Of a stretch of 64,000 nt of DNA, positions 1-64,000 are shown piece by piece. The notes beneath the pieces were generated by a model. It had not been told where the DNA came from. It saw only the letters and a program-made list of their open reading frames with translations, and made no database searches. Both the position numbers and the translations under genes were made by a program. Source of the stretch: Plantactinospora soyae (GTDB taxonomy: Bacteria; Actinomycetota; Actinomycetes; Mycobacteriales; Micromonosporaceae); the NCBI RefSeq assembly GCF_014874095.1, contig NZ_JADBEB010000001.1, forward strand, positions 4,650,001-4,714,000, read 5' to 3'. Within the stretch, counting starts at the first letter, position 1, and each line of letters starts with the position of its first letter.

Positions 1-725
1 CGGTGCTGAAGCAGCTCTCCGGTCAGCTGCACCTGTCGGCCCGGACGGTCACCGGGCAGACCCTGGGCGAGGTGCTGGCGGACGTCACGGTCGCGGACGA
101 GGAGATCATCCGTCCGGTCGACCGCCCGCTCGGGCGCCGGCCCGGGATCGTGGTGGTGCGCGGCTCGCTCGCTCCGGACGGCGCGGCGGTCAAGCGGCCG
201 GTCGACGACCGGGGACCGAGCCGGTTCGAGGGCGAGGCGATCGTCTATCCGAGTCGGGACACCGCGCTGGCCGGGCTGGCCGCCGGCCAGATCCGGGCCG
301 GGCACGTGGTGGTGGTGGCCGGGCTCGGCCCGAGGGGCGGCCCCGGGATGGGGATGGCCTCGGCGGTGGTCTTCGCGCTGGACGGTGCCGGGCTGGGCGA
401 GACGGTCGCGGTGGTCACCGACGGGCAGATGTCGGGCCTGGTCAACACCGGAATCGTGGTCGCCGAGGTGTCCCCGGAGGCGGCCGTCGGCGGCCCGTTG
501 GGCCTGGTCCGCGACGGCGACCGGATCTCGATCGACGTCACCGCCCGGGTGGTCGACCTGCTGGTGCCCGACGACGTCCTCGCGCAGCGCCGGGCCGGGT
601 TCCGGGTCCGGGCCAGCTCCGGTGAGCGGGGCTGGCTCTCCATCTACGAGCGGCTGGTCACACCGGTGGCCGAGGGCGCCGTACTGACCGAGGCTGTACC
701 GGACGAGGAAGGGAAGGCACGATGA
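1..725 (+). CDS. IlvD/Edd-family dehydratase, C-terminal part (5' end outside window)
   Basis: This is the C-terminal portion of an IlvD/Edd family Fe-S dehydratase, which removes water from a sugar acid or dihydroxy acid to give a 2-keto acid. The open frame enters from before base 1 (first complete codon at 3), so the start is not visible. Family hallmarks are GLGPRGGPGM (residues 107-116 of the visible part) and TDGQMSG (139-145), the C-terminal swivelling-domain motifs that close the active site. The stop overlaps the next gene's start as ATGA, so the two are translationally coupled. Whether it acts on dihydroxyisovalerate or on a sugar acid cannot be told. The catabolic neighbours (aconitase X, FAD enzymes, Rieske oxygenase, IclR) favour an aldonic-acid type dehydratase over branched-chain amino acid synthesis; that is inference. 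Confidence 0.88.
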   Translation, partial: VLKQLSGQLHLSARTVTGQTLGEVLADVTVADEEIIRPVDRPLGRRPGIVVVRGSLAPDGAAVKRPVDDRGPSRFEGEAIVYPSRDTALAGLAAGQIRAGHVVVVAGLGPRGGPGMGMASAVVFALDGAGLGETVAVVTDGQMSGLVNTGIVVAEVSPEAAVGGPLGLVRDGDRISIDVTARVVDLLVPDDVLAQRRAGFRVRASSGERGWLSIYERLVTPVAEGAVLTEAVPDEEGKAR

Positions 726-2080
726 CGCCGGGGAGCACCGAACTGGTCGAGCCGGGCCGGAGCACACCGGTGCTCGGCGAGTACGAGGTCGTCGTACTCG
801 GTGGTGGGCCGGCCGGGATCATGGCGGCGGCCGCGGCGGCCCGGGCGGGCCGGTCCACGATCCTGATCGAGCGGTACGGCTATCTGGGCGGAGCCGGCAG
901 CGCCGGTGGGCTGAGCACCTTCTGTGGGCTGCACGCCAACGTGCACGGCGACCACCGTCAGGTGATCCACGGGCTCGCCGACGACCTGCTGGCCCGGATG
1001 GACGCCCTGGGTGGGCTGAACCCGCCGCACCTGTCCTTCGAGAACCGGATCCTGGCCCAGGCGTACGACATCGCGGCGTACAAGATCGCCACCGATGACC
1101 TGGTCGTGGAGTCGGGCGCCACGGTGCTCTTCCACGCGCTCGCCGTCGGGGTGGTGATGGGCGGCGACGACAGCGTGCACGCGGTGCTGGTGGAGTCGAA
1201 GTCCGGTCGGGGGGCGATCGTCGGGCAGATGTTCGTCGACTGCTCCGGAGACGCCGATCTCGCCGCCTGGGCCGGTGCGCCGTACGAGAAGACCCCGGGC
1301 GACGCCGGGATGATGTATCCCTCGCTGATGTTCCGGATCAACGGGGTGGACGCCGAGACGGCGATCCGGGAGCGGGAGCGGCTGCCCGAGCTGATGGACG
1401 CCGCCGAGCGGGAGGGCGCCTTCCAGTTCGCCCGGAAGAAACCGATCGTCCGCCCGCAGCGCAACCCGCTGGAGTGGCGGGCCAACATGACCCAGCTCAG
1501 CAACGCCGACGGCAGCGCGATCGACGGCACCGACGTGGAGCAGCTCAGTCGGGGCGAGTTGCAGGGTCGGCGGCAGATCCGGGACCAGTTCCCGTTCTTC
1601 CAGCAACGGGTGCCCGGATTCGCGAACTCGTACGTGGTCGACATCGCCCCGTCGATCGGCATCCGGGAGACCCGGCGGATCATCGGCCCGTACCAGCTCA
1701 CCAGCGACGACATCCTGGACTGCGCCGACTTCCCCGACTCGGTCGGGGTGAACGGCTGGCCGGTGGAGGCGCACGTCGCCGGTGACGTGGTGATCCGCTG
1801 GCCGAACGGTGCGAACCCGCGCGGGTTCAACCAGCTGCCGTTCCGGATGATCGTGCCGCAGCGGCTGACGAACGTGTACGTCGCCGGCCGGTGCGCCTCG
1901 ATGACCCACGACGGCCAGTCGTCGGCCCGGGTCACCGGCCCGTGCTTCGCGATGGGCCAGGCGGCCGGTACGGCGGCGGACCTCGCGCTCGCCGCCGGGG
2001 TGGCGGGCGGCGAGGTCGACGTAGCGCGGTTGCAGAAGCGGCTGGTCGACGACGGCGCCTATCTCGGTACGACGTGGTGA
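722..2080 (+). CDS. FAD-dependent oxidoreductase (FAD_oxidored type)
   Basis: A 452-residue flavoprotein. The N-terminal Rossmann motif VVVLGGGPAG is at residues 23-32, with the ribose-binding Glu at about residue 50. A C-terminal signature near residues 390-425 (CASMTHDGQSSARV followed by GQAAGTAADLA) is typical of the FAD_oxidored family that includes fumarate-reductase-like and sugar or hydroxy-acid oxidising enzymes. No signal peptide or membrane segment is seen, so it is cytosolic. The start ATG overlaps the preceding stop by 4 nt and has a GGAAGGGAAG ribosome site. It sits between a dehydratase and aconitase X, which suggests oxidation or reduction of a hydroxy-acid intermediate in the same pathway; the substrate is unknown. 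Confidence 0.85.
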   Translation: MTPGSTELVEPGRSTPVLGEYEVVVLGGGPAGIMAAAAAARAGRSTILIERYGYLGGAGSAGGLSTFCGLHANVHGDHRQVIHGLADDLLARMDALGGLNPPHLSFENRILAQAYDIAAYKIATDDLVVESGATVLFHALAVGVVMGGDDSVHAVLVESKSGRGAIVGQMFVDCSGDADLAAWAGAPYEKTPGDAGMMYPSLMFRINGVDAETAIRERERLPELMDAAEREGAFQFARKKPIVRPQRNPLEWRANMTQLSNADGSAIDGTDVEQLSRGELQGRRQIRDQFPFFQQRVPGFANSYVVDIAPSIGIRETRRIIGPYQLTSDDILDCADFPDSVGVNGWPVEAHVAGDVVIRWPNGANPRGFNQLPFRMIVPQRLTNVYVAGRCASMTHDGQSSARVTGPCFAMGQAAGTAADLALAAGVAGGEVDVARLQKRLVDDGAYLGTTW

Positions 2081-2125
2081 CGGAGCGCCGGGACCGGATC
2101 GGTCCCGGCAGATCGGAGGTGTCGG

Positions 2126-3400
2126 ATGCGGCTCACCGATGACGAGCGGAGCATGCTCGACGGCGAGCAGGGCGAGGCCGTACAGGCCGCGATGGACCTG
2201 CTGGTCCGGTACGGCGAGGTGCTCGGCGCCGAACGGCTCGTCGACACGGACAACGTCTGCGGGGCCAACATCTTCGGGCAGCGGCAGATGATGCTCTGCG
2301 GCGCCAGCGATCCGGACGCGGTCTTCTCGGAGTTCAGCCTGGACAGCCCGAGGCCGGTCGAGATCACTCCGATGAAGGCGCAGAGCTACCAGTTGATCGG
2401 CCCGATGGACACCCAACACTGGCAGGTGCAGGGGCTCAGCCAGGAGGCGCACGACGCGATCGAGGAGAGCGAGTCGTACAGCGCCCGGCACGGCATCCAC
2501 CTGATGAACACCTGCACGCCGTACCAGGTCGGAAACGTGCCGGTGAAGGGGGAGCACTGCGCCTGGATGGAGTCGTCGGCGGTGGTCTACGTCAACTCGG
2601 TGCTCGGCGCGCGGACCAATGTGGAGGGTCGGGAGAGCACGGCGGCGGCGATGCTCACCGGCAAGATCCCGTACTGGGGGTACCACCTGGACGACAACCG
2701 GTTCGGCAGCCACCTGGTGGAGGTCGCCGAGCCGGTGACCAGCAGCCTGGACTGGGGCCTGCTCGGCTACTACGTCGGCGAGCAGGTCCAGGAGGGCGTA
2801 CCGGTGCTGGACGGCATCGCCGAGGTGCCGAATCTGGTCAAGCTCAAGCACTTCGGCGCCGCCGCCGCGTCGTCGGGCGGGGTGGAGATGTACCACATCC
2901 CCGGGACGACGGTGGAGGCCCGGACCGTGGCGGAGGCGTTCGGGCCGCGCCGGCCGGTACAGACCCTCCGGTACGGGGCGCGGGAGCGCCGGCAGACGTA
3001 CGAGCAGTTGAACCACACGGCCCGGGACAGCGACGTCGACCTCGTGATGATTGGCTGTCCACATGCGACGCTGAGTCAGATCCGGGACGTCTGCCGGCTG
3101 GTGCAGGGCCGGAAGGTCCATCCGGACAGCGCGCTCTGGGTCTTCACGCCCCGGGCGATCCGGCAGGTGGCCGAGCAGAACGGCTACGCGCAGATCCTCC
3201 GGGACGCGGGAGCGCTGCTGATGAGTGACACCTGCCCGGCGATCGGGCAGTTCCTGCCCAAGGGGACCCGGGTGATCGCCACCGACTCGGCCAAGCAGGT
3301 GCACTACCTGCCGGCGATCATGAAGGTGCAGGGCTGGTTCGGCACCACCGAGGAGTGCGTCAACTCGGCGCTGACCGGTACCTGGCAGGGGAGCCTGTGA
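2126..3400 (+). CDS. Aconitase X catalytic (large) subunit
   Basis: A 424-residue member of the aconitase X (AcnX, formerly DUF521) family. These are Fe-S or metal dependent dehydratases; characterised members include cis-3-hydroxy-L-proline dehydratase and archaeal phosphomevalonate dehydratase. Visible conserved stretches are NTCTPY (128-133), the following region to about 165, IGCPHATL (309-316), SDTCPAIG (367-374) and TDSAKQVHYLP (387-397). The cysteines in these motifs are candidate cluster ligands. A GGAGG site precedes the ATG. The stop overlaps the start of the small subunit by one base (TGATG), so AcnX is encoded here as two separate chains. The actual hydroxy-acid substrate is not evident from sequence. 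Confidence 0.9.
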   Translation: MRLTDDERSMLDGEQGEAVQAAMDLLVRYGEVLGAERLVDTDNVCGANIFGQRQMMLCGASDPDAVFSEFSLDSPRPVEITPMKAQSYQLIGPMDTQHWQVQGLSQEAHDAIEESESYSARHGIHLMNTCTPYQVGNVPVKGEHCAWMESSAVVYVNSVLGARTNVEGRESTAAAMLTGKIPYWGYHLDDNRFGSHLVEVAEPVTSSLDWGLLGYYVGEQVQEGVPVLDGIAEVPNLVKLKHFGAAAASSGGVEMYHIPGTTVEARTVAEAFGPRRPVQTLRYGARERRQTYEQLNHTARDSDVDLVMIGCPHATLSQIRDVCRLVQGRKVHPDSALWVFTPRAIRQVAEQNGYAQILRDAGALLMSDTCPAIGQFLPKGTRVIATDSAKQVHYLPAIMKVQGWFGTTEECVNSALTGTWQGSL

Positions 3401-3915
3401 TGGGCGAGGCCAACACCGTCACGTTGCGCGGCCGGGGCCTGGTGGGCGGCGTGGTCGAGGGCGAGGCGCTGGTGACCCGGGACAGCATCTCCGGCTGGGG
3501 CGGGATCGAGCCGACCGGCGGCCGGATCATCGAGTCCCGGCACGAGTTGAGCGGCCAGTCGTTCAAGGACAAGATTCTGGTCTTTCCGGGCGCGAAGGGC
3601 TCCTCCGGCTGGTCGGGCATGTTCCACATGTCGCGGCTCGCCGGCTCCGCGCCGAAGGCGATGATCTTCAACTACATGAACACGAAGATCGCCCTCGGCG
3701 TGGTGGTGACCCGGGTGCCGGCGGTCACCGACCTCGACCAGAACCCGCTGGACGTGATCGAGACCGGCGACTGGGTACGCGTCGACGCCGACACCGGAAC
3801 CGTCGTGGTGACCAAGGGAGGCCGACCCGGAGGCGGTGTCGGTGGGCCGGAGACCGGCGCGGAGAAGGCGGCGACCGGGCGGCCCGGGAAGGAAGTGGGC
3901 GGACACGATGACTGA
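3400..3915 (+). CDS. Aconitase X swivel (small) subunit
   Basis: A 171-residue homologue of the DUF126/AcnX swivel domain, which closes over the active site of the large subunit. The stretch GRGLVGGVVEGEALV near the N-terminus and PGAKGSSGWSGMF at about residues 63-75 are characteristic; the Ser-rich loop of the latter is the usual catalytic element of the small subunit. The ATG overlaps the large-subunit stop (TGATG), which decides the start over an in-frame ATG 45 bases upstream. The C-terminal 25 residues are Gly/Arg-rich and poorly conserved-looking. Its stop overlaps the start of the UGSC gene by 8 bases, so the large subunit, small subunit and UGSC protein are almost certainly translated from one message. 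Confidence 0.88.
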   Translation: MGEANTVTLRGRGLVGGVVEGEALVTRDSISGWGGIEPTGGRIIESRHELSGQSFKDKILVFPGAKGSSGWSGMFHMSRLAGSAPKAMIFNYMNTKIALGVVVTRVPAVTDLDQNPLDVIETGDWVRVDADTGTVVVTKGGRPGGGVGGPETGAEKAATGRPGKEVGGHDD

Positions 3916-4450
3916 CTGGGCGGGAACCATCCTGGACCCGACCGGGGACACCGACCAGGGCGCGGACACCACGTTGGCGGCCCGGCTGGGCAGTCTCCGC
4001 GGGGCCACCCTCGGGCTGCTGGACAACGGCAAGCCGAACGGCTCGGTGTTGCTCACCGAGATCGGCGACCACCTGCGCGAGCGGTACGGCGTGCGCGAGG
4101 TGACGATGTACACCAAGTCCTACTTCGGTACACCGGTGGACCAGACGCTGACCGAGCGGATCGTGCAGGAGTGTGACTTCGCCATCGCGGCGATCGGTGA
4201 TTGAGGTTCCTGTAGCGCGGCCAGTCTGGCCGACGGAATTCTGCTGGAACGTGGTGGCATCCCAGCGGTCTCAATCTGCACCGAGCCATTCCGGATTACG
4301 GCCGACGCCATGGCGAAGGCGTACGGCTTTCCCGGTTTCCAGTACCTGTTGACGCCGCACCCGGTCGCCAGTCTCAGCCTGGCGGAGGTCCGGGAGCGGG
4401 TGGTCGCAATGACACCGCGCATCCTGGAGATCCTGGGGGTGGAACAGTGA
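3908..4450 (+). CDS. UGSC-family selenoprotein, Sec99 encoded by in-frame TGA at 4202-4204
   Basis: Read conventionally this gene stops at 4204 after 98 residues. Read through the TGA it gives a 180-residue protein ending at 4450, with selenocysteine at residue 99 in AIGD-U-GSCSAASLADG. The name-giving UGSC motif of this (seleno)protein family is thus present exactly, with the redox pair Sec99 and Cys102. Downstream sequence stays protein-like (ERGGIPAVSICTEPF, then LLTPHPVASLS and an amphipathic C-terminal helix) and ends by overlapping the next start (CAGTGA). Homologues in organisms without selenium use would be expected to carry Cys at this place. The TGA is followed by a SECIS-like hairpin, annotated separately. 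The function is unknown; a redox role is inferred from the motif. selA/B/C/D are not in this window. Confidence 0.88.
4202..4250 (+). promoter_or_regulatory. Candidate bacterial SECIS element
   Basis: Directly after the TGA, CGGCCA (4218-4223) pairs with TGGCCG (4227-4232) around the loop GTC. Lower pairing is possible between GTTCC (4206-4210) and GGAAC (4246-4250) and between AGC (4214-4216) and GCT (4243-4245). Counting the U of UGA as 1, the loop places G at 23 and U at 24. These are the two loop bases contacted by SelB in E. coli fdhF, and GTCTG at 23-27 is identical there. The bulged U17 of E. coli is not conserved (C here). Codon choice in this stretch is less G/C-ending than in the flanks, as expected if RNA structure constrains it. 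Folding was done by eye. Confidence 0.7.
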
Positions 4451-5574
4451 CGACGACCGGTTCGCCGGTGGTGTCCGACGGCGGCGGGGTGGCCGACCCC
4501 GCCGCCGTACAGGACGCGATCGAGTACTGCTACGAACGCGGCTGGACCGACGGACTTCCGGTGGTCCCGTGCGACCAGGCGCTGTTGGACCGGTTCCTGG
4601 CCCAGACCGACCGGGACCCCGGCGACGTCGTCTTCGCGATGCCGCACCTGAACCGGAACTGCACGGTACGGCTGGCCGCGCTCAACGCGGCGATGGCCGG
4701 CTGCCGTCCGGAGTACTTCCCGGTGGTGCTCGCGGCCTGGGACTCGCTGGCCGCCGAGGGCTACCTCGCCAAGGGGATCTGGCAGAGCACCACCGGCACG
4801 GCACCGCTGGTGCTGGTGAACGGGCCGGTACGGGAGCGGATCGGGTTGAACGGCCGGGGGAACGTCTTCGGGCCCGGCTTCCGGGCCAACGCGACGATCG
4901 GCCGGGCGCTCCGGCTGACCGCGCTGAACGCGTTCGGCCTGCGCCCCCGGGAACTCGACCAGGCGACCCAGGGCACGCCGGCGAAGTACACCCTCTGCAT
5001 CGCCGAGAACGAGGAGGAGAGTCCGTGGACGCCCTTCTCCGCGCAGTTCGGGTTCGCGGCGGGGGAGAGCACCGTCACCGCGCTGACGATCCGCTCGGTC
5101 GTGCACGTCGAGGCCCGGCACACGGGCGTACCGGAGCAGTTGCTGCGGGACTTCGCCGACACCGTGGCCCGGACGGGGGCGTTGCTGCACGAGACGATCA
5201 GCGCCTGCCTGGTGCTGAGTCCGGAGCACGCCCACCTGCTGGCCGACGCCGGTTGGGACCGGCAACGGATCAGCCGGTACGTCTTCGAGACGGCGGTACG
5301 CAGCCGGGTGGAGCTCGACCTGGCCGGCAAGGGGAGCGTGTCCCGGAAGTCCCGGTGGCGGGTTCCCGGTGACCATCCGGACGCCGTCGCGGACCGGGAG
5401 GCGGAGACCGATCCCGCCTCGACGGTCGGGGCGGGCCGGGTGCACGTGTTGAACTCTCCGGAGGCGGTCCTGGTGACCGTGGCCGGGGCGTCGAACTCGG
5501 GGGTCTCCGCCGTGGTCGAGACCTTCGGGCCCCGGGGCGGGAGCCCGCACGTCGTACCGGTGGCGGAGCTCTGA
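4447..5574 (+). CDS. UGSC-partner protein of unknown function
   Basis: A 375-residue cytosolic protein with no signal peptide or membrane helix. Its start GTG overlaps the selenoprotein stop and is preceded by GGGGGTGG. The N-terminal block EYCYERGWTDGLPVVPC (about residues 26-42), then NRNCTVRLAALNAAMAGC and PEYFPVV, is a pattern I associate with proteins found beside or fused to UGSC proteins. Several cysteines (positions about 28, 42, 72, 85) lie in it and could exchange electrons with the Sec/Cys centre, but this is inference. The middle holds a Gly-rich stretch (GNVFGPGFRANATIGRALRL). I do not recognise an enzyme family with a known reaction. The 4-nt overlap implies coupled translation and a functional pair. 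Confidence 0.7.
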   Translation: MTTTGSPVVSDGGGVADPAAVQDAIEYCYERGWTDGLPVVPCDQALLDRFLAQTDRDPGDVVFAMPHLNRNCTVRLAALNAAMAGCRPEYFPVVLAAWDSLAAEGYLAKGIWQSTTGTAPLVLVNGPVRERIGLNGRGNVFGPGFRANATIGRALRLTALNAFGLRPRELDQATQGTPAKYTLCIAENEEESPWTPFSAQFGFAAGESTVTALTIRSVVHVEARHTGVPEQLLRDFADTVARTGALLHETISACLVLSPEHAHLLADAGWDRQRISRYVFETAVRSRVELDLAGKGSVSRKSRWRVPGDHPDAVADREAETDPASTVGAGRVHVLNSPEAVLVTVAGASNSGVSAVVETFGPRGGSPHVVPVAEL

Positions 5575-5633
5575 CCAGCGGCGATCGCCGAGGTAGTTGT
5601 GATCTTCACTGTCCTGGAGGTACCGTGGGCGCA

Positions 5634-5655
5634 TAATTCACCGAGTGTTGAATAA
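5634..5655. promoter_or_regulatory. Inverted repeat in the promoter of the FAD monooxygenase
   Basis: TAATTCA (5634-5640) and TGAATAA (5649-5655) form an inverted repeat (6 of 7 pairs) separated by 8 bases. The left arm overlaps a good -10 candidate, CATAAT (5632-5637). It lies in the 88-bp gap before the monooxygenase start and could be an operator for the IclR regulator encoded at the end of the cluster or for an outside factor. Confidence 0.35.
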
Positions 5656-5662
5656 GGTGATC

Positions 5663-6925
5663 GTGGTGGCGGAGCGGACAACCTGCGTCGTCGTCGGAGG
5701 CGGACCGGCCGGGATGGTGCTGGGCCTGCTGCTGGCCCGGGCCGGCGTCGAGGTGACGGTGCTGGAGAAGCACGGCGACTTCCTGCGCGACTTCCGGGGC
5801 GACACGGTCCACCCGTCGACCCTGCGACTCCTGGACGAACTGGGCCTGGGCGAGAGGTTCGGGCGACTGCCGCAGAGCCGGCTGGACGAGGTCGCCTTTC
5901 CGATCGGCGGGGACCGGCAGATCGTGGTCGCCGACTTCCGTCGACTGCGGACCCCGCACCCCTACGTCGCGATGGTGCCGCAGTGGGACCTGCTCAACCT
6001 GCTCGCCGACGCGGGCGCGGCGGAGCCCACCTTCACCCTGCGGATGCGCGCCGAGGTCACCGAGCTGATCCGGGAGGCGGGCCGGGTCCAGGGGGTGCGC
6101 TACCTGGGGCCGGACGGCGAGCCCCGGGAGATCCGGGCCGACCTCACCGTGGCCTGCGACGGCCGCTGGTCGATCGCCCGCCGACAGGCCGAGCTGCGGC
6201 CCCGGGAGTTCCCCGTGCCGATCGACGCCTGGTGGTTCCGGCTGCCCCGCGACCCCGACGACGATCCGGCCGGGCTGACCCCGCGCGCCGGCCAGGGCCG
6301 GTTCGCCGTGGTGATCCCCCGGGAGGGCTACCTCCAGATCGCCTACATCGCCCGGAAGGGAACCGACGCGGAGCTTCGGGCCCGGGGCATCGAGGCGTTC
6401 CGGCGGGACATCGCGGAACTGGCGCCGTCGTTCGCGGACCGGGTCGGCGCGCTCGCCTCGATGGACGACGTCAAACACCTCGACGTACGGCTGAACCGGC
6501 TCGACCGCTGGCACGTGGACGGGCTGCTCTGCCTGGGGGACGCCGCCCACGCGATGTCGCCGGTCGGCGGGGTCGGGATCAACCTGGCGGTGCAGGACGC
6601 CGTCGCCGCCGCCACCCTGCTCGCCGAGCCGCTGCGGCGCGGCAGGGTCACCCCGGCCGAGTTGGCCGCGGTGCGGACCCGGCGCCTGCTGCCGACCATC
6701 CTCGTGCAGCGGTTGCAGCGGATGATGCACCGAGGGATGGTCGAGCCGATCCTCGACGGTCGACGGGCCGGACCACCCCGCGCCGTGCTGGCCCTGTTGC
6801 GGCGCGTCCCGGCCGTCTCGCTCCTGCCGGCCTACCTGATCGGCGTCGGCGTACGCCCCGAGCACGCCCCGCCGTTCGCCCGACGACCGCCGTCCGGCGC
6901 CGCCGTACCGGACCAGACCGGGTAA
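5663..6925 (+). CDS. FAD-dependent aromatic monooxygenase (PheA/TfdB-like)
   Basis: About 420 residues. It shows the class A flavin monooxygenase pattern: N-terminal VVVGGGPAGMVLGLLLARAG for the FAD ADP moiety, a DG-type segment in the middle (TVACDGRWSIARR) and the GD motif LCLGDAAHAMSPVGGVGIN about 290 residues in. Such enzymes use NAD(P)H and O2 to hydroxylate or epoxidise aromatic or polyketide substrates in the cytosol. Possible GTG starts are at 5645, 5663 and 5666; AAGGTGA at 5654-5660 best serves 5663 or 5666. It follows the UGSC pair after an 88-bp gap holding a promoter-like box and an inverted repeat, so it may begin a second transcription unit of the same cluster. The substrate is unknown. 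Confidence 0.85.
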   Translation: MVAERTTCVVVGGGPAGMVLGLLLARAGVEVTVLEKHGDFLRDFRGDTVHPSTLRLLDELGLGERFGRLPQSRLDEVAFPIGGDRQIVVADFRRLRTPHPYVAMVPQWDLLNLLADAGAAEPTFTLRMRAEVTELIREAGRVQGVRYLGPDGEPREIRADLTVACDGRWSIARRQAELRPREFPVPIDAWWFRLPRDPDDDPAGLTPRAGQGRFAVVIPREGYLQIAYIARKGTDAELRARGIEAFRRDIAELAPSFADRVGALASMDDVKHLDVRLNRLDRWHVDGLLCLGDAAHAMSPVGGVGINLAVQDAVAAATLLAEPLRRGRVTPAELAAVRTRRLLPTILVQRLQRMMHRGMVEPILDGRRAGPPRAVLALLRRVPAVSLLPAYLIGVGVRPEHAPPFARRPPSGAAVPDQTG

Positions 6926-7035
6926 CGAATTCCACTTCGGACAAACGTTCGGATCCGGGCCCACCAATTGATCCACATCTTCCGCCGGAACCCGTAGACT
7001 CCCCGCCGATCGGGTGGGACGAAACGGGGGAGAAC

Positions 7036-7857
7036 GTGAGCGGAAGCGACGTTAGGGCGGGCACCGAACAGGACTGGCAGACCGCCGCGGTGGACCGGGC
7101 GGTGCGGGCGGCCCAGGGCTACTGGGGGGAGCCCCTGGCGACGTACTGGTGGCAGGAGGCGCGTCGGCGGTCGCGGAGCCGGCTGATCGCGGTGCCCGGC
7201 GCGGTCGCGCTTGCCGCCGTGCTCTGCGCGGTGCCGTACACCCTGATGTCCGAGGCGTACGGCGCCTCAGTGGTGGTCGCGCTCGTCGGGATCGTGGCGG
7301 CCGTGATCGCGGTGCTGATGTACCGGGGCGGCAAGCCGAACGAGCGGATCGGCATCGTCCTGTTCTCCGGCGGCTTCGTCTGGGACGACGGCCGGGAGTC
7401 GGACGTCGTACCGTTCGACCAGATCGCCGACATCCGCCGCAGCGTGACCCAGCACCTCGGCTCCGGGGGAGCGGTCAAGTACACCTCACACCACTACACG
7501 GTGATCCGGCCGGACGGCAGCAGACTGCTGATCAACGACGCGTTCCACGATGTCGTCGAACTCGGCGACCGGGTGATGAGCGCGGTGACCGCGCTACAGG
7601 TGGCCGGCGGACGGGAGCGGCTGCACCGGGGCGAGACGCTCGACTTCGCCCCGTTCGCGATCAACCAGCGGGGCCTGAGGTTGGACAGCGACCTGCCGGT
7701 CACGCCCTGGTCGGAGGTGTCGGAGGTCCGGCTCCGGGACGGCAGCCTCGAAGTGCTGGTCAACGGGCGGAAGGTGGGCGCCAGGTTCATCCAGCACGTG
7801 CCGAACGTCTTCGTCCTGGTCACCCTCGCCGAGGAGTTGAGGCTGGCCGGCCGCTGA
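7036..7857 (+). CDS. DUF6585-like membrane protein
   Basis: A 273-residue protein with a short acidic N-terminus and two adjacent hydrophobic helices at about residues 53-72 and 78-98. A soluble C-terminal region follows, resembling the DUF6585 family (GIVLFSGGFVWDDG, VVPFDQIADIRRSVTQH). The second half repeats the theme (FAPFAINQRGLRL, VTPWSEVSEVRLRDGSLEV), which suggests two PH-like beta domains facing the cytosol. The GTG start follows GGGGGAG with ideal spacing. The function is unknown. It is placed between the monooxygenase and the Rieske oxygenase but separated from both by gaps of about 100 bases, so it may be unrelated to the catabolic genes. Confidence 0.7.
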   Translation: MSGSDVRAGTEQDWQTAAVDRAVRAAQGYWGEPLATYWWQEARRRSRSRLIAVPGAVALAAVLCAVPYTLMSEAYGASVVVALVGIVAAVIAVLMYRGGKPNERIGIVLFSGGFVWDDGRESDVVPFDQIADIRRSVTQHLGSGGAVKYTSHHYTVIRPDGSRLLINDAFHDVVELGDRVMSAVTALQVAGGRERLHRGETLDFAPFAINQRGLRLDSDLPVTPWSEVSEVRLRDGSLEVLVNGRKVGARFIQHVPNVFVLVTLAEELRLAGR

Positions 7858-7864
7858 GGCGAAC

Positions 7865-7881
7865 CTTCCGACATCCGGAAG
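7865..7881. terminator. Short hairpin after the DUF6585-like gene
   Basis: CTTCCG (7865-7870) pairs with CGGAAG (7876-7881) around a 5-base loop, 8 bases after the stop. There is no T-tract. It may be a weak terminator or an operator for the oxygenase gene that starts 73 bases later. Confidence 0.35.
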
Positions 7882-7954
7882 ACCTACTTCCGGGCCGACG
7901 TGGCACTCGACATGCTCCGGAGAACGGGTACATCCGCTTCTCCAAGGAGTCGCC

Positions 7955-9007
7955 ATGTCGGCCTTCGTACGCGACCAGTGGTATGTCGCCGCCTACAGCA
8001 GGGAGGTCGGGCGGGAACTGCTCGGCCGGACGATCCTCGGTGAACCCATCGTCTTCTACCGCACCGAACAGGGCGAGGCGATCGGCCTGGCCGACCGGTG
8101 CGTGCACCGCCGCTTCCCGCTCTCGGAGAGCCGCCTCGACGGCGACAACATCGTCTGCGGGTACCACGGGTTCACCTACGACCAGGGCGGCTCCTGCGTC
8201 TTCGTCCCCGGCCAGCAGCGGATTCCGCGTACCGCGCGGGTCGCGTCGTACCCGGTGGTGGAGCAGGACTCGTTCGTCTGGGTGTGGATCGGGGACCGGG
8301 CCAAGGCGGACCCGACGACGATCCCCCGGGCGCCCTGGCTGGCCGACCCGAACTACACCACGGTGTGCGGGATGGAGCCGCTGAACGCCCGGTACATGTT
8401 GCTGGTCGACAACCTGATGGACCTGTCCCACGAGACGTACCTGCACGGCGGGTACATCGGGACCCCGGAGGTCGCCGAGACGCCGATCCAGACCGAGGTC
8501 GACGAGGACTCCGGCACCGTCTACGTGAGCCGGCACATGGACGACGCGGCCTGCCCGCCGTTCTACGCCAAGTCGACCGGCATCGAGGGTCGGATCACCC
8601 GCTGGCAGGACATCGAGTACCACCCACCGTGCCTCTACGTCCTGCACAGCCGGATCGCGCCGCAGGGCGTCTACCCGCCCGCCGAGGGCCCGGACGACCA
8701 GGCGTTCCACGTCGAGGTCGTGTACGGGATCACGCCGTCGACGGAGAACACCACGTACGACTTCTGGGCCGTGGCACGGGACTTCGCGCTCGACGACGCG
8801 CAGGTCTCCGACTTCCTTCAGTCGAACAACCACACCGTGGTGATGCAGGACGTGACCGCCCTGAACCTGCTGGAGCAGGTCATCGCCACCGAGGCGGACG
8901 GGTACCAGGAACTCAGCATCAACATCGACACCGGTGGACTGGCGGCCCGGCGCATCCTGAAGCGGATGGCCGAGCGGAGCCGGCCGGAGGGCGCGGTGAC
9001 GTCATGA
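7955..9007 (+). CDS. Rieske aromatic-ring oxygenase / O-demethylase subunit (VanA-like)
   Basis: A 350-residue oxygenase. The Rieske [2Fe-2S] motif is CVHRRFPLS, then 11 residues, then CGYHGFTY (about residues 49-77). The mononuclear iron site is visible in NLMDLSHETYLHGG (about 153-166), supplying Asp and two His. Length and arrangement match vanillate O-demethylase and dicamba demethylase type monooxygenases, which take electrons from a VanB-type reductase; one is encoded 396 bases downstream. The ATG follows AAGGAG. It probably removes a methyl group from, or hydroxylates, a plant-derived aromatic acid; the exact substrate is not predictable. Confidence 0.9.
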   Translation: MSAFVRDQWYVAAYSREVGRELLGRTILGEPIVFYRTEQGEAIGLADRCVHRRFPLSESRLDGDNIVCGYHGFTYDQGGSCVFVPGQQRIPRTARVASYPVVEQDSFVWVWIGDRAKADPTTIPRAPWLADPNYTTVCGMEPLNARYMLLVDNLMDLSHETYLHGGYIGTPEVAETPIQTEVDEDSGTVYVSRHMDDAACPPFYAKSTGIEGRITRWQDIEYHPPCLYVLHSRIAPQGVYPPAEGPDDQAFHVEVVYGITPSTENTTYDFWAVARDFALDDAQVSDFLQSNNHTVVMQDVTALNLLEQVIATEADGYQELSINIDTGGLAARRILKRMAERSRPEGAVTS

Positions 9008-9264
9008 CCGGGCGGAGCGGGCGAACCGGCGACCGGATGCTGACCGGTCCACGGGTCTACCGGATCGAGTGGGTGCTCGGCACCGACCGGCTCCGGGGGC
9101 ACTGCTACTGCGGCGCCTCCCACGACGCCGAGGACCCGATCGAGTTGTGGACCTGGCTGCTCGCGCACCCCGACAGCCATGGCGGGGACCGGCCGGAGGT
9201 CCCGGGACCGGTCGACCGGGACCCGGCCGGAACGGTCCGGCGACCCGAGCCGGTGCCGGCCTGA
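9004..9264 (+). CDS. Small Cys-containing protein between the Rieske oxygenase and its reductase
   Basis: An 86-residue protein overlapping the oxygenase stop by 4 nt (ATGA). The conserved-looking core is YRIEWVLGTDRLRGHCYCGA followed by an acidic stretch and ELWTWLLAHP. The Cys-Tyr-Cys and nearby His could bind a metal. The C-terminal 25 residues are low-complexity and pass into the tandem repeat that begins at the stop codon. I know of no assigned function; position suggests an accessory factor of the oxygenase system. Confidence 0.7.
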   Translation: MTGRSGRTGDRMLTGPRVYRIEWVLGTDRLRGHCYCGASHDAEDPIELWTWLLAHPDSHGGDRPEVPGPVDRDPAGTVRRPEPVPA

Positions 9265-9370
9265 CCGGTACCGCCCCGACCGGCCACGCCGGCCTGTCCC
9301 GCCGCGCCGGTCTGTCGCGCCGGCCTGTCCCGCCGCGCCGGTCTGCCCCGCCGCGCCGGCCTGCCCAGCC
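9256..9370. repeat. Degenerate 18-nt tandem repeats starting at a stop codon
   Basis: Units resembling GCGCCGGCCTGTCCCGCC recur about five times between 9288 and 9370. A related GCCGGCCTGACC contains the stop codon of the preceding gene (TGA 9262-9264). It fills most of the 138-base gap before the reductase gene. No promoter or protein-coding signal was seen. Confidence 0.7.
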
Positions 9371-9402
9371 CCGAACACGACGCCGAACCGGATGGCCGAC
9401 CA

Positions 9403-10374
9403 GTGCACAGCAACCCCGATCCCATTCCCGAGATCGAACTCGACCTGCTGCTGGCCGCGAAGCGCGAGGCGGCGGAGGGCGTCGTCGTACTGACGCTGCG
9501 CCGTCCGGCCGGGGCGCCGCTGCCGGCCTGGGAACCGGGCGCCCACCTCGACCTGCTGCTCCGCCCCGATCTGGTCCGGCAGTACTCGCTCTGCGGTGAC
9601 CCGGCCGACCGCACCGAACTACAGGTGGCGGTGTTGCGGGAGGCCGACGGTCGGGGTGGTTCGGCGTACGTCCACGACGAACTGCCGGTGGGCGCGACCG
9701 TACGGGTCCGGGGTCCCCGTAACCACTTCGCCCTGCTGCCGGCCAGCCGGTACCTGTTCATCGCGGGCGGGATCGGGATCACCCCGCTGGTGCCGATGAT
9801 CGCGGCAGCCGAGGAGGCGGGTGCCGACTGGCGACTCGTGTACGGCGGGCGGTCCCGCGCCTCGATGGCGTTCCGGTCGGAACTGCGGGACCGGTACGGC
9901 GAGCGGGTCTCGATCCACCCGCAGGACGAGACCGGGCTGCTCGACCTGCCGGCGCTGCTCGCCGAGCCCGATCCGGAGCGCCTGGTCTACTGCTGCGGCC
10001 CCGAACCGCTGCTCGCGGCGGTGGAGGCCAACTGCGGGCACTGGCCCTCCGGTGCGCTCCGGGTCGAGCGGTTCGCGCCGAAGACGTTCGACGAGCCGGC
10101 CCGGCGGGAGTCGTTCGAGGTGGAACTCGCCCAATCGGGTCGGACCCTGGAGGTGCCGCCCGGTTCCTCGATCCTCCAGGTGGTCGAGGAGGCCGGCATC
10201 CCGGTCCTCTCCTCGTGCCAGGAGGGGACCTGCGGCACCTGTGAGACGGCGGTGCTCTCCGGTGTTCCGGAGCACCGCGACTCGCTGCTCACCGAGGAGG
10301 AGCAGGCGGCCAACGACACGATGATGATCTGCGTGTCCCGGTCCTGCTCCGCGCGGCTGGTGCTCGACCTCTGA
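9403..10374 (+). CDS. VanB-like PDR ferredoxin-reductase (FMN/NAD and 2Fe-2S)
   Basis: A 323-residue phthalate-dioxygenase-reductase type protein that passes electrons from NAD(P)H to the Rieske oxygenase. From the N-terminus: a flavin-binding barrel with RQYSLCGDP (about residues 64-72), an NAD-binding domain starting GGIGITPLVPMI (about 123-134) and CCGPEPLL near 198. A C-terminal plant-type ferredoxin domain has CQEGTCGTC (about residues 273-281) and a fourth Cys 35 residues on. The start is taken as GTG 9403; the ribosome site is weak because of the repeat upstream. It pairs functionally with the 7955 gene. Confidence 0.88.
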   Translation: MHSNPDPIPEIELDLLLAAKREAAEGVVVLTLRRPAGAPLPAWEPGAHLDLLLRPDLVRQYSLCGDPADRTELQVAVLREADGRGGSAYVHDELPVGATVRVRGPRNHFALLPASRYLFIAGGIGITPLVPMIAAAEEAGADWRLVYGGRSRASMAFRSELRDRYGERVSIHPQDETGLLDLPALLAEPDPERLVYCCGPEPLLAAVEANCGHWPSGALRVERFAPKTFDEPARRESFEVELAQSGRTLEVPPGSSILQVVEEAGIPVLSSCQEGTCGTCETAVLSGVPEHRDSLLTEEEQAANDTMMICVSRSCSARLVLDL

Positions 10375-10430
10375 ACCATCCGTCCCCGGCGGCAAATATG
10401 CTGGTGGCCACGGGTGGCGAGGGCTGGAGG

Positions 10431-11240
10431 ATGTCGGTGCCGGACGGGACGCCGTCGGGAACGGGATCGGTGACCGTACGGGCACTGAGGTTGCTCGAGG
10501 CGTTCACCCCGGACCGCCGCGAGCTCACCCTCACCGAACTCGCCCACCGGGCCGGGTTGCCGCTCACCACCACCCACCGGCTGGTCAACGACCTCGCCGG
10601 CTGGGGGGCGGTGGAGCGGGACGCGGACGGCCGCTACCACATCGGGCTCCGGCTGTGGGAGATCGCCTCGTTGGCGCCGCGCGGGCTCGGGCTCCGCGAG
10701 GCCGCGCTGCCGTTCCTGGAGGACCTGTTCCAGGTGACGCAGGAGAACGTCCAACTCGCCGTCCGGGAGGGCCTCGAGGTGGTGTACGTCGAGCGGATCG
10801 CCGGCCACAGCGCCGTACCCGTGCTGACCCGGGTCGGCGGGCGCTTCGCGATGCCACCCACCGGGGTCGGGCTGGTACTGCTGGCACACGCTCCGGCCGA
10901 CGTACAGGAGACGGTGCTCGACTCGCCGTTGCAGCGGTTCACCGAGCGGACCATCACCTCGCCCCGGGAACTGCGCCGGGTGCTCGCCGAGGTCCGGCGG
11001 ACCGGGATCGCGATCAGTGACCGGCAGGTGACCATGGACGCCCTGTCGATCGGCGCCCCGGTGTACGGCGCGACGGGTGAGGTGGTCGCCGCGGTCTCGA
11101 TCGTCGTCCGGGCGCCCCGGCCGCAGCGGGCCGGCCTGATCCCGGTGGTCCGGGCCGCCGCGCGGGGGATCTCCCGGGTGCTCCGGGCACCGGCGCTGTC
11201 GACGCCCTCACGGCCGGTACGCCCCGACCCGGAGCGGTAG
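10431..11240 (+). CDS. IclR-family transcriptional regulator
   Basis: About 269 residues. An N-terminal winged helix (VTVRALRLLEAF, then LTLTELAHRAGLPLTTTHRLVNDL, about residues 11-60) is followed by the IclR ligand-binding domain (GLREAALPFLEDLFQVTQENVQLAV, RVGGRFAMPPTGVGLVLLAHA, and the closing APVYGATGEVVAAVSIV). ATG 10431 has GGCTGGAGG just upstream, although ATG 10398 is also in frame. Lying at the 3' end of the catabolic cluster, it is the natural candidate to sense a pathway intermediate and control the Rieske, monooxygenase and dehydratase genes. The C-terminus runs straight into a 30-nt tandem repeat. Confidence 0.9.
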   Translation: MSVPDGTPSGTGSVTVRALRLLEAFTPDRRELTLTELAHRAGLPLTTTHRLVNDLAGWGAVERDADGRYHIGLRLWEIASLAPRGLGLREAALPFLEDLFQVTQENVQLAVREGLEVVYVERIAGHSAVPVLTRVGGRFAMPPTGVGLVLLAHAPADVQETVLDSPLQRFTERTITSPRELRRVLAEVRRTGIAISDRQVTMDALSIGAPVYGATGEVVAAVSIVVRAPRPQRAGLIPVVRAAARGISRVLRAPALSTPSRPVRPDPER

Positions 11241-11306
11241 CGGTCACGCCTGTACGGCCCGGAGCGCTGGCGGTCACGCCTGTACGGCCCGGAGCGGTAG
11301 CGGTCA
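11231..11306. repeat. 30-nt tandem repeat (2.5 copies) spanning two stop codons
   Basis: Units at 11231-11260, 11261-11290 and 11291-11306 begin GGAGCGGTAGCGGTCA or GGAGCGCTGGCGGTCA. The first unit contains the TAG of the IclR gene (11238-11240). The last contains the stop of the convergent TetR gene (complement of 11304-11306). The units differ at two positions. Confidence 0.85.
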
Positions 11307-11969
11307 GCTGCCGTCGGTGGCTGGGCCGGGCGGTCCGGCGTACCCGGTGAGCCCGCCGGCAAGCAGGTGGAAGGCGCGGTCGGCCGCCGCGACGGCGTCG
11401 GGGTGAACCTCGGTCGCGCTCCGACCCTCGGTCAGCCGGCGCCAGTTCTCCCGGGCCAGGACCCGCTGGACCGCGACGATCTGACTGGCGGCGAGCCGGG
11501 CGTCGAGTGCGCCGGCCGCCGGTGCCGCCTCGGCGAGGGCCTCGGTCAGGGCCTCCTCGTCGTCGGTGGCGTACTGCGCCACCCGGGCCGCCAGGCTGGG
11601 CGTGCCGAAGACCATTCCGTGGAAGGCGAGGACCTGCGGGTGGTCGTTGAGCCCGGTCACCGGGTCCCGCCGGGCCAGCCCGGCCAGGAAGTGCCGGTGC
11701 AGCGCGGGAAGCGGCGGCTGCCCGGGTGAGCTGTTCCGGACCACCCGGGCGGCCTCGGCCCGGTGGTCGAGGATCCGGTGCAGGACCAGGTCCTCCTTGC
11801 TCGGGAAGTACTTGAAGAGCGTCGGCTTGGAGACCTCGGCCGCGGCGGCCACGTCGGCGACGGAGACCTGGTCGTAGCCGTGCCGCAGGAACAGCGAGAT
11901 CGCCGCCTCGGACAGCGCGTCGTGGGTGCGCTGCCGTTTCCGCTCCCGCAGGCCGGGCCGTTCGGTCAT
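11304..11969 (-). CDS. TetR-family repressor, divergent from the HelD-like ATPase
   Basis: 221 residues from ATG 11969; GTG 11978 is an in-frame alternative. The N-terminal TetR DNA-binding domain is clear: RKRQRTHDALSEAAISLFLRHGYDQVSVADVAAAAEVSKPTLFKYFPSKEDLV (about residues 8-61, quoted here by its boundary motifs RTHDALSEAAI and KPTLFKYFPSKEDLV). The C-terminal ligand domain is generic, and the ligand is not predictable. It is transcribed away from the HelD-like gene, and the 108 bases between them contain a near-perfect palindrome that is a likely operator, so it probably represses both itself and that gene. Confidence 0.9.
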   Translation of the reverse strand: MTERPGLRERKRQRTHDALSEAAISLFLRHGYDQVSVADVAAAAEVSKPTLFKYFPSKEDLVLHRILDHRAEAARVVRNSSPGQPPLPALHRHFLAGLARRDPVTGLNDHPQVLAFHGMVFGTPSLAARVAQYATDDEEALTEALAEAAPAAGALDARLAASQIVAVQRVLARENWRRLTEGRSATEVHPDAVAAADRAFHLLAGGLTGYAGPPGPATDGS

Positions 11970-12022
11970 GAGATCCACTCTAACACTTTCCGAGGCTGGG
12001 TTAATTTCATGACCGAGTTGTA

Positions 12023-12041
12023 TTCTTTACCGAGTTAAGAA
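12023..12041. promoter_or_regulatory. Palindromic operator candidate between tetR and helD-like genes
   Basis: TTCTTTACCGAGTTAAGAA is a 19-bp inverted repeat (7 of 8 arm pairs match around CGA). It ends 36 bases before the HelD-like start. A partial second copy, ACCGAGTT at 12012-12019, lies 17 bases upstream of the matching bases in the palindrome. The size and position suit a TetR dimer. Confidence 0.6.
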
Positions 12042-12077
12042 ATCTGCCCTGGCCCACCGACGTGGAGAACGATCACC

Positions 12078-14168
12078 ATGGCCCCGCCGACCTCAGCCCA
12101 CCCCACGATGCCCGCCGCCGCGCTTGCCGAGGAACAGGCCCGGCTGCCCGCCGCGCTCGCCGAGGAACAGGCCCGGCTGGCCGCCGCCCGCGAGGCGCTG
12201 GCCCGGATGCTGGACACCGCCCGACTCCGGGTCGCCACCGGCGCGAGCGTCGCCGGAGACCGCTACACGGCCGAGACGCTCGGCCGGATGCTCAAGAGCC
12301 ACGTGAAGGAACTGACCGAGGAGCCGGACGGCCCGCTCTACTTCGGACGGCTGTGGTTCGGCGCCTCGCCGGCCGCCGGGGAGCATCGCGACGAGCGCTA
12401 CTACCTCGGCCGGCGCCACATCACCGACGAGTCCGGCCAACCGATCGTGATCGACTGGCGGGCACCGGTCTCCCGGGCCTTCTACCGGGCCAGCACCCGC
12501 GACCCGCTCGGGGTCCGGGAGCGCCGGCGGTACGGCTGGACCGGCCGGCACCCCGCCGAGTTGACCGGCTTCGAGGACGAACGCCTCGACGGCGGCACGT
12601 CGGTGGACGTGGCGAGCCGGCTGGTCGCCGCCGAGATCGAACGTCCGAGGATCGGGCCGATGCGGGACATCGTCGCGACGATCCAGCCGGAGCAGGACGA
12701 CCTGGTCCGGGCGGACCTCGACCGGTCGGTCTGCGTACAGGGCGGTCCGGGCAGCGGGAAGACGGCCGTCGGACTGCACCGTGCCGCGTACCTGCTCTAC
12801 ACGCACCGGCGCCAGATGAAGCGGGGTGGCGTCCTGGTCGTCGGGCCGAACCCGGCGTTCCTGCGCTACATCTCGGCGGTGCTCCCCGCCCTCGGCGAGG
12901 TCGACGCCCTGCAGCAGACCCTCGCGGAACTGGTCGGCGGACATCCGGTCGGTGCCACCGACAGCGAGGCGGCGGCCACGGTCAAGCACGACCCCCGGAT
13001 GGCAGGCGTGCTGCACCGAGCGCTGTACCAGCGGATCGGCGAGCCGACCGGGCCGCTCGTCGTTCCGGACGGCTCGTACCGGTGGCGGCTGCCGGTCGAG
13101 TGGCTACGCCGGATCGTCACCCAGGTACGGGCCGAGGCGCCGCCGTACGCCATCGGCCGGGAGCGGCTCCGGTCCCGCGTCGTCGGCCTGCTGCAACGCC
13201 GGGCCGAGGGGCGGGCGGAGACGCCGGGCGGTGCCTGGCTGCGCCGGATGGCCCGCTGCCGCCCGGTCACCGCGTTCCTCGACGAGGTGTGGCCGGCGAC
13301 CCGCCCGGAGGAGCTGTTGGCCCTGCTCTTCGGCGACCCGACCGTGCTGGCCCGGGCGTCGGCCGGCGTGCTCGATGCCGAGGAGCAGGCGGTGCTCCGC
13401 TGGCAGGGCCGGCCCCGGACGGCTCGGACCGCGGCCTGGACGGCCGCCGACCGGGTACTCCTCGACGAGGTCGCCGGGCTGCTCGACCATCCGGCCGGCC
13501 ATCGGCACATCGTGGTCGACGAGGCCCAGGACCTCTCCCCGATGCAGTGTCGGGCGATCGCGCGTCGCAGCCGGCACGGGTCGCTCACCGTCCTCGGTGA
13601 CCTCGCCCAGGGCACCACCCCGTGGGCGGCATCGGACTGGCCGGACCAGTTGGCGCACCTCGGCCAGCCCGCCGCCACGGTCGTACCGCTGACCGCCGGG
13701 TTCCGGGTCCCGGCCGTCGTACTCGAACTGGCCAACCGGCTGCTGCCGGAGCTCGGGGTCAGGGTCGCGCCGACCAGGTCGGTGCGTACCGACGGAACGT
13801 TGCGGGTCCGGGCGGTGCCGGACCTCGCGACCGCGACCACCGAGGCGGTCGGGGCCGCGCTCGGGCTCGCCGGCTCGATCGGGGTGATCGCCGCCGACAC
13901 CCGGCTGCCCCGGCTGACCGAGGCGCTGCGGTCCGCCGGGATCGCCGTCGCCGACCCGGACGCCGACGACGAGGGCGTCCGGGTGACGGCGCTGCCGGCG
14001 AGCCTGGCGAAGGGCCTGGAGTACGACCACGTCATCGTCGTCGAGCCGGCCGAGATCGTCGAGGCGGAACCGCGCGGCCCGCACCGCCTCTACGTCGTGC
14101 TCACCCGGGCCGTGTCCCGGCTCGACGTCCTGCACCAGCGGGCTCTTCCGCCGGCGTTGCGGGGCTGA
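12078..14168 (+). CDS. helR: HelD-family RNA polymerase-recycling ATPase (HelR-like)
   Basis: A 696-residue UvrD/HelD superfamily 1 protein. The N-terminus is a charged coiled coil with an internal duplication (ALAEEQARL twice, residues 15-35) and then the HelD-type region (FGRLWFG, YYLGRRHI, DWRAPVSRAFY). Walker A GGPGSGKT is at 222-229, Walker B/DEAQ box VVDEAQDLSP at about 479-488, and a late motif SLAKGLEYDHVIVVEP near 636-651. HelD proteins dislodge stalled RNA polymerase; actinobacterial HelR also displaces rifamycins, as described for Streptomyces. No rifamycin-associated element was seen upstream. Control here appears to be by the divergent TetR protein. The choice between HelD and HelR class is inferred from size and lineage. 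Confidence 0.8.
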   Translation: MAPPTSAHPTMPAAALAEEQARLPAALAEEQARLAAAREALARMLDTARLRVATGASVAGDRYTAETLGRMLKSHVKELTEEPDGPLYFGRLWFGASPAAGEHRDERYYLGRRHITDESGQPIVIDWRAPVSRAFYRASTRDPLGVRERRRYGWTGRHPAELTGFEDERLDGGTSVDVASRLVAAEIERPRIGPMRDIVATIQPEQDDLVRADLDRSVCVQGGPGSGKTAVGLHRAAYLLYTHRRQMKRGGVLVVGPNPAFLRYISAVLPALGEVDALQQTLAELVGGHPVGATDSEAAATVKHDPRMAGVLHRALYQRIGEPTGPLVVPDGSYRWRLPVEWLRRIVTQVRAEAPPYAIGRERLRSRVVGLLQRRAEGRAETPGGAWLRRMARCRPVTAFLDEVWPATRPEELLALLFGDPTVLARASAGVLDAEEQAVLRWQGRPRTARTAAWTAADRVLLDEVAGLLDHPAGHRHIVVDEAQDLSPMQCRAIARRSRHGSLTVLGDLAQGTTPWAASDWPDQLAHLGQPAATVVPLTAGFRVPAVVLELANRLLPELGVRVAPTRSVRTDGTLRVRAVPDLATATTEAVGAALGLAGSIGVIAADTRLPRLTEALRSAGIAVADPDADDEGVRVTALPASLAKGLEYDHVIVVEPAEIVEAEPRGPHRLYVVLTRAVSRLDVLHQRALPPALRG

Positions 14169-14255
14169 GCGGTTCCGCTGCCCGGCCGGAACCCTCGCCT
14201 GCCGGACACCGGATGGCGGGTGGCGGACGGCGGGTGGCCGGGCGGGCCGGGTCGG

Positions 14256-14891
14256 TCAGGCCCACCGGCCGGGGCGGGTGCCGACGGCGGCCCGGAACAG
14301 GACCGTGGCGGTGGCGTACAGCACGAGCGCGGCACCGAGCCCCGGCAGTACGGTCCAGAGCGCGGAGTGGCCGGTCAGCGGGGCGAGTACGGCGGTGCCG
14401 ACGGTGACGAGGCAGAGCCCGAGGCCGGTCAGGTCGTAGAGCGGGATCTTGAACAGCCGAGTGAGCGGGAAGAAGTGGATCCCCACGCCGAGGCAGACGA
14501 CCATGGGGATGAGTTCGGTGTGATCGACGGCGGCGAGCACCCGGGCGATGACGTAGATGCCGACGAACTCGGCGGCGACGATCAGCCCGAAGCGGCGACC
14601 GGCGGCCCGGTCCCGCTCGACCGCCGCACCGGCCGGTACGGTGGCAGAGCGCCGGAAGAGGTGGACGGCACCGCCGATCGCCAGCAGGGTGGCCAGTGCG
14701 CTCGCCACGGTCAGCGCCGTCTCGACCGGGGCCGGGAGGTCGGCCGACAGGCCCCAACTGATCCAGGCCAGGCCGAAGAACGCCATCACCACGATGCCGA
14801 CGGCCCGGCCCCGGATGTCCTCCCGGGCGAAGCCGCCGGCCCCGGCTCCGGCCTCGGTGGTGCTGGGCTGTTCGGTGGCGCTGTCGTTCAT
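14256..14891 (-). CDS. Multi-pass membrane protein of unknown function
   Basis: 211 residues, ATG 14891 with GGGAGGAAG upstream. After a 34-residue polar N-terminus there are about six hydrophobic segments in pairs: residues 39-56, 60-80, 102-120, 124-144, 150-168 and 172-195. The motif VVCLGVGIHFFPL near the middle recurs in small actinobacterial membrane proteins without assigned function. No catalytic residues are evident. It stands alone between the HelD-like gene (convergent) and a methyltransferase (divergent). Confidence 0.7.
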   Translation of the reverse strand: MNDSATEQPSTTEAGAGAGGFAREDIRGRAVGIVVMAFFGLAWISWGLSADLPAPVETALTVASALATLLAIGGAVHLFRRSATVPAGAAVERDRAAGRRFGLIVAAEFVGIYVIARVLAAVDHTELIPMVVCLGVGIHFFPLTRLFKIPLYDLTGLGLCLVTVGTAVLAPLTGHSALWTVLPGLGAALVLYATATVLFRAAVGTRPGRWA

Positions 14892-15093
14892 CGTGCTTCC
14901 TCCCCGGTTGGGGGCGACCGGTGGAACTGGCCGCGCCCGTACTTGATGCAACGGACAACTTTGTAGCACAAACAAGTCCGCCACAACAAGTAGTTGACCA
15001 GATCGGGGCGGGCGTGGATCACTTCCGCTCCGGTGCCCGGACCACCGGAAATGGCCCGGCGAACCGCCGGCCCGGGGCGTACGCTCCGATGCC

Positions 15094-15933
15094 GTGACGG
15101 ATCGGGCAGCCTTCCAGTGGGACGAGACCCTGTACGCCGGCAGCGCGCGCTACTACGCCACCGGACGGATGCCGTACCCCGGCGAGATCGCGGAGCTGCT
15201 GCGTACGGAGTTGTCGCTGGACGGCCGTGGTCGGCTGCTCGACGTCGGTTGTGGACCCGGCTCGCTGACCCTTCCGCTGGCGCCGCTCTTCGACAGCGTG
15301 GTGGGGGTCGACGCGGACCCGGACATGCTCCGGCAGGCGGCCAGGGCGGCGGAGCGGGCCGGGATCGAAAACGTGCGCTGGCACCACCTGCGGGCCGAGG
15401 AGTTGCCGGCTGGGCTCGGCACGTTCCGGGTCGTCACCTTCGCGCAGTCGTTCCACTGGTTCGACCGTCCCCAGGTGGCCGCCGCCGTACGGCCGATGCT
15501 GGCGTCCGGCGGCGCGTGGGTACACGTGGGCGCCACCACGCACCGGGGCGCGCCCGGGGACGATCCGCTGCCGTATCCCCGCCCGCCGCACGACGAGGTC
15601 GAGGCACTGGTGGCCCGCTATCTCGGCCCGGTCCGCAGGGCCGGCCGGAGCCTGCTGCCCGACGGGACACCGGGCGGGGAGGAGGAGGTGATGCGGTCCG
15701 CCGGTTACCGGGGGCCGCGCCGGTTCGAGGTCGCCGGGGGCGTACTGCGGGAACGCGCCGAGGACGAGGTGGTCGCCGGGGTCTTCTCGTTGTCGTACGC
15801 CGCGCCGCACCTGTTCGCCGAACGCCGGCCCGAGTTCGAGCGGGACCTGCGGGCGCTGCTCCGTGCGGTGTCGCCCACCGGGCGCTTCGCCGAGCGCACC
15901 CGCGCCGTCGAACTGGTGGTCTGGCAGCCGTAG
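15094..15933 (+). CDS. Class I SAM-dependent methyltransferase
   Basis: 279 residues. Motif I is LLDVGCGPGSLTLPLAPLF (about residues 49-67), followed by the acidic VVGVDADPDML, and VVTFAQSFHWFD near residue 115, the pattern of the Methyltransf_11/UbiE-like group. The GTG start lies 8 bases after TACGCT and has no ribosome site, so the message is probably leaderless. The substrate is unknown and there is no operon partner. Confidence 0.85.
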   Translation: MTDRAAFQWDETLYAGSARYYATGRMPYPGEIAELLRTELSLDGRGRLLDVGCGPGSLTLPLAPLFDSVVGVDADPDMLRQAARAAERAGIENVRWHHLRAEELPAGLGTFRVVTFAQSFHWFDRPQVAAAVRPMLASGGAWVHVGATTHRGAPGDDPLPYPRPPHDEVEALVARYLGPVRRAGRSLLPDGTPGGEEEVMRSAGYRGPRRFEVAGGVLRERAEDEVVAGVFSLSYAAPHLFAERRPEFERDLRALLRAVSPTGRFAERTRAVELVVWQP

Positions 15934-16098
15934 GTCGACACCCCGCCGGCCGCCGTTGTTCCGCCTCCGCACGCCGGTCCTGGCGTTCCGGACTGCCGTC
16001 GGCACCGGGTCGGGGTCGGATTTGGTGACATCGAGGGAGAGGACTACGGTCAAGGCCGGCTGATGCCGTCAAATGGGGCCAACGCGACCGATGGGATC

Positions 16099-16740
16099 AT
16101 GGTGACTGTCCTCAACCCCCGGCGTATCCGATCCGTTGCCGCGCTCGCCTTCGCGTGCGCGGCGGTCCTGCCGCTCACCGCGGCCTGCGGAGGAGGCGGC
16201 AACGAGCCTCCCCAGTGGGCCGACGGAGTGTCGGCCTCGGAGTCTCCGACCGTCCTTCCGACACCGACCGAGGTGGGCCCGACGACCTCGGCGCCGACTC
16301 CGACGGCGGTCCGGACCAGCCGACCCGCGACCACCACCAGCGCGCCGGCCAGCCGGCCACGGACGATGGGGCAACGGTCGACGCTCACGGTCAGCGTGTC
16401 CGGCGGGTTGGGCCAGTCCCGGGCGTTCACCGGCATCCACCAGGATGGCTGCGGCAATCCCAGTTGGGGACTGGTGACGGTCCGGGTGGGTAGCGCCGCC
16501 AACGTCTCGTCGGTGGCGTTCCGCTACCAGGTACGCACCCCGGTGCCGTTCAACGGCAGCGGATCCGCCCGGACACTCGGCGACGACCGGGGTTCCTGGC
16601 TCGCCAGCCTCGGGCCGTTCCGGGCCGATTCACGCAACTCGGCGGGCGGCACGATCAACGTCACCGCCGAGGCGAAGTTCAAGGACGGTTCCACCCGTAC
16701 CGCGAAGACCAGCACCTCGCTCAAGGCCTGCCGGCGCTGA
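16099..16740 (+). CDS. Secreted lipoprotein of unknown function
   Basis: 213 residues from ATG 16099; an in-frame ATG at 16063 is less likely. A signal peptide ends in the lipobox LTAAC with Cys about 30, so the protein is lipid-anchored outside the membrane. A Thr/Pro/Ser-rich linker (about 45-95) leads to a C-terminal beta-rich domain with SVSGGLGQ, a single Cys pair (DGCGNPS and the terminal KACRR) and FRYQVRTP. No enzymatic motif is seen. It could be an extracellular binding or structural protein. Confidence 0.75.
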   Translation: MVTVLNPRRIRSVAALAFACAAVLPLTAACGGGGNEPPQWADGVSASESPTVLPTPTEVGPTTSAPTPTAVRTSRPATTTSAPASRPRTMGQRSTLTVSVSGGLGQSRAFTGIHQDGCGNPSWGLVTVRVGSAANVSSVAFRYQVRTPVPFNGSGSARTLGDDRGSWLASLGPFRADSRNSAGGTINVTAEAKFKDGSTRTAKTSTSLKACRR

Positions 16741-16804
16741 CGTCCAGGTCGGCCGGCAATCACGCCATGGTCGGCGTCGACGGCTTGGGGCATGATCGGA
16801 GGCG

Positions 16805-17767
16805 ATGACCTTCGTATTGCACGAACCGGCCCGGCTCGACCTCTGTTACGACAGCCTCCTCGGGCTGTCGGTGGGCGACGCGCTCGGTGCCCAGTTCTTC
16901 ATGGTCGGGCGGTCGCTCGCCGAACTGGTCGCGGGACGCCCGCCGGCCGGTCCGTGGGAGTGGACCGACGACACCCACATGGCCTGCTCGGTGGTGACCG
17001 AACTCGCCGAGCACGGGACGATCGATCAGGAGCGGCTCGCCTCGGTCTTCGCGGACCGCTGCGAACCGTACCGCGGCTACGGGGCGGGCGCGGTGGTGAT
17101 CCTGCACCAGATCCGGGACGGCGTGCCGTGGCGGGAGGCGGCCGGTGCCGCGTTCGGCGGCGAGGGTTCCTGCGGCAACGGCGCGGCGATGCGGGTCGCC
17201 CCGCTCGGCGCGTACCACGCGGACCGGCCGCACCGGGCCGCCGAGCAGGCGATCCTGTCGGCCGAGGTCACCCACGCACATCCGGAGGGGATCGCCGGGG
17301 CGATCCTGGTCGCGGTCGCCGCCTCGGTCGCCGCCGCCGCCCGGCTCACCGGCGTACGCCCGTCCGCGTCCGCGTTCTTCGACCGACTCCAGCCGTACCT
17401 GCTGGACGGGGAGGTACGCCGGGGGATGGAGCGGGCCCGGCGGCTGCTGGAGCGGCGGTCGGCGGAGCCGGTGACGGTGGAGGAGGCGGCGTACGACCTC
17501 GGCAACGGGTCCCGGGTCACCGCCCAGGACACGGTTCCGTTCGCGCTCTGGGTCGCCGCCACCCGCCTGGCGGACTATCCGGCCGCGATCACCGCGTGCG
17601 TGGCGGCCGGCGGGGACGTCGACACGACCGGGGCGATCGTCGGTGGCGTCGTGGCGGCGTACACCGGGATCGGGGATCGTCCGGAGGCGGTCGGCGTACC
17701 GGCGGCGTGGCTGGCCGCCCGCGAGGAGTTGCCGGCCTGGGCCGACCGGAACGCGGCCCGGTCCTAG
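16805..17767 (+). CDS. ADP-ribosylglycohydrolase-family protein
   Basis: A 320-residue DraG-type hydrolase. It contains both metal-binding signatures: WTDDTHMACSV (about residues 56-66) and GGDVDTTGAIVGGVVAAYTGI (about 262-282). These hold two Mg/Mn ions in enzymes that remove ADP-ribose from proteins or small molecules. GDALG near residue 29 and GNGAAMRVAPLGAY near 123 also fit the family. A GGAGG site precedes the ATG. There is no partner ADP-ribosyltransferase in the window, so the target is unknown. Confidence 0.9.
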   Translation: MTFVLHEPARLDLCYDSLLGLSVGDALGAQFFMVGRSLAELVAGRPPAGPWEWTDDTHMACSVVTELAEHGTIDQERLASVFADRCEPYRGYGAGAVVILHQIRDGVPWREAAGAAFGGEGSCGNGAAMRVAPLGAYHADRPHRAAEQAILSAEVTHAHPEGIAGAILVAVAASVAAAARLTGVRPSASAFFDRLQPYLLDGEVRRGMERARRLLERRSAEPVTVEEAAYDLGNGSRVTAQDTVPFALWVAATRLADYPAAITACVAAGGDVDTTGAIVGGVVAAYTGIGDRPEAVGVPAAWLAAREELPAWADRNAARS

Positions 17768-17836
17768 CCCCCTTCCGACCCGCCGCCGCGGGCGGCGAAT
17801 TTCGCTCCCCGCACCGATACCTGTCAACATCGTCCG

Positions 17837-18331
17837 GTGGACGTCATCGAGCGCAACGTCGTACGGGCCGTGGTGCTGGATCAGCATGACTGCGTGCTGC
17901 TGTTCCACACCCGTGACCCGCACTACCCCGAACTGGGGACCTGGTGGGAGCTGCCCGGCGGCGGGATCGAGCCGGGCGAGACGTACCGCGAGGCGGTGGT
18001 GCGGGAACTGGCGGAGGAGACCGGCATCCGGATCACCGCTGAGCAGGTGGGCACCCCGAGCTGGCGGCGACGGGCGACGTTCCGGTACCGGGGCCACCGG
18101 CGGATCAACAACGAGGTGGTCGTGCTGGTCCGGCTGCCGACGGCCGGACCGGAGGTGGTCGGCGACTCCCGCGTCGAGTTCGAGGACGAGGACTACTTCG
18201 ACCACCGCTGGTACCCCGTGGCCGAGGTGCTCGCCAGCACCGAGCAGTTCTATCCACGCCAACTGCCCGGACTGCTCGGGCCCTTCCTCGCCGGCGAGGA
18301 GATCGACGAGCCGTACGAGGAATGGTCCTGA
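17837..18331 (+). CDS. NUDIX hydrolase
   Basis: 164 residues from GTG 17837. The Nudix box GGGIEPGETYREAVVRELAEETG (about residues 40-62; consensus G-x5-E-x7-R-E-x2-E-E) is intact, with Mg-binding glutamates. The N-terminus VVRAVVLDQHDCVLLFHTR and the tail EVLASTEQFYPRQLPGLL fit small NTP or pyrophosphate hydrolases. No substrate can be named. It ends 37 bases before the convergent large HEAT-like gene. Confidence 0.9.
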   Translation: MDVIERNVVRAVVLDQHDCVLLFHTRDPHYPELGTWWELPGGGIEPGETYREAVVRELAEETGIRITAEQVGTPSWRRRATFRYRGHRRINNEVVVLVRLPTAGPEVVGDSRVEFEDEDYFDHRWYPVAEVLASTEQFYPRQLPGLLGPFLAGEEIDEPYEEWS

Positions 18332-18368
18332 ACATCCGGCCCGCGGGCTGCCGGCGGCGCCGTACGCC

Positions 18369-21300
18369 TCAGCGCGGCGGCAGCGCGGTCAGCCAGGCCG
18401 GCTCGGCGAGGTCAGGGTCCTCGGACTCCCGCCAGCCGAGCACGATCTGCCGCCACGGCTCGGCCCACCGGTTCTGCGCGCCCACCAACTCGACGAGGTC
18501 GACGGCGAGCCGGATGGCGACGGTGCCGCCCGCGTTCTCCAGCCAGCGGACCAGTGCCAGTGCCTGCTCCGTTGGCACCGGCTCCTCCGGCGAGTACCAG
18601 CTCGGTGTGACGATCCGGGTGGCCCGTTCGTCGACCGTACCCAGGTAGCGAGCCCACCGGTCCGGATCGGCGTTTCCGTGGGCGAGTGCCCGCATCGCGG
18701 CGTAGCAGGCGCATCGGGCGGCGGCCCGGGGCAGTCGCGCCTGGACGAGCGGATCGACCAGCACATCCAGGTGGTCCGGAGGAAGCCATGACCACGACCG
18801 GACCAGGCCGGCCAGCCGGCGCCGGCCCGGCTCGGTCGTCGGCCCGGACAGTCCGCGCACCACGGCGGTCCAGGCACCGGCCATCGGCGGTTCGGTCACC
18901 CTCCTGGCCAGCAGGAGGCAGCCGTCGTCCCAGACGTCGTCCAGGGTGGCGGGGTCGGTGAGCAGCGCGACCAGCGGCGCGGACCCGGCCGTTCCGTGCG
19001 GCAGCCACTTCCCGTACCCGGTGAGGGCCGGTCGGACCACCGCCGGATCGTGGTGCCGGATCGCGGCGGCCAGGAAATCCGCGTACGCGCCGCGGGCCGG
19101 CCCCCCGACGACATCGGGCCGGGCGTCGAGTACGACGTCCCGGACGGCCGGCTCGGTCAGGAACGCCGCGAGTCGGGTCGGCACCTCCGGGTCCCCGATC
19201 CAGCGCAGCAACTCGCCCGCCGTGGCGGCCCGGACGTCGCGGTGCAGGTTCGGCTGGTCCCAGACGGCGAGCAGCAGATCCCGGACCCCGGTCGACGGGA
19301 TCTGTGCCACCGCCCGTACCGCACCCTTGCGGGAACCCACGCTGGCCCGCTCGTCCAGCACGACGCGTCGGCACACCTCCAGCGCCGCCGACTCCGGCAA
19401 CCGGGTGACCATCCGCCGTACGCCGGTCATCGCCGCCCGGCCCCGTACGCCGGCCAGCGGCGCCGCGGCCAGCAGTTCGGGCAGCGCGGATCCGGGGTCG
19501 GCCCCCCGGCCGAGCCCGGTCAGCGCGGCGGCCGCCACCGGATGCAACTCGGAGCGGCACAGCCGCAGCAGGGTGCTCGGTTCGGTGATCCGTTCCGTCG
19601 CGGCGACCCGGATCGGCAGTGCGGCGTCCTCATCGTCGGCTATCCCGGCGAGCAGTAGCTGCCAGCGTCGCGCCTGGGCCGGGCGCCACCGCCGGGACGC
19701 GGCGGTGGGCACACCGGGCAGCCACCCGTGGCCGGGAACCGGGGTCGTGATCCGGTCCAGCAGCAGGTCGACCAGGTCGGTCCGGCGGGTCGCGACGAGC
19801 GGGGCGCACACCAGCAGCGCCGGCTGCGCGCCCTCGGCCGCGACGACGCCGACCCGGCCGTCCCGGTCGGGGCCGGTGCCGAGCCACAACCGGGCGGCGG
19901 TCGCCGCCGTCGGCTCCTGGTCCGACCGGAACGCGGCAGCCGACCTCGACCGGGCGCTGCCGCCGGTCGGGGCGACGGCCTGGCCGGCGGAGCGCCAGAG
20001 TGCGCCGAGTGCGGCGTCGAGTTCGGGCAGTGCCGGCAGATGGCGGCCGAGCAACCGGCCGGCGGCCAGTACGGTCGCCGGCCGGCCGCGTTCCGGCCGG
20101 ACCAGCGCCGAGATCGCCACCGCCGCCCCGGCGGTCAGCCGGAGCGGGGCGGTCCCCTCCTGCCGGTCGTCGGCGCCGGCCTGGAGCAGCAGCGTCAGCG
20201 CGTCGGCGGCGCGGGAGAACTCTCCCTCGGCCGCGGCCCGTTCGACCACCCGGACCAGCCAGCAGGTGAGTGCCGCCACGGTGTCGGGGGTGCTGTCGGC
20301 GGACTGCACGACGGCCACGGTGGCCGCCCGGAGCACCGGGAGCGGCACGGCCGCCAGCAGCGACGAGGGGGTCCGGGCCGCCCGGCGCAGGGCGACGGTC
20401 CGGACCTCCTCCTGGTCGTGCCAGGCGCGCTCGGCCCGATCCAGGATCCGGACGTACGCCTCCGGATCGCCGTGCCACTGCGCGCAGTCGAGCAGGGCGG
20501 GCCAGGCGACCATCCGTACGCCGTGTCCCGCGGCACCGGCCTGGACCAGCAACTCCTCCTCGACGTCCGGCAGCGGCATCAGCCGGAGCAACCGGAGCAG
20601 CTCGGTCGGCGGAGCCTCGCGCCGCTGGCGGGCCAGGATCGGTCGGAGCAGTTCGGCGCGGTCCGCCGGATCCAGCGTGCCGATCTCGGCGGTCGGAACT
20701 TCGTAGACCCCGGTGGTCGGGGCGACGGAGGCGGCCACGATCCGGCGCCGTTCGGAGGGCGGTAGCAGGGCCAGCAGCGGGTGGATCCCGTCGGACCGGC
20801 CCTCGCCCATCCAGTCGTCCGGCTGGACGAAGAAGGCGGCGGCGAGCTCGGCGATCTCGGCGGGGTCGAGCCGCCGTACCGCGCGTTCCACCGACCGGGG
20901 TAGCCGCTGGGACCGCAGGAAGAGCCCGGTCAGCCGGTCCCGGCGGACGATCTCCAGTACGGCGCGCGGCCGGGCGAGCAGGGTCGTGGTCGCCTGTTCA
21001 ATCAACTTCCTCGGAGCGCGTTCCAGCAGCAGCAGGATCGCCTCGGGTGAACGTCGGGCGAGCACCCGGACCACCTGCGTGCGGGGCCACAGGGCGTCGC
21101 CGGCCTGCCCCGTCGCGACGGCTTCAGCGACCGCCAGTGGTGCGGTCCGGGCCAGGCGCCGGAGCAGTCCCGGCGGCGGGGACAGCCGGGGCAGCCATCG
21201 GGCGACCAGGTCGGGGGAGCAGGCGGGCAGCAGGGCGGCGATGTCCAGGTCACCGAACCGTCGGGCCACCTCCGGCAGCAACCGGTCGGCCAGTGCCCAG

Positions 21301-21677
21301 CGCCGGGAACGGCGCAGGATCCCGTACGTGTTCCGGCGGACCGCCAACGTCGCGTCCAGGGCCAGCCCGGCGAGTACCTCGTCCGGCACCGGCAGGCGTC
21401 CGGCGGCGGCGAGCGCCCGGGATCGGAGCAGCGGATCCGCCAGCGCGGCGACCAGCCGGTCGACGTCCCGGCGGGCCACCGCGAGGAAGAGTCCGGTGTG
21501 CCGGTCGTCGTCGTTCCCGGCGTCCAGTAGGGCGTGCAGCCCGGCGAACGTCTCGGCGGTCAGTTCCCGCCCGAGTACGGCCAGCGCCCGCATCCGAGCC
21601 GGGAACGGGGCGGTGCCGTACCGGTCGAGCCGCTCGAACGCCTCGTCGACGGCAGGGGATCGGTACGCGGCAGCCAT
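18369..21677 (-). CDS. Very large HEAT-like helical-repeat protein, unknown function
   Basis: 1102 residues with no signal peptide or membrane helix. It consists throughout of Leu/Ala/Arg-rich paired helices resembling HEAT repeats (for example DPLLRSRALAAAGRLPVPDE, DATLAVRRNTYGILRRSRRW and a later ERITEPSTLLRLCRSELHPVAAAAL), suggesting a long solenoid. I see no nucleotide-binding or catalytic motif. The ATG is at 21677, with GATCAT seven bases upstream, compatible with leaderless transcription. Proteins of this kind occur as singletons in Micromonosporaceae and Streptomyces, possibly as scaffolds. Codon use matches the neighbours, so there is no sign of recent transfer. Confidence 0.75.
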   Translation of the reverse strand: MAAAYRSPAVDEAFERLDRYGTAPFPARMRALAVLGRELTAETFAGLHALLDAGNDDDRHTGLFLAVARRDVDRLVAALADPLLRSRALAAAGRLPVPDEVLAGLALDATLAVRRNTYGILRRSRRWALADRLLPEVARRFGDLDIAALLPACSPDLVARWLPRLSPPPGLLRRLARTAPLAVAEAVATGQAGDALWPRTQVVRVLARRSPEAILLLLERAPRKLIEQATTTLLARPRAVLEIVRRDRLTGLFLRSQRLPRSVERAVRRLDPAEIAELAAAFFVQPDDWMGEGRSDGIHPLLALLPPSERRRIVAASVAPTTGVYEVPTAEIGTLDPADRAELLRPILARQRREAPPTELLRLLRLMPLPDVEEELLVQAGAAGHGVRMVAWPALLDCAQWHGDPEAYVRILDRAERAWHDQEEVRTVALRRAARTPSSLLAAVPLPVLRAATVAVVQSADSTPDTVAALTCWLVRVVERAAAEGEFSRAADALTLLLQAGADDRQEGTAPLRLTAGAAVAISALVRPERGRPATVLAAGRLLGRHLPALPELDAALGALWRSAGQAVAPTGGSARSRSAAAFRSDQEPTAATAARLWLGTGPDRDGRVGVVAAEGAQPALLVCAPLVATRRTDLVDLLLDRITTPVPGHGWLPGVPTAASRRWRPAQARRWQLLLAGIADDEDAALPIRVAATERITEPSTLLRLCRSELHPVAAAALTGLGRGADPGSALPELLAAAPLAGVRGRAAMTGVRRMVTRLPESAALEVCRRVVLDERASVGSRKGAVRAVAQIPSTGVRDLLLAVWDQPNLHRDVRAATAGELLRWIGDPEVPTRLAAFLTEPAVRDVVLDARPDVVGGPARGAYADFLAAAIRHHDPAVVRPALTGYGKWLPHGTAGSAPLVALLTDPATLDDVWDDGCLLLARRVTEPPMAGAWTAVVRGLSGPTTEPGRRRLAGLVRSWSWLPPDHLDVLVDPLVQARLPRAAARCACYAAMRALAHGNADPDRWARYLGTVDERATRIVTPSWYSPEEPVPTEQALALVRWLENAGGTVAIRLAVDLVELVGAQNRWAEPWRQIVLGWRESEDPDLAEPAWLTALPPR

Positions 21678-21721
21678 GGCGCCGATGATCGCATCCGCCC
21701 GCCATGTAGGCCTGAGGTGTT

Positions 21722-21769
21722 AGGAAGGGCCCCTTCTTCTACAGAAAACGATAAGAAGGGGCCCTTCCT
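21722..21769. terminator. Strong bidirectional hairpin, 17-bp perfect stem
   Basis: AGGAAGGGCCCCTTCTT (21722-21738) is perfectly complementary to AAGAAGGGGCCCTTCCT (21753-21769) around a 14-base loop. It sits 6 bases after the glucanase stop. Each arm is itself nearly palindromic (AAGGGGCCCTT), so it may also cruciform. I recall closely similar hairpins scattered through Micromonospora genomes as terminators. Confidence 0.85.
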
Positions 21770-21774
21770 TGCAC

Positions 21775-24700
21775 TTAGGGGTTGACGGTGATGGTGAAGG
21801 TGGACGTGGTGTTCCGGATGTTCTGGTAGTTGTTGCTCAGCCGGAGGTTGTTGAAGACCGCCGTGCCGCGCGCCGGGCCCTGGCCGGGCTCGGGCATCTC
21901 GTTGGCCCAGATGCCGAACCCGGACTTGGCGTCGTACGCGTCACCGCTGCGCTGCGCCCCACTGATCGAGACGTTGGTGAATATCGTGTCGGTGACCGAG
22001 TTCTGTGGCTGACCGCCCACGTAGTTGGTCTGGAACATGATGCCGTGGTAGGTCGGGTCCACGATGTCGATGTCACTGACCCGGATCGCCCGCATCTCCT
22101 TCGAGGCGGCGAAGACCCATATCGCGGGGAAGGTCTGCGCGCCCCAGAAGTGGCCGCCGGACCGGACTATCGAGGCGTTCTCGATCCGGGTCAGCCCCGG
22201 CCCGAAGCCGACGAACGGGTATCCGAAGTCCAGCGAGCTGATCGTGATTCCGGAGTAGACGAGCTGGTCGGCGATGTACATGTTGCGGAAGACGTTGTCC
22301 TGTCCGCCGTACACCGCCACGCCCGCCGCCCGCCAGGTCAGCGTCGCCGTCAGGTTCTCGAAGACGTTGCCGGTGTTCGCCCCGCCGCCGGAGTCGGTCG
22401 CGGAGAAGAGCGCGAACGCGTCGTCGCCGTTGCCGCGTCCCTCGACGTTGCTGACCAGGTTGTTCGTGCTGCCGTTGGTCATGTTGATCGCGTCGGCGAA
22501 GGTGTTGCGGATCCGCGAGTTCTTGATCGTGATGTTGCTGACGTGCACGCCCCAGAACATGCAGACGGTGTGCTCGACCCAGACGTTGTCGAAGGTCAGG
22601 TTCTGCACGTTCGACAGCTCACCCCAGACCTTGCCGGGGCCGTCGATCCGGTTGACGTAGTTGCCGAAGAAGGCGATGTGCTCGAAGGACGAGCCGTTCG
22701 CCGTGCCCTCCACCCGGAAGCCGGCATCGGTGTTCTCCTGGCCCGGCGGCGTGGTGAACCGGGTGTACCACATGCCGGCGCCGACCACCTTTACCGCCTT
22801 GCCGTACACCTGGAACTTGTTCGAGGTGCTGTAGGTGCCGGCCGGCAGGTACACCCCGACCAGGTTGCCGGTGGTGTCCATCCGGACCCGGTCCAAAGCG
22901 CTCTGCACGTCGGAGTGGCTGGTGCTGGCCGGCGTGGTGTAGCGGGCCGGGTCGGGGTTCGCCCGGGGCGAGACCTGTTCGAGGTTGACGAAGTCGATCG
23001 CGTACGTCGTGTTGTTGGCCGGGTCCTTCTGGAGCCGGATCCGGCTGCCGGCCGGGATCGACGAGTTGAGCAGCACGTTCGCCTCGTCGTAGATGTGCCG
23101 GGGTCCACCCGAGCCGGGCGAGTTGGTCGGCTGCGCCTCGTTGCCGTACAGCCAGGCGTACCGGCTGGTCAGGTCGATCGCCTTGTGGAAGGCGCCGTCG
23201 ACGTAGATGTTCAGCGTCGAGTTGGCTCCGCCGCCGCCCGGGGCGTCCGGAATGGAGAACCGGGTGACCAGGGTGTTGGTGGGCGCCCGGGTGGTCCACT
23301 CGACGTAGGCACCGTTGCTGTTCAGGGTCACCGCGCGCCGGCCGGAGGCCTCACCGGCGAGGTCGCCGACGATCCGGTTCGGTCCGACGGTCGCCGCGCC
23401 GCCGCCGAGTACGCCGTCCTCGGCCTCGTACATCTCGTACGGCATGTTCGCGCCGCGCCCGACGAAGAACGGGGTGTCGCTGGTGTTGTTGGCCTGCTTC
23501 ACCGGCAACTCGTTCGCGTCGGCGGCGAGCACCGTCCGGACCGTGTACCGGCCGTTGGCCGCGGTCCAGGTGCCGAGGCTCACCGGTGCGGTGCTGGCCC
23601 CGGCGGCGATGGCGCCGCTGTACGAGCCGGTCAGCGTCCGGACCGTCGCACCGGTGGCGTTGAGCACGTTCACCGTGATGCCGTGCGCGCCGCCGGCCGA
23701 GGCGACCGTGCCCTGGTTGCGGATCGCCACCGAGAAGGTGACCGTCTGGCCGTTCGCCGGGGTGCTCGGTGACCAGCTCGGAACGGCGACCAGGTCCGAG
23801 CTGGCCACCGGGGAGACGGTCAGCGGGGACGGGTTGGTGAAGCTGTTGTTCGTCTCGCTCTGCTCGACGACGGCGTTCGACTCGTCGACCTTGGCGGTCA
23901 ACTGGTAGCTGCCGGCGTTGCGCGGGCCGGCGTTGGCGGTGACGGTGCTGCTGGCCCCGGCCGCGAGCCCGCCGACGGCGGCGGTGCCGACCAGGGTCGT
24001 ACCCAGGTAGAAGTTGACGTTGGTCGCGCCGGACGCCGCGGTGCCGGCGTTGCGGACCGTGGCCGAGACGGTGATCGCGGTGGTCTCGACCGGGGCGGCC
24101 GGGCTCCAGGTGGCGGCGGTGACCGTCAGGTCCGGGTTCGGTGCCGGCACCCCGAGGACCTGGAACTCGGCGACCTGTCCGGCCGGGGCTCCGCTGTTCG
24201 AGGTGATCGACAGCCGTACGTCGGCGACGCTGCCGCTGACCGGGATGGTGACGCTGTTGCCACTGGCCGGGTTGAAGTTGTGCAGCGTCGCCGCCGCCAG
24301 GGAGGTGAACGACGAGGAGCTCTGCTCGCGGCCGAGCACCTGGATGGTCTGGCTACGCGGGCCCCAGGACGAGTCCGGGTTCAGCCGGACGACCACCGAG
24401 CTGACGGTGGCGTTCGCGCCGAGCTGCACGGTGAGCGCACTCGGGTACGCCCCACCGGCGCCCTCCCAGTAGGTCGCCAGGTTGTCGTCGTTGGCGTTGG
24501 TGGCGACGAAGGTGTGCACCGTCGACGAGGCGGTGATCGGCCGGCCCAGTGCCAGGTTTGTGCCGGTCGGCCCACCGGTTCCGGTCCGGGTGACGGTGTT
24601 GCTGTTCCCCGACACGTTGCCGGCGGCGTCCCGGGCCCGCACCTGGTACGTCACCGTCGCGGTGGCCGGCTGGCTGTCCGTGTACGTCAGCACGTTGCCG

Positions 24701-25392
24701 ACGTTGGCCCGGAGCGTGCCGTTGGCGTAGACGTCGTACCCGGCCACTCCGGTGTTGTCGCTGGCGGCGGACCAGGTCAACCGGATCTGCCCGCTGGCCG
24801 GCTGGGTGTAGGCCAGGTTCGTCGGCGCGGTCGGTGCCTGGTTGTCGGGGCCGCCGGTCGGGCCGTGCACCTCGAATTCGGAGAGCTGGGCGGACGGCCA
24901 GCCGGTGTTGGCGGTGACGTGCAGCCGCAGGAACCGGGTGTTGGTCGTGGGCAGCGTGATGGTGACGGTGTTGCCGCTGGCCGGATTGAAGGTGTAGCCG
25001 GTGGCGGCGACCAGGGTGCTGAACGTGGTCCCGTTGTTGCTGTTCTGCACCGACAGGGTCTGGGTCCGGGTGCCCCAGCCGGTCGGCAGCTTGAGCACGA
25101 GCCGGTTCACGTCGGCGGCGGTCCCGAGGTCGGCCTGGATCCACTGTGGAAAGGCGTTGCTGTTGCTCTCCCAGTAGCTCGCCTGGTTGCCGTCGTCGGT
25201 GTTGCTCGCCGGGTACTCCGGGTGCGAACTGCTGGCCGTCATGGTCGCGGGGACGGCGGCGATCTCGGCCCGCTGTGCCGGGTTGTCGGGGCGGGCCGAG
25301 GCGGAGGTCGGAAAGAGCGATCCGGCGACCACGACCAGTCCGGTGGCGAGCGTCGCCGCGATCAGGCGCGGCCTTACCTGCTGCTGTCTCAT
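21775..25392 (-). CDS. Secreted multimodular GH87-type alpha-1,3-glucanase (mutanase)
   Basis: 1205 residues from ATG 25392, chosen for the AAGGGA site and the signal peptide (MRQQQVRPRLIAATLATG ... SASA). Modules in order: F5/8-type discoidin CBM (about 45-178), FN3 (180-270), second discoidin CBM (272-405), two CARDB-like domains (410-645), a CBM6/35-like domain starting YEMYEAEDG (about 650-790) and a right-handed beta-helix catalytic domain (795-1205). In the helix, FADAIN and GNGDDAFA place three Asp at spacing 0/+23/+24, as I recall for GH87 catalytic aspartates. It would hydrolyse fungal or bacterial alpha-1,3-glucan outside the cell. A dextran-degrading or pectate-lyase-like specificity is the alternative. 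Confidence 0.8.
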   Translation of the reverse strand: MRQQQVRPRLIAATLATGLVVVAGSLFPTSASARPDNPAQRAEIAAVPATMTASSSHPEYPASNTDDGNQASYWESNSNAFPQWIQADLGTAADVNRLVLKLPTGWGTRTQTLSVQNSNNGTTFSTLVAATGYTFNPASGNTVTITLPTTNTRFLRLHVTANTGWPSAQLSEFEVHGPTGGPDNQAPTAPTNLAYTQPASGQIRLTWSAASDNTGVAGYDVYANGTLRANVGNVLTYTDSQPATATVTYQVRARDAAGNVSGNSNTVTRTGTGGPTGTNLALGRPITASSTVHTFVATNANDDNLATYWEGAGGAYPSALTVQLGANATVSSVVVRLNPDSSWGPRSQTIQVLGREQSSSSFTSLAAATLHNFNPASGNSVTIPVSGSVADVRLSITSNSGAPAGQVAEFQVLGVPAPNPDLTVTAATWSPAAPVETTAITVSATVRNAGTAASGATNVNFYLGTTLVGTAAVGGLAAGASSTVTANAGPRNAGSYQLTAKVDESNAVVEQSETNNSFTNPSPLTVSPVASSDLVAVPSWSPSTPANGQTVTFSVAIRNQGTVASAGGAHGITVNVLNATGATVRTLTGSYSGAIAAGASTAPVSLGTWTAANGRYTVRTVLAADANELPVKQANNTSDTPFFVGRGANMPYEMYEAEDGVLGGGAATVGPNRIVGDLAGEASGRRAVTLNSNGAYVEWTTRAPTNTLVTRFSIPDAPGGGGANSTLNIYVDGAFHKAIDLTSRYAWLYGNEAQPTNSPGSGGPRHIYDEANVLLNSSIPAGSRIRLQKDPANNTTYAIDFVNLEQVSPRANPDPARYTTPASTSHSDVQSALDRVRMDTTGNLVGVYLPAGTYSTSNKFQVYGKAVKVVGAGMWYTRFTTPPGQENTDAGFRVEGTANGSSFEHIAFFGNYVNRIDGPGKVWGELSNVQNLTFDNVWVEHTVCMFWGVHVSNITIKNSRIRNTFADAINMTNGSTNNLVSNVEGRGNGDDAFALFSATDSGGGANTGNVFENLTATLTWRAAGVAVYGGQDNVFRNMYIADQLVYSGITISSLDFGYPFVGFGPGLTRIENASIVRSGGHFWGAQTFPAIWVFAASKEMRAIRVSDIDIVDPTYHGIMFQTNYVGGQPQNSVTDTIFTNVSISGAQRSGDAYDAKSGFGIWANEMPEPGQGPARGTAVFNNLRLSNNYQNIRNTTSTFTITVNP

Positions 25393-26003
25393 TGCGTTCC
25401 CTTGGCGCTCGTCGGAACCGACAGGGGTGCTGCGGGACGGCCGGGACCTGGTCGGCGTCTGGCCCGGCTGCCGCTCGCCGCCGGTCGCGGGCGGCAGCCG
25501 GACCAGTCGGCGTCTGGCCCGGCTGCCGCCCACCGCCGGGGGCGAGCGGCAACGCCGCCCGTCGTCCGTCCACCGCCGCCGCGACCCCGCCGAGGGCCGC
25601 TCCTCCCGTGGCGGCCGGGCAGGAGTACGGAGGGCGCCTGTTCAGAAATTCCGGGAAGTAGAAAGCTATCCGGCATCTTCTAGCCCGAAACTTGCGCTCT
25701 GTCGTCGTAATGTTGCAGACGTGCTACGGCCGCGTCAACACTTCGGCCGGATCAGTCCGCGTCGATGGCGCACACTGGGGCGGTTTATCCACATCGATCG
25801 TTATTTGCGGGCTCGACGGGCCCTCGTGGCCTCGGCCCAGGGTGGCCGTCGGAACGTGGGTCCGGCGCAGTTGGTGGCCCGGCTCCGGCGCGCAGAGCGG
25901 CGAGCGGGGCAGGACGGCTAGACATCGGATGTATGGCGAGGCATGATCGCGGTCGGCGGGCTCGTGGGCGGGCGTGACAGTTGACCCGATGTGGAGTGAT
26001 GGG
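25393..26003. other. 611-bp divergent intergenic region
   Basis: This region separates the glucanase (leftward) from the fucose-type operon (rightward). It contains a 23-bp exact direct repeat, GTCGGCGTCTGGCCCGGCTG plus CCG, at 25451-25473 and 25506-25528. Between and around the copies is GC-rich hairpin potential (GGCTGCCGC against GCGGCAGCC). An A/T-richer stretch at 25640-25800 probably holds promoters. A short inverted repeat at 25922-25932 is listed separately. No coding sequence was supported here. Confidence 0.6.
25922..25932. promoter_or_regulatory. Operator candidate upstream of the fucose-type operon
   Basis: ACATC-G-GATGT is a perfect 11-bp inverted repeat 71 bases before the SDR start, embedded in TAGACATCGGATGTATGG. 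The size and form suit a GntR- or IclR-type dimer. No regulator gene adjoins the operon. Confidence 0.45.
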
Positions 26004-26780
26004 ATGACCGAGTTCACCGGCCTGACGGCCATCGTCACCGGCGGCGCGTCCGGGATCGGGCTGGCCACCGCGCGGCTGCTGGCCGCGCGCGGCGCCCGGG
26101 TGGCCTGTCTCGACCTGACCCCGGAGGCCGTACCGGAGCCGCTGCTCGGGATCCGCGCGGACGTCACCGACGACGAGTCGGTCCGCGCCGCGGTACGGAG
26201 TGCCGTGAGCACGCTCGGCCGGCTCGACGTACTGGTCAACAACGCCGGGATCGGCGCGCAGGGCACCGTGGAGAGCAACCCGGACGACGAGTGGCACCGG
26301 GTCCTCGACGTCAACGTGGTCGGCCTGGTCCGGGTCACCCGGGCCTGCCTGCCGGCGCTGCGGGAGTCGCCGCACGCGGCCATCGTCAACACCTGCTCGA
26401 TCGCCGCGACCGCCGGCCTGCCGCAGCGGGCGCTCTACAGCGCCAGCAAGGGCGCGGTCCAGTCGCTGACCCTGGCGATGGCTGCCGACCACGTGCGGGA
26501 GGGGATCCGGGTCAACTGCGTCAACCCCGGCACCGTGGACACCCCGTGGGTCCGCCGGCTGCTCTCCGCCGCCGCCGACCCCGACGCCGAACTCACCGCG
26601 CTGCGGGCGCGGCAGGCCACCGGCCGGCTGGTCAGCGCGGACGAGGTGGCCGCCGCGATCGTGCACCTGGCCAGCCCGTCGGCCGCGTCCACCACCGGCG
26701 CCGTACTCGCGGTGGACGGCGGGATGCAGGGCCTGCGGCTCCGGCCACCGGCCGCCGACGCCGGACCGGTCAGGTCCTGA
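26004..26780 (+). CDS. Short-chain dehydrogenase, probably 2-keto-3-deoxy-L-fuconate dehydrogenase
   Basis: 258 residues from ATG 26004, 7 bases after GGAG; in-frame starts at 25974 and 25989 are less likely. A classical SDR: cofactor loop TGGASGIGLATARLLAARGA (about residues 11-30), NNAGIG at about 82, catalytic Ser in NTCSIAA and the Tyr/Lys pair in YSASKGA, and the C-terminal AVDGGM. It opens a tightly spaced set (mutarotase +10 bases, aldo/keto reductase overlapping, lactonase overlapping) that matches the non-phosphorylating L-fucose route. There an SDR oxidises 2-keto-3-deoxy-L-fuconate at C4. The family is certain; the substrate is inferred from context. Confidence 0.82.
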   Translation: MTEFTGLTAIVTGGASGIGLATARLLAARGARVACLDLTPEAVPEPLLGIRADVTDDESVRAAVRSAVSTLGRLDVLVNNAGIGAQGTVESNPDDEWHRVLDVNVVGLVRVTRACLPALRESPHAAIVNTCSIAATAGLPQRALYSASKGAVQSLTLAMAADHVREGIRVNCVNPGTVDTPWVRRLLSAAADPDAELTALRARQATGRLVSADEVAAAIVHLASPSAASTTGAVLAVDGGMQGLRLRPPAADAGPVRS

Positions 26781-26790
26781 GGAGGTACGC

Positions 26791-27102
26791 GTGGAGCAGA
26801 TCGCCCTGCACACCCGGCTGAAACCGGGCAGGGAGCAGGAGTACGAGCGGGTGCACGCCACCATCCCGACCGCGCTGGACGGGGCACTGCGGGATGCCGG
26901 GGTCCGGTCCTGGCGGATCTGGCGCAGTGGTCGGGACCTGTTCCACCTGGTGGAGGTCGACGACTATTCGGCGATGCGGGCCGCCCTGCGGGACCATCCG
27001 GCGAACGTCCCGTGGCAGGCCAGGATGGCCGAGTTGCTGGAGGTCGAGGACGACTACTCCGGCGACGACCACGGGCTCGACCTCGTCTGGCGGCTTCCGT
27101 GA
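26791..27102 (+). CDS. L-rhamnose/L-fucose mutarotase (RhaM family)
   Basis: A 103-residue dimeric alpha/beta-barrel type protein of the DUF718/RhaM family, which interconverts sugar anomers. Recognisable are the N-terminal RLKPGREQEYERVHATIP (active-site His at about residue 23), the central SWRIWRSGRDLFHLVEVDDY and NVPWQARMAELLEV near the C-terminus. The GTG start is 10 bases after the SDR stop with GAGGTACGC before it. In this operon it most likely supplies the anomer of L-fucose (or a related 6-deoxy sugar) used by the dehydrogenase. Confidence 0.9.
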   Translation: MEQIALHTRLKPGREQEYERVHATIPTALDGALRDAGVRSWRIWRSGRDLFHLVEVDDYSAMRAALRDHPANVPWQARMAELLEVEDDYSGDDHGLDLVWRLP

Positions 27103-28112
27103 CGGCCGGCCCCCGGCTGGGCCGTTCGGCGGTCACGGTCGGTCGGCTCGGTCTGGGTACCGCGCCGCTGGGCAACCTGTTCAGCGCGGTCGACGACGGC
27201 ACCGCCGCGACCACTGTGGACGCCGCCTGGGCCGCCGGCATCCGCTACTTCGACACCGCGCCGCACTACGGCCTCGGGCTGGCCGAACGCCGACTCGGCG
27301 CGGCACTCGTCGACCGTCCCCGGTCCGGCTACACCGTCAGCACCAAGGTCGGCCGGCGGCTGGTGCCGGATCCCGACGGTGCCGGACGCCGGGACGACGA
27401 GGGCTTCGACGTACCGGCCGCGTACCGCCGGGTCTGGGACTTCAGCGCCGACGGGGTACGCCGGACCCTGGCGGCCAGCCTCGACCGGCTCGGCCTGGAC
27501 CGGGTGGACCTGCTGCTGATCCACGATCCGGAGGACCATCAGGCGGAGGCGCTCGGGCAGGCGTACCCGGCGTTGCACGAGTTACGGGCCCAGGGCGTGA
27601 TCGGTGCGCTCGGGGTCGGCTCGAAGCGGTGGGAGGTGCTGCACCGGTTCGTCACCGAGACCGACGTCGACGCGGTGATGCTGGCCGGCCGGTACACCCT
27701 GCTGGAACAGCCCGCGTTGGACAGCCTGCTGCCGGACTGCCTGTCCCGGGGCGTGTCGGTGCTCAACGTCGGGGTCTTCAACAGTGGCCTGCTGGCCGTC
27801 GATCGACCCCACGCCGGCCTGCCCTACGAGTACGCCGAGGCGCCGGCCCCGATCGTGGGCCGGGCCCAGGCGATCGCCGAGGTCTGCGCCCGGTACGGCG
27901 TCCCGCTGCCGGCCGCCGCGCTGGCCTTCGCCGGAGCCCATCCGGCGGTGGCCTCGGTGCTGGTCGGTGCCCGGAACGCCGAACAGATCAGCCGCAACGC
28001 CGAGTTGGCCGCCGCCCCGACCCCGCCCGACGAACTCTGGACCGAACTGGTCGAGTCGGGCCTGCTCCGGCCGGACGCGCCCCGGCCGTACCGGGCGGTG
28101 GCCTCCTCGTGA
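27099..28112 (+). CDS. Aldo/keto reductase, probably L-fucose dehydrogenase
   Basis: 337 residues. The GTG start overlaps the mutarotase stop by 4 nt (GTGA). AKR catalytic residues are visible: Asp/Tyr in YFDTAPHYGLGLAER (about residues 48-62), Lys in STKVGRR (about 82) and His in DLLLIHDPEDH (about 140). The closest general pattern is D-threo-aldose (L-fucose) 1-dehydrogenase and pyridoxal 4-dehydrogenase. It would oxidise L-fucose to L-fucono-lactone with NAD(P). Lying between the mutarotase and the lactonase strongly supports the sugar-dehydrogenase role. Confidence 0.87.
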   Translation: MTAGPRLGRSAVTVGRLGLGTAPLGNLFSAVDDGTAATTVDAAWAAGIRYFDTAPHYGLGLAERRLGAALVDRPRSGYTVSTKVGRRLVPDPDGAGRRDDEGFDVPAAYRRVWDFSADGVRRTLAASLDRLGLDRVDLLLIHDPEDHQAEALGQAYPALHELRAQGVIGALGVGSKRWEVLHRFVTETDVDAVMLAGRYTLLEQPALDSLLPDCLSRGVSVLNVGVFNSGLLAVDRPHAGLPYEYAEAPAPIVGRAQAIAEVCARYGVPLPAAALAFAGAHPAVASVLVGARNAEQISRNAELAAAPTPPDELWTELVESGLLRPDAPRPYRAVASS

Positions 28113-28984
28113 TCGTCGACGCGCACCACCACCTGTGGCGGATCGAGGACGGGTACGGCTGGCTCGACGATCCGGACCTGGCCCCGATCCGGCGTACCTT
28201 CACCCCGGACGACCTGTGCCGGGAGTTGACGGCCGTCGGGGTGGACCGGACGGTGCTGGTCGAGGGCGGACGCTGCGATCCGGCCGAGGCGGCGATCCTG
28301 CTCCGGTACGCCCGCGACACCGGGCCGATCGCCGCGGTGGTGGCCTGGGCCGACCCCACCGATCCGGGACTGGCCGACATCCTGGCCGGCTACCGGGAAC
28401 TGCCCGGGGGAGAGCGGCTGGTCGGGATCCGGCCGCAGGTGCAGGGTGAGCCGGACCCGAACTACCTGGACCGGCCGGAGGTGCGGGCCGGACTGCGTAC
28501 CGTCGCGGCTGCCGGACTCGCCTTCGACCTGGTGATCCGGGCGGACCAGTTGCCCGGCGCGGCGCGGGCCGCCGAGGCGGTCCCCGAGTTGCGGTTCGTG
28601 CTGGACCACCTGGGCAAGCCCCGGATCTCTGCCGGTACCGCCGGACACGCCGACTGGGCCGACCCGCTCGGTACGCTGGCCGCCCGGCCGAACGTCACCG
28701 CGAAGCTCTCCGGACTGGTCACCGAGGCCGACTGGACCCGGTGGACGGTCGACGACCTGCGCCCGTTCGTGGCGACCGCCGTCGAGCGGTTCGGCCCGGA
28801 CCGGCTGATGTTCGGCTCGGACTGGCCGGTCTGCCTGCTCGCCGCCGGCTACGGCACGGTCCGGGACGCCCTGGTCGAGGCGCTGCCACCGTTGTCGGCG
28901 GGGGAGCGGGACGACGTCTTCGGCGGCACCGCCGTCCGGGTGTACCGGCTGGCCGGATCGACCGGACTGACCGCCGGATCGTAG
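28109..28984 (+). CDS. Amidohydrolase-2 family lactonase, probably L-fuconolactonase
   Basis: 291 residues, GTG start overlapping the previous stop (GTGA). The N-terminal metal motif VDAHHHLW (residues 3-10), the internal FVLDHLGKP (about 169-177) and the C-terminal LMFGSDWPV (about 231-239) define the amidohydrolase-2 group that includes L-fuconolactonase and 4-sulfomuconolactone hydrolase. It hydrolyses the lactone made by the upstream dehydrogenase to L-fuconate. The next enzymes (L-fuconate dehydratase and the final cleavage enzyme) are not adjacent. Confidence 0.87.
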   Translation: MIVDAHHHLWRIEDGYGWLDDPDLAPIRRTFTPDDLCRELTAVGVDRTVLVEGGRCDPAEAAILLRYARDTGPIAAVVAWADPTDPGLADILAGYRELPGGERLVGIRPQVQGEPDPNYLDRPEVRAGLRTVAAAGLAFDLVIRADQLPGAARAAEAVPELRFVLDHLGKPRISAGTAGHADWADPLGTLAARPNVTAKLSGLVTEADWTRWTVDDLRPFVATAVERFGPDRLMFGSDWPVCLLAAGYGTVRDALVEALPPLSAGERDDVFGGTAVRVYRLAGSTGLTAGS

Positions 28985-29166
28985 GGCGAATCACCCGACC
29001 CGGCCCCGGCACCGACTCCGGTGACGAGCGGCGGAAGGCCGGGCGGGGCAGCTGGCTGAGGGTGGCCCTGGGAGGGCTGGTCTCGGCCCGGCCTTACTCG
29101 CGGGCGCCTGTTCCCGCAGGGTGGTGCACGAAGCGCGCACCCGACGACAGGACAGGAGCCTTCCTC

Positions 29167-30216
29167 TTGCGGTACCGACTACTTGGCCAGACCGGCCTGC
29201 GAATCTCCGAGTTGTTCCTCGGCGCGATGAACTTCGGTGAGCAGGACGGGGGGCGTACCCGGCTGCCGGAGATCCGCGACATCCTCGACGTCTATCTCGA
29301 CGCCGGCGGCAACGTCGTCGACACGGCGGTGAACTACGGCGGCGGGGAGAGCGAGCAGGTCCTCGGCGAGGTGCTGGAGGGGCGGCGGGACCGGCTGGTC
29401 CTGGCCACCAAGTACACCTGCGCCCGGAACACCAGCGACCCCAACGCCGCCGGCAACCACCGCAAGAACCTCACGCTGTCGCTGGAGACCAGTCTGCGAC
29501 GGCTCCGCACCGACTACATCGACCTGTACTGGGTGCACGTCTGGGACCGGCACACCCCGATCGAGGAGATGATGCGGGCCCTCGACGACGCCGTACGGGC
29601 CGGGAAGATCCTGTACGTCGGCATCTCCGACGCCCCGGCCTGGGTGGTGAGCCGGGCCAACACACTGGCGCAGTGGCGGGACTGGACGCCGTTCGTGGGC
29701 CTCCAGGTGCCGTACAACCTGCTGGAGCGGGACATCGAGCGGGAGTTGCTGCCGATGGCGGAGGCGTTCGGGATGACCGTGGCGACCTGGTCGCCGCTCG
29801 CACACGGCCTGCTGTCCGGCAGGCACACCCGGCCCGACTCCTCCGCTGCCGGTTCTGCCGGCGCTGTCTCCGACGGTGCCGATCCGCTCGGTGCGGGTTC
29901 GCTCAGTGGGCGGGAGCGGGCGGCGGTCCGGGCGGTGCAGGACGTCGCGGACGAACTGGGGGTCAGTGCCGCCCAGGTGGCCATCGCCTGGACCCGGGCG
30001 GCCTCCCGAGCCGTACATCCGATCATCGGGGTCAGCAGCGTACGGCAGCTCAGGGACAATCTCGGTGCCGTCGATGTCGTACTGCCCGCCGAGGCGGTGG
30101 CGCGGCTCTCGGCGGCGGTGGAGTTCACCGCCGGATTCCCTGCCGACTTCATCGCCGAGTGCGAACAGACTCCGTGGGTCGCCGGGCTCAGCGCCACTCA
30201 CCTCGACGGTCGCTGA
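29167..30216 (+). CDS. Aldo/keto reductase (YajO-like)
   Basis: 349 residues. Start TTG 29167 is chosen because it gives the family's usual N-terminus (MRYRLLGQTGLRISELFLGAM) and lies 8 bases after GGAG. The tetrad residues are in GNVVDTAVNYG, LATKYTC and YWVHVWD. A variable Ser/Gly/Ala-rich insertion (about residues 222-250) precedes the C-terminal AQVAIAWTRA and the NAD(P) clamp ISSVRQLRDNL-like segment. It is 182 bases downstream of the lactonase and may or may not belong to that operon; its substrate is unknown. Confidence 0.85.
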   Translation: MRYRLLGQTGLRISELFLGAMNFGEQDGGRTRLPEIRDILDVYLDAGGNVVDTAVNYGGGESEQVLGEVLEGRRDRLVLATKYTCARNTSDPNAAGNHRKNLTLSLETSLRRLRTDYIDLYWVHVWDRHTPIEEMMRALDDAVRAGKILYVGISDAPAWVVSRANTLAQWRDWTPFVGLQVPYNLLERDIERELLPMAEAFGMTVATWSPLAHGLLSGRHTRPDSSAAGSAGAVSDGADPLGAGSLSGRERAAVRAVQDVADELGVSAAQVAIAWTRAASRAVHPIIGVSSVRQLRDNLGAVDVVLPAEAVARLSAAVEFTAGFPADFIAECEQTPWVAGLSATHLDGR

Positions 30217-30395
30217 ACCTCCCCACCCGGTGTGTCGTGGCCGGATGCCGACGACGACGAATACGACGCCAGATCCTCCGGCGGGGGCATCCGTTGTCCC
30301 TCCAGACAGGTATGACGGGATCGCCCGCCGGAGGGTTGGCGGCGCTGTATCGGGACATTTACGGTCGCTGCATCGACACGACCGGAGGTAAACCG

Positions 30396-30917
30396 ATGCG
30401 GACCCGACACAAATTCTGGCTGGTAGCGCTGGCAATGGCGACGGCAATGGCCGGCGGCCTGATCCCGACAAGTGCCGGCGCAACCGAAACGGCGGCAGGA
30501 AAGGCGATATCTGACGACCGCGAGCGCGACCTCGCCGCATTCGAGCGCATCCTGGGGCAGCAGGAGGCGGCCTGGGCGGCCGAGGACGGAACGGCCTTTG
30601 CCGCCACGTTCGCCGAGGACGCCGACCTGGTCACCTTCAACGGCGACTACCTGGTCACCCGCCGGGGTATCGCCGCAGGAATGCAGCACGCCTTCGACCT
30701 CTACATTCCACCCAGTCGGATCGTGCGGCTCGGCGAGCACATCCGGTTCCTCGAACCGGACGTCGCGATAATCGTACGCACGAGTTGCATTATCGACGCC
30801 GGTCAGGAAGCCTGCCGATCTGGCTCCGATTCGAGGAACACGAACGTGCTACGTAAGCGGCACGGTGGATGGCTACAGACGTCGTTCCAGAACACTCGAA
30901 TCGACCCGTTACCGTGA
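30396..30917 (+). CDS. Secreted SnoaL-like (SgcJ/EcaC family) protein
   Basis: 173 residues with an optimal GGAGGTAAACCG leader and a Sec signal peptide (HKFWLVALAMATAMAGGLIP, cleavage after SAGA about residue 29). The mature part is a single NTF2/SnoaL-type cone: RILGQQEAAWAAEDGTAFAATFAEDADLVTFNGDYL and then GIAAGMQHAF, as in SgcJ/EcaC proteins. The family is often called oxidoreductase, but no catalytic residues are established. Cys residues in SCIIDAG and EACRSG could form an extracytoplasmic disulfide. Confidence 0.8.
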   Translation: MRTRHKFWLVALAMATAMAGGLIPTSAGATETAAGKAISDDRERDLAAFERILGQQEAAWAAEDGTAFAATFAEDADLVTFNGDYLVTRRGIAAGMQHAFDLYIPPSRIVRLGEHIRFLEPDVAIIVRTSCIIDAGQEACRSGSDSRNTNVLRKRHGGWLQTSFQNTRIDPLP

Positions 30918-31281
30918 ACTGATCCCGTTATCGGCGCCGGTGCCGGGCCGGAGTTCCTCGGCCCGGCCGCGCGACGACCTGCCGGCGCTGGCCTGCCCCC
31001 TGTCCGCCCCCGCCGGGACGAAAGCCACCCCTCGACGAACTCGGGCCCCAACCTCGGGTCGACGCCGACGTCCGGCCGGTGGGCCTCCCGGCAGCCTGGC
31101 GGGACCGCTGCTCCGACCTGGATCGGACGGAGTGCGCGTCCGCCAGGAGATAGCTGAACGCCGATTGACAAAGTTTGGCATCCAAACTTAATCTCGACTG
31201 TCCGGGGGCAGTGCGCGCCCTCGCCTGCGGCGCGCCCCACCGTCTTTTTCAGCGGCCGAGATCCAGGCAAGGAGTGCCATT
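30918..31281. other. 364-bp intergenic region upstream of the cellulase
   Basis: The first 240 bases are GC-rich with no supported gene. The last 120 carry the cellulase promoter and palindrome (31165-31193), a 5' leader and an AAGGAG ribosome site at about 31269-31274. Confidence 0.6.
31165..31193 (+). promoter_or_regulatory. Cellulase promoter with palindromic operator between -35 and -10
   Basis: TTGACA at 31165-31170 is a perfect -35 box; TTAATC at 31188-31193 is a moderate -10 at 17-bp spacing. The spacer is the perfect 19-bp inverted repeat AAGTTTGGCATCCAAACTT (31171-31189). A protein bound there would block polymerase, so induction by release of a repressor (LacI-like or similar) is the simplest reading. 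Confidence 0.7.
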
Positions 31282-33402
31282 GTGAGTCTGCAGAGCACGT
31301 TGCGAAGAGCCCGGTGGCGGGTCGGTTTGGTCATGGGCAGTGCGGCACTGCTGCTGGCCACCGGTGCGATGGTGGCGGCCAGCGCGCAGGCGGCCGCCGG
31401 CTGCCGGGTGGCGTACGCGACGGCGTCGCAGTGGTCGGGTGGCTTCAGCGCCAACGTGGGCATCACCAACCTCGGTGACCCGCTCAGTGGCTGGAGCCTG
31501 GTCTGGACGTTCCCGTCCGGGCAGCGGGTGACCCAGGCGTGGAACGCCAACGTCACCTCGTCCGGCAGCCAGGTGACCGCGACCAACGTCAGCTACAACG
31601 GCGCGCTCGCGACCAACGGCACGGTGTCGTTCGGCTTCAACGGCTCCTGGTCGGGTACGAACGCCGTACCCACCTCGTTCACGCTCAACGGTGTCGCCTG
31701 CACGGGCAGCGTCGGGGGTACGACGACGCCGACCACCCGGCCGCCCACGACCCCGCCGCCGACCACCCGGCCGCCGACCACACCACCGCCGACCACGCCA
31801 CCGCCGGCCGGCAACCCGATGGCCGCGGTGGCCGCGATGCAGCCGGGCTGGAACCTGGGGAACTCGTTCGACGCGGTCGGCGCCGACGAGACCGCCTGGG
31901 GCAACCCGAGGGTGACCGAGGCGTTGCTGGACAACATCCGGGCGCAGGGCTTCAACAGCATCCGGATCCCGGTCACCTGGACCAACCACCACGGCGCGGC
32001 GCCGAGCTACACGATCGACGCGGCCTGGCTCAACCGGGTACGTGAGGTGGTCAACTGGGCCCTGGCCGACGGCTTCTACGTGATGATCAACCTCCACCAC
32101 GACTCGTGGCAGTGGATCAACACGATGCCGACCGACCGCACCAACGTGCTCAACCGGTACAACGCACTCTGGACCCAGCTCGCCAGCGCGTTCCGGGACG
32201 CCTCACCCCGGCTGCACTTCGAGAGCGTCAACGAGCCACAGTTCACCGGCAGCTCCGGCGATGCCCAGAACGCGACGCTGTTGAACGAGCTGAACACGTC
32301 CTTCCACCGGATCGTCCGCCAGTCCGGCGGCAACAACGCCACCCGGCTGCTCGTGCTCCCGACCCTGCACACCTCGGCCGACCAGCCCCGGGTGGACGAG
32401 TTGGTGAGCACGTTCACCGCGTTGAACGACCCCAACCTCATCGCGACCGTCCACTTCTACGGGTACTGGCCGTTCAGCGTGAACGTCGCCGGCGGTACCC
32501 GCTTCGACGCCACCGCCCAGCAGGACCTGACCGGCGTGCTCGACCGGGTGTACAACGCGTTCGTCTCGCGCAACATCCCGGTCGTCATCGGCGAGTACGG
32601 GCTGCTCGGCTTCGACCGGCACACCGGCACCATCGAGCAGGGCGAGAAGCTGAAGTTCTTCGAGTATCTCGGCTACTACGCACGCAACCGGAGAATCACC
32701 ACGCAACTGTGGGACAACGGGCAGCACTTCGGCCGTACGTCGTTCCAGTGGAGCGACCCGGAGCTGTTTGCCCAGATCAAATCGAGCTGGACCACGCGCT
32801 CCGGCACCGCGTCCAGCGACCAGGTGTACGTGCCGAGAACCGGCTCGATCACCAGCAAGAGCCTGACCCTCAACCTGAACGGCACCACGTTCCAGGGACT
32901 GCGCCAGGGGAACACCGACCTCGTGAACGGTACCGACTACACGGTCTCCGGCAGCACGCTCACGCTCACCGCGGCCGCCCTCACCCGGCTGGTCGGCTCC
33001 CGGGCGTACGGCGTCAACGCGAACATCCAGGCCCGCTTCTCGCAGGGCGTGCCGTGGCGGATCAGCATCATCACGTACGACCCGCCGGTGCTCTCCAACG
33101 CGACCGGGGCGGCGGCCTCGTTCGCCGTACCGACGCAGTTCCGGGGGGACCAGCTCGCCACCATGGAGGCGAAGTACGCCGACGGCAGCAACGCGGGTCC
33201 GCACAACTGGACCTCGTTCAAGGAGTTCGACGTCGCGTTCGCCCCGAACTACAGCGCGAACTCGATCACCCTGAAGCCCGAGTTCTTCGCCGAGGTGAAC
33301 GACGGACAGCGGGTCACCCTGACGTTCCACTTCTGGAGCGGTACGACCCTCACGTACTACGTCACCGAGTCGGGCGGCAACGTCACCGGCACGACGTCGT
33401 GA
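31282..33402 (+). CDS. Secreted GH5 endoglucanase with CBM2 and C-terminal X2/CBM46 modules
   Basis: 706 residues from GTG 31282 (AAGGAG 7 bases upstream). A Sec signal peptide ends at about residue 38. A family-2 cellulose-binding domain follows (CRVAYATASQWSGGFSANV to GVACTGS, about 39-142), with its paired terminal Cys and surface Trp. Then come a Thr/Pro linker (about 145-172), the GH5 barrel (about 175-510; acid/base Glu in SVNEPQF near 318, nucleophile Glu in VIGEYG near 437), an Ig-like X2 module (about 515-605) and a CBM46-like module (about 606-700). It cleaves beta-1,4-glucan outside the cell. The 3' end and terminator recur at 40857-40931. Confidence 0.92.
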   Translation: MSLQSTLRRARWRVGLVMGSAALLLATGAMVAASAQAAAGCRVAYATASQWSGGFSANVGITNLGDPLSGWSLVWTFPSGQRVTQAWNANVTSSGSQVTATNVSYNGALATNGTVSFGFNGSWSGTNAVPTSFTLNGVACTGSVGGTTTPTTRPPTTPPPTTRPPTTPPPTTPPPAGNPMAAVAAMQPGWNLGNSFDAVGADETAWGNPRVTEALLDNIRAQGFNSIRIPVTWTNHHGAAPSYTIDAAWLNRVREVVNWALADGFYVMINLHHDSWQWINTMPTDRTNVLNRYNALWTQLASAFRDASPRLHFESVNEPQFTGSSGDAQNATLLNELNTSFHRIVRQSGGNNATRLLVLPTLHTSADQPRVDELVSTFTALNDPNLIATVHFYGYWPFSVNVAGGTRFDATAQQDLTGVLDRVYNAFVSRNIPVVIGEYGLLGFDRHTGTIEQGEKLKFFEYLGYYARNRRITTQLWDNGQHFGRTSFQWSDPELFAQIKSSWTTRSGTASSDQVYVPRTGSITSKSLTLNLNGTTFQGLRQGNTDLVNGTDYTVSGSTLTLTAAALTRLVGSRAYGVNANIQARFSQGVPWRISIITYDPPVLSNATGAAASFAVPTQFRGDQLATMEAKYADGSNAGPHNWTSFKEFDVAFAPNYSANSITLKPEFFAEVNDGQRVTLTFHFWSGTTLTYYVTESGGNVTGTTS

Positions 33403-33413
33403 CCTGACGCCGG

Positions 33414-33443
33414 GGGTGCCGCAGCCGGGAAGCTGCGGCACCC
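33414..33443. terminator. Terminator hairpin after the cellulase gene
   Basis: GGGTGCCGCAGC (33414-33425) pairs perfectly with GCTGCGGCACCC (33432-33443) around a 6-base loop, 11 bases after the stop. There is no T-tract, as is usual in high-GC actinobacteria. Confidence 0.8.
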
Positions 33444-33508
33444 TCGGCCTCGTCCGCGCCGTCCTCGCCGTCCTCCCGGCCCGCCCGGTGGTACGACGAG
33501 CCGGCGCG

Positions 33509-36355
33509 TCACGGCAGGCGGTTGACCCGCAGCCGGCGGTCGATCAGTTCGTCCTCGGAGACCGGGCCACCGTGCAGCAGCTTCTCGATGTCGGTCGCGA
33601 GCGCGTGGCCCAGCTCGGCGCAGATGGCCTGTGCCTCCCGCCAGAGCGACCGTGCCCGACCGGGCGTGCGGGCGGCGACGGCCGATGCCAGCAGGTCGAG
33701 ACCGTAGGCCTGACGCAGCGGGTCGTGCGCGGCTCGGGCGATCTCGATCTCGGTGGCGGCGGATTCGGCGGCGAGGTCGAAGCGCCGCTGCCGCAGCGAC
33801 AACTCACCGGCCCAGTGGTTGAGGTACGCCGTGGTGTGCACGTCGCCGCTCGCCGCGGCTGCGGCCAGGCCGCGTCGGACACACTCCGCAGCCTGCTCCA
33901 ACTCACCCTGGTTGTAGTGCAGGTGGGTCAGGTTGAGCCAGAGCACCGGCGAGTAGCGGGGATCGTCGGAGTAGCCGGGCAGGGCGAGTGCCGCCCGCAG
34001 GTGGCGCCGCGCGTCCTGCGGCCGGCCGAAGGTGTTGCACAGCCCACCGAGGTTCACCAGGATCGGCCCGGTCGACAGCACGTCGCCACCCGCCGTGGCG
34101 ATGTCGAGTGCGCGGTGGTACGCCTCGGCGGCCTGCTCGTACCGGCCCAGTTGTTTGTACGCCACGCCGAGGCCCACCAGGATGCGGCTCTCGGCGTACC
34201 AGTCGCCCCACAGCCGCGCCGACTCCTGGGCGGAGCTGTACGCCTCGACCCAGTCACGCCAGAGCCGATGCTGGTGATAGAACGCGAACAGGCTGCCGGC
34301 GAGCTCGGCAGCGGCCCGGTGCCAGCCGCGGCGGCCGAGATCGCGGATGAGGGCGACGAGATTGTCACGCTCGGCCCCGAACCAGGCCAGGGCGGCGTCC
34401 CGTGAGGTGAACCGGAGCGGCTGCGCCGGCGGGTGGGCCAGATCCGGCTCGGCCCTGCCGGCTCGTCGCGGGCTGAGCAGTGGGTAGGCGTGGAATGCGG
34501 TGTCGAGGTACCAGTCGGCGGCACGGCGTACGGCGGCAGACAGATCTGTCGCCGACTCCTCGGCGCAGGCGCGTTCCCTCGCGAAGAGTCGGATCAGCTC
34601 GTGCATCCGGTAGTCGCCGTTGGCGTCGGGCGCGGCGAGTTGGCGTCGGGACAGCGACTGCAACAACCGGCGGGCATCCGGCGCGGGCAGCGCGGCGGCG
34701 ACCGCCGCGCAGGCGGGGCTGACCGCCACGACGGGAAGCGTGCCGAGCAGCCGGAACAGCCGGGCGAGGTCCGCGTCCAACCGGCGGTACGAGCTGTCGA
34801 ACACCCCACGCATGCCGCGGTCCTCGTCGTCGATCTCCAACGCGGCCAGCCGCTTGTCTTCCGGGGTCAGCTCCGCGACGATCGCCTCCGGTTCGAGGTG
34901 GGGGTCGTCGGCGAGCCGGCAGCCGATGATGCGCAGGGCCAGTGGCATCCCGTCGCACAGCCGGGCCAGCTCGGCGAGCGGACCGGGCGAGACGTCGGGC
35001 AGCCGGCCGCCGCTCACCGCGGCCAGTAGCTGCGTCGCGTCGTCGACCGGCATCGGCTCGAGGCGGATCTGGCGAGCCCGCTCGTGCACGCTCAGGCCGG
35101 GCAGGGCCTCCCGGGACACCGCGATCAGGGTGACGTTGGCGTCAACCGGTAGCGCGGCGCGTACGTGCGCCGCGGCCGGTACGTTGTCCAGGACGAGCAG
35201 GCGACACCCCGTCATCGAGGCGTGATAGAAGGCCGTCAGCTCCTCGGCGTCGTCGGGTAGTCGGTCGTCGGTCAGGCCGAGCTGCCGCAGCACCAGCCGC
35301 AGCCCCTTCTCGGGCGAGATCGGGCCGGGCGCCGCGTGGCCGTACAGGTCGACATAGACGGCGCCGTCGGGGAAGTTCGCGGCCGCAGCGTGCGCCCAGT
35401 GCAGGACAAGCGCGGTCTTACCCACGCCACCGACGCCGTGGACGATCCCGAGCGCAGGCCCCGGACGAGGACGTTGCGCCAGCCGGTCCAGGGCGGCCAA
35501 CTCCCGGGTACGGCCGACGAAGTCGGTGACAGGCCCCGGCATCCGGCGCGCCGAGGTCGCGGTCTGCCCACGTGACGGCCCGAGGACGGACGGCGCACCC
35601 GCCGGGTGTGCCCGAAGCAGCGTCGCGTCCGCCCGCAGGATCGCCGCGTGCAGGTCGCCGAGGTTGCGGCTCGGGTCGATCCCGCTGGTCTGTACCAGGT
35701 GCCGACGGAACCTGGCGTAGTGCTCCCCGGCCTCGACGGTCCGTCCGGACCGGTGCAGCGCGAGCATGTACAGGGCCGCCAGCTGCTCGTTCTCCGGATG
35801 CGCCGCGACCGCGTCGGTCAGGTCGGGAAGCATCTCGCGATGACCTCCCCGCTCCAGCTCTCCACCGAGCCAGCACTCGAGCGTACGTAGCCGCAGCTCG
35901 TCCAGGGTCCGGCCGACCCGCTCCCGGAGGGCGGCGCTGGCGACGTCCGCCATGAGCGGTCCGCGCCAGAGATCGAGCGCGTCGCGGTACATCGCCGCGC
36001 GGTCGCCGGGATCGCCGAGGTGGCCGGCCCGCTCGACCAGGGCCCGGAACCGATGAGCGTCCACGGCGTCGGGTGGCACGTCGACCAGATAACCGACCTG
36101 TTTGGACACCACCTGGGGAGCGGTTGGATACGGCCGCAACGCCGATCGAAGCCGGGCGGCGTGGGCATGGATCGTGCGTCGTGCGGCTGCCGGTGGTTCC
36201 TTGTCCCACAGCAACGCGATCAACCGTTCGGTGGGTACGAGTCTGTTGGCCTCAAGCAGCAGCACGGCGAGCAGGCAACGCTCTCGCCGCCGTCCGATCT
36301 GAATGTTCTGCCCGTCGACTCGGGCTTCGAACGGACCAAGCAGCAAGAAGTCCAT
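33509..36355 (-). CDS. AfsR/SARP-type regulator: winged helix, BTAD, NB-ARC ATPase, TPR
   Basis: About 948 residues. The start is taken at ATG 36355 (MDFLLLGPFEARVDG), where the OmpR-like winged helix begins; the frame stays open far upstream but reads antisense to the SARP gene. Domains: winged helix (1-95), BTAD helical domain (about 100-245), NB-ARC ATPase with P-loop GVGGVGKTAL (about 320) and CRLLVLDNVPAA (about 405), a winged helix with YRMHELIRLFARERA (about 610) and C-terminal TPRs (LGVAYKQLGRYEQAAEAYHRAL and similar, about 735-900). Such proteins integrate signals and activate secondary metabolism or secreted-enzyme genes. It is divergent from the SARP gene at 36581. Confidence 0.9.
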   Translation of the reverse strand: MDFLLLGPFEARVDGQNIQIGRRRERCLLAVLLLEANRLVPTERLIALLWDKEPPAAARRTIHAHAARLRSALRPYPTAPQVVSKQVGYLVDVPPDAVDAHRFRALVERAGHLGDPGDRAAMYRDALDLWRGPLMADVASAALRERVGRTLDELRLRTLECWLGGELERGGHREMLPDLTDAVAAHPENEQLAALYMLALHRSGRTVEAGEHYARFRRHLVQTSGIDPSRNLGDLHAAILRADATLLRAHPAGAPSVLGPSRGQTATSARRMPGPVTDFVGRTRELAALDRLAQRPRPGPALGIVHGVGGVGKTALVLHWAHAAAANFPDGAVYVDLYGHAAPGPISPEKGLRLVLRQLGLTDDRLPDDAEELTAFYHASMTGCRLLVLDNVPAAAHVRAALPVDANVTLIAVSREALPGLSVHERARQIRLEPMPVDDATQLLAAVSGGRLPDVSPGPLAELARLCDGMPLALRIIGCRLADDPHLEPEAIVAELTPEDKRLAALEIDDEDRGMRGVFDSSYRRLDADLARLFRLLGTLPVVAVSPACAAVAAALPAPDARRLLQSLSRRQLAAPDANGDYRMHELIRLFARERACAEESATDLSAAVRRAADWYLDTAFHAYPLLSPRRAGRAEPDLAHPPAQPLRFTSRDAALAWFGAERDNLVALIRDLGRRGWHRAAAELAGSLFAFYHQHRLWRDWVEAYSSAQESARLWGDWYAESRILVGLGVAYKQLGRYEQAAEAYHRALDIATAGGDVLSTGPILVNLGGLCNTFGRPQDARRHLRAALALPGYSDDPRYSPVLWLNLTHLHYNQGELEQAAECVRRGLAAAAASGDVHTTAYLNHWAGELSLRQRRFDLAAESAATEIEIARAAHDPLRQAYGLDLLASAVAARTPGRARSLWREAQAICAELGHALATDIEKLLHGGPVSEDELIDRRLRVNRLP

Positions 36356-36580
36356 CACTGCGGTCACTATCGTCGCAGGCTGAGCCGATGGCAACCCCAT
36401 GGCAACACGTCGGCAGCGCGCGTGGGCGAAGGTAGGACATCCATCAGCCTCTACGTGCCGGACGATCACCTTTACAGCACTGTCGTGTGTGGATCGATGC
36501 CGGTCCGGGCCGGGGTGCGCCCCGGTCGGCACCGGGTGAACGTCGCTGTCCACATTTCCAATCGCAACGGGGGAACGTTC

Positions 36581-37570
36581 ATGAGTGTCAGTACGGGTAC
36601 GGCGAGACCTTTCCCGGGCAGTCTGGTCCGGCAGCGCCGCCACGATCTGGGCCTGTCGCAGAAGGAGTTGGCTGGCCTGACGGGCCTGAGCGAACGGACG
36701 GTGCGGGACATCGAACAGAGCCGGGTCGCGCTTCCGAGGAGTGCGTCGCGGCGAAGCCTCTCCGACGTCCTTGGACTGAGCCGCAGCCCGGAAGCACAGC
36801 TCAACCTGCCCGACATCGACGTTCTCGGTGCACTGCGGTTGACGATGCGGGATCGGCAGGTGGACGTACCGGGAGCGATGCTGCGCGGTCTGCTCGGCCT
36901 CTTCGCGTTGCGTGTCAACAACGTCGTCCAACCCGGGGAGATGGTCGACTGGCTGTGGGGGGCCAGTCCCCCCAAGAGCGCACGAAACCTCCTGCACCTC
37001 TACGTGTCGCGACTGCGCCAGATTCTCGAGCCGCAGCGACCGCTGCGCAGCCGGGCCGGGCTGATCCGATCGAGGAACGGCGGTTACGAACTCCACCTCG
37101 AACCGGCTCGGATCGACGCCCACGTGTTCCGTGCCCTGGCCCAGCGCGCCCGCGCGGCAGCCCGGGCAGGCCAGGTGGACGAGGCCCTGGACGCGTACGC
37201 CGCGGCTCTGCACACCTGGCGCGGCCCGGTGCTGGCCGATCTCGGTCCGCAGATCCGCCTCCACCCGGCCATCGTCAGCATCGCCCGCGCCCGCGTCGCT
37301 GCGGCGGCGGAGTACGCCCAGATCGCGGTGGCGGCGGGACGCGCCCGGCTCGTACCGGACCTGCTTCTGGATCTCCTTCCGCAGGAGCCGCTCAACGAGA
37401 CGCTCCACGCACAGACGATGACCGCGCTGACGGCCGAAGGGGACCCCGTCACGGCGGTGCGCCTGTTCCACGAAATCCAGTCCCGCCTGCGGGAGGAACT
37501 CGGGCTCTCACCGGGTCACCAACTCCAGACCGCGTTGGCCACCGCTTTCGGCGCGATGCGGCAAGCCTGA
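36581..37570 (+). CDS. XRE-SARP fusion regulator (HTH, winged helix, BTAD)
   Basis: 329 residues from ATG 36581 with GGGGGAAC upstream. An N-terminal lambda-repressor-type HTH (VRQRRHDLGLSQKELAGLTGLSERTVRDIE, about residues 16-45) is followed by an OmpR-like winged helix (MLRGLLGLFALRVNNVVQPGEMVDWLWG, about 95-122) and a BTAD domain (IDAHVFRALAQRARAAARAG to SRLREELGLSPG). The extra HTH gives it two DNA-binding domains, which is less common than plain SARPs. With the divergent AfsR-like gene, it is well placed to regulate the secreted repeat proteins directly downstream. Confidence 0.87.
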   Translation: MSVSTGTARPFPGSLVRQRRHDLGLSQKELAGLTGLSERTVRDIEQSRVALPRSASRRSLSDVLGLSRSPEAQLNLPDIDVLGALRLTMRDRQVDVPGAMLRGLLGLFALRVNNVVQPGEMVDWLWGASPPKSARNLLHLYVSRLRQILEPQRPLRSRAGLIRSRNGGYELHLEPARIDAHVFRALAQRARAAARAGQVDEALDAYAAALHTWRGPVLADLGPQIRLHPAIVSIARARVAAAAEYAQIAVAAGRARLVPDLLLDLLPQEPLNETLHAQTMTALTAEGDPVTAVRLFHEIQSRLREELGLSPGHQLQTALATAFGAMRQA

Positions 37571-37716
37571 TCCGCCGGTCCAACCGTTCGGAACTGCCGA
37601 TCCCCTTCCGGCCGGCATCGGATGGATAGACGCCTTTCCGCTGGCCGGATCGACGATGGCAGGCGTCGACTTCACGTCGATTCCCCTTTGTGTACGTCGA
37701 TCTAGCGTGACGGTGC

Positions 37717-37738
37717 CGGCCAGCTCGGCCGCTTTTTT
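37717..37738 (+). terminator. Intrinsic terminator with T6 tract before the secreted repeat gene
   Basis: CGGCC (37717-37721) pairs with GGCCG (37727-37731), followed by TTTTTT at 37733-37738, a canonical Rho-independent form that is unusual in this genome. It lies 21 bases upstream of the next ATG, and GGTGC/GCACC can form an overlapping outer stem. It may end the SARP transcript or attenuate the secreted gene. Confidence 0.55.
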
Positions 37739-37758
37739 CGCACCTAGGAGACGTACCC

Positions 37759-39255
37759 ATGAGGAGACCCTGGCGCACGGTGAACCGTGCCTGGGTGTCG
37801 ACGGCGATAGCGACCGCTGTGTTCGCCGCCGTCGGCCTGACCGCGTCACCCGCGCACGCCGAACCCGATGAGGCCACGACGAGGGCCCTTCTTGCCGACG
37901 CCTACCAGACCGTGGCCTGTGACTCCGACGGGGTCAGCTCGGCCGACAACGCGACGGCCAGCAGGCTCGACCCCCAACTGAACGGCACCCTGCGCGGCTA
38001 CCTGAACGGCTACCGCGTGTCCTGCGCGCGGATGATCGTGGCTGCGGTCAAGGCCCGTGGCCTCAACCAGCGCGCCGCGCAGATCGCGGTCACCACCGCG
38101 ATCGTCGAGGCCACGCTGCAGAACATCAGCGAAGAGGTCGACCACGACAGCCTGGGGCTCTTTCAGCAGCGCGCCTCCTGGGGCACCCGGGCACAGCGCC
38201 TCGATCCGACCTGGGCGACGAACGCGTTCCTCGACAAGATGATCCGGGTCTACCCGAACAACTCGTGGAACACCGCCCCGATCGGGGAGGTGTGCCAGGC
38301 GGTGCAGGTCTCGGCCTACCCGGACAGATACCAGGCGCAGGCGCACGACGGCGGGGTCATCGCCGCCGCGCTGTGGGCCGGCAACCCGCCGCAGGCCAGG
38401 CGGGAGGCGTTGGCGGATTACAACGGTGATGGGAAGACGGATATTGCGTTGTTCCGGCCTTCTGCGGGGACGTGGCATGTGTGGCATACCGGGGGTTCGG
38501 CGGGTGTGTTGCATACCTGGGGTAGTCCTGGTGACATTCTGGTTCCGGGTGATTACAACGGTGATGGTAGGACCGACAGTGCGTTGTTCCGGCCGTCGAA
38601 TGGTGAGTGGCATGTCTGGTACGCCGGTGGTTGGGCCAGGTTGTTGCACACCTGGGGTGAGGTGGGTGATGTTCCTGTTCCGGCGGACTATAACGGTGAT
38701 GGGAAGACGGATATTGCGTTGTTCCGGCCGTCGACGGGTGGTTGGCATGTGTGGTACACCGATGGGTGGGCGGATCTTCTGCATACCTGGGGTGGGGTAG
38801 GCGACGTACCGGTGCCGGCGGACTACAACGGTGACGGGAAGACCGACATCGCGTTGTTCCGGCCGTCGACTGGTGGTTGGCATGTGTGGTACACGGGTGG
38901 TTCGGCGTATTTGTTGCACACCTGGGGCGGGGCCGGTGATGTGGTCCTGCCCGGGGATTACAACGCCGATGGGAAGGCCGATATTGCGTTGTTCCGGCCG
39001 TCGACTGGTGGTTGGCATGTGTGGTACACGGGTGGTTCGGCGTATCTGTTGCATACCTGGGGTGGGGTGGGTGACATCCCGACTCCGGGTGACTACAACG
39101 GTGACGGTCGGACGGATATTGCGTTGTTCCGGCCGTCGACCGGTGGTTGGCATGTGTGGTACACGGGCGGTTCTGCGTATCTGTTGCACACCTGGGGCGG
39201 GGTAGGCGACATTCCCCTGGTCCCGAATCCCGCCAGCCGCGGCATCCAGATCTGA
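37759..39255 (+). CDS. Secreted protein: lysozyme-like N-domain plus six FG-GAP-like blades
   Basis: 498 residues. The signal peptide ends AHA (about residue 35). The N-terminal domain (about 36-213) has NQRAAQIAVTTAIVEATLQN, DHDSLGLFQQRASWG and NAFLDKMIRVYPNNSWNTAP, a pattern seen in actinobacterial lysozyme-like or cell-wall-active proteins; activity is unproven. The C-terminal half consists of six 45-residue repeats with core DYNGDGKTDIALFRPSTGGW and HVWYTGG, resembling VCBS/FG-GAP beta-propeller blades with a Ca-binding DxNxDG loop. The repeat DNA uses many T-ending and TTG codons, unlike its neighbours. This C-terminal DNA is duplicated in the next gene. GGAGACG precedes the start. Confidence 0.85.
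   Translation: MRRPWRTVNRAWVSTAIATAVFAAVGLTASPAHAEPDEATTRALLADAYQTVACDSDGVSSADNATASRLDPQLNGTLRGYLNGYRVSCARMIVAAVKARGLNQRAAQIAVTTAIVEATLQNISEEVDHDSLGLFQQRASWGTRAQRLDPTWATNAFLDKMIRVYPNNSWNTAPIGEVCQAVQVSAYPDRYQAQAHDGGVIAAALWAGNPPQARREALADYNGDGKTDIALFRPSAGTWHVWHTGGSAGVLHTWGSPGDILVPGDYNGDGRTDSALFRPSNGEWHVWYAGGWARLLHTWGEVGDVPVPADYNGDGKTDIALFRPSTGGWHVWYTDGWADLLHTWGGVGDVPVPADYNGDGKTDIALFRPSTGGWHVWYTGGSAYLLHTWGGAGDVVLPGDYNADGKADIALFRPSTGGWHVWYTGGSAYLLHTWGGVGDIPTPGDYNGDGRTDIALFRPSTGGWHVWYTGGSAYLLHTWGGVGDIPLVPNPASRGIQI
38397..39255 (+). repeat. Direct repeat copy A (859 bp), six-blade module
   Basis: Aligned without gaps to 39988-40846 (offset 1591). By eye I count only about three mismatches, one in the first third (T/C) and two close to the stop. 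Internally it is six tandem 135-bp units. Confidence 0.95.
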
Positions 39256-39268
39256 CCCCTGAAGGAGC

Positions 39269-40846
39269 ATGATGCGCCAGACAATGCGCACTGTACCGGT
39301 GGCGGGAACCCGCCGGATTCTACGTAGGGCCGTGGCAGTCGCCTCGGCGGCACTCGTCGCCGGACTCGTCGTGGTACCCGCCCCGGTCAGCGCGGCGGCC
39401 AATCCGAACCCGGCGAGAATCACCGCGGCCTCCTGGTGGCTGATGGAGGAACTCCTCAAGCTCCAACCGGGATCGCAGAACGGCGGAATCTACGCCAACA
39501 AGCCGGGCTACCACAACACCCGCGCGGCCAACGATTCCGGCGACTATTCCGTCCGGGACGCCGAGGACAGGGGTGGCCCGTCAGACAAGGCCGCCGCCTA
39601 CGACTGGACCTTCCCCGAGGCCCAGAGCCTCGCACTGCGCTCGCTTCCCGCCGAGTCGGACGCCGACCAGAAGCTTCCGGTCAACGTGACGGCGGCGGCC
39701 TCGAACTTCACCAACATCGCCCGCTATTCCAGCCGGCTCCTGGCATCGGGTCAGAATCCGAACGATCCACGCCTGGACGGATGGCGGGAGTTCTTCGGCC
39801 AGGCCGACAACGACACCTCGGTCGAGGGATGGGACTTCCGCAACGGCCGCTCCGCCACCTCTGACTCCTCGCACCTGTGGCACATCCACCTCAGCGAGGA
39901 CCGCGACAAGGTCGAGAGCGTCGAGAACAAGGAGGCACTGCTCAGCGTTCTCAGGGGCGAGACCGTCGCCGAATGGCTGAACAAGGGCAGGCGGGAGGCG
40001 TTGGCGGATTACAACGGTGATGGGAAGACGGATATTGCGTTGTTCCGGCCTTCTGCGGGGACGTGGCATGTGTGGCATACCGGGGGTTCGGCGGGTGTGT
40101 TGCATACCTGGGGTAGTCCTGGTGACATTCTGGTTCCGGGTGATTACAACGGTGATGGTAGGACCGACAGCGCGTTGTTCCGGCCGTCGAATGGTGAGTG
40201 GCATGTCTGGTACGCCGGTGGTTGGGCCAGGTTGTTGCACACCTGGGGTGAGGTGGGTGATGTTCCTGTTCCGGCGGACTATAACGGTGATGGGAAGACG
40301 GATATTGCGTTGTTCCGGCCGTCGACGGGTGGTTGGCATGTGTGGTACACCGATGGGTGGGCGGATCTTCTGCATACCTGGGGTGGGGTAGGCGACGTAC
40401 CGGTGCCGGCGGACTACAACGGTGACGGGAAGACCGACATCGCGTTGTTCCGGCCGTCGACTGGTGGTTGGCATGTGTGGTACACGGGTGGTTCGGCGTA
40501 TTTGTTGCACACCTGGGGCGGGGCCGGTGATGTGGTCCTGCCCGGGGATTACAACGCCGATGGGAAGGCCGATATTGCGTTGTTCCGGCCGTCGACTGGT
40601 GGTTGGCATGTGTGGTACACGGGTGGTTCGGCGTATCTGTTGCATACCTGGGGTGGGGTGGGTGACATCCCGACTCCGGGTGACTACAACGGTGACGGTC
40701 GGACGGATATTGCGTTGTTCCGGCCGTCGACCGGTGGTTGGCATGTGTGGTACACGGGCGGTTCTGCGTATCTGTTGCACACCTGGGGCGGGGTAGGCGA
40801 CATTCCCCTGGTCCCCAATCCCGCCACCCGCGGCATCCAGATCTGA
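39269..40846 (+). CDS. Secreted protein: distinct N-domain plus the same six-blade C-terminus
   Basis: 525 residues; two adjacent ATGs (39269, 39272) follow AAGGAG, the second better spaced. The signal peptide ends SAA at about residue 41. The N-terminal domain (about 42-240) is unrelated to that of the preceding gene: YHNTRAANDSGDYSVRDAED, KAAAYDWTFPEAQ and SSHLWHIHLSEDRDKVES. The HxH near its end recalls M15-type peptidases or phage endolysins, but only weakly. The C-terminal 280 residues are essentially identical to the upstream protein. It lies 13 bases after the previous stop, so they form one operon of two products sharing a surface or binding module. Confidence 0.85.
   Translation: MMRQTMRTVPVAGTRRILRRAVAVASAALVAGLVVVPAPVSAAANPNPARITAASWWLMEELLKLQPGSQNGGIYANKPGYHNTRAANDSGDYSVRDAEDRGGPSDKAAAYDWTFPEAQSLALRSLPAESDADQKLPVNVTAAASNFTNIARYSSRLLASGQNPNDPRLDGWREFFGQADNDTSVEGWDFRNGRSATSDSSHLWHIHLSEDRDKVESVENKEALLSVLRGETVAEWLNKGRREALADYNGDGKTDIALFRPSAGTWHVWHTGGSAGVLHTWGSPGDILVPGDYNGDGRTDSALFRPSNGEWHVWYAGGWARLLHTWGEVGDVPVPADYNGDGKTDIALFRPSTGGWHVWYTDGWADLLHTWGGVGDVPVPADYNGDGKTDIALFRPSTGGWHVWYTGGSAYLLHTWGGAGDVVLPGDYNADGKADIALFRPSTGGWHVWYTGGSAYLLHTWGGVGDIPTPGDYNGDGRTDIALFRPSTGGWHVWYTGGSAYLLHTWGGVGDIPLVPNPATRGIQI
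39988..40846 (+). repeat. Direct repeat copy B (859 bp), six-blade module
   Basis: Partner of copy A. Near-identity at DNA level, including synonymous sites, implies recent duplication or ongoing gene conversion rather than selection on the protein alone. Confidence 0.95.
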
Positions 40847-40856
40847 CCCCTCCCAA

Positions 40857-40895
40857 CGGGCGGCAACGTCACCGGCACGACCTCGTGACATGACG
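40857..40895 (+). pseudogene. Remnant of a cellulase gene 3' end
   Basis: CGGGCGGCAACGTCACCGGC and the following bases to the TGA at 40886-40888 repeat the last 11 codons and stop of the cellulase gene (from 33371) with few changes. The match continues into the terminator that follows. Nothing of the rest of the gene remains upstream, where the repeat protein ends 11 bases earlier. Confidence 0.75.
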
Positions 40896-40931
40896 CCGGG
40901 GTGCCGCGGTCTGAGAGCCGCGGCACCCCGG
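40896..40931. terminator. Perfect 14-bp terminator hairpin
   Basis: CCGGGGTGCCGCGG (40896-40909) pairs with CCGCGGCACCCCGG (40918-40931) around an 8-base loop. It is homologous to the hairpin at 33414-33443 and could serve transcripts from both sides. Confidence 0.85.
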
Positions 40932-40979
40932 TCTCACCCGCGTCACGGCTTCCGGACGAGGCGAACGGATCAGACGGTG

Positions 40980-41213
40980 TACTACCTGGAGGCCGTCGGA
41001 GGTGCCGGGTCCACCGCGATGCCGATGTGCGCGGGGTCGGAGAAGTTGCCCGAGCTGTCGAAGGCCCGGACCTCGAACATGTAGCCGCAGGTTGGTCGGG
41101 GCGGCCGGGGGAACGCTGTCGGGCAACGAACCCAGCTTGATGATGGCGAACGGGGAGGAGTTGTCGGCCGCGTCGATCGCCCGGATTCCGGCCGTACGCC
41201 CGGCGGTCCACCC
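40980..41213 (-). pseudogene. Decayed FN3-containing gene fragment
   Basis: On the minus strand one frame reads AGIRAIDAADNSSPFAIIKL and then VPPAAPTNL, the end of one FN3 domain and start of the next. It then loses sense, and another frame continues CGYMFEVRAFDSSGNFSDPA to a TAG at about 40980. An internal deletion has joined two FN3 modules out of frame. No start, signal peptide or catalytic part remains upstream, where the DUF4034-like gene begins. It probably came from a secreted glycosidase or protease. Confidence 0.7.
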
Positions 41214-41251
41214 CTATATGATCTCCGTCCTGGCGCGGGGAGGAGAACCAC

Positions 41252-42235
41252 ATGTGGCCGTTCAGGAAGAGCCGGCAGCAGTCGGCTGACGTCGTCGACG
41301 ATCAGGCTGGCCTCGTCGTCGATCCGGCTTACGGCGACCCGCAGGCACGGGCCCTGATTCACGCGCTGGGCATCCACGACTGGCGTACGGCCCGGGACAT
41401 CCTCACCGCCGCCACCGATCCGGACACCCGCGCGTACCTCATGGAGGCCGTGGGAGAGGTCGACGGCATCCAGGACTGGATCGGCGACTGGGTCGCCGCC
41501 GAGCCGGAGTCCACGCTTCCGCTACTGGTCCAGGGCTGCCACGCGGTGCATTGGGCCTGGGAGGCCCGAGGCGGAAAGCGCGCCGAGAATACCGGCCAGG
41601 ACCAGTTCCGGGAATTCTTCCGCCGACTACGGATCGCCGAGAACCTGCTGGACGACGTCGTCGCCCGGGACCCGGACGACGTGACCGCCCGGACCTGGCT
41701 GGTCACCTCCTCGCGGGGCCGCCAGGTCGATGCCGACGAGGCCCGCTTCCGGTTCGACGAGGTCGTGAAGCGGCACCCTGGTCACGTCGTCGCGCACGAG
41801 CAACGGTTGCAGTACCTGTGCGCCAAGTGGTTCGGCAGCCACGAGCAGATGTTCGCCTTTGCTCGCGAGGCCACCGCCGCCGCCCCGAACGGCAGTCTGC
41901 TGCCGGAACTGCTGGCCGTCGCGCACATCGAGAAGTGGCACAGGATGCCGGTCGAAGAGAGCGACGCGTACATGCAGTCCGACGAGGTGCGCGCGGAACT
42001 GCTGGCCGCAGCCGAGAAGTCCATCTTCCACCCGGACTTCCGGCGCCCCTTCGCCTACGTCCCCAGGGCCAGCGCGTTCGCGCTGGCCCTGGAGTTGGCC
42101 CACGAGTTCGAGGCCGCGGCGCGGGTCTTCGAACTGCTCGGCGACAACGTCAGCGGGTGGCCCTGGAACTACGTCAACGAACCCGTCGCGGCCTTCATGA
42201 AGTCCCGGGAGTGGGTGTACGAGAACCTCTCCTGA
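41252..42235 (+). CDS. DUF4034-like helical protein, unknown function
   Basis: 327 residues, GGGGAGGAG upstream of the ATG, no signal peptide. It is helical and Trp/Asp-rich: HALGIHDWRTARDILTAA, LLVQGCHAVHWAWEARGG, NLLDDVVARDPDDVTARTWL and VVAHEQRLQYLCAKWFGSHE are spaced like TPR units. The overall pattern resembles the DUF4034 family of actinobacteria, to which no function has been assigned. Its 3' end overlaps the convergent VanZ gene by 41 bases. Confidence 0.72.
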   Translation: MWPFRKSRQQSADVVDDQAGLVVDPAYGDPQARALIHALGIHDWRTARDILTAATDPDTRAYLMEAVGEVDGIQDWIGDWVAAEPESTLPLLVQGCHAVHWAWEARGGKRAENTGQDQFREFFRRLRIAENLLDDVVARDPDDVTARTWLVTSSRGRQVDADEARFRFDEVVKRHPGHVVAHEQRLQYLCAKWFGSHEQMFAFAREATAAAPNGSLLPELLAVAHIEKWHRMPVEESDAYMQSDEVRAELLAAAEKSIFHPDFRRPFAYVPRASAFALALELAHEFEAAARVFELLGDNVSGWPWNYVNEPVAAFMKSREWVYENLS

Positions 42236-42812
42236 TCCGTTCAGGAAGCGGACGGATTCCGGGCGTCGCGCGCCACCAGTGGCGTGACGCCATCGCGGCC
42301 AGCACGGCGCCGGCGGTGTTGAGCAGTACATCGTCCACGGAGGACACCCGATCGAGCCGCAGGAGGTACTGCGCGGCCTCGACCAGGACCGAGCAGCCCG
42401 CCGCGAGCGCCAGGATCCGGGGTACCGATGCCAGCGCCGCGAACCGCTGCGGGGCGAAGAACCCGAGTGCCGCGAACACCAGCAGGTTGCCGACGACCTG
42501 GCCCGTCAGCGTCAGCGGCCCCCCGTCGGCGGCGATCGTGAACAGGTCCCGCAGCGGTACCAGGCTCATCCGACCGGGGACGGCGCCAGCCTGGGCGCCC
42601 GGCAACATGATCATCCATACCCACGGCACCGTCCCGTAGACCATGCCGACCTCGGCCAGCGACATCCGCCACGCCCACGCCGACGGGGTGCCGGTGACAC
42701 TCCGACGGCGTGCCAGGGCCCACACCGCCAGCGCGGCCAACGGCAGTACGGCCACCGTGACGAGCACTACGCCAGTGAATGTACCGATCCAGCCGTGCCA
42801 CCCATTGATCAC
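42195..42812 (-). CDS. VanZ-like membrane protein
   Basis: 205 residues with about five hydrophobic segments (residues 10-34, 60-72, 105-122, 130-146 and 160-178). The VanZ-type motifs are NLLVFAALGFFAPQRF and CSVLVEAAQYLLRLDRVSSVDDVLLNTAGAVLA. VanZ of Enterococcus gives low teicoplanin resistance by an unknown mechanism; actinobacterial homologues are common and not tied to resistance. There is no vancomycin cluster nearby, so no resistance role is claimed. Confidence 0.85.
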   Translation of the reverse strand: MINGWHGWIGTFTGVVLVTVAVLPLAALAVWALARRRSVTGTPSAWAWRMSLAEVGMVYGTVPWVWMIMLPGAQAGAVPGRMSLVPLRDLFTIAADGGPLTLTGQVVGNLLVFAALGFFAPQRFAALASVPRILALAAGCSVLVEAAQYLLRLDRVSSVDDVLLNTAGAVLAAMASRHWWRATPGIRPLPERIRRGSRTPTPGTS

Positions 42813-42959
42813 ACTGCCTCCGTCTTCGTCCGACCGTGAAACCTACCCGGGCCGCCCGCTGCCCGGGGACTGGCCCAACCGACCGCTGCCGGGCCGTCGA
42901 GGGGCCACGGGAAGGTCAGGAGCGCCCTTCTCCTCGTGGCGGCCGGCCGTGGCAGCGCG

Positions 42960-44231
42960 TCAGTCCTGGCCGAGAATGGCCTGCATCTCCTGTTGGATGA
43001 TGTCCTGTACCGGGAGGCTGTCGTAGTTGCCGAGGATGACGCTGACCCAACCGGTGGCCGGGTAGATGTGCCAGTTGGCGACGCTGCCGGGGTTGGCGCC
43101 GCCGCGCCCGTACACCCAATGGCCGTTGATGAGCTTGGCCGGCATCGCGTACGCCATGAACGACGGGTGGGCGGGCGGGGGCCCACCGTCCTTGCCCTTG
43201 CCCTGGGGGATCTTGGCCCCGCAGAGCAGATCGACGTAGGGCCGGTCCAGCACCGTGCAGTCGCGCAGCGCGTGCGCGAACCGGACCAGGTCCGGCGCGG
43301 TGGCGAAGCCGCCGTCCCCGGCGTAATCGATGAAGTTGCGGCCCGGGTTCTTGCCCGGCTCGTACGGGCTCGGGCTGCCCTTGTCCAGGTTGCGGACGGC
43401 GTCCACCCGGCTGCCGTCCTCCAGCGTCATGTACGAGTGCGCGATGTGCTCGTCGGTGAGCCACTGCGGCCTGGTGTAGAACGCCGAGCCGGTCATGCCG
43501 CAGCGCCCGAAGATGTGTTCGTGCACATAGTCCCAGTACGTCGTGCCGGACACGGCCTCCACGATCTGCGCGGCGATGGCGAAAACGGCGCCGGAATTGT
43601 CGACGCGTGTGCCGGGGGCGGCCTCCAGCCTCGCCTGCCGGGACCACTGCTGGTAGAACTCGTGCACCTCCTCCCGGCTGTGGAAGACGCGTCGCAGGTC
43701 CATCTCCGGGTGGTTCAGCCCGGCGGTGCTGGTGAGCAGGTGGTGGATGGTCACCTGCTCGGCGATTTCCGTGGCGAAGCCGGTCAGGTAGGTGCCCACC
43801 GTGTCCGACAGCCTCAGTTTGTTCCGCTGCGCCAACTGCAGGACGGCCACCGCGGAGAACGGCTTGACCGCCGAGCCGAGATTGACCGCGACGCCCTCGT
43901 GGTTGCGGATCCCCTTCTCCCGGTCGGCCATGCCGTAGCTGCGTGACAGCACCGTCCGGCCCCGGTGCGACAGCAGCACCACGCCGGAGAACCTGTCCTG
44001 GGCGGCCAACTTCGCGACGTACCGGTCGTAGGCTCCGCCGGGCCGGGTGTCCGGCGGGATCCGTTCGTGCCCGGACGGCTCGGGCGCGAAGAGTGCGACG
44101 GGGTCGGTTGAAGCCGGGGCGGCGTGGCCGGGCCCGGCGCCCACCAGCGGCACGCCGGCCGCCGCACCGGCTGCCGCCAACCCACCCCATCCGACCAGCC
44201 GCCGCCGGTTGATACCAGGTACCGATTCCAT
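42960..44231 (-). CDS. TAT-exported serine hydrolase (beta-lactamase class C-like)
   Basis: 423 residues from ATG 44231 (GTG 44237 is also possible). The N-terminus has a twin-arginine signal (NRRRLVGWGGLAAAG) and an Ala-rich cleavage region near residue 38. The SxxK nucleophile motif is GSAVKPFSAVAVLQLA (about residue 120). Where class C enzymes have Tyr-x-Asn, this protein reads GTRVDNSGAVFA, so the Tyr is not obvious. A C-terminal HxG-like GRGGANPG is present. Family members are D-aminopeptidases, esterases and penicillin-binding-like proteins. It is divergent from the two-component system by 118 bases, so that system may control it. Confidence 0.85.
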   Translation of the reverse strand: MESVPGINRRRLVGWGGLAAAGAAAGVPLVGAGPGHAAPASTDPVALFAPEPSGHERIPPDTRPGGAYDRYVAKLAAQDRFSGVVLLSHRGRTVLSRSYGMADREKGIRNHEGVAVNLGSAVKPFSAVAVLQLAQRNKLRLSDTVGTYLTGFATEIAEQVTIHHLLTSTAGLNHPEMDLRRVFHSREEVHEFYQQWSRQARLEAAPGTRVDNSGAVFAIAAQIVEAVSGTTYWDYVHEHIFGRCGMTGSAFYTRPQWLTDEHIAHSYMTLEDGSRVDAVRNLDKGSPSPYEPGKNPGRNFIDYAGDGGFATAPDLVRFAHALRDCTVLDRPYVDLLCGAKIPQGKGKDGGPPPAHPSFMAYAMPAKLINGHWVYGRGGANPGSVANWHIYPATGWVSVILGNYDSLPVQDIIQQEMQAILGQD

Positions 44232-44349
44232 GATCACGGGCCTTTCCCGATCGACGAACGGACCGTTCCAGGTCTACCGGCGACCGCCTGTCGACAACCG
44301 ATCGCGGACCCATACGCCGCCCATAAGCGGTGCTGGGGATACTGGGCGG

Positions 44350-45006
44350 ATGCGGGTGCTGCTGGTCGAGGACGAACAGCCGCTGGCCAGGTACATCGCG
44401 TCCGGGCTGCGCAAGCACGGCTGCGCCGTGGACGTGGCACACGACGGTCAGCAGGCGCTGGACAAATGCGAAATCACCCCGTACGACGTGGTGGTCCTGG
44501 ACCGGGACCTTCCGGTGGTGCACGGTGACACGGTGTGCCGGATGCTGGCGCAGCGCGGCGCTGGCCGGGTACTGATGCTCACCGCATCCGGTGCCGTGTC
44601 CGACCGGGTGGAGGGGCTGGCCCTGGGTGCCGACGACTACCTGGGCAAACCGTTCGCGTTCTCCGAACTGGTCGCCCGGGTGGCTGCGCTGGCCCGGCGC
44701 AGTACGCCGGCCCGCCCTCCGGTGCTGCGCGCGCGGGATGTCGAACTCGATCCGTCGCGGCGCACCGCCGAGCGGGCTGGTCGGCTGCTGTCGCTGACCC
44801 CGAAGGAGTTCGGGGTGCTGGAACGGCTGCTCGCCGCCGACGGTGCCGTGGTGAGCGCGGAGACGCTGTTGGACAAGGTGTGGGACGAGCACGCCGACCC
44901 GTTCACCAATGCCGTACGCATCACCGTCAGCACGCTGCGTCGCAAGCTCGGCGATCCACCGCTGGTGGAAACCGTGACCGGCGCCGGGTACCGGATCGCC
45001 CGATGA
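44350..45006 (+). CDS. OmpR-family response regulator
   Basis: 218 residues. The receiver domain has the acidic pair in LLVEDEQ, phospho-acceptor Asp51 in VVVLDRDLPV, Thr in LMLTASG and Lys in LGKPFAF. The OmpR winged-helix C-terminus has LTPKEFGVLERLLAADGAVVSAE and VRITVSTLRRKLG plus the terminal VTGAGYRI. The ATG lies 7 bases after GATACT without a ribosome site, suggesting a leaderless message. It overlaps the sensor kinase start (ATGA). Confidence 0.93.
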   Translation: MRVLLVEDEQPLARYIASGLRKHGCAVDVAHDGQQALDKCEITPYDVVVLDRDLPVVHGDTVCRMLAQRGAGRVLMLTASGAVSDRVEGLALGADDYLGKPFAFSELVARVAALARRSTPARPPVLRARDVELDPSRRTAERAGRLLSLTPKEFGVLERLLAADGAVVSAETLLDKVWDEHADPFTNAVRITVSTLRRKLGDPPLVETVTGAGYRIAR

Positions 45007-46139
45007 CCTGGCGACTGACCGCCCGCAGCCGTCTCACACTGCTGTACACCGGCCTGGTGCTGGCCGCCGGATCGCTGTTGACGGTGTCGACGTACCTGCT
45101 GCTGTTTCGGAGCCTGCGGCTGAATATCGAGGAGGCGATGTCCAAGCTGCTGACCCAGGCCGCGCCGCCGCTGCTGGTGGTGACCGCACTTGCCGGGCTG
45201 ACCGGCTGGCTGGTGGCCGGGCGGATCCTGCGGCCGATCCGTACGATCTCCGGTACCGCCAACCGGCTGTCCGCGGAGAACCTGTCCGAACGGGTACCCG
45301 TCGGCCGGCCCGCCGACGAACTCGCCATGCTGGCCGCCACCATCAACGGCATGCTGGACCGCGTCCAGCGCGGTGTCTCCGAACGCGACCGGGTCCTGGA
45401 CAGCCAGCGCCTGTTCGTGGCCAACGCCGCGCACGAACTGCGTACCCCGCTCACCACCATGCGTACCGCCATCGACGTCACCCTTGACGGCGAACCCGAC
45501 CGGGCAGAACTCGTCGCGATGGCCGGCGACATCGCCACCGCCGTCGAAACCAGCCAACGCACCCTGGACGGGCTCCTGGTCCTGGCCCGCAGCCAGGCCG
45601 GCCTGTCCCGCCGGTCGCCCGTGGACCTGGCCACGGTCGCCGCCGCGGCAGTCGCCGACGCCGCCGGCCAAGCGGCGGACGGGGTCGTCACCGTGCAGGC
45701 CGACCTGCACCCGGCGCCGGCCAGCGGCGAGCCGGTGCTGCTGGAACGAATGGCCGGCAACCTGATCGAGAATGCGCTGCGCTACAACCACACCGGCGGA
45801 CACGTCGCGGTGACCTCCGGCATCGCGGACGGGCGCGCGTTCCTGCGGGTGGTCAACACCGGCCGCCCGGTCACGCCGGAGGAGGAGCGGCGGCTGTTCG
45901 AGCCGTTCGTCCGGGGCGCCGCCAACGGCACCTGTGGGGCCGGGCTCGGCCTGTCCATCGTTCGGGCGGTCGTCACCGCGCACGACGGGGAGATCTCCAG
46001 CACCGCCCGGCCGACCGGCGGCATGGACATCGCCGTACACCTGCCGCCGGCCCTGGGGCTACCACCCGTGCCGGGTCCGACCGGTGGCTCGGATGACCCC
46101 GACGTCCGACCGCCACGACCCACCGCTCGCCCGTCATGA
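45003..46139 (+). CDS. Sensor histidine kinase partner
   Basis: 378 residues. Two transmembrane helices (about 11-35 and 56-76) are separated by only about 20 residues, so there is no sizeable external sensor domain; it may sense membrane stress or act with a partner. A HAMP linker follows (about 77-130). The H box is ANAAHELRTPLTTMR with His144, the N box NLIENALRYN (about 252-261), and the G box GAGLGLSIVRAVV (about 318-330). A Pro-rich tail follows. It phosphorylates the overlapping response regulator. Confidence 0.92.
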   Translation: MTWRLTARSRLTLLYTGLVLAAGSLLTVSTYLLLFRSLRLNIEEAMSKLLTQAAPPLLVVTALAGLTGWLVAGRILRPIRTISGTANRLSAENLSERVPVGRPADELAMLAATINGMLDRVQRGVSERDRVLDSQRLFVANAAHELRTPLTTMRTAIDVTLDGEPDRAELVAMAGDIATAVETSQRTLDGLLVLARSQAGLSRRSPVDLATVAAAAVADAAGQAADGVVTVQADLHPAPASGEPVLLERMAGNLIENALRYNHTGGHVAVTSGIADGRAFLRVVNTGRPVTPEEERRLFEPFVRGAANGTCGAGLGLSIVRAVVTAHDGEISSTARPTGGMDIAVHLPPALGLPPVPGPTGGSDDPDVRPPRPTARPS

Positions 46140-46188
46140 TGCCGTGAGCAGGTCCCGGACCTGAGAATCACGATCTATGGCTGGAGCA

Positions 46189-46380
46189 TCAGGAAGTGGA
46201 CAGGTTCTGGATGAAGGCTCGCCAGGCGTACGGGGTGAAGGTCAGGTTGCCGGCGTCGGGGTCCTTGCTGTCCCGGACGAGTACGACCCCGGTCAGGTTG
46301 TCCGCCACCTCCACACAGTTGTTGCCACTGGCGCCGCTGCGGCCGGATTTGTGCCATTGGGCGCCGGTCAGGTTGTCCAT
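46189..46380 (-). CDS. DUF397 protein
   Basis: 63 residues beginning MDNLTGAQWHKSGRSGASGN with NCVEVA and VLVRDSKDP, the complete DUF397 pattern. Such small proteins are nearly always encoded beside XRE/DUF5753 regulators in actinobacteria and probably modulate them. The start overlaps the end of the regulator gene by 13 bases. Confidence 0.92.
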   Translation of the reverse strand: MDNLTGAQWHKSGRSGASGNNCVEVADNLTGVVLVRDSKDPDAGNLTFTPYAWRAFIQNLSTS

Positions 46381-47180
46381 GGCTTCATCACTTCCTCGAT
46401 CAGCTCTACCGACTGCCAAGTGGGCAGCGCGACGTTGCGGACACTCTCCCACCTTGCCAGAAGGACTTCCACCTCCTCGGTGTGGTCTACCACGGTCCCG
46501 CCGAGCTGGTTGTCCAGGTGTCCCACCCAGCCGCCGTCATCCGACCGGGCCAGCACGAACGAGCCGCTCAGTCCGATGTGTAGGCCGACCTTGGTCGGAA
46601 TGACGTGCACACTCACGTTTGGTTGCCTGGCGAAGGTGATCAAGTGGGTGAGCTGCCCGGCCATCACCGTGGCGGACTCCTCGGTGAACCGGTGCAGCGC
46701 CGATTCGTCGAGTACGGCTGTGACCTGGGGTGGGTGCTCCCGGTCCAGGATGGCCTGTCGGGCCAGTCGTGACGCGACGAGGGCGTTCACCTCGTCATCG
46801 GTGAGCGTGACATCACCACGGATGACCGCTCGGGCATAGTCCTCGGTCTGAAGCAGTCCGGGAATCAGCATTGGTTCGAAACAGCGAAGTTGTTTCGCCG
46901 CTCGCTCGGCCTCCAGCCAGGGACGGAACCAGGTTGGTTCGCCGTCTCGGGCGGCCAGTTTCAGGAGCGAGACGAAGAGATCGCCGGTGCCGAACACCTT
47001 GTCGGCACGGGCCAGGTACACCTCGTCCAGCGGTCGCTGACCCAGCTCCACCGCCGACACCATTGACGCGGAGTAGTGCGCGCGTTTGCCGTACTCCTCC
47101 TGGCTGAGGCCGGCGGTGGCCCGCATCCGGCGTAGTTGGGCGCGGATCAGGTCCGCCGTGGGTGTCGGCTCGTCCGCCAC
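46368..47180 (-). CDS. XRE-family regulator with DUF5753 domain
   Basis: 270 residues from GTG 47180 (GGAGGAA upstream). The N-terminal HTH is IRAQLRRMRATAGLSQEEYGKRAHYSASMVSAVELG (about residues 11-46, quoted by boundary motifs IRAQLRRMRA and SMVSAVELG). The DUF5753 domain contains EPMLIPGLLQTEDYARAVI (about 100-118) and VHVIPTKVGLHIGLSGSFVLA. These regulators, with their DUF397 partner, are many per genome in Streptomyces and Micromonospora and often influence development; the targets are unknown. Confidence 0.92.
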   Translation of the reverse strand: MADEPTPTADLIRAQLRRMRATAGLSQEEYGKRAHYSASMVSAVELGQRPLDEVYLARADKVFGTGDLFVSLLKLAARDGEPTWFRPWLEAERAAKQLRCFEPMLIPGLLQTEDYARAVIRGDVTLTDDEVNALVASRLARQAILDREHPPQVTAVLDESALHRFTEESATVMAGQLTHLITFARQPNVSVHVIPTKVGLHIGLSGSFVLARSDDGGWVGHLDNQLGGTVVDHTEEVEVLLARWESVRNVALPTWQSVELIEEVMKPWTT

Positions 47181-47414
47181 AGTTCCTCCACAGTCTTCCG
47201 ATGCTTCCAATGGGCACGGTCGGTGACGACGATCCCCGCCGTGAGGACGCCGAGGGCGGCGTCGATGGCTTCCGAGAGTAGGGCAGTGGCAGCAGAGTGT
47301 CACCAGCGGAACTGCTCGGGAGTTGCCGGAAGGACGGGCGGAACCGCGTGGGAGGCCGTCCGGGGCGGCAACACCGGCCGGCCTCCCCTTCCAGCCGAGC
47401 GAGGAGGATCCGGG

Positions 47415-47714
47415 ATGAGTTGGCTACGTCGTACCCCGAAGGATCGACACCGCCGGGACTGGCGGCGGCTCTGGCGCCACTGCCGGTGTGGCTTGCGGTG
47501 GCGCTGCCCCGACAGCGTGCCGCAACGCGCGATGCCCTATCCGCCGCCGACACCGGGAAGAGCGCCGGTCGCCGGCCCGGCGGTCCGCCAGCACCCGGAC
47601 CGATTCACCAACCAGTGGCCACGGTGGCGCCTTCCGGCCGGAACGCCGGCCGACGGTCGGGTGGAACGACGCCGGTCGACGCGCGCCGAGCCGGGCCGTG
47701 GGCAGGCCCGGTGA
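47415..47714 (+). CDS. Small Cys/Arg-rich protein, lead gene of DsbA operon
   Basis: 99 residues with GAGGAGG upstream. It begins MSWLRRTPKDRHRRDWRRLW and continues HCRCGLRWRCPDS, with three Cys that could bind zinc; the rest is Pro/Arg-rich. I have the impression of similar small genes in Micromonosporaceae but cannot give a function. The stop overlaps the next GTG (GTGA), indicating coupling. Confidence 0.6.
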   Translation: MSWLRRTPKDRHRRDWRRLWRHCRCGLRWRCPDSVPQRAMPYPPPTPGRAPVAGPAVRQHPDRFTNQWPRWRLPAGTPADGRVERRRSTRAEPGRGQAR

Positions 47715-48097
47715 CCGGCGTCCCGGGTACGAGCGGCAGTGACCGCCGGCCGCCCGGACCCGGCCGTGCGTGGTCCGGTCGGCCCGCCGGTCCGGTCCGG
47801 CCGCACCTGCCACGGCGGCCGATCTGGCTCTGCCGGGTCTGCGCGACCGACTGGCCCTGCCTCACCGCCCGTACCCTGCTGCCGCTCGACTACGTCGCCG
47901 ACCCGGTCGGACTCGCCGTCTTCCTCGCCACCACGATGCAGGAGGCGATCGCCGACCTGCACCGGCTGAACCCGGCGGCCGGACCCGATCCGAAGGCCAT
48001 GTACGCCCGGTTCCTCGGCTGGACGGAGCCACGGCTACGCATCGCCCGGAACCGCCGCCGCCGAGTAGGGTCGGCGGAGGAGCGAAGGGAGCCCCCG
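47711..48097 (+). CDS. Small Cys-containing domain, open in frame into the DsbA-family gene
   Basis: From GTG 47711 the frame reads about 129 residues and then runs without a stop into the DsbA-like protein (to 48721). The core, RRPIWLCRVCATDWPCLTAR then ATTMQEAIADLHRLNPAAGPDPKAMYARFLGWT, looks like a separate actinobacterial small-protein family with a CxxC and a third Cys. Either its stop codon has been lost, giving a 336-residue fusion, or translation restarts at 48098 behind a good ribosome site. The boundaries given are those of the upstream domain only. Confidence 0.5.
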
Positions 48098-48721
48098 GTG
48101 CCGGGACGTACGATCGCCGACCTCTGGTTCGACCCCGCCTGCCCGTACACCTGGACGACCTCGCGGTGGCTGCTGGAGGTGGCCAAGGTCCGGCCGGTGG
48201 AGGTGCGCTGGCACGTGATGAGCCTGTCGGTGCTCAACGAGGGCCGGGACGACGACCCGGAGGGCGACCCCGACGGATACCTCTGGGTACCGGTCCGGAT
48301 CTGCACCGCCGTACGCGAGAAGTACGGCCCGGAGGCGCTCGGCCGGCTCTACACCGCGATGTGGACCGTGGCCCGTGGCGACGGGGACTGGCTCGGCGAG
48401 CTGCACGCCGCGCTGGCCGCCGCCGGACTGCCGCCGGAACTCGCCGAGGTCGGCATGTCGACGGAGTACGACGAGGCGGTACGGGCCTCGCACGCCGAGG
48501 GGATCGGCCTGGTCGGCGAGCACGTCGGCACGCCGATCATCGCGGCGACCGGGCCCGACGGCCGGCGCGTCGCCTTCTTCGGTCCGGTCATCTCCCGGAT
48601 CCCCGTCGGCGAGGAGGCCGGCCGGCTCTGGGACGGAACGCTGCTGGTGGCCGGCGTACCCGGTTTCCACGAGCTGAAGGGTGCGCCGCACGCGGAGCCG
48701 CAGCTCGACCTTCCGGGGTGA
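48098..48721 (+). CDS. DsbA-family thioredoxin-fold oxidoreductase (mycothiol-dependent type)
   Basis: 207 residues from GTG 48098, preceded by GGAGGAGCGAAGGGAG. The active site is CPYT in LWFDPACPYTWTTSRWLLEV (residues 8-27). The rest (VEVRWHVMSLSVLNE, then GTPIIAATGPDGRRVAFFGPVIS with the cis-Pro loop) matches the Rv2466c-like group of mycothiol-dependent DsbA-fold reductases. It is cytosolic. The upstream frame is open, so it may also be made as a fusion with the small Cys domain. Confidence 0.87.
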   Translation: MPGRTIADLWFDPACPYTWTTSRWLLEVAKVRPVEVRWHVMSLSVLNEGRDDDPEGDPDGYLWVPVRICTAVREKYGPEALGRLYTAMWTVARGDGDWLGELHAALAAAGLPPELAEVGMSTEYDEAVRASHAEGIGLVGEHVGTPIIAATGPDGRRVAFFGPVISRIPVGEEAGRLWDGTLLVAGVPGFHELKGAPHAEPQLDLPG

Positions 48722-48746
48722 CCGGCCGGTCGCGGGTCCGGGCGGA

Positions 48747-49568
48747 TCAGGGCTTGCGGCCGACCCCGCAGAAGACATCCACCTCGTCGGGCAGCTTGAC
48801 GTCGGGCCCGGGGCGCCAGCGTGGCGTGGAGACCACGCCGGGCTCCAGCAGTTCGAGGCCGTCGAAGAACCGGGTCAGCTCCTGCGGACTACGCGAGACG
48901 TACGGCGTGCCGGCCTCGAAGGACATCTTGGTGGCGGCGTCCTTCGCCGCGCGGTCGACGACGTTGGTGCCGTCGTTGACCACCAGGTAACTGCCGGACG
49001 GAAGCGCCTCCACCAGCCGGGCCAGGATCTCCCGGGCGCGGTCGTAGTCGAGCACGTTGCCGAGGACTCCGAGCATCATCAGGGCGATCGGCTGGCCGAG
49101 ATCCAGGGTACGGGCGGCGCCACGCAGGATCTTGTCCGGTTCGTGTACGTCGGCGTCGAGGTAGTCGATCACGCCGTCCGAACTGCTGGCGAGCAGTTCC
49201 CGGGCGTGCATCAGCACCAGGGGATCGTTGTCGACGTAGACGATCCGCGACTTCGGGGCGATGCGCTGGGCGACCTCGTGGGTGTTGTCGGCGCTCGGCA
49301 ACCCGGTGCCGATGTCGAGGAACTGGCGAACTCCCCGCTCACCGGCGAGCAGCGTGACGGCCCGGACGAGAAACGCCCGGGAGACCCTGGCCACCTCGAC
49401 GACCCCTGGAAAGACCTCCCGGACCTGGTCGCCGAGCTGCCGATCGGCCTCGAAGTTGTCCGTACCGCCCAGCCAGTAGTTCCAGACCCGGGCGCTGTGT
49501 GGGGCGGCCGTGTCGAGAATGGAGGGCGGCTTCCCGTACGGGACGTCCGGTTCCGGGTTGTCGGTCAT
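48747..49568 (-). CDS. DUF574 SAM-dependent methyltransferase
   Basis: 273 residues. It shows the DUF574/Methyltransf_19 pattern: PHSARVWNYWLGGTDNFEADR (about 23-43), motif I FLDIGTGLPSADNTHEVAQ (about 86-104), YVDNDPLVLMHAR, and the C-terminal RSPQELTRFFDGLELLEPGVV. The family is greatly expanded in actinobacteria, and substrates are mostly unknown. GGAAGGA lies upstream of the ATG. Confidence 0.92.
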   Translation of the reverse strand: MTDNPEPDVPYGKPPSILDTAAPHSARVWNYWLGGTDNFEADRQLGDQVREVFPGVVEVARVSRAFLVRAVTLLAGERGVRQFLDIGTGLPSADNTHEVAQRIAPKSRIVYVDNDPLVLMHARELLASSSDGVIDYLDADVHEPDKILRGAARTLDLGQPIALMMLGVLGNVLDYDRAREILARLVEALPSGSYLVVNDGTNVVDRAAKDAATKMSFEAGTPYVSRSPQELTRFFDGLELLEPGVVSTPRWRPGPDVKLPDEVDVFCGVGRKP

Positions 49569-49673
49569 CGGAGTACGTCCTTCCGGGCCGGGCGAGGTCG
49601 GATGGTGCCGGTCTCGACGCAGCGTAGTTCGTTCGGCCCGGGAGCGTGACCCCGAGCGGACGGGCCCCCGGCC

Positions 49674-50210
49674 CTACTCCGCCACCTGCTGCCGCCGCCA
49701 GGAGAGCAGCCGCCGGTACGCCGCCAGCCCGTCCGGCACCCACGCCCACTCGGCGAGCCGCCGGTGCAGCTCATCCTCGTCGAGAAAGGCGTACCAGGCG
49801 ATCTCCTCCGGCTGCGGCTCGACCGGCAGCGCGCAGCGCACCTCGTAGACGGCCGACCACCAGGTGTGCTCGGGCGTCTCGTAGAGGAACCGGAACAGCG
49901 GAACCGGGGCGGGCAGTCCGGAAACTCCGAGTTCCTCCTCGGCCTCGCGCAGGGCCGCCTCGTCGTACGACTCGCCCGCCCCGACCACCCCGCCGACGAA
50001 CATGTCGTACCGGGACGGGAAGACGAGCTTCCCGGGGGTACGGCGGTGCACGAAGATCAGCCCGGCCGGATCCCGAGCCAGTACGAACACGCACCGGTGC
50101 CGCAGTCTGCGCGCGTACGCCTCGCCGCGCGGCGCCTGCCCCAGCACCCGGTCGTGCTCGTCGACGATGTCCAGCACCTCATCGGCGGAGCGGGCCGGTT
50201 GTTCGGTCAC
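49674..50210 (-). CDS. NUDIX hydrolase (IPP-isomerase-like group)
   Basis: 178 residues from GTG 50210. The N-terminus VLDIVDEHDRVLGQAPRGEA is typical of the YfcD/isopentenyl-isomerase-like Nudix subfamily. The Nudix box is GGVVGAGESYDEAALREAEEELG (about residues 76-98, consensus complete). The likely substrate is a nucleotide or sugar diphosphate, not assignable. It is divergent from the GNAT gene with a 60-base gap. Confidence 0.88.
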   Translation of the reverse strand: MTEQPARSADEVLDIVDEHDRVLGQAPRGEAYARRLRHRCVFVLARDPAGLIFVHRRTPGKLVFPSRYDMFVGGVVGAGESYDEAALREAEEELGVSGLPAPVPLFRFLYETPEHTWWSAVYEVRCALPVEPQPEEIAWYAFLDEDELHRRLAEWAWVPDGLAAYRRLLSWRRQQVAE

Positions 50211-50270
50211 CCGCCCATCCAACCAGCAGCCGCGTGGCAGGTGGACGCGCAGGTGAGGCACTATGCGTAC

Positions 50271-50804
50271 ATGCTTGAAGAGGAACTGGCCACGACCCGG
50301 GCGAAGCCGATCATCCGGCCGGCGGAGCCGGCGGATGTCGACGTGCTGCACCGCTTCGTCTGCGAACTCGCCGAGGTGGAGCAGTTTCCCGGGCCGGTCG
50401 CCGCCCAGCCGGCGGACCTCGCGGCGGCGCTGTTCGGTCCGCACGCCGTCGCCGAGGCCGTGGTCGCCACCATCGACGGGCTGCCGGCCGGGTTCGCCCT
50501 GTTCTATCCCACCTACAGCACCGTGCTCGGCCGCCCCGGTATCCACCTCGAAGACCTGTACATCGATCCCGAGCACCGGGGGAGCGGGCTGGGGCGCGCG
50601 CTGCTCACCCACCTCGCCGAGCTGGCGGTACGCCGGGGTGGCGGCCGGCTGGAGTGGTGGGTCCTGCACACCAACGACCCGGCGCTGCGCTTCTACGCCC
50701 GGCTGCGCGCCCGGCCGCTCGACGAGATCGCGGTGATGCGTCTCGACGGCGACCTGCTGCACGCCCTGGCGGGGAAGGCCGGGGCAGATGCCGCAGGAGC
50801 TTGA
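50271..50804 (+). CDS. GNAT-family N-acetyltransferase
   Basis: 177 residues. It has the GNAT acetyl-CoA pattern: IRPAEPADVDVLHRFVCELA (about 16-35), GFALFYPTYST, DLYIDPEHRGSGLGRALLTHLAELA (motif A, about 98-122) and LRFYARLRARPLDE. It resembles diamine or thialysine acetyltransferases in the LEDLY-V-P-R-G-G pattern. There is no clear ribosome site; TATGCG lies just upstream of the ATG. Its last codons overlap the F420 oxidoreductase start by 17 bases. Confidence 0.88.
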   Translation: MLEEELATTRAKPIIRPAEPADVDVLHRFVCELAEVEQFPGPVAAQPADLAAALFGPHAVAEAVVATIDGLPAGFALFYPTYSTVLGRPGIHLEDLYIDPEHRGSGLGRALLTHLAELAVRRGGGRLEWWVLHTNDPALRFYARLRARPLDEIAVMRLDGDLLHALAGKAGADAAGA

Positions 50805-51186
50805 CGGGTACGTCCGCGACCGGCTCGACCAGGACCGCAACGTCTGGCTCTGTACGCTCCGACCCGACGGCAGCCCGCACGTCACGCCGGTCTGGTTCGT
50901 CTACCGCGAGCACGTCTGGTGGGTCGCCAGCTCCGCCCGGAACCGGAAGATCCGTAACCTCGCCCTGGACCCCCGGGTCTCGCTCGCCCTGGAGGACGGT
51001 GTCGCGCCCGTGGTCGCCGAGGGGCGGGCGACGATCCACCACGAGGACTTCCCGGCCGAGATCGTCGCCGCCTTCGAGGCCAAGTACGAGGGCTGGGACA
51101 TCAGGGTGCCGGTGCCCCGGGAAGGTCCCCGGGTCCTCCTGCACATCCCGGTAACCCGGTGGCTGCTGGCCGGCCGGGCACGCTGA
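50788..51186 (+). CDS. PPOX-class F420-dependent oxidoreductase
   Basis: 132 residues forming one split beta-barrel: YVRDRLDQDRNVWLCTLRPDGSPHVTPVWFVY (residues 7-38, boundary motifs YVRDRL and HVTPVWF), WWVASSARNRKIRNLALDPRVSLALEDG and AEGRATIHHE. This is the pattern of the PNPOx-like family that uses FMN or, in actinobacteria, deazaflavin F420. The substrate is unknown. It is translated with the GNAT gene upstream. The stop codon lies in the first unit of a 22-nt tandem repeat. Confidence 0.88.
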   Translation: MPQELDGYVRDRLDQDRNVWLCTLRPDGSPHVTPVWFVYREHVWWVASSARNRKIRNLALDPRVSLALEDGVAPVVAEGRATIHHEDFPAEIVAAFEAKYEGWDIRVPVPREGPRVLLHIPVTRWLLAGRAR

Positions 51187-51242
51187 ACCAGCTGGCCTGG
51201 GCGGGTTGAACGGTCGGCTTGGGCACGCTGAACCGGCCGGCT
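51176..51242. repeat. 22-23-nt tandem repeat (3 copies) spanning a stop codon
   Basis: Units start at 51176, 51199 and 51221 with GGGCACGCTGAACC or the variant GGGCGGGTTGAACG. The first unit includes the TGA (51184-51186) of the F420 oxidoreductase gene. Confidence 0.8.
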
Positions 51243-51267
51243 GCCCGGTCTGGTTTACGAGCGTTGC

Positions 51268-52284
51268 TCAGCGGCGCTCGGCGTACTCGGGCAGGTGGCG
51301 GGCGACCTCGGCCGGGGCGGGCATCCGGGCGATCTCCTCGGCGATCGTGCGGGCCGCGTCGCGGTACCCGCCGCCCCGGTGACCTGGCAGCAGCTGTCGT
51401 ACGTGTTCGGCGACGGCGTCCGGGCTCAGTTCGTCGGGAAGAAGGCGTAGGCCGGCGCCGGCGGCGGTGACCGCGTCGGCGTTGGCGAACTGGTCGGCCC
51501 CCTGGGGCAGGAACAACTGCGGGGCGCCCACGCTCAGCGCGCCCAGGGTGGTGCCGCTGCCGCCGTGGTGCACGACCACGTCGACGTTTGGCAGCAGGTT
51601 CGCCTGTGCCACCCAGGACTGCACCATGACGTTGTCCGGCACGTCGCCGAGCTGCTCCACCGGTACCCGACCGGCCGCGACCACCACGAACGCGTCCAGC
51701 CCCGCCAACCCGGCGATGGCGGCGGTGAGCAGTTCCGGGGTGCCGAACGCCGTACCCAGGGTCAGGTAGATCAGTGGCCGCGAACTGGGCCGGCGGCTCG
51801 ACCCGGACGCCGCCGCCGGCCCGGAGTACGGGACCGGACGCAGTTCGATCCGGTCCGCGCTGGCGAGGAAGTCCTTGTCCTGCAAGGAGGGCGGGCAGAT
51901 GTCGAGGTGCGGCCGGCCGGCAGCCTCGCTGTTCCTCGTCGGCAGTTCGAGGCCGATCCCCGCGGGAATCATGCGACCGAACCCGTGCCAGATGCCGGGG
52001 ATTCCGGCCCGGACCGCGGCGACGGCAGCCCCCGGCACCCCCCACTCAGAGACGACGAGATCCGGCTGAAGCCGGTCCAGTTCCGGCGCCAGGTCCTCGG
52101 CGTACATCTCGTAGAACGAGTCCGCGGGACGAAAGGGTCGCAGTCCGTGCGCCGCCAGTGGCTCGTGCACCGCCTCGCCGGCCGCGAAATGCACCTCGTG
52201 TCCGGCGTCCCGGACGGCGATCGCCAGCGGGATCAGCGGATAGGTGTGACCGACCGACGCGAGGCTGGCAAACAGTACGCGCAT
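51268..52284 (-). CDS. Family-1 (MGT-type) glycosyltransferase
   Basis: 338 residues from ATG 52284. A leaderless-type TAGATT lies 7 bases upstream on the minus strand. The N-terminal acceptor domain starts MRVLFASLASVGHTYPLIPLA with the catalytic-type His13-14 region and GHEVHFAAGE. The C-terminal donor domain has SWVAQANLLPNVDVVVHHGG, SGTTLGALSVGAPQLFLP and QGADQFANAD, the macrolide glycosyltransferase signature for nucleotide-sugar binding. It may glycosylate a natural product or xenobiotic. There is no biosynthetic cluster around it. Confidence 0.9.
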   Translation of the reverse strand: MRVLFASLASVGHTYPLIPLAIAVRDAGHEVHFAAGEAVHEPLAAHGLRPFRPADSFYEMYAEDLAPELDRLQPDLVVSEWGVPGAAVAAVRAGIPGIWHGFGRMIPAGIGLELPTRNSEAAGRPHLDICPPSLQDKDFLASADRIELRPVPYSGPAAASGSSRRPSSRPLIYLTLGTAFGTPELLTAAIAGLAGLDAFVVVAAGRVPVEQLGDVPDNVMVQSWVAQANLLPNVDVVVHHGGSGTTLGALSVGAPQLFLPQGADQFANADAVTAAGAGLRLLPDELSPDAVAEHVRQLLPGHRGGGYRDAARTIAEEIARMPAPAEVARHLPEYAERR

Positions 52285-52463
52285 GCCGAGGAATCTACGC
52301 CGGGTGCGAAAACCGGTTGCCGCGCATGATCGGTTCGAGGACAGTTGGTGCATGACGTACTGACGGCAGCACTCTCGTTGAACCGAAGCCCCCGGCGGCG
52401 CCGTACCGCGCCCGGGTGAGCCGTAGCGCCGTCCGTCCGTACCTTCCCAGGAAGAGAATCTCC

Positions 52464-53666
52464 TTGTCACAGCAGGAGTCCCTGCCGCCGTCCGCCCCGA
52501 CCCCGGGGTCGGCCACCGTCACCGTGTTCGCCTCCGCCCGAAGCTGGATCGAGTCCGATGCCGTCGCGCAGTGCCACCAGGTGGCGGCCCTCGACGGCAT
52601 GATCCACGTCGCCGCCATGCCGGACCTGCATCCCGGCAAGGGGGCCCCGATCGGCGCCGCAATGACGTCGACCGTGCTGTATCCGCTGCTGGTCGGCTCC
52701 GACATCGGCTGCGGCATCGCCGTGTTCCCCGTCGCGCTGAAGCGGGTCGTACCCGAGCGGCTTGCCGGCCGGTTTCCCGACCTCGACCGTCCGCTGGATC
52801 CCGAACTGGACGCCGACGACCCGGCCTGGGCCGTCGTGGACGCCGACATCCCGGCCGGCCACGTCGAGGGTCTGGGGACGGTGGGCCGGGGAAACCACTT
52901 CGTCGAGCTGGCCCGGATCCAGACCATCTTCGACCCGGCCCACGCGGCCCGGCTCGGGCTCGACGCCGACGACCTGGTCCTGATCGTCCACAGTGGGTCG
53001 CGTGGGCTGGGTGAACGGATTCTGCGGGCGCACACCGAGCGGCACGGCGCGGGTCCGGCCCCCGATCCCGCCGGGTACCTCGCCCTGCACGACGCCGCCG
53101 TGCGCTGGGGATCGGTCAACCGCCGGCTCCTCGCCGCCCGGGTCCTGCACGCCCTGGGCGCCGAGCCCACCGAGCCGATCGTCGACCAGAGCCACAACCT
53201 GGTCGAGGTCCGCGACGGGACGTACCTGCACCGCAAGGGAGCCGCGCCGGGAGACGGCCGCGACGTCCTCGTCGCCGGTACCCGGGGCACCAGTTCCTAC
53301 CTGGTGGCCACCCACGCGGGGCCGGACGCCAACTACTCGGTGGCACACGGGGCGGGCCGCAAGATGTCCCGCGCCGACGCCCTGCTCCGGGGCCGGGCCA
53401 AGCACACGGTGGAGGAACTGCGCCGTACCCCGGTCGGGTCGATCGTGGTCTGCGGCGACCGTCAACTGCTGTTCGAGGAGGCGCCGACGGCGTACAAGCG
53501 GATCGAACAGGTGATCGCCGACCTTGTCGACCACGGCCTGGCCACCCCCGTGGCCACGACGGTCCCACTGATCACGTACAAGACGCTCGACCGGTCCAGG
53601 GGCGACGCCGGGCCGGCGACCCGACGGGGCCGCCAGGACCACCGCCGTACCCGGGGCCGGTCGTGA
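52464..53666 (+). CDS. rtcB: RNA-splicing ligase RtcB homologue (PrfH-associated)
   Basis: About 400 residues. The start is uncertain: TTG 52464 lies behind AGGAAGAG; GTG 52416 is also in frame. RtcB signatures are AAMPDLHPGKGAPIGAAM, GSDIGCGIAVFP, GRGNHFVEL, LIVHSGSRGLGERIL and AHGAGRKMSR with the guanylylated His. RtcB joins 2',3'-cyclic phosphate and 5'-OH RNA ends using GTP and Mn. The stop overlaps the prfH start (GTGA). In such pairs RtcB is proposed to reseal rRNA cut in the decoding centre while PrfH releases the stalled peptide. The C-terminal 25 residues are basic. Confidence 0.9.
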   Translation: MSQQESLPPSAPTPGSATVTVFASARSWIESDAVAQCHQVAALDGMIHVAAMPDLHPGKGAPIGAAMTSTVLYPLLVGSDIGCGIAVFPVALKRVVPERLAGRFPDLDRPLDPELDADDPAWAVVDADIPAGHVEGLGTVGRGNHFVELARIQTIFDPAHAARLGLDADDLVLIVHSGSRGLGERILRAHTERHGAGPAPDPAGYLALHDAAVRWGSVNRRLLAARVLHALGAEPTEPIVDQSHNLVEVRDGTYLHRKGAAPGDGRDVLVAGTRGTSSYLVATHAGPDANYSVAHGAGRKMSRADALLRGRAKHTVEELRRTPVGSIVVCGDRQLLFEEAPTAYKRIEQVIADLVDHGLATPVATTVPLITYKTLDRSRGDAGPATRRGRQDHRRTRGRS

Positions 53667-54322
53667 GCGCGGCAGGCGAGCGCGGCCACCTGCTGATGTC
53701 GGCGGGGCGCGGCCCGCAGGAGTGCGCGTGGGCGGTCGCCCAGCTCTCGCGTCGGTTGGACGCCGACGCCGCCCGGCAGGGTCTGACGACGCATCGGCTC
53801 GAGACCGTCCCCGGTGACCGGAACGGCACCTACCAGTCGGTCCTGGTACGGATCTCCGGGCAGGGCGCCGGAACGTTCATCGACTCGTGGACCGGAACCC
53901 TGTGCTGGCAGGCACCCAGCCCCTACCGGGCCAGCGCCGGCCGGAAGAACTGGTACGTCATCGCCCGACCCTGCCAGGTCGATGTCCCGCACACGCCCTT
54001 CGCGGAGGCGGACGTCGTCATCGTCGGCTGCCGCACCGGCGGCCCCGGCGGGCAGCACCGGAACAAGGCCAGCACGGCGGTGCGGGCGACCCACCGCCCC
54101 TCGGGAATCGTCGTCGTGGTCGACACCGAGCGACAGTTCAGCCAGAATCGTCGCCTCGCCCTGGAGCTGATCCGGCAGCGCATCGCGGACAACGACAGCA
54201 GCGCGGGCCGGGCCGTCACCACCGCCCGCTGGCGCATCCACGACGAACTCGTGCGCGGCAACCCCACCCGGGTCGAACGACCGGACACCGGCTCCGGCTC
54301 GGGCCCGACCGCGTCCGGCTGA
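53663..54322 (+). CDS. prfH: Peptide chain release factor homologue PrfH
   Basis: 219 residues. The catalytic loop is CRTGGPGGQHRNK with GGQ at 129-131, which hydrolyses peptidyl-tRNA in the ribosome. No codon-recognition domain like that of RF1/RF2 is present, as expected for PrfH. The N-terminal HLLMSAGRGPQECAWAV and GTLCWQAPSPYR motifs are typical of the family. The GTG overlaps the rtcB stop, so the two are co-translated. The last 20 residues are low-complexity and run into a tandem repeat. Confidence 0.9.
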   Translation: MSAAGERGHLLMSAGRGPQECAWAVAQLSRRLDADAARQGLTTHRLETVPGDRNGTYQSVLVRISGQGAGTFIDSWTGTLCWQAPSPYRASAGRKNWYVIARPCQVDVPHTPFAEADVVIVGCRTGGPGGQHRNKASTAVRATHRPSGIVVVVDTERQFSQNRRLALELIRQRIADNDSSAGRAVTTARWRIHDELVRGNPTRVERPDTGSGSGPTASG

Positions 54323-54433
54323 GTCGACCGCGTCCGGCTGAGCCGACGGCTCGGGCCCGACCGCGTCCGGGCGAGCCGACGGATCGCCTCCGGCTGAGCC
54401 GACGGTTCGCCTCCGGCGAGGTGCTGGACGCCC
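54306..54433. repeat. Degenerate tandem repeats spanning the prfH stop codon
   Basis: GACCGCGTCCGGCTGAG, containing the TGA at 54320-54322, is followed by copies and variants (GCGTCCGGCTGAGCCGACGG, CGCCTCCGGCTGAGCCGACG, CGCCTCCGGCGAG) to 54433. Period lengths are uneven (19 to 35 bases). Confidence 0.75.
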
Positions 54434-54484
54434 GGCCCGGGATCCCGGATGACGGACGACGGCGTACGCCGCTACCCTCCCGCC

Positions 54485-55285
54485 ATGGGTGACGAGGAAA
54501 CCAGGCCGACCGTGTTCCCGAACCGTTTCGCGGACGCGGTCGGTCCACAAGGGTCAGAGCCGAGCCGGGACCACTGCCGGTGTGCCGGCCGCTCGGCCGC
54601 GACCCAACCGGCGACGGTGGAGTTCCACGCCGAGCGGCAGGACACCCGGGGCGAGGCCTGGCAACGGCTGCTGGCGCTGATCGACGAGGCGGCGGCCGAC
54701 GGGCGTACGGTCTTCAAGCCGTTCGTGGAGCTGAGTGCCGCACATCGGCGGCAGATCGTCACCCTGCCGCCGACGATCGCGAAGCTGACCGAGGTCGAGC
54801 ACCTGGTCCTCTACGGCACCAACCTGGTACGGATCCCACCGGAGATCGGGGCGATGACGAGCCTCGTGATGTTCGAGCCGTACACGTCGTATCGCCTGCA
54901 CTGGTACCCGTACGAGCTGACCAGGTGCACGGGGCTCCGGTCCAGCACGGTGAGCACCCGCGCCCTGTACGGCAACTTCAAGTACCGTCCGCCGTTCCCG
55001 AGCCTGCGTCCGGTGACCATGGCGACCGAGGTCGACTTCGACGCGCTCGACCCCGGCGTGTGGGGAGCCGACCGCATCCGGACCTGTAGCGTCTGCGACC
55101 GTCCGGTCGATGGTGACGTGCACCAGGTGTGGATCTCCCGGGCGGTCGGCACCGACGTGCTGCCGTTCCTGGTCAACGCCTGCTCCACGGCGTGCGTGGC
55201 GGAGCTGCCGGCGCCGTACAAGGGTTATGTCCCGACGCCGCACACCGGCGGACCGGAACTCGTCCAGCCCCCTGCCGGCCACTGA
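54485..55285 (+). CDS. Leucine-rich-repeat-like protein with a Cys pair, unknown function
   Basis: 266 residues from ATG 54485, chosen because TACCCT lies 6 bases upstream (leaderless type); ATG 54449 is in frame too. The central part, LTEVEHLVLYGTNLVRIPPEIGAMTSL, is a short LRR stretch, followed by FEPYTSYRLHWYPYELTRC and STVSTRALYGNFKYRPPFP. The C-terminal CSVCDRPVD and CSTACVAELPAPY could bind zinc. I know of similar proteins only as LRR-domain hypotheticals in actinobacteria. It is cytosolic, and no partner is evident. Confidence 0.75.
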   Translation: MGDEETRPTVFPNRFADAVGPQGSEPSRDHCRCAGRSAATQPATVEFHAERQDTRGEAWQRLLALIDEAAADGRTVFKPFVELSAAHRRQIVTLPPTIAKLTEVEHLVLYGTNLVRIPPEIGAMTSLVMFEPYTSYRLHWYPYELTRCTGLRSSTVSTRALYGNFKYRPPFPSLRPVTMATEVDFDALDPGVWGADRIRTCSVCDRPVDGDVHQVWISRAVGTDVLPFLVNACSTACVAELPAPYKGYVPTPHTGGPELVQPPAGH

Positions 55286-55312
55286 GGCCGTACGGGCAGG
55301 GATCCGTCGGGC

Positions 55313-56167
55313 TCAGCGGAGGATCAGCACCGCGAGGGTGCCGATGGTCGCGTTGGCGGTCACGTGGACCAGGTAGGGGAGGAGAATGCCGCCGCTGCGC
55401 AGCCGCATGACGCCCAGGACGAACCCCCACGTCGCTGCCATGACCATGCCGACGACCCCGGAGGGAAAGCCGGCGAAGTGCGCGGCTCCGAACAGGCCGG
55501 CCTGTAGCACGAGCGCGACCCGGGCGCCCCAGACCGCGGCGAGTTCGGTGAGCAGCACTCCCCGGAAGAGCATCTCCTCCCACACCGGATTGATCGCGGC
55601 GAACGCCACGATGCCCAGGATCGCGCCCCAGAGTGGAACGCTCCGCAACTCCCGCAGGTATTCGGCCGGCTCGGGTCGCACCGCGAGCGCCCATGCCGAG
55701 AGCGCCGCCGCGCTGAGCAGTACCGTGCCCAGGCCCAGCCACGGGGCCTCGGGGGTCAGTGATCCGCGCGCCAGCCAGGGTGCCGCCGGACGCAGCGTGG
55801 CGTGCCGGCCGGCGAGCAGCAGACCCGCCAGCGGAAGCACGCAGACCAGGATCGTGGTGACCGCGGGCGGCCAGCCACCGAGAATCCCCACCGCGAAGCA
55901 GCCGAAGAGCGGACCGATGAACACCGCCGCGCGGATCGCGGCCGGCGACCGCAGTACGAACGCACCGGCGACCAGTACGGCCACCGCCACGGCGACGATC
56001 GCCGTACGGGCGCGCGCCTCCGGACGGATCGGCAGGGCGGCGCAGACTCCCAGGGCGACGACGCACGCTCCGGTGAGCGCCGTCCGGACAGCGCTGTCGC
56101 GGGTGCCCCGGGAAGGCACCGGCATCATCCGAGCACTGACGTCCCGCACAAGCAGCGAGACTGTCAC
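55313..56167 (-). CDS. CPBP-family intramembrane metalloprotease
   Basis: 284 residues with about eight hydrophobic segments. The Abi/CPBP motifs are in order in the C-terminal half: NPVWEEMLFRGVLL (EExxxR), GLFGAAHFAGFP (FxxxH) and LPYLVHVTANATIG (HxxxN), which coordinate zinc in Rce1-like proteases. GTG 56167 is the outermost start; ATG codons at about residues 14-15 are alternatives. The function of most bacterial members is unknown. It lies 28 bases after the tail-tube-like gene in the same direction. Confidence 0.87.
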   Translation of the reverse strand: MTVSLLVRDVSARMMPVPSRGTRDSAVRTALTGACVVALGVCAALPIRPEARARTAIVAVAVAVLVAGAFVLRSPAAIRAAVFIGPLFGCFAVGILGGWPPAVTTILVCVLPLAGLLLAGRHATLRPAAPWLARGSLTPEAPWLGLGTVLLSAAALSAWALAVRPEPAEYLRELRSVPLWGAILGIVAFAAINPVWEEMLFRGVLLTELAAVWGARVALVLQAGLFGAAHFAGFPSGVVGMVMAATWGFVLGVMRLRSGGILLPYLVHVTANATIGTLAVLILR

Positions 56168-56195
56168 ACCCCGTCAACAGTCCCGCCGAAAGCGG

Positions 56196-56642
56196 CTACT
56201 CCACCTCCACCGACTCGTAGGTCAGGATCAGCTTTTCGGTGAGCACGCTGGTGTCGCCGCCGGTGGCCGCACCCACCTCCAGGTGCCTCGGGTCGGCCTG
56301 GAAGAGGGCATACCGGCGGACCGGCGTGCCGTCGGCGTCGTACACGACGAGCGCGGCGGCCAGCTTGCCGGGCCGGCCCGGCCGTTCGGCGCGGACCCGG
56401 GCGACCCACTCCTCGAAACTGGTCCCGCCGGACTGGGCCCGGGTCAGGGTCAGCTCGCCGGCTTCGGGCCGGCCGGGAACCTTGCGGATCACGTACTTGC
56501 CGTCCGGGGTGTTCGCCTTGTACTCGATGACGTCCTGCCCGAGCCGCAGGCCGGAGACCTCGGTGATCGGCGAGATCACGACGCCGTCCACCTCCAGCGC
56601 GAACGAGTGGCCGACGGCGGAGTCGTAGTCGGACAGTGGCAT
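56196..56642 (-). CDS. Phage-type tail-tube protein (T4 gp19 family), solitary
   Basis: 148 residues from ATG 56642 with AGGAGGCAGCTC upstream. The sequence SDYDSAVGHSFALEVDGVVI, ITEVSGLRLGQDVIEYKAN, GELTLTRAQSGGTSFEEWV and KLILTYESVEVE is characteristic of gp19-like tube proteins of contractile phages and extracellular injection systems. No sheath, baseplate, spike or ATPase gene is nearby. It lies between the phosphoketolase and the CPBP protease genes on the same strand. Confidence 0.85.
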   Translation of the reverse strand: MPLSDYDSAVGHSFALEVDGVVISPITEVSGLRLGQDVIEYKANTPDGKYVIRKVPGRPEAGELTLTRAQSGGTSFEEWVARVRAERPGRPGKLAAALVVYDADGTPVRRYALFQADPRHLEVGAATGGDTSVLTEKLILTYESVEVE

Positions 56643-56722
56643 GAGCTGCCTCCTTCGCCGGGACCGTACCGGCGCGCGGAAAACAATCGATGCCACCAGG
56701 TAACCAGGTTCGGCGGCTCCGG

Positions 56723-59095
56723 TCACCCGGGCCACTGCCACTGGGCGATCTGGGGGTGGTCCTCGCCGTACCGGCGGGTGTGGTCGCGGCATTCCTGCCG
56801 TGCGTCCACCATCATCTGGCGGAGGTGGGCGGCCCGGGTGGCGAGGCCGGGAACCCGGTCGATCACGTCCATGACCAGGTGGAACCGGTCGAGGTCGTTG
56901 AGCATGACCATGTCGAAGGGTGTGGTGGTGGTCCCCTCCTCCCGGTAGCCCCGGACATGCAGGTTGTCATGGTTCGTACGCCGGTATGTGAGTCGGTGGA
57001 TCAGCCACGGGTAGCCGTGGTAGGCGAAGATGATCGGTTTGTCGCGGGTGAAGATGGTGTCGAACTGGGCATCCGGCAGCCCGTGCGGGTGGTCGGTCGC
57101 GGGTTGCAGCCGCATCAGGTCGACGACGTTGACGACCCGGACCCGCAGCTGGGGCAGGTGCCGGCGGAGCAGGTCGGCGGCGGCGAGGGTCTCCAGCGTG
57201 GGTACGTCACCCGCGCAGCCGAGCACGACGTCGGGCTCGTGTCCGGTGTCGGTACTGGCCCAGTCCCAGATTCCCAGGCCGCGCTGGGTGTGCAGCACCG
57301 CCTGCTCCATCGAGAGCCAGGTCGGCGCGGACTGCTTGCCGGCGATCACGACGTTGATGTAGTGCCGGCTGCGCAGGCAGTGGTCCATGGTGCAGAGCAG
57401 GGTGTTGGCGTCGGGCGGCAGGTAGACCCGGATGATCTCGGCCTTCTTGTTGGTGACGTGGTCGATGAAGCCGGGATCCTGGTGGGAGAAGCCGTTGTGG
57501 TCCTGCCGCCAGACGTGGCTGGAGAGCAGGTAGTTGAGCGAGGCGAGCGGTCGGCGCCAGGGGATGTCCCGGGTGACCTTGAGCCATTTGGCGTGCTGGT
57601 TCAGCATCGAGTCGACGATGTGGATGAACGCCTCGTAGCTGGTGAAGACCCCGTGCCGGCCGGTCAGCAGGTAGCCCTCGAGCCAGCCCTGGCAGAGGTG
57701 TTCCGAGAGCACCTCCATCACCCGTCCGCCGGGGGAGAGATGGTCGTCGCCGGGCTCGGTCCGGCCCAGGAACGCCCGGTCGGTGACGTCGAAGACGTCC
57801 GCCAGCCCGTTCGACTCGACCTCGTCCGGCCCGAACAGCCGGAACCGGTCCGGGTTCGCCGTGATCACGTCCCGGATCCAGCCGCCGAGCGCCCCGGTGG
57901 CGCCGACCATCGGCAGGCCGGGCCGGTCCACCGGGACGGCGTGGTCGCGGAAGTCCGGCAGCACCAGGTCGTGCAGCACCGTGCCGCCGTTGGTGTGCGG
58001 GTTGGCGCTCATCCGCCGGTGCCCGCGCGGCACCAGCCCGGCCAGGTCCGCGACCGGTGCGCCGGTCGCGTCGAACAACTCCTCCGGCCGGTACGAGCGC
58101 AGCCACCGTTCCAACTGGGCCAGGTGCTCCGGGTCGTCCCGTACGCCCTGCAGCGGAACCTGGTGGGCCCGGAACGTCCCCTCGACCGGTTCCCCGTCGA
58201 CCTCGGCCGGTCCGGTCCAGCCCTTCGGGGTACGCAGCACCAGCATCGGCCAGCGCGGCCGTTCGATCCGCTCGCCGCTGCGGGCCCGGCGTTGGATCTC
58301 GGCGATCTCGTCGAGGATCCGGTCGAGGGCGGCCGCGAGTTCCCGGTGCACCCGGGCCGGCTCGTCACCCGCCACCAGGTACGGCTGGTAGCCGAACCCG
58401 CGCAGCATCGAGAGCAGGTCGTCCGGCGGGATCCGGGCGAGCACGGTCGGGTTGGCGATCTTGTAGCCGTTGAGGTGCAGGATCGGCAGCACCGCACCGT
58501 CCCGGGCGGGATTGAGGAAGACGTCGGAGAACCAACTGGCGGCCAGCGGTCCGGTCTCCGCCTCGCCGTCGCCCACCACGCACGCCACCAGCAGGTCGGG
58601 ATTGTCGAACGCGGCCCCGTACGCGTGCGAGAGCGAGTACCCGAGTTCGCCGCCCTCGTGGATCGACCCCGGTACGTCCGCCGCGACGTGGCTCGGGATC
58701 CCGCCGGGGAACGAGAACTGCCGGAACAGCCGGCCCATCCCGGCCTCGTCCCGGCTCACCGACGGGTACACCTCGGTGAAGGTCCCCTCCAGCCAGGTGT
58801 TCGCGATGATCGCCGGAGCACCGTGTCCGGGCCCGGTCACCAGCATCGCGTCCAGGTCGCGGGCCACGATGGCCCGGTTCAGGTGTACGTAGACCAGGTT
58901 GAGCCCCGGATCCGTGCCCCAGTGGCCCAGCAGCCGGGGCTTGATGTGCTCGCGGGTCAACGGCTCGCGGAGCAGTGGATTGGCCAGCAGGTAGATCTGC
59001 CCGACGCTGAGGTAGTTGGCGGCCCGCCAGTAGGCGTCGAGCCGTCCCACTTCCTCGTCGGTCAGCCGGAGACGCGGGTCCAGCGAGGTCTTCAT
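56723..59095 (-). CDS. xfp: Phosphoketolase (xylulose 5-phosphate/fructose 6-phosphate)
   Basis: A 790-residue thiamine-diphosphate enzyme of the usual length. The N-terminal signatures are [34 protein letters not shown] and [10 protein letters not shown]. The SYLSHAYGA-like [14 protein letters not shown] and [14 protein letters not shown] form the ThDP-binding core (GDGE...). The late [13 protein letters not shown] is a further hallmark. It splits xylulose 5-P or fructose 6-P with phosphate into acetyl-P and glyceraldehyde 3-P or erythrose 4-P. It is transcribed 57 bases after the universal stress protein gene, a pairing that suggests expression under energy or redox stress. Confidence 0.95.
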
Positions 59096-59152
59096 CTTCC
59101 GACCCTCTCGCGGGTCGACCCGATCCGCGACCGGTACGGCGATCTCACCGGC

Positions 59153-60001
59153 TCACTCCTGTATGTACAAGCCGTGCGAGCCGCGTACGACGATCACCGG
59201 GGCGGGCGAGTGGTAGAGCATGGCCTGGCTGACCGCGCCGAGCATCCCCCGCCACGGCTCGTCGCCCCGGGCACTGACCACCACGACCTCCGCCCGGCTC
59301 GCCTCCTTCATCAGCGCCGCCTCCGGGTCGCCGATCCGAGCCTGCTGGCTGACCGAGACCGACGGGTACTTCCGCTGCCAGGGCGCGACCGCCTCGGCCA
59401 GTTGACCGACCGCCTCCGCCGGAAGGTCGCCGGTCGTCTCGTCCGGGTCCCAGACCTGCACCACGACGAGGTCGGTCGCGTGCCGGGCGGCGGTGTCGAA
59501 GGCGAAGTCCAGCGCTCCCAGCGAACTGGCGGAGCCGTCCACCCCGACCACCACCGGCCCGGTCGACGGGAACGTCTCCCGGGCGACCAGCACGCTGCAT
59601 CCGGCGCGGGCGGCGATCTGCACGGCGGTGGCCTCGGAGTCGGCGGGTACGTCAGGATTCACCGTCAGCCCACCGTCGCCGATCACCAGCAGCGCGGCCG
59701 AGCCCGACTCGCGCAGCAGCGTGGTGATAACGGGTCCCTCGATCAGGGCGGAGGTCGCCGTCAGCTGCGGCTGGACACCGGTGGCGGTCCGGATCGACCG
59801 GTCCAGCAACTCCTCGGCGGGCTTGCGGGGCTCCTCCGGCATCGGTTCGGAGGGGTTCGCGACCCAGTTGAACGCATGCACGATGCGTAGCGGGCGCGAG
59901 TGCAGGGCCGCCTCCCGGGCCGCCAGCCGTACCGCCGTCATGCTGAGTCGGGAGTCGTCGACGCCGACCACGACCGGCGTCTCGTGCGGGGTGTTCACCA
60001 C
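59153..60001 (-). CDS. Tandem-domain universal stress protein
   Basis: 282 residues with two Usp domains. The first is PVVVGVDDSRLSMTAVRLAAREA (from residue 9) to about 143 (ARAGCSVLVAR); the second is GPVVVGVDGSASSLGALDFAF to SPAPVIVVRGS. ATP-binding loops are GDGGLTVN in domain 1, which is degenerate, and ARGDEPWRGMLGAVSQAMLYHS in domain 2, close to the G-2x-G-9x-G consensus. It is probably co-transcribed with phosphoketolase. GTG 60001 is the likely start. Confidence 0.92.
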   Translation of the reverse strand: MVNTPHETPVVVGVDDSRLSMTAVRLAAREAALHSRPLRIVHAFNWVANPSEPMPEEPRKPAEELLDRSIRTATGVQPQLTATSALIEGPVITTLLRESGSAALLVIGDGGLTVNPDVPADSEATAVQIAARAGCSVLVARETFPSTGPVVVGVDGSASSLGALDFAFDTAARHATDLVVVQVWDPDETTGDLPAEAVGQLAEAVAPWQRKYPSVSVSQQARIGDPEAALMKEASRAEVVVVSARGDEPWRGMLGAVSQAMLYHSPAPVIVVRGSHGLYIQE

Positions 60002-60133
60002 GGACCCGCGGTCAGCCGGCCCACCGGCCGACTTCCGACGACGTGGCGTATCCGCATCACCTGCCGAGGGTATCCGGGCGTTACGTCAGATGTGTCGGAT
60101 TTAGCCAGTACGCCCGGTTGGCCGGCGGGTCGG

Positions 60134-61090
60134 TCAGTTCTCCACCCGCAGTACGGCGATCGTGGCGTTGTCCCGACCGCCCGCGACCAGGGTGTCGGCG
60201 AGTACCGCGCGGCTCACCTCGGCCGGGCTGGTGGTCGCGCCGAGCCGGTTGGCCAACCGCTGGTAGTCGAGCTGCTCGGCGACCCCGTCGGTGCAGAGGC
60301 AGTAGACGTCGCCGGGGCGGAGCGCCACGCTCAGCAGATCCGGCTCCGGATCGCCGGGGTGTCCCACGTACCGGGTGAGCTGGTAGCGCGCGGCGGCCGC
60401 CGCCGGCGAGTCGGCCGGGTACCAGCCGTAGACGGCACCCAGCCAGGCGGCCGTGTGGTCGACGGTCAGCAGTTCGAGCAGGCCGTCCCGGAGCCGGTAG
60501 GCGCGGGAGTCGCCGATCTGCACGATCCAGGCGGCCAGTTCGGGTACGGCCGGGCCGTTCCGGTCCGCGGCGTCGGGCGCCGTTCGGGCCGGCGGGGTCT
60601 GGCGCGGCCAACCTCGCTGGCCGGTGCTGGGCGCCTCGGTGCCGGGCGCCCGCTCCGGCGTCGCCCCGGCCGGTGGTCCGCCCTCCGGCGCCCCGGACTC
60701 CGTCGGGGCGAGCACCAGGCCGGTGAAGGTGCAGCCGGTCAGTTCGCCCAGCTCGGCGCCGGCCGCCCGGACCCGGAACTGCGCCTCGGCCATGGCCTCC
60801 CGGAGCTGACCCGGGCCGATGTCGTGGCCCGCCGCGTGCACCGCGGTCACCATGGTCTGCATGGTGGTGCTGCCCGCCACGGTGCTGCCGCGACCGTCGC
60901 CCATCCCGTCGGCCACCGCCAGAAACGGCAGCGTGGGATCGACGTGCAGGACGTCGAAGTTCGCCGCGTAGCGGTTACCCACCCGGGAGCCACCGGCGAC
61001 GTGCAGCCGGCGGCCGGCATGGGTGTAGGAACGGGTCACGTCGCCCTCGGCGGGCATCCGATCGGGACCCGTGACAGGGCTTCGGTGCAT
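60134..61090 (-). CDS. PP2C-family serine/threonine phosphatase
   Basis: 318 residues from ATG 61090 (ATG 61057 also possible; neither has a clear ribosome site). Metal-binding motifs are FLAVADGMGDGRGSTVAG (about 55-72) and, near the C-terminus, CLCTDGVAEQL and AGGRDNATIAVL. A Pro/Gly/Ala-rich insertion (about residues 130-190) interrupts the domain. No membrane helix or FHA domain is seen. It would remove phosphate from Ser/Thr of regulatory proteins; no cognate kinase is adjacent. Confidence 0.87.
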   Translation of the reverse strand: MHRSPVTGPDRMPAEGDVTRSYTHAGRRLHVAGGSRVGNRYAANFDVLHVDPTLPFLAVADGMGDGRGSTVAGSTTMQTMVTAVHAAGHDIGPGQLREAMAEAQFRVRAAGAELGELTGCTFTGLVLAPTESGAPEGGPPAGATPERAPGTEAPSTGQRGWPRQTPPARTAPDAADRNGPAVPELAAWIVQIGDSRAYRLRDGLLELLTVDHTAAWLGAVYGWYPADSPAAAAARYQLTRYVGHPGDPEPDLLSVALRPGDVYCLCTDGVAEQLDYQRLANRLGATTSPAEVSRAVLADTLVAGGRDNATIAVLRVEN

Positions 61091-61269
61091 GGCGGGGAGG
61101 TTAGCAGGATTCGCCAACGGCCTGTGCGGTATATGCGAATCCTCCCGTTCCACCCCAGTTTCTTGCGATGAGGTCGGTGGGCCGGACTGCGGGACGCCGG
61201 TCAGGGTCCACCGTGTACAGATGGCCACGATGCGCCGCGACGACCGGTCTGAGCTGCGAGGATGGACCG

Positions 61270-61896
61270 GTGAACCTGCCCGAGACGTTGCGACGGCACC
61301 GGCTGCTCGCCGTCGTACGGGGCAACGACCCGGAGGCGGCGCTGGAGAGCGTACTGGTGCTGGCCGAGGCGGGGATCGCGCTGATCGAGGTGGCGGTGAC
61401 CTCCAAGGACGAGGCCGGAGTGCTGGTCCGGGCCCGCGCCGCGTTGGGACCGGACGCACCACTGGGCGCCGGGATGGTCTTCACCGAGGCGGACGTGGTG
61501 CAGGCGGAGCAGGCGGGTGCGTCGTTCGTCGTCACGCCCGGACTGGTGCCGGCGGTGGCGGAATCGGTCCGGCTCGGCATTCCCGCCCTGGTGGGCGCCC
61601 TGACCCCGACCGAGGTGGTCGCGGCCAGTCTGGCCGGCGCCGCTGCCGTGAAGGTTTTTCCCGCCTCGCTGGGCGGGCCCGACTACCTGCGTACGCTCCG
61701 GGAACCGTTCCCGGACGTGCCGTTCGTGCCGGTCGGCGGGGTGGAGATCGAGTCGATCCCGGACTACTTCGCGGCCGGTGCGGTCGCGGTGGGCGTGGCG
61801 GAGCCGCTGCTCGGAAGCGCTCCGCGCGGCGGCGACCTGGACTCCCTGCGACTGCGGGCGGCCGCCTTCCGAGCCGCGATCGTGGGTCCTGCGTAA
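61270..61896 (+). CDS. KDPG/KHG-type 2-keto-3-deoxy aldolase
   Basis: 208 residues from GTG 61270 (GAGGA upstream). Class I aldolase of the Eda family: LLAVVRGNDPEAAL (about residues 10-23), GIALIEVAVTSKDEAG with the active-site Glu, FVVTPGLVPAV, and the Schiff-base Lys in GAAAVKVFPASLGG (about 120-133), then VPVGGVEIESIPDYFAAGAVAVG. It splits 2-keto-3-deoxy-6-phosphogluconate or a non-phosphorylated analogue into pyruvate and an aldehyde. It stands alone here, so it could serve the dehydratase or fucose-type pathways elsewhere in the window. Confidence 0.9.
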   Translation: MNLPETLRRHRLLAVVRGNDPEAALESVLVLAEAGIALIEVAVTSKDEAGVLVRARAALGPDAPLGAGMVFTEADVVQAEQAGASFVVTPGLVPAVAESVRLGIPALVGALTPTEVVAASLAGAAAVKVFPASLGGPDYLRTLREPFPDVPFVPVGGVEIESIPDYFAAGAVAVGVAEPLLGSAPRGGDLDSLRLRAAAFRAAIVGPA

Positions 61897-61915
61897 GGCG
61901 ACCTGCCCGAGTGCG

Positions 61916-61942
61916 GGGGTCCCGCCGCGACGGCGGAACCCC
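61916..61942. terminator. Bidirectional terminator hairpin
   Basis: GGGGTCCCGCCG (61916-61927) pairs with CGGCGGAACCCC (61931-61942), one mismatch, loop CGA. It lies between the convergent aldolase and M23 peptidase genes and can serve both. Confidence 0.8.
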
Positions 61943-61967
61943 TACCCCAACGCTCGGTCGACCCGGC

Positions 61968-63143
61968 TCAGCACCACCCGTTGACCGGACCGGTCAGCCC
62001 GGTCCACAGGTAGGCGTCGGACACCCAGGCGCCATCGCTGAGTCGGTTCCACAGCGACGTGGTGCCGTACCGCCCGCTGTGGGAGGTGCCGTTGGCGGAG
62101 CACGAGACGGTGACCGTGGCGCCGTCGCTCACCGATCCCAGCGCGGCGTGGCCGCTGCCGGGCCCGGACCGCTTGGTCAGCGTGCCCCCACCGTTGGCGT
62201 CGACCACCGCCTGGTTGAAGCCCAGCGCACCGTGGTTGTAGAGGCCGCCTCCGACGCCGGCCGTGGCCGACCCGTGTCGCGCGCTGCCCTGGTACGCCGC
62301 CCCGCCGTTGGCGAACTCCCACTTGCCGATGCTGTGGCCGGCGATTCCCACGTACGCGCTGTTCTGCCGCAACGCGAAGTGGACGTGCCGACCGGTCGCC
62401 GCCCCGCCGCAGGTCACGTCGGTGCCCGTGGTGCCGAGGTACGCGCCCTGGCCGACGGCGGCGCCGTTGACCGAGATGCTGCTCCACAGGTGGTAGTAGT
62501 CGGTGGAGTAGCCACGGTCGTGGATCACCCGGATGTAGCCCGTACACATGGTGTACGCCGTGCCGGCCCGCGCCGCGCGGACCACCTGGTCGCCGCCGGC
62601 CAGGTCGACAGAGCTGTACGGCGCCTCGTAGCCGTTCCAGCCGTGCGGGCCGCTGGTCATCGTCCAGGTCTGGCCGACCGCGAACGGCAGGGCCATCCCG
62701 GTCCGGTAGTCGCCACCCGCCATGATGCCGGGAGTGCCGGCAAATACCCCTTTCTCCTGCTGGTTCACCACGGGCGATTCGGCGGCCAGTTCGTTGAAGC
62801 CGGCCTCACCATCGAAGTGCACCCGCCACGTTCCGGCCTCGGCACGGGCGATGAAGATCGCGCCGGTCGGGTGGACGTCCTTCTCGTGGGAGGTGAGAGC
62901 CACGGCGGTGCCGAAGGCCCACGTGCCGGCCCGGCGGGTGACCGTGACGCGGGTCTCGGGAGCGTCGGTGTGCTCCGCCGCCGTGGCGCTGACCTGCCCG
63001 AGCAGCTTGGCGGTCACGGCGTCCTCGACGCTCACCTTCACCGGGTCCGGCGCGGGCGCGGCGTGGGCGGCGGTGCCCGCGACGAGGAGGTCCGCCGCTA
63101 GTAGGGCCGTGGTGATGCCGGCCCATCGTCTGACGTACACCAT
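61968..63143 (-). CDS. Secreted M23 (LytM-type) peptidase
   Basis: 391 residues with a Sec signal peptide (ITTALLAADLLVAGTAAHA, cleavage about residue 28). An N-terminal region (VKVSVEDAVTAKLLGQVSAT and WRVHFDGEAGFNELA) precedes the M23 domain (about 160-275). That domain has PYSSVDLAGGDQVVRAARAGTAY with the metal Asp, VIHDRGYSTDYYHLW and GRHVHFALR (HxH). The C-terminal part contains LWNRLSDGAWVSDAYL, an SH3-like binding segment. It should cleave peptidoglycan cross-links of self or prey cells. No c-di-AMP riboswitch was found upstream. Confidence 0.9.
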   Translation of the reverse strand: MVYVRRWAGITTALLAADLLVAGTAAHAAPAPDPVKVSVEDAVTAKLLGQVSATAAEHTDAPETRVTVTRRAGTWAFGTAVALTSHEKDVHPTGAIFIARAEAGTWRVHFDGEAGFNELAAESPVVNQQEKGVFAGTPGIMAGGDYRTGMALPFAVGQTWTMTSGPHGWNGYEAPYSSVDLAGGDQVVRAARAGTAYTMCTGYIRVIHDRGYSTDYYHLWSSISVNGAAVGQGAYLGTTGTDVTCGGAATGRHVHFALRQNSAYVGIAGHSIGKWEFANGGAAYQGSARHGSATAGVGGGLYNHGALGFNQAVVDANGGGTLTKRSGPGSGHAALGSVSDGATVTVSCSANGTSHSGRYGTTSLWNRLSDGAWVSDAYLWTGLTGPVNGWC

Positions 63144-63280
63144 TGATGACCTCTTTCACATCGAAGGACATCGTTCTGGGTTGTGCTGACGATAAACAGC
63201 GCACGGAAAGTTGTCTACAGGTTGCTGCTAGCGCAGCGAAGATAACCTTCAGATCATCCTCGGGCCAGGGCGTCTGCTTC

Positions 63281-63867
63281 TCACCGAACCTGATCTTTTG
63301 CCTCGGACGACGGCCGCCACTCCCGACTGATCAGCCCGTACACCCACGAGTCCGAGACCTCGCCGTTCACGACGCAGTCTTCGCGCAACGTCCCTTCACG
63401 CACGAATCCGAGCTTCTCCAGGAGGCGGGCAGACCCCACGTTGTGCGTATCGGCCTCGGCCTGGACTCGATTCAGGTCCAACGTGTCGAATGCCCATTGC
63501 AGCAAGGCGTGCGCGGCCTCAGTCGCGTAGCCGTGGCCCCATGCCGCATCGTCGAGGCAGTAGCCCATCGACGCGCTGCGGTAGTCCGGGTTCCACCGGT
63601 TCAGACTGCACCAGCCGAGGAACGTCCCGTCGGAAACGCGCTCCATGGCCAGCCGTGTCCCGGTGCCCTCCTCTGCCATCTGCCGGCAAGCCACGATGAA
63701 CCGCTCGGCGCACACCCGCTCGCTCCAGGGCGGCGAGTCCCAGTAGCGCAGCACGTAGGGGCGCTGCTGTGCAGCGCGAAGAGGGCGTTCGCGTCGGCGT
63801 CGTTGAACGGACGCAGTCGCAGGCGAGCGGTCCGCAGCGTGGGGGTAGGTAGGGACATGGTCTCCAT
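63281..63867 (-). pseudogene. GNAT N-acetyltransferase (RimJ-like) broken by a frameshift
   Basis: The N-terminus reads METMSLPTPTLRTARLRLRP ... ALFALHSSA from ATG 63867 (GAGAGG upstream). The frame is lost at about 63756-63762, next to a GGGG run. The rest continues one frame away as VLRYWDSPPWSERVCAERFI to the stop at 63281, with SMGYCLDDAAWGHGYATEAA and LDLNRVQAEADTHNVGSARL as RimJ/RimL-type acetyl-CoA motifs. Both halves are otherwise intact, so this is either a recent mutation or a sequencing error in the homopolymer. Confidence 0.8.
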
Positions 63868-64000
63868 GTTGCCTCTCTTCAGGTGGTGGCCGCGCAACCG
63901 CACACGCGATGCCGATGACTCACAACCGGGCTTGTCACGGGTTGGGCGACCGCCCGGGTCGCGGCATGTCGGTGTTCCGAGGGTCAGGAGCCGATCTGGG
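63868..64000. other. End of window, no gene seen
   Basis: 133 bases upstream of the broken GNAT gene. Probably its promoter region; no further feature is supported. Confidence 0.4.

Follow-up and report, generated by a model that had tools for sequence, protein, structure and literature searches.

A probable selenocysteine-containing UGSC protein of Plantactinospora soyae, its near-constant partner gene and a remote profile relation to the selenoproteins of glycine and D-proline reductase

Glycine reductase and D-proline reductase each have a subunit with a selenocysteine (Sec) domain, GrdB and PrdB respectively, and the pyruvoyl partner subunit of these systems is GrdE/PrdA. Another family in which Sec is found is UGSC, whose UAG-encoded selenoproteins in the Geodermatophilaceae were reportedly described by Mukai et al. 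in 2016. This family (PF24696 and NF041046) is already named “(seleno)protein”, and UGSC is hence a known selenoprotein family. The Global Ocean Sampling paper contains, in its accessible part, a fusion of UGSC to a domain called ‘Unknown_1’ (PMC2398784), and for the Geodermatophilaceae a tRNA-Sec with the anticodon CUA, matching the codons in the UGSC genes, is given in the available text of PMC5330540. Here we compare with these systems a UGSC locus of the actinobacterium Plantactinospora soyae, lying in a 64,000-nucleotide stretch of contig NZ_JADBEB010000001.1 (positions 4,650,001 to 4,714,000, hereafter the window).

The gene (Table 1) starts with an ATG at 3908, overlapped by the AcnX swivel gene (whose stop codon is at 3913-3915), passes through an in-frame TGA (4202-4204) and 81 further sense codons, and stops with the TGA at 4448-4450, in a 4-base overlap with the GTG (4447) of the next gene, here called the partner. 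A first-pass annotation, made from the letters alone, had placed the internal TGA exactly on the U of U-G-S-C, and had described the 98-residue stump left by conventional gene calling, the 180-residue read-through product, the 81 open codons and the final overlap, all of which we could confirm. For the read-through product, the PF24696 match spans profile positions 1-171 of 172 (E 1e-60, 205.2 bits for a cut-off of 25), and NF041046 is matched with an E of 1e-45 (155.3 bits, cut-off 125). Taken separately, the halves before and after the TGA match NF041046 independently (positions 2-68, 5.5e-13, and positions 70-146, 4.8e-24), flanking one single column, with the U/C-G-S-C motif at its family position; conservation thus continues past the TGA, the absence of which had been proposed as a refutation. 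Judged by these matches, 3908-4450 is a full-length UGSC-family gene. The open frame past the TGA, by itself unremarkable, is poor evidence, since such frames are common in this GC-rich window: on its two strands, 261 TGA codons come after 95 or more open codons, and in 110 of these the frame stays open for another 80 codons or more. The case for read-through rests instead on homology, on a hairpin and on the decoding genes.

Two sets of relatives were compared with this gene. The first contains 53 UGSC genes from 51 loci (matches below 250 bases having been excluded before counting), with TGA at the motif in 36 and another codon in 17 (16 Cys, 1 Ser); the second Cys of U-x-x-C (Cys102) is invariant in all 53. 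The second contains the best 80 of 196 relatives from a scan of named genomes, with 17 TGA, 5 TAG and 58 Cys genes; it leans to Cys forms, as Cys is spelled out in one of the two patterns used for the scan, and its TGA and partner counts include three repeats (L194, L195 and L199 are very probably the first-set loci L046, L047 and L045). Among the excluded matches is one from a genus relative (G087, L059:8936-9209), a remnant of the second UGSC gene described below, in N-terminal pieces only.

Table 1. Features of the UGSC locus (positions in the window) and of the Sec-decoding genes (last four rows, positions in the genome).
Feature	Position	Strand	Remarks
IlvD/Edd-type dehydratase, C-terminal part	1..725	+	PF24877, E 2.5e-52; gene starts ~970 bases before the window
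FAD-dependent oxidoreductase (PF12831)	722..2080	+	E 5.6e-109
Aconitase X (AcnX) large subunit	2126..3400	+	PF04412, E 1.4e-117
AcnX swivel subunit	3400..3915	+	PF01989, E 5.3e-26; end overlaps UGSC start codon
UGSC-family selenoprotein gene (probable)	3908..4450	+	180 codons + stop, Sec = residue 99; PF24696, NF041046
Sec codon TGA (probable)	4202..4204	+	TGA or Cys codon at this column in 52/53 first-set genes, Ser in 1
Bacterial SECIS-type hairpin	4216..4234	+	6/8 positions pair (4218-4223 with 4227-4232)
Partner gene, 375 aa	4447..5574	+	family without Pfam or NCBIfam model; overlaps UGSC stop by 4 bases
Probable downstream operon genes	5645..11240	+	same order of homologues in genus relatives L046, L047
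FAD monooxygenase	5645-6925	+	
Rieske oxygenase	7955-9007	+	
Ferredoxin reductase	9403-10374	+	
Regulator	10398-11240	+	IclR by eye
selB	7009325-7010335		282 bits
selA	7010381-7011664		398 bits
selD	7011869-7012783		390 bits
tRNA-Sec, anticodon UCA	4068291-4068382		

The partner is nearly fixed beside UGSC. It adjoins UGSC or is fused to it in all 53 first-set cases (fused in 11, after it in 12, before it in 30), with one copy, that of L054, in pieces in different frames; the fusions include 5 TGA and 6 non-TGA forms. Over the phylum, PF24696 matches in 29 of 396 genomes (in 27 of them over the cut-off; one TGA is present in many), and the partner is found, at E 1e-10, in 28 of the 396, including every one of the 27 with UGSC over the cut-off (Fisher p 5e-41). 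The sole genome of these 28 with the partner and without UGSC (G432) has four partner matches on contig C272, possibly a UGSC-independent use. In the best 80 of 196 relatives the partner lies on the same strand at no more than 700 bases in 73 (the match in L248 being a weak 54-bit piece), about 4.5 kb off on the opposite strand in two, and nowhere in the locus in five. The partner protein in the window has no Pfam or NCBIfam family, the 53 members give just scattered weak matches, and their profile has no match among solved structures; similarities to class I fumarate hydratase, cyanuric acid hydrolases and others, from Foldseek and VIA-align, were weak and were not used. Two side forms of the pair were also seen: a divergent subfamily of UGSC-partner fusions (L107 and L108, G435; motifs GGU-DGC and GGU-PGC), with a hairpin that does not align with the others, and a UGSC homologue in which Ser replaces Sec/Cys (LSGGCT, L051:8796-9317), with a partner gene still adjacent.

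The genes around the pair suggest a catabolic setting. In the extended locus (L025) the order begins with an ABC transporter (NMT1-like binding protein, ATPase and permease), an aldehyde dehydrogenase, the N-terminal half of a transketolase, an alcohol dehydrogenase and two short-chain dehydrogenases, followed by IlvD (whole frame, L025:9029-10726), the FAD oxidoreductase, AcnX, its swivel subunit, UGSC, the partner, the FAD monooxygenase, the Rieske oxygenase, the ferredoxin reductase and the regulator; from strand and spacing, we infer that the genes from transporter to regulator form one operon. The same genome contains a second UGSC gene (6158236-6158745, also with one TGA, protein 68% identical), whose locus shares UGSC, the partner, IlvD, the FAD oxidoreductase, the Rieske oxygenase and the ferredoxin reductase. 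The company of AcnX and IlvD is not universal: among 57 loci AcnX (3), IlvD (5) and the FAD oxidoreductase (5) are confined to the own genus, and among the best 80 of 196 relatives they occur in 16, 15 and 28 loci respectively (at least one of them in 33), in some cases on the opposite strand and several kb off. Elsewhere CoA-linked catabolic genes are common, as read by eye from sequence starts, with CaiB in 12 of the 57 loci, including that of the query. Homologues of thioredoxin reductase (TrxB) with CxxC are present in 8 of 137 loci (5/57, and 3/80 among the best 80 of 196), for an estimated random expectation of about 1 in 137 at two or three trxB copies per genome. On an Arthrobacter plasmid the gene order is trxB-trxA-partner-UGSC; in L206, L218 and L221 all or some of the trx genes lie on the opposite strand. 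The neighbourhood of UGSC in the window yielded no trx gene, and a TrxA-like match in L053 was set aside, having no CxxC in the frame read. Genes annotated as phosphosulfolactate synthase also occur near UGSC, in Arthrobacter (L143:2660-3448) and on a Natrinema plasmid (L144:3488-3955), as do PEP mutase-family genes in two plasmids (L144, L145).

Profile comparison connects UGSC with the reductase selenoproteins. With hhalign, the UGSC profile matches a joint GrdB/PrdB profile (18 sequences, L132 and L133 having been dropped before it was built) with a probability of 95.2 and a P of 2.5e-8, and with the Sec column masked it still does so over 131 columns, Sec on Sec (probability 93.8, P 1.7e-7). 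The best of 59 neighbour-gene families, used as controls, reached P 4e-4, and reversed profiles P 0.17 or worse. Against PrdB-like sequences alone the probability was 90.7 (P 1.3e-6), and against GrdB alone 75.3 (P 2.5e-5, 30 columns). This profile evidence makes UGSC a remote but significant relative of the GrdB/PrdB Sec domain. Searched up to an E of 1, the 53 UGSC members hit 21 families, and the GRDB model PF07355 is not one of them; nor does it have a match in the own genome at E 0.001. The partner profile showed no similarity to GrdE-like, GrdC-like, GrdB or PrdB-like profiles (the GrdE- and GrdC-like ones being assigned by position and eye), and the UGSC profile, compared by hhalign with those of the partner and of the GrdE-like and GrdC-like sequences, matched none of them. 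The link was not found in the available portions of the UGSC literature (PMC2398784, PMC13188914, PMC9312934, PMC5029168, PMC5330540), and may still be in print.

Based on the above, the most likely role for UGSC, to which we assign a probability of roughly 40%, is that of the redox half of a catabolic reductase that has two subunits and is recycled by thioredoxin. UGSC and its partner would form a two-component reductase working in the manner of GrdB in glycine reductase and PrdB in D-proline reductase, in which the partner binds the substrate. The Sec, placed where a helix of a Rossmann-like domain begins, would attack either this substrate or an intermediate, and a selenenylsulfide would then form between Sec and the invariant Cys102 (U-x-x-C), to be reset by thioredoxin/thioredoxin reductase or an equivalent donor. 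In the window operon, the reaction may be one step in the breakdown of an organic acid or sugar-acid-like compound, with two dehydratases (of the IlvD type and aconitase X), a flavoprotein and the Rieske oxygenase acting in the same pathway. More tentatively, UGSC and partner might be the obligate subunits of an uncharacterised class of GrdB/PrdB-type reductases, found in catabolic operons of aerobic bacteria and haloarchaea, with Sec and Cys versions interchanging.

A different chemistry for the same pair, in which UGSC and partner are non-redox and Sec is the nucleophile in an isomerase, a lyase or a C-S/C-N bond-forming step of the dehydratase pathway, seems to us unlikely, though it deserves serious attention. 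Much less probable is the guess made in 2008, according to the accessible text of PMC2398784, of an ordinary thioredoxin-fold thiol oxidoreductase: the U-x-x-C motif with its second Cys invariant (53/53) and the trx genes near some UGSC copies are in its favor, but the structural model has an alternating strand-helix order with best matches of Rossmann/receiver-like type, and the predicted fold looks Rossmann-like rather than thioredoxin. Foldseek returned generic alpha/beta folds, no thioredoxin-fold entry stood among 50 structure matches listed (an absence that excludes nothing), and the UGSC profile found nothing usable among solved structures (best E 0.056).

The catabolic reductase reading places Sec at the reactive position, and the UGA at 4202-4204 is almost certainly read as selenocysteine, as the homology already described, the decoding genes and the hairpin indicate. 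The first-pass annotation had deduced a selenium-decoding actinobacterium, to be refuted by a complete genome lacking selB and tRNA-Sec. The genome, a single 9.7-Mb contig (100% complete), has selB and selA adjacent, selD alongside and divergent, and a tRNA-Sec(UCA), so that the deduction stands and the organism has the whole set of SelA, SelB, SelD and tRNA-Sec that goes with bacterial selenoprotein genes. The Rfam RF01852 score alone is not specific in this genome, since its other six matches are Ser, Cys, Tyr or Gln tRNAs (ARAGORN). About 8.5 kb from selD lies fdhA, with one in-frame TGA at its U-H site (ARI-U-HSATV); a second formate dehydrogenase alpha gene (G000:C1:4183878-4186943) has no in-frame stop in its matched parts. 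Over 36 chosen genomes (G108, G385, G445 and G519 having been dropped for weak or partial matches), tRNA-Sec at E up to 1e-11 is present in all 25 with a TGA-type UGSC and in 6 of the 11 with only non-TGA forms (Fisher p 0.0012). In two genomes a tRNA-Sec (UCA) gene lies less than about 2 kb from a UGSC-partner pair (L118:10643-10738 in G561, L117:3897-3992 in G372).

The SelA/SelB/SelD/tRNA-Sec machinery would insert Sec at this UGA under the direction of the short hairpin immediately downstream. This element directly follows the codon in a stretch free of gaps, with up to eight pairs around a 3-nt loop; in the window, its apical loop GUC (4224-4226), 19 nt past the TGA, and its 6-bp upper stem fall within the limits given for bacterial SECIS elements in the accessible part of PMC13188914 (loop of 3-9 nt, upper stem of 4-16 bp, a G in the first two loop positions, and a distance from the UGA mostly of 16-37 nt). 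The fdhA hairpin has the loop GGUCU at positions 22-26 from the T of its TGA, where UGSC has AGUCU. In the first set, the loop starts with GU in 30 of the 36 TGA genes, and the inner five pairs are formed in 30/36 TGA and 2/17 non-TGA genes. On average 6.94 of the 8 pairs form in the TGA genes; in 2000 shuffles among synonymous codons the mean was 4.73 (sd 0.22, maximum 5.42), and the hairpin is thus not explained by the protein sequence. Among the best 80 of 196 relatives, the inner five pairs are found in 17/17 TGA genes (three of them probably repeats of first-set genes), 5/5 TAG genes and 5/58 Cys genes, so that the hairpin goes with the Sec codon from one relative to another. Two-sided changes occur in six of the eight pairs of the TGA genes, with a covariation of 0.259 (0.093 when shuffled); this alignment statistic is weak by itself, since the non-TGA set (16 of 17 used), with 57.8% paired cells, has a weaker covariation of its own in the same columns, two of its measures being reached by 2 and 3 of 500 shuffles. 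Window-type hairpins have six pairs, not eight, their single-sequence folding energy is unexceptional (z of -0.76 over 42 nt and -1.53 over 60 nt in the window, 0.03 in the paralogue), and Rfam gave no SECIS-like match on 3 kb around the gene.

The distribution of the codon bears on the same question. As the first-pass annotation had said of selenium decoding in this group, the UGSC family is patchy: PF24696 matches in 12 of 250 genomes drawn from the bacterial family (11 over the cut-off), with TGA in five genes of three genomes, all of the own genus (three of its seven members drawn), and with no stop in the remaining matches; a Micromonosporaceae MAG outside this draw (L204) also has TGA. 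The nearest among the best 80 of 196 relatives are those of Plantactinospora mayteni (92% identity) and P. endophytica (91%), and the five TAG genes (L196, L197, L198, L200, L202) come from Geodermatophilus and Blastococcus. That suppression turns the UGA into Cys or some other residue, with no selenium involved, might be supposed from the many homologues with Cys at this position, but it is made highly improbable by the hairpin, by the co-occurrence of TGA-type UGSC with tRNA-Sec, and by the TAG codons of Geodermatophilaceae, where the anticodon of tRNA-Sec is CUA (PMC5330540, available text). Least credible of all is a true stop or recent nonsense mutation in a dead gene, for which the commonness of open frames after TGA (110/261) could be invoked, but which is contradicted by the same TGA in genus relatives (91-93% protein identity), in the diverged paralogue (68%) and in many families of the phylum, by the TAG that replaces it in Geodermatophilaceae, and by the conservation of the hairpin.

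The catalogued selenoprotein family, the partner gene, the hairpin and the relation to GrdB/PrdB had all been missed by the first-pass annotation. Ordinary gene callers cut the UGSC gene at its TGA, and the partner family has no model in Pfam or NCBIfam, so that both are lost to annotation. The function of UGSC is now testable, owing to a near-fixed partner, a known Sec superfamily link, a likely electron donor, a defined catabolic operon and culturable actinobacteria, and the apparent cousinship with GrdB/PrdB provides a first testable guess at its job.

Compared with the UGSC family itself (NF041046/PF24696), nothing distinguishes the window gene, which has a full-length match over both cut-offs, Sec in the UGSC motif and Cys relatives; its context and its partner are what the present comparison describes. 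The fusion of UGSC to a conserved unknown domain in the accessible part of PMC2398784 resembles the 11 fusions among our 53 first-set genes, and Unknown_1 is probably the partner family. The UAG-encoded UGSC genes of Geodermatophilaceae are 67-72% identical and have the same downstream hairpin, differing in the Sec codon (TAG there, TGA in the window gene), and their loci have AcnX and an FAD oxidoreductase about 6-7 kb off, on the other strand. With GrdB/PrdB the likeness is a remote profile similarity over 131 columns, Sec on Sec; UGSC is shorter, and no GrdE/PrdA-like partner was recognised. Glycine reductase operons can carry trxA/trxB (according to the available text of PMC10536192), as some UGSC loci do. 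Unlike GrdB/PrdB, UGSC occurs together with oxygenase genes and, given this company, it probably works in aerobes.
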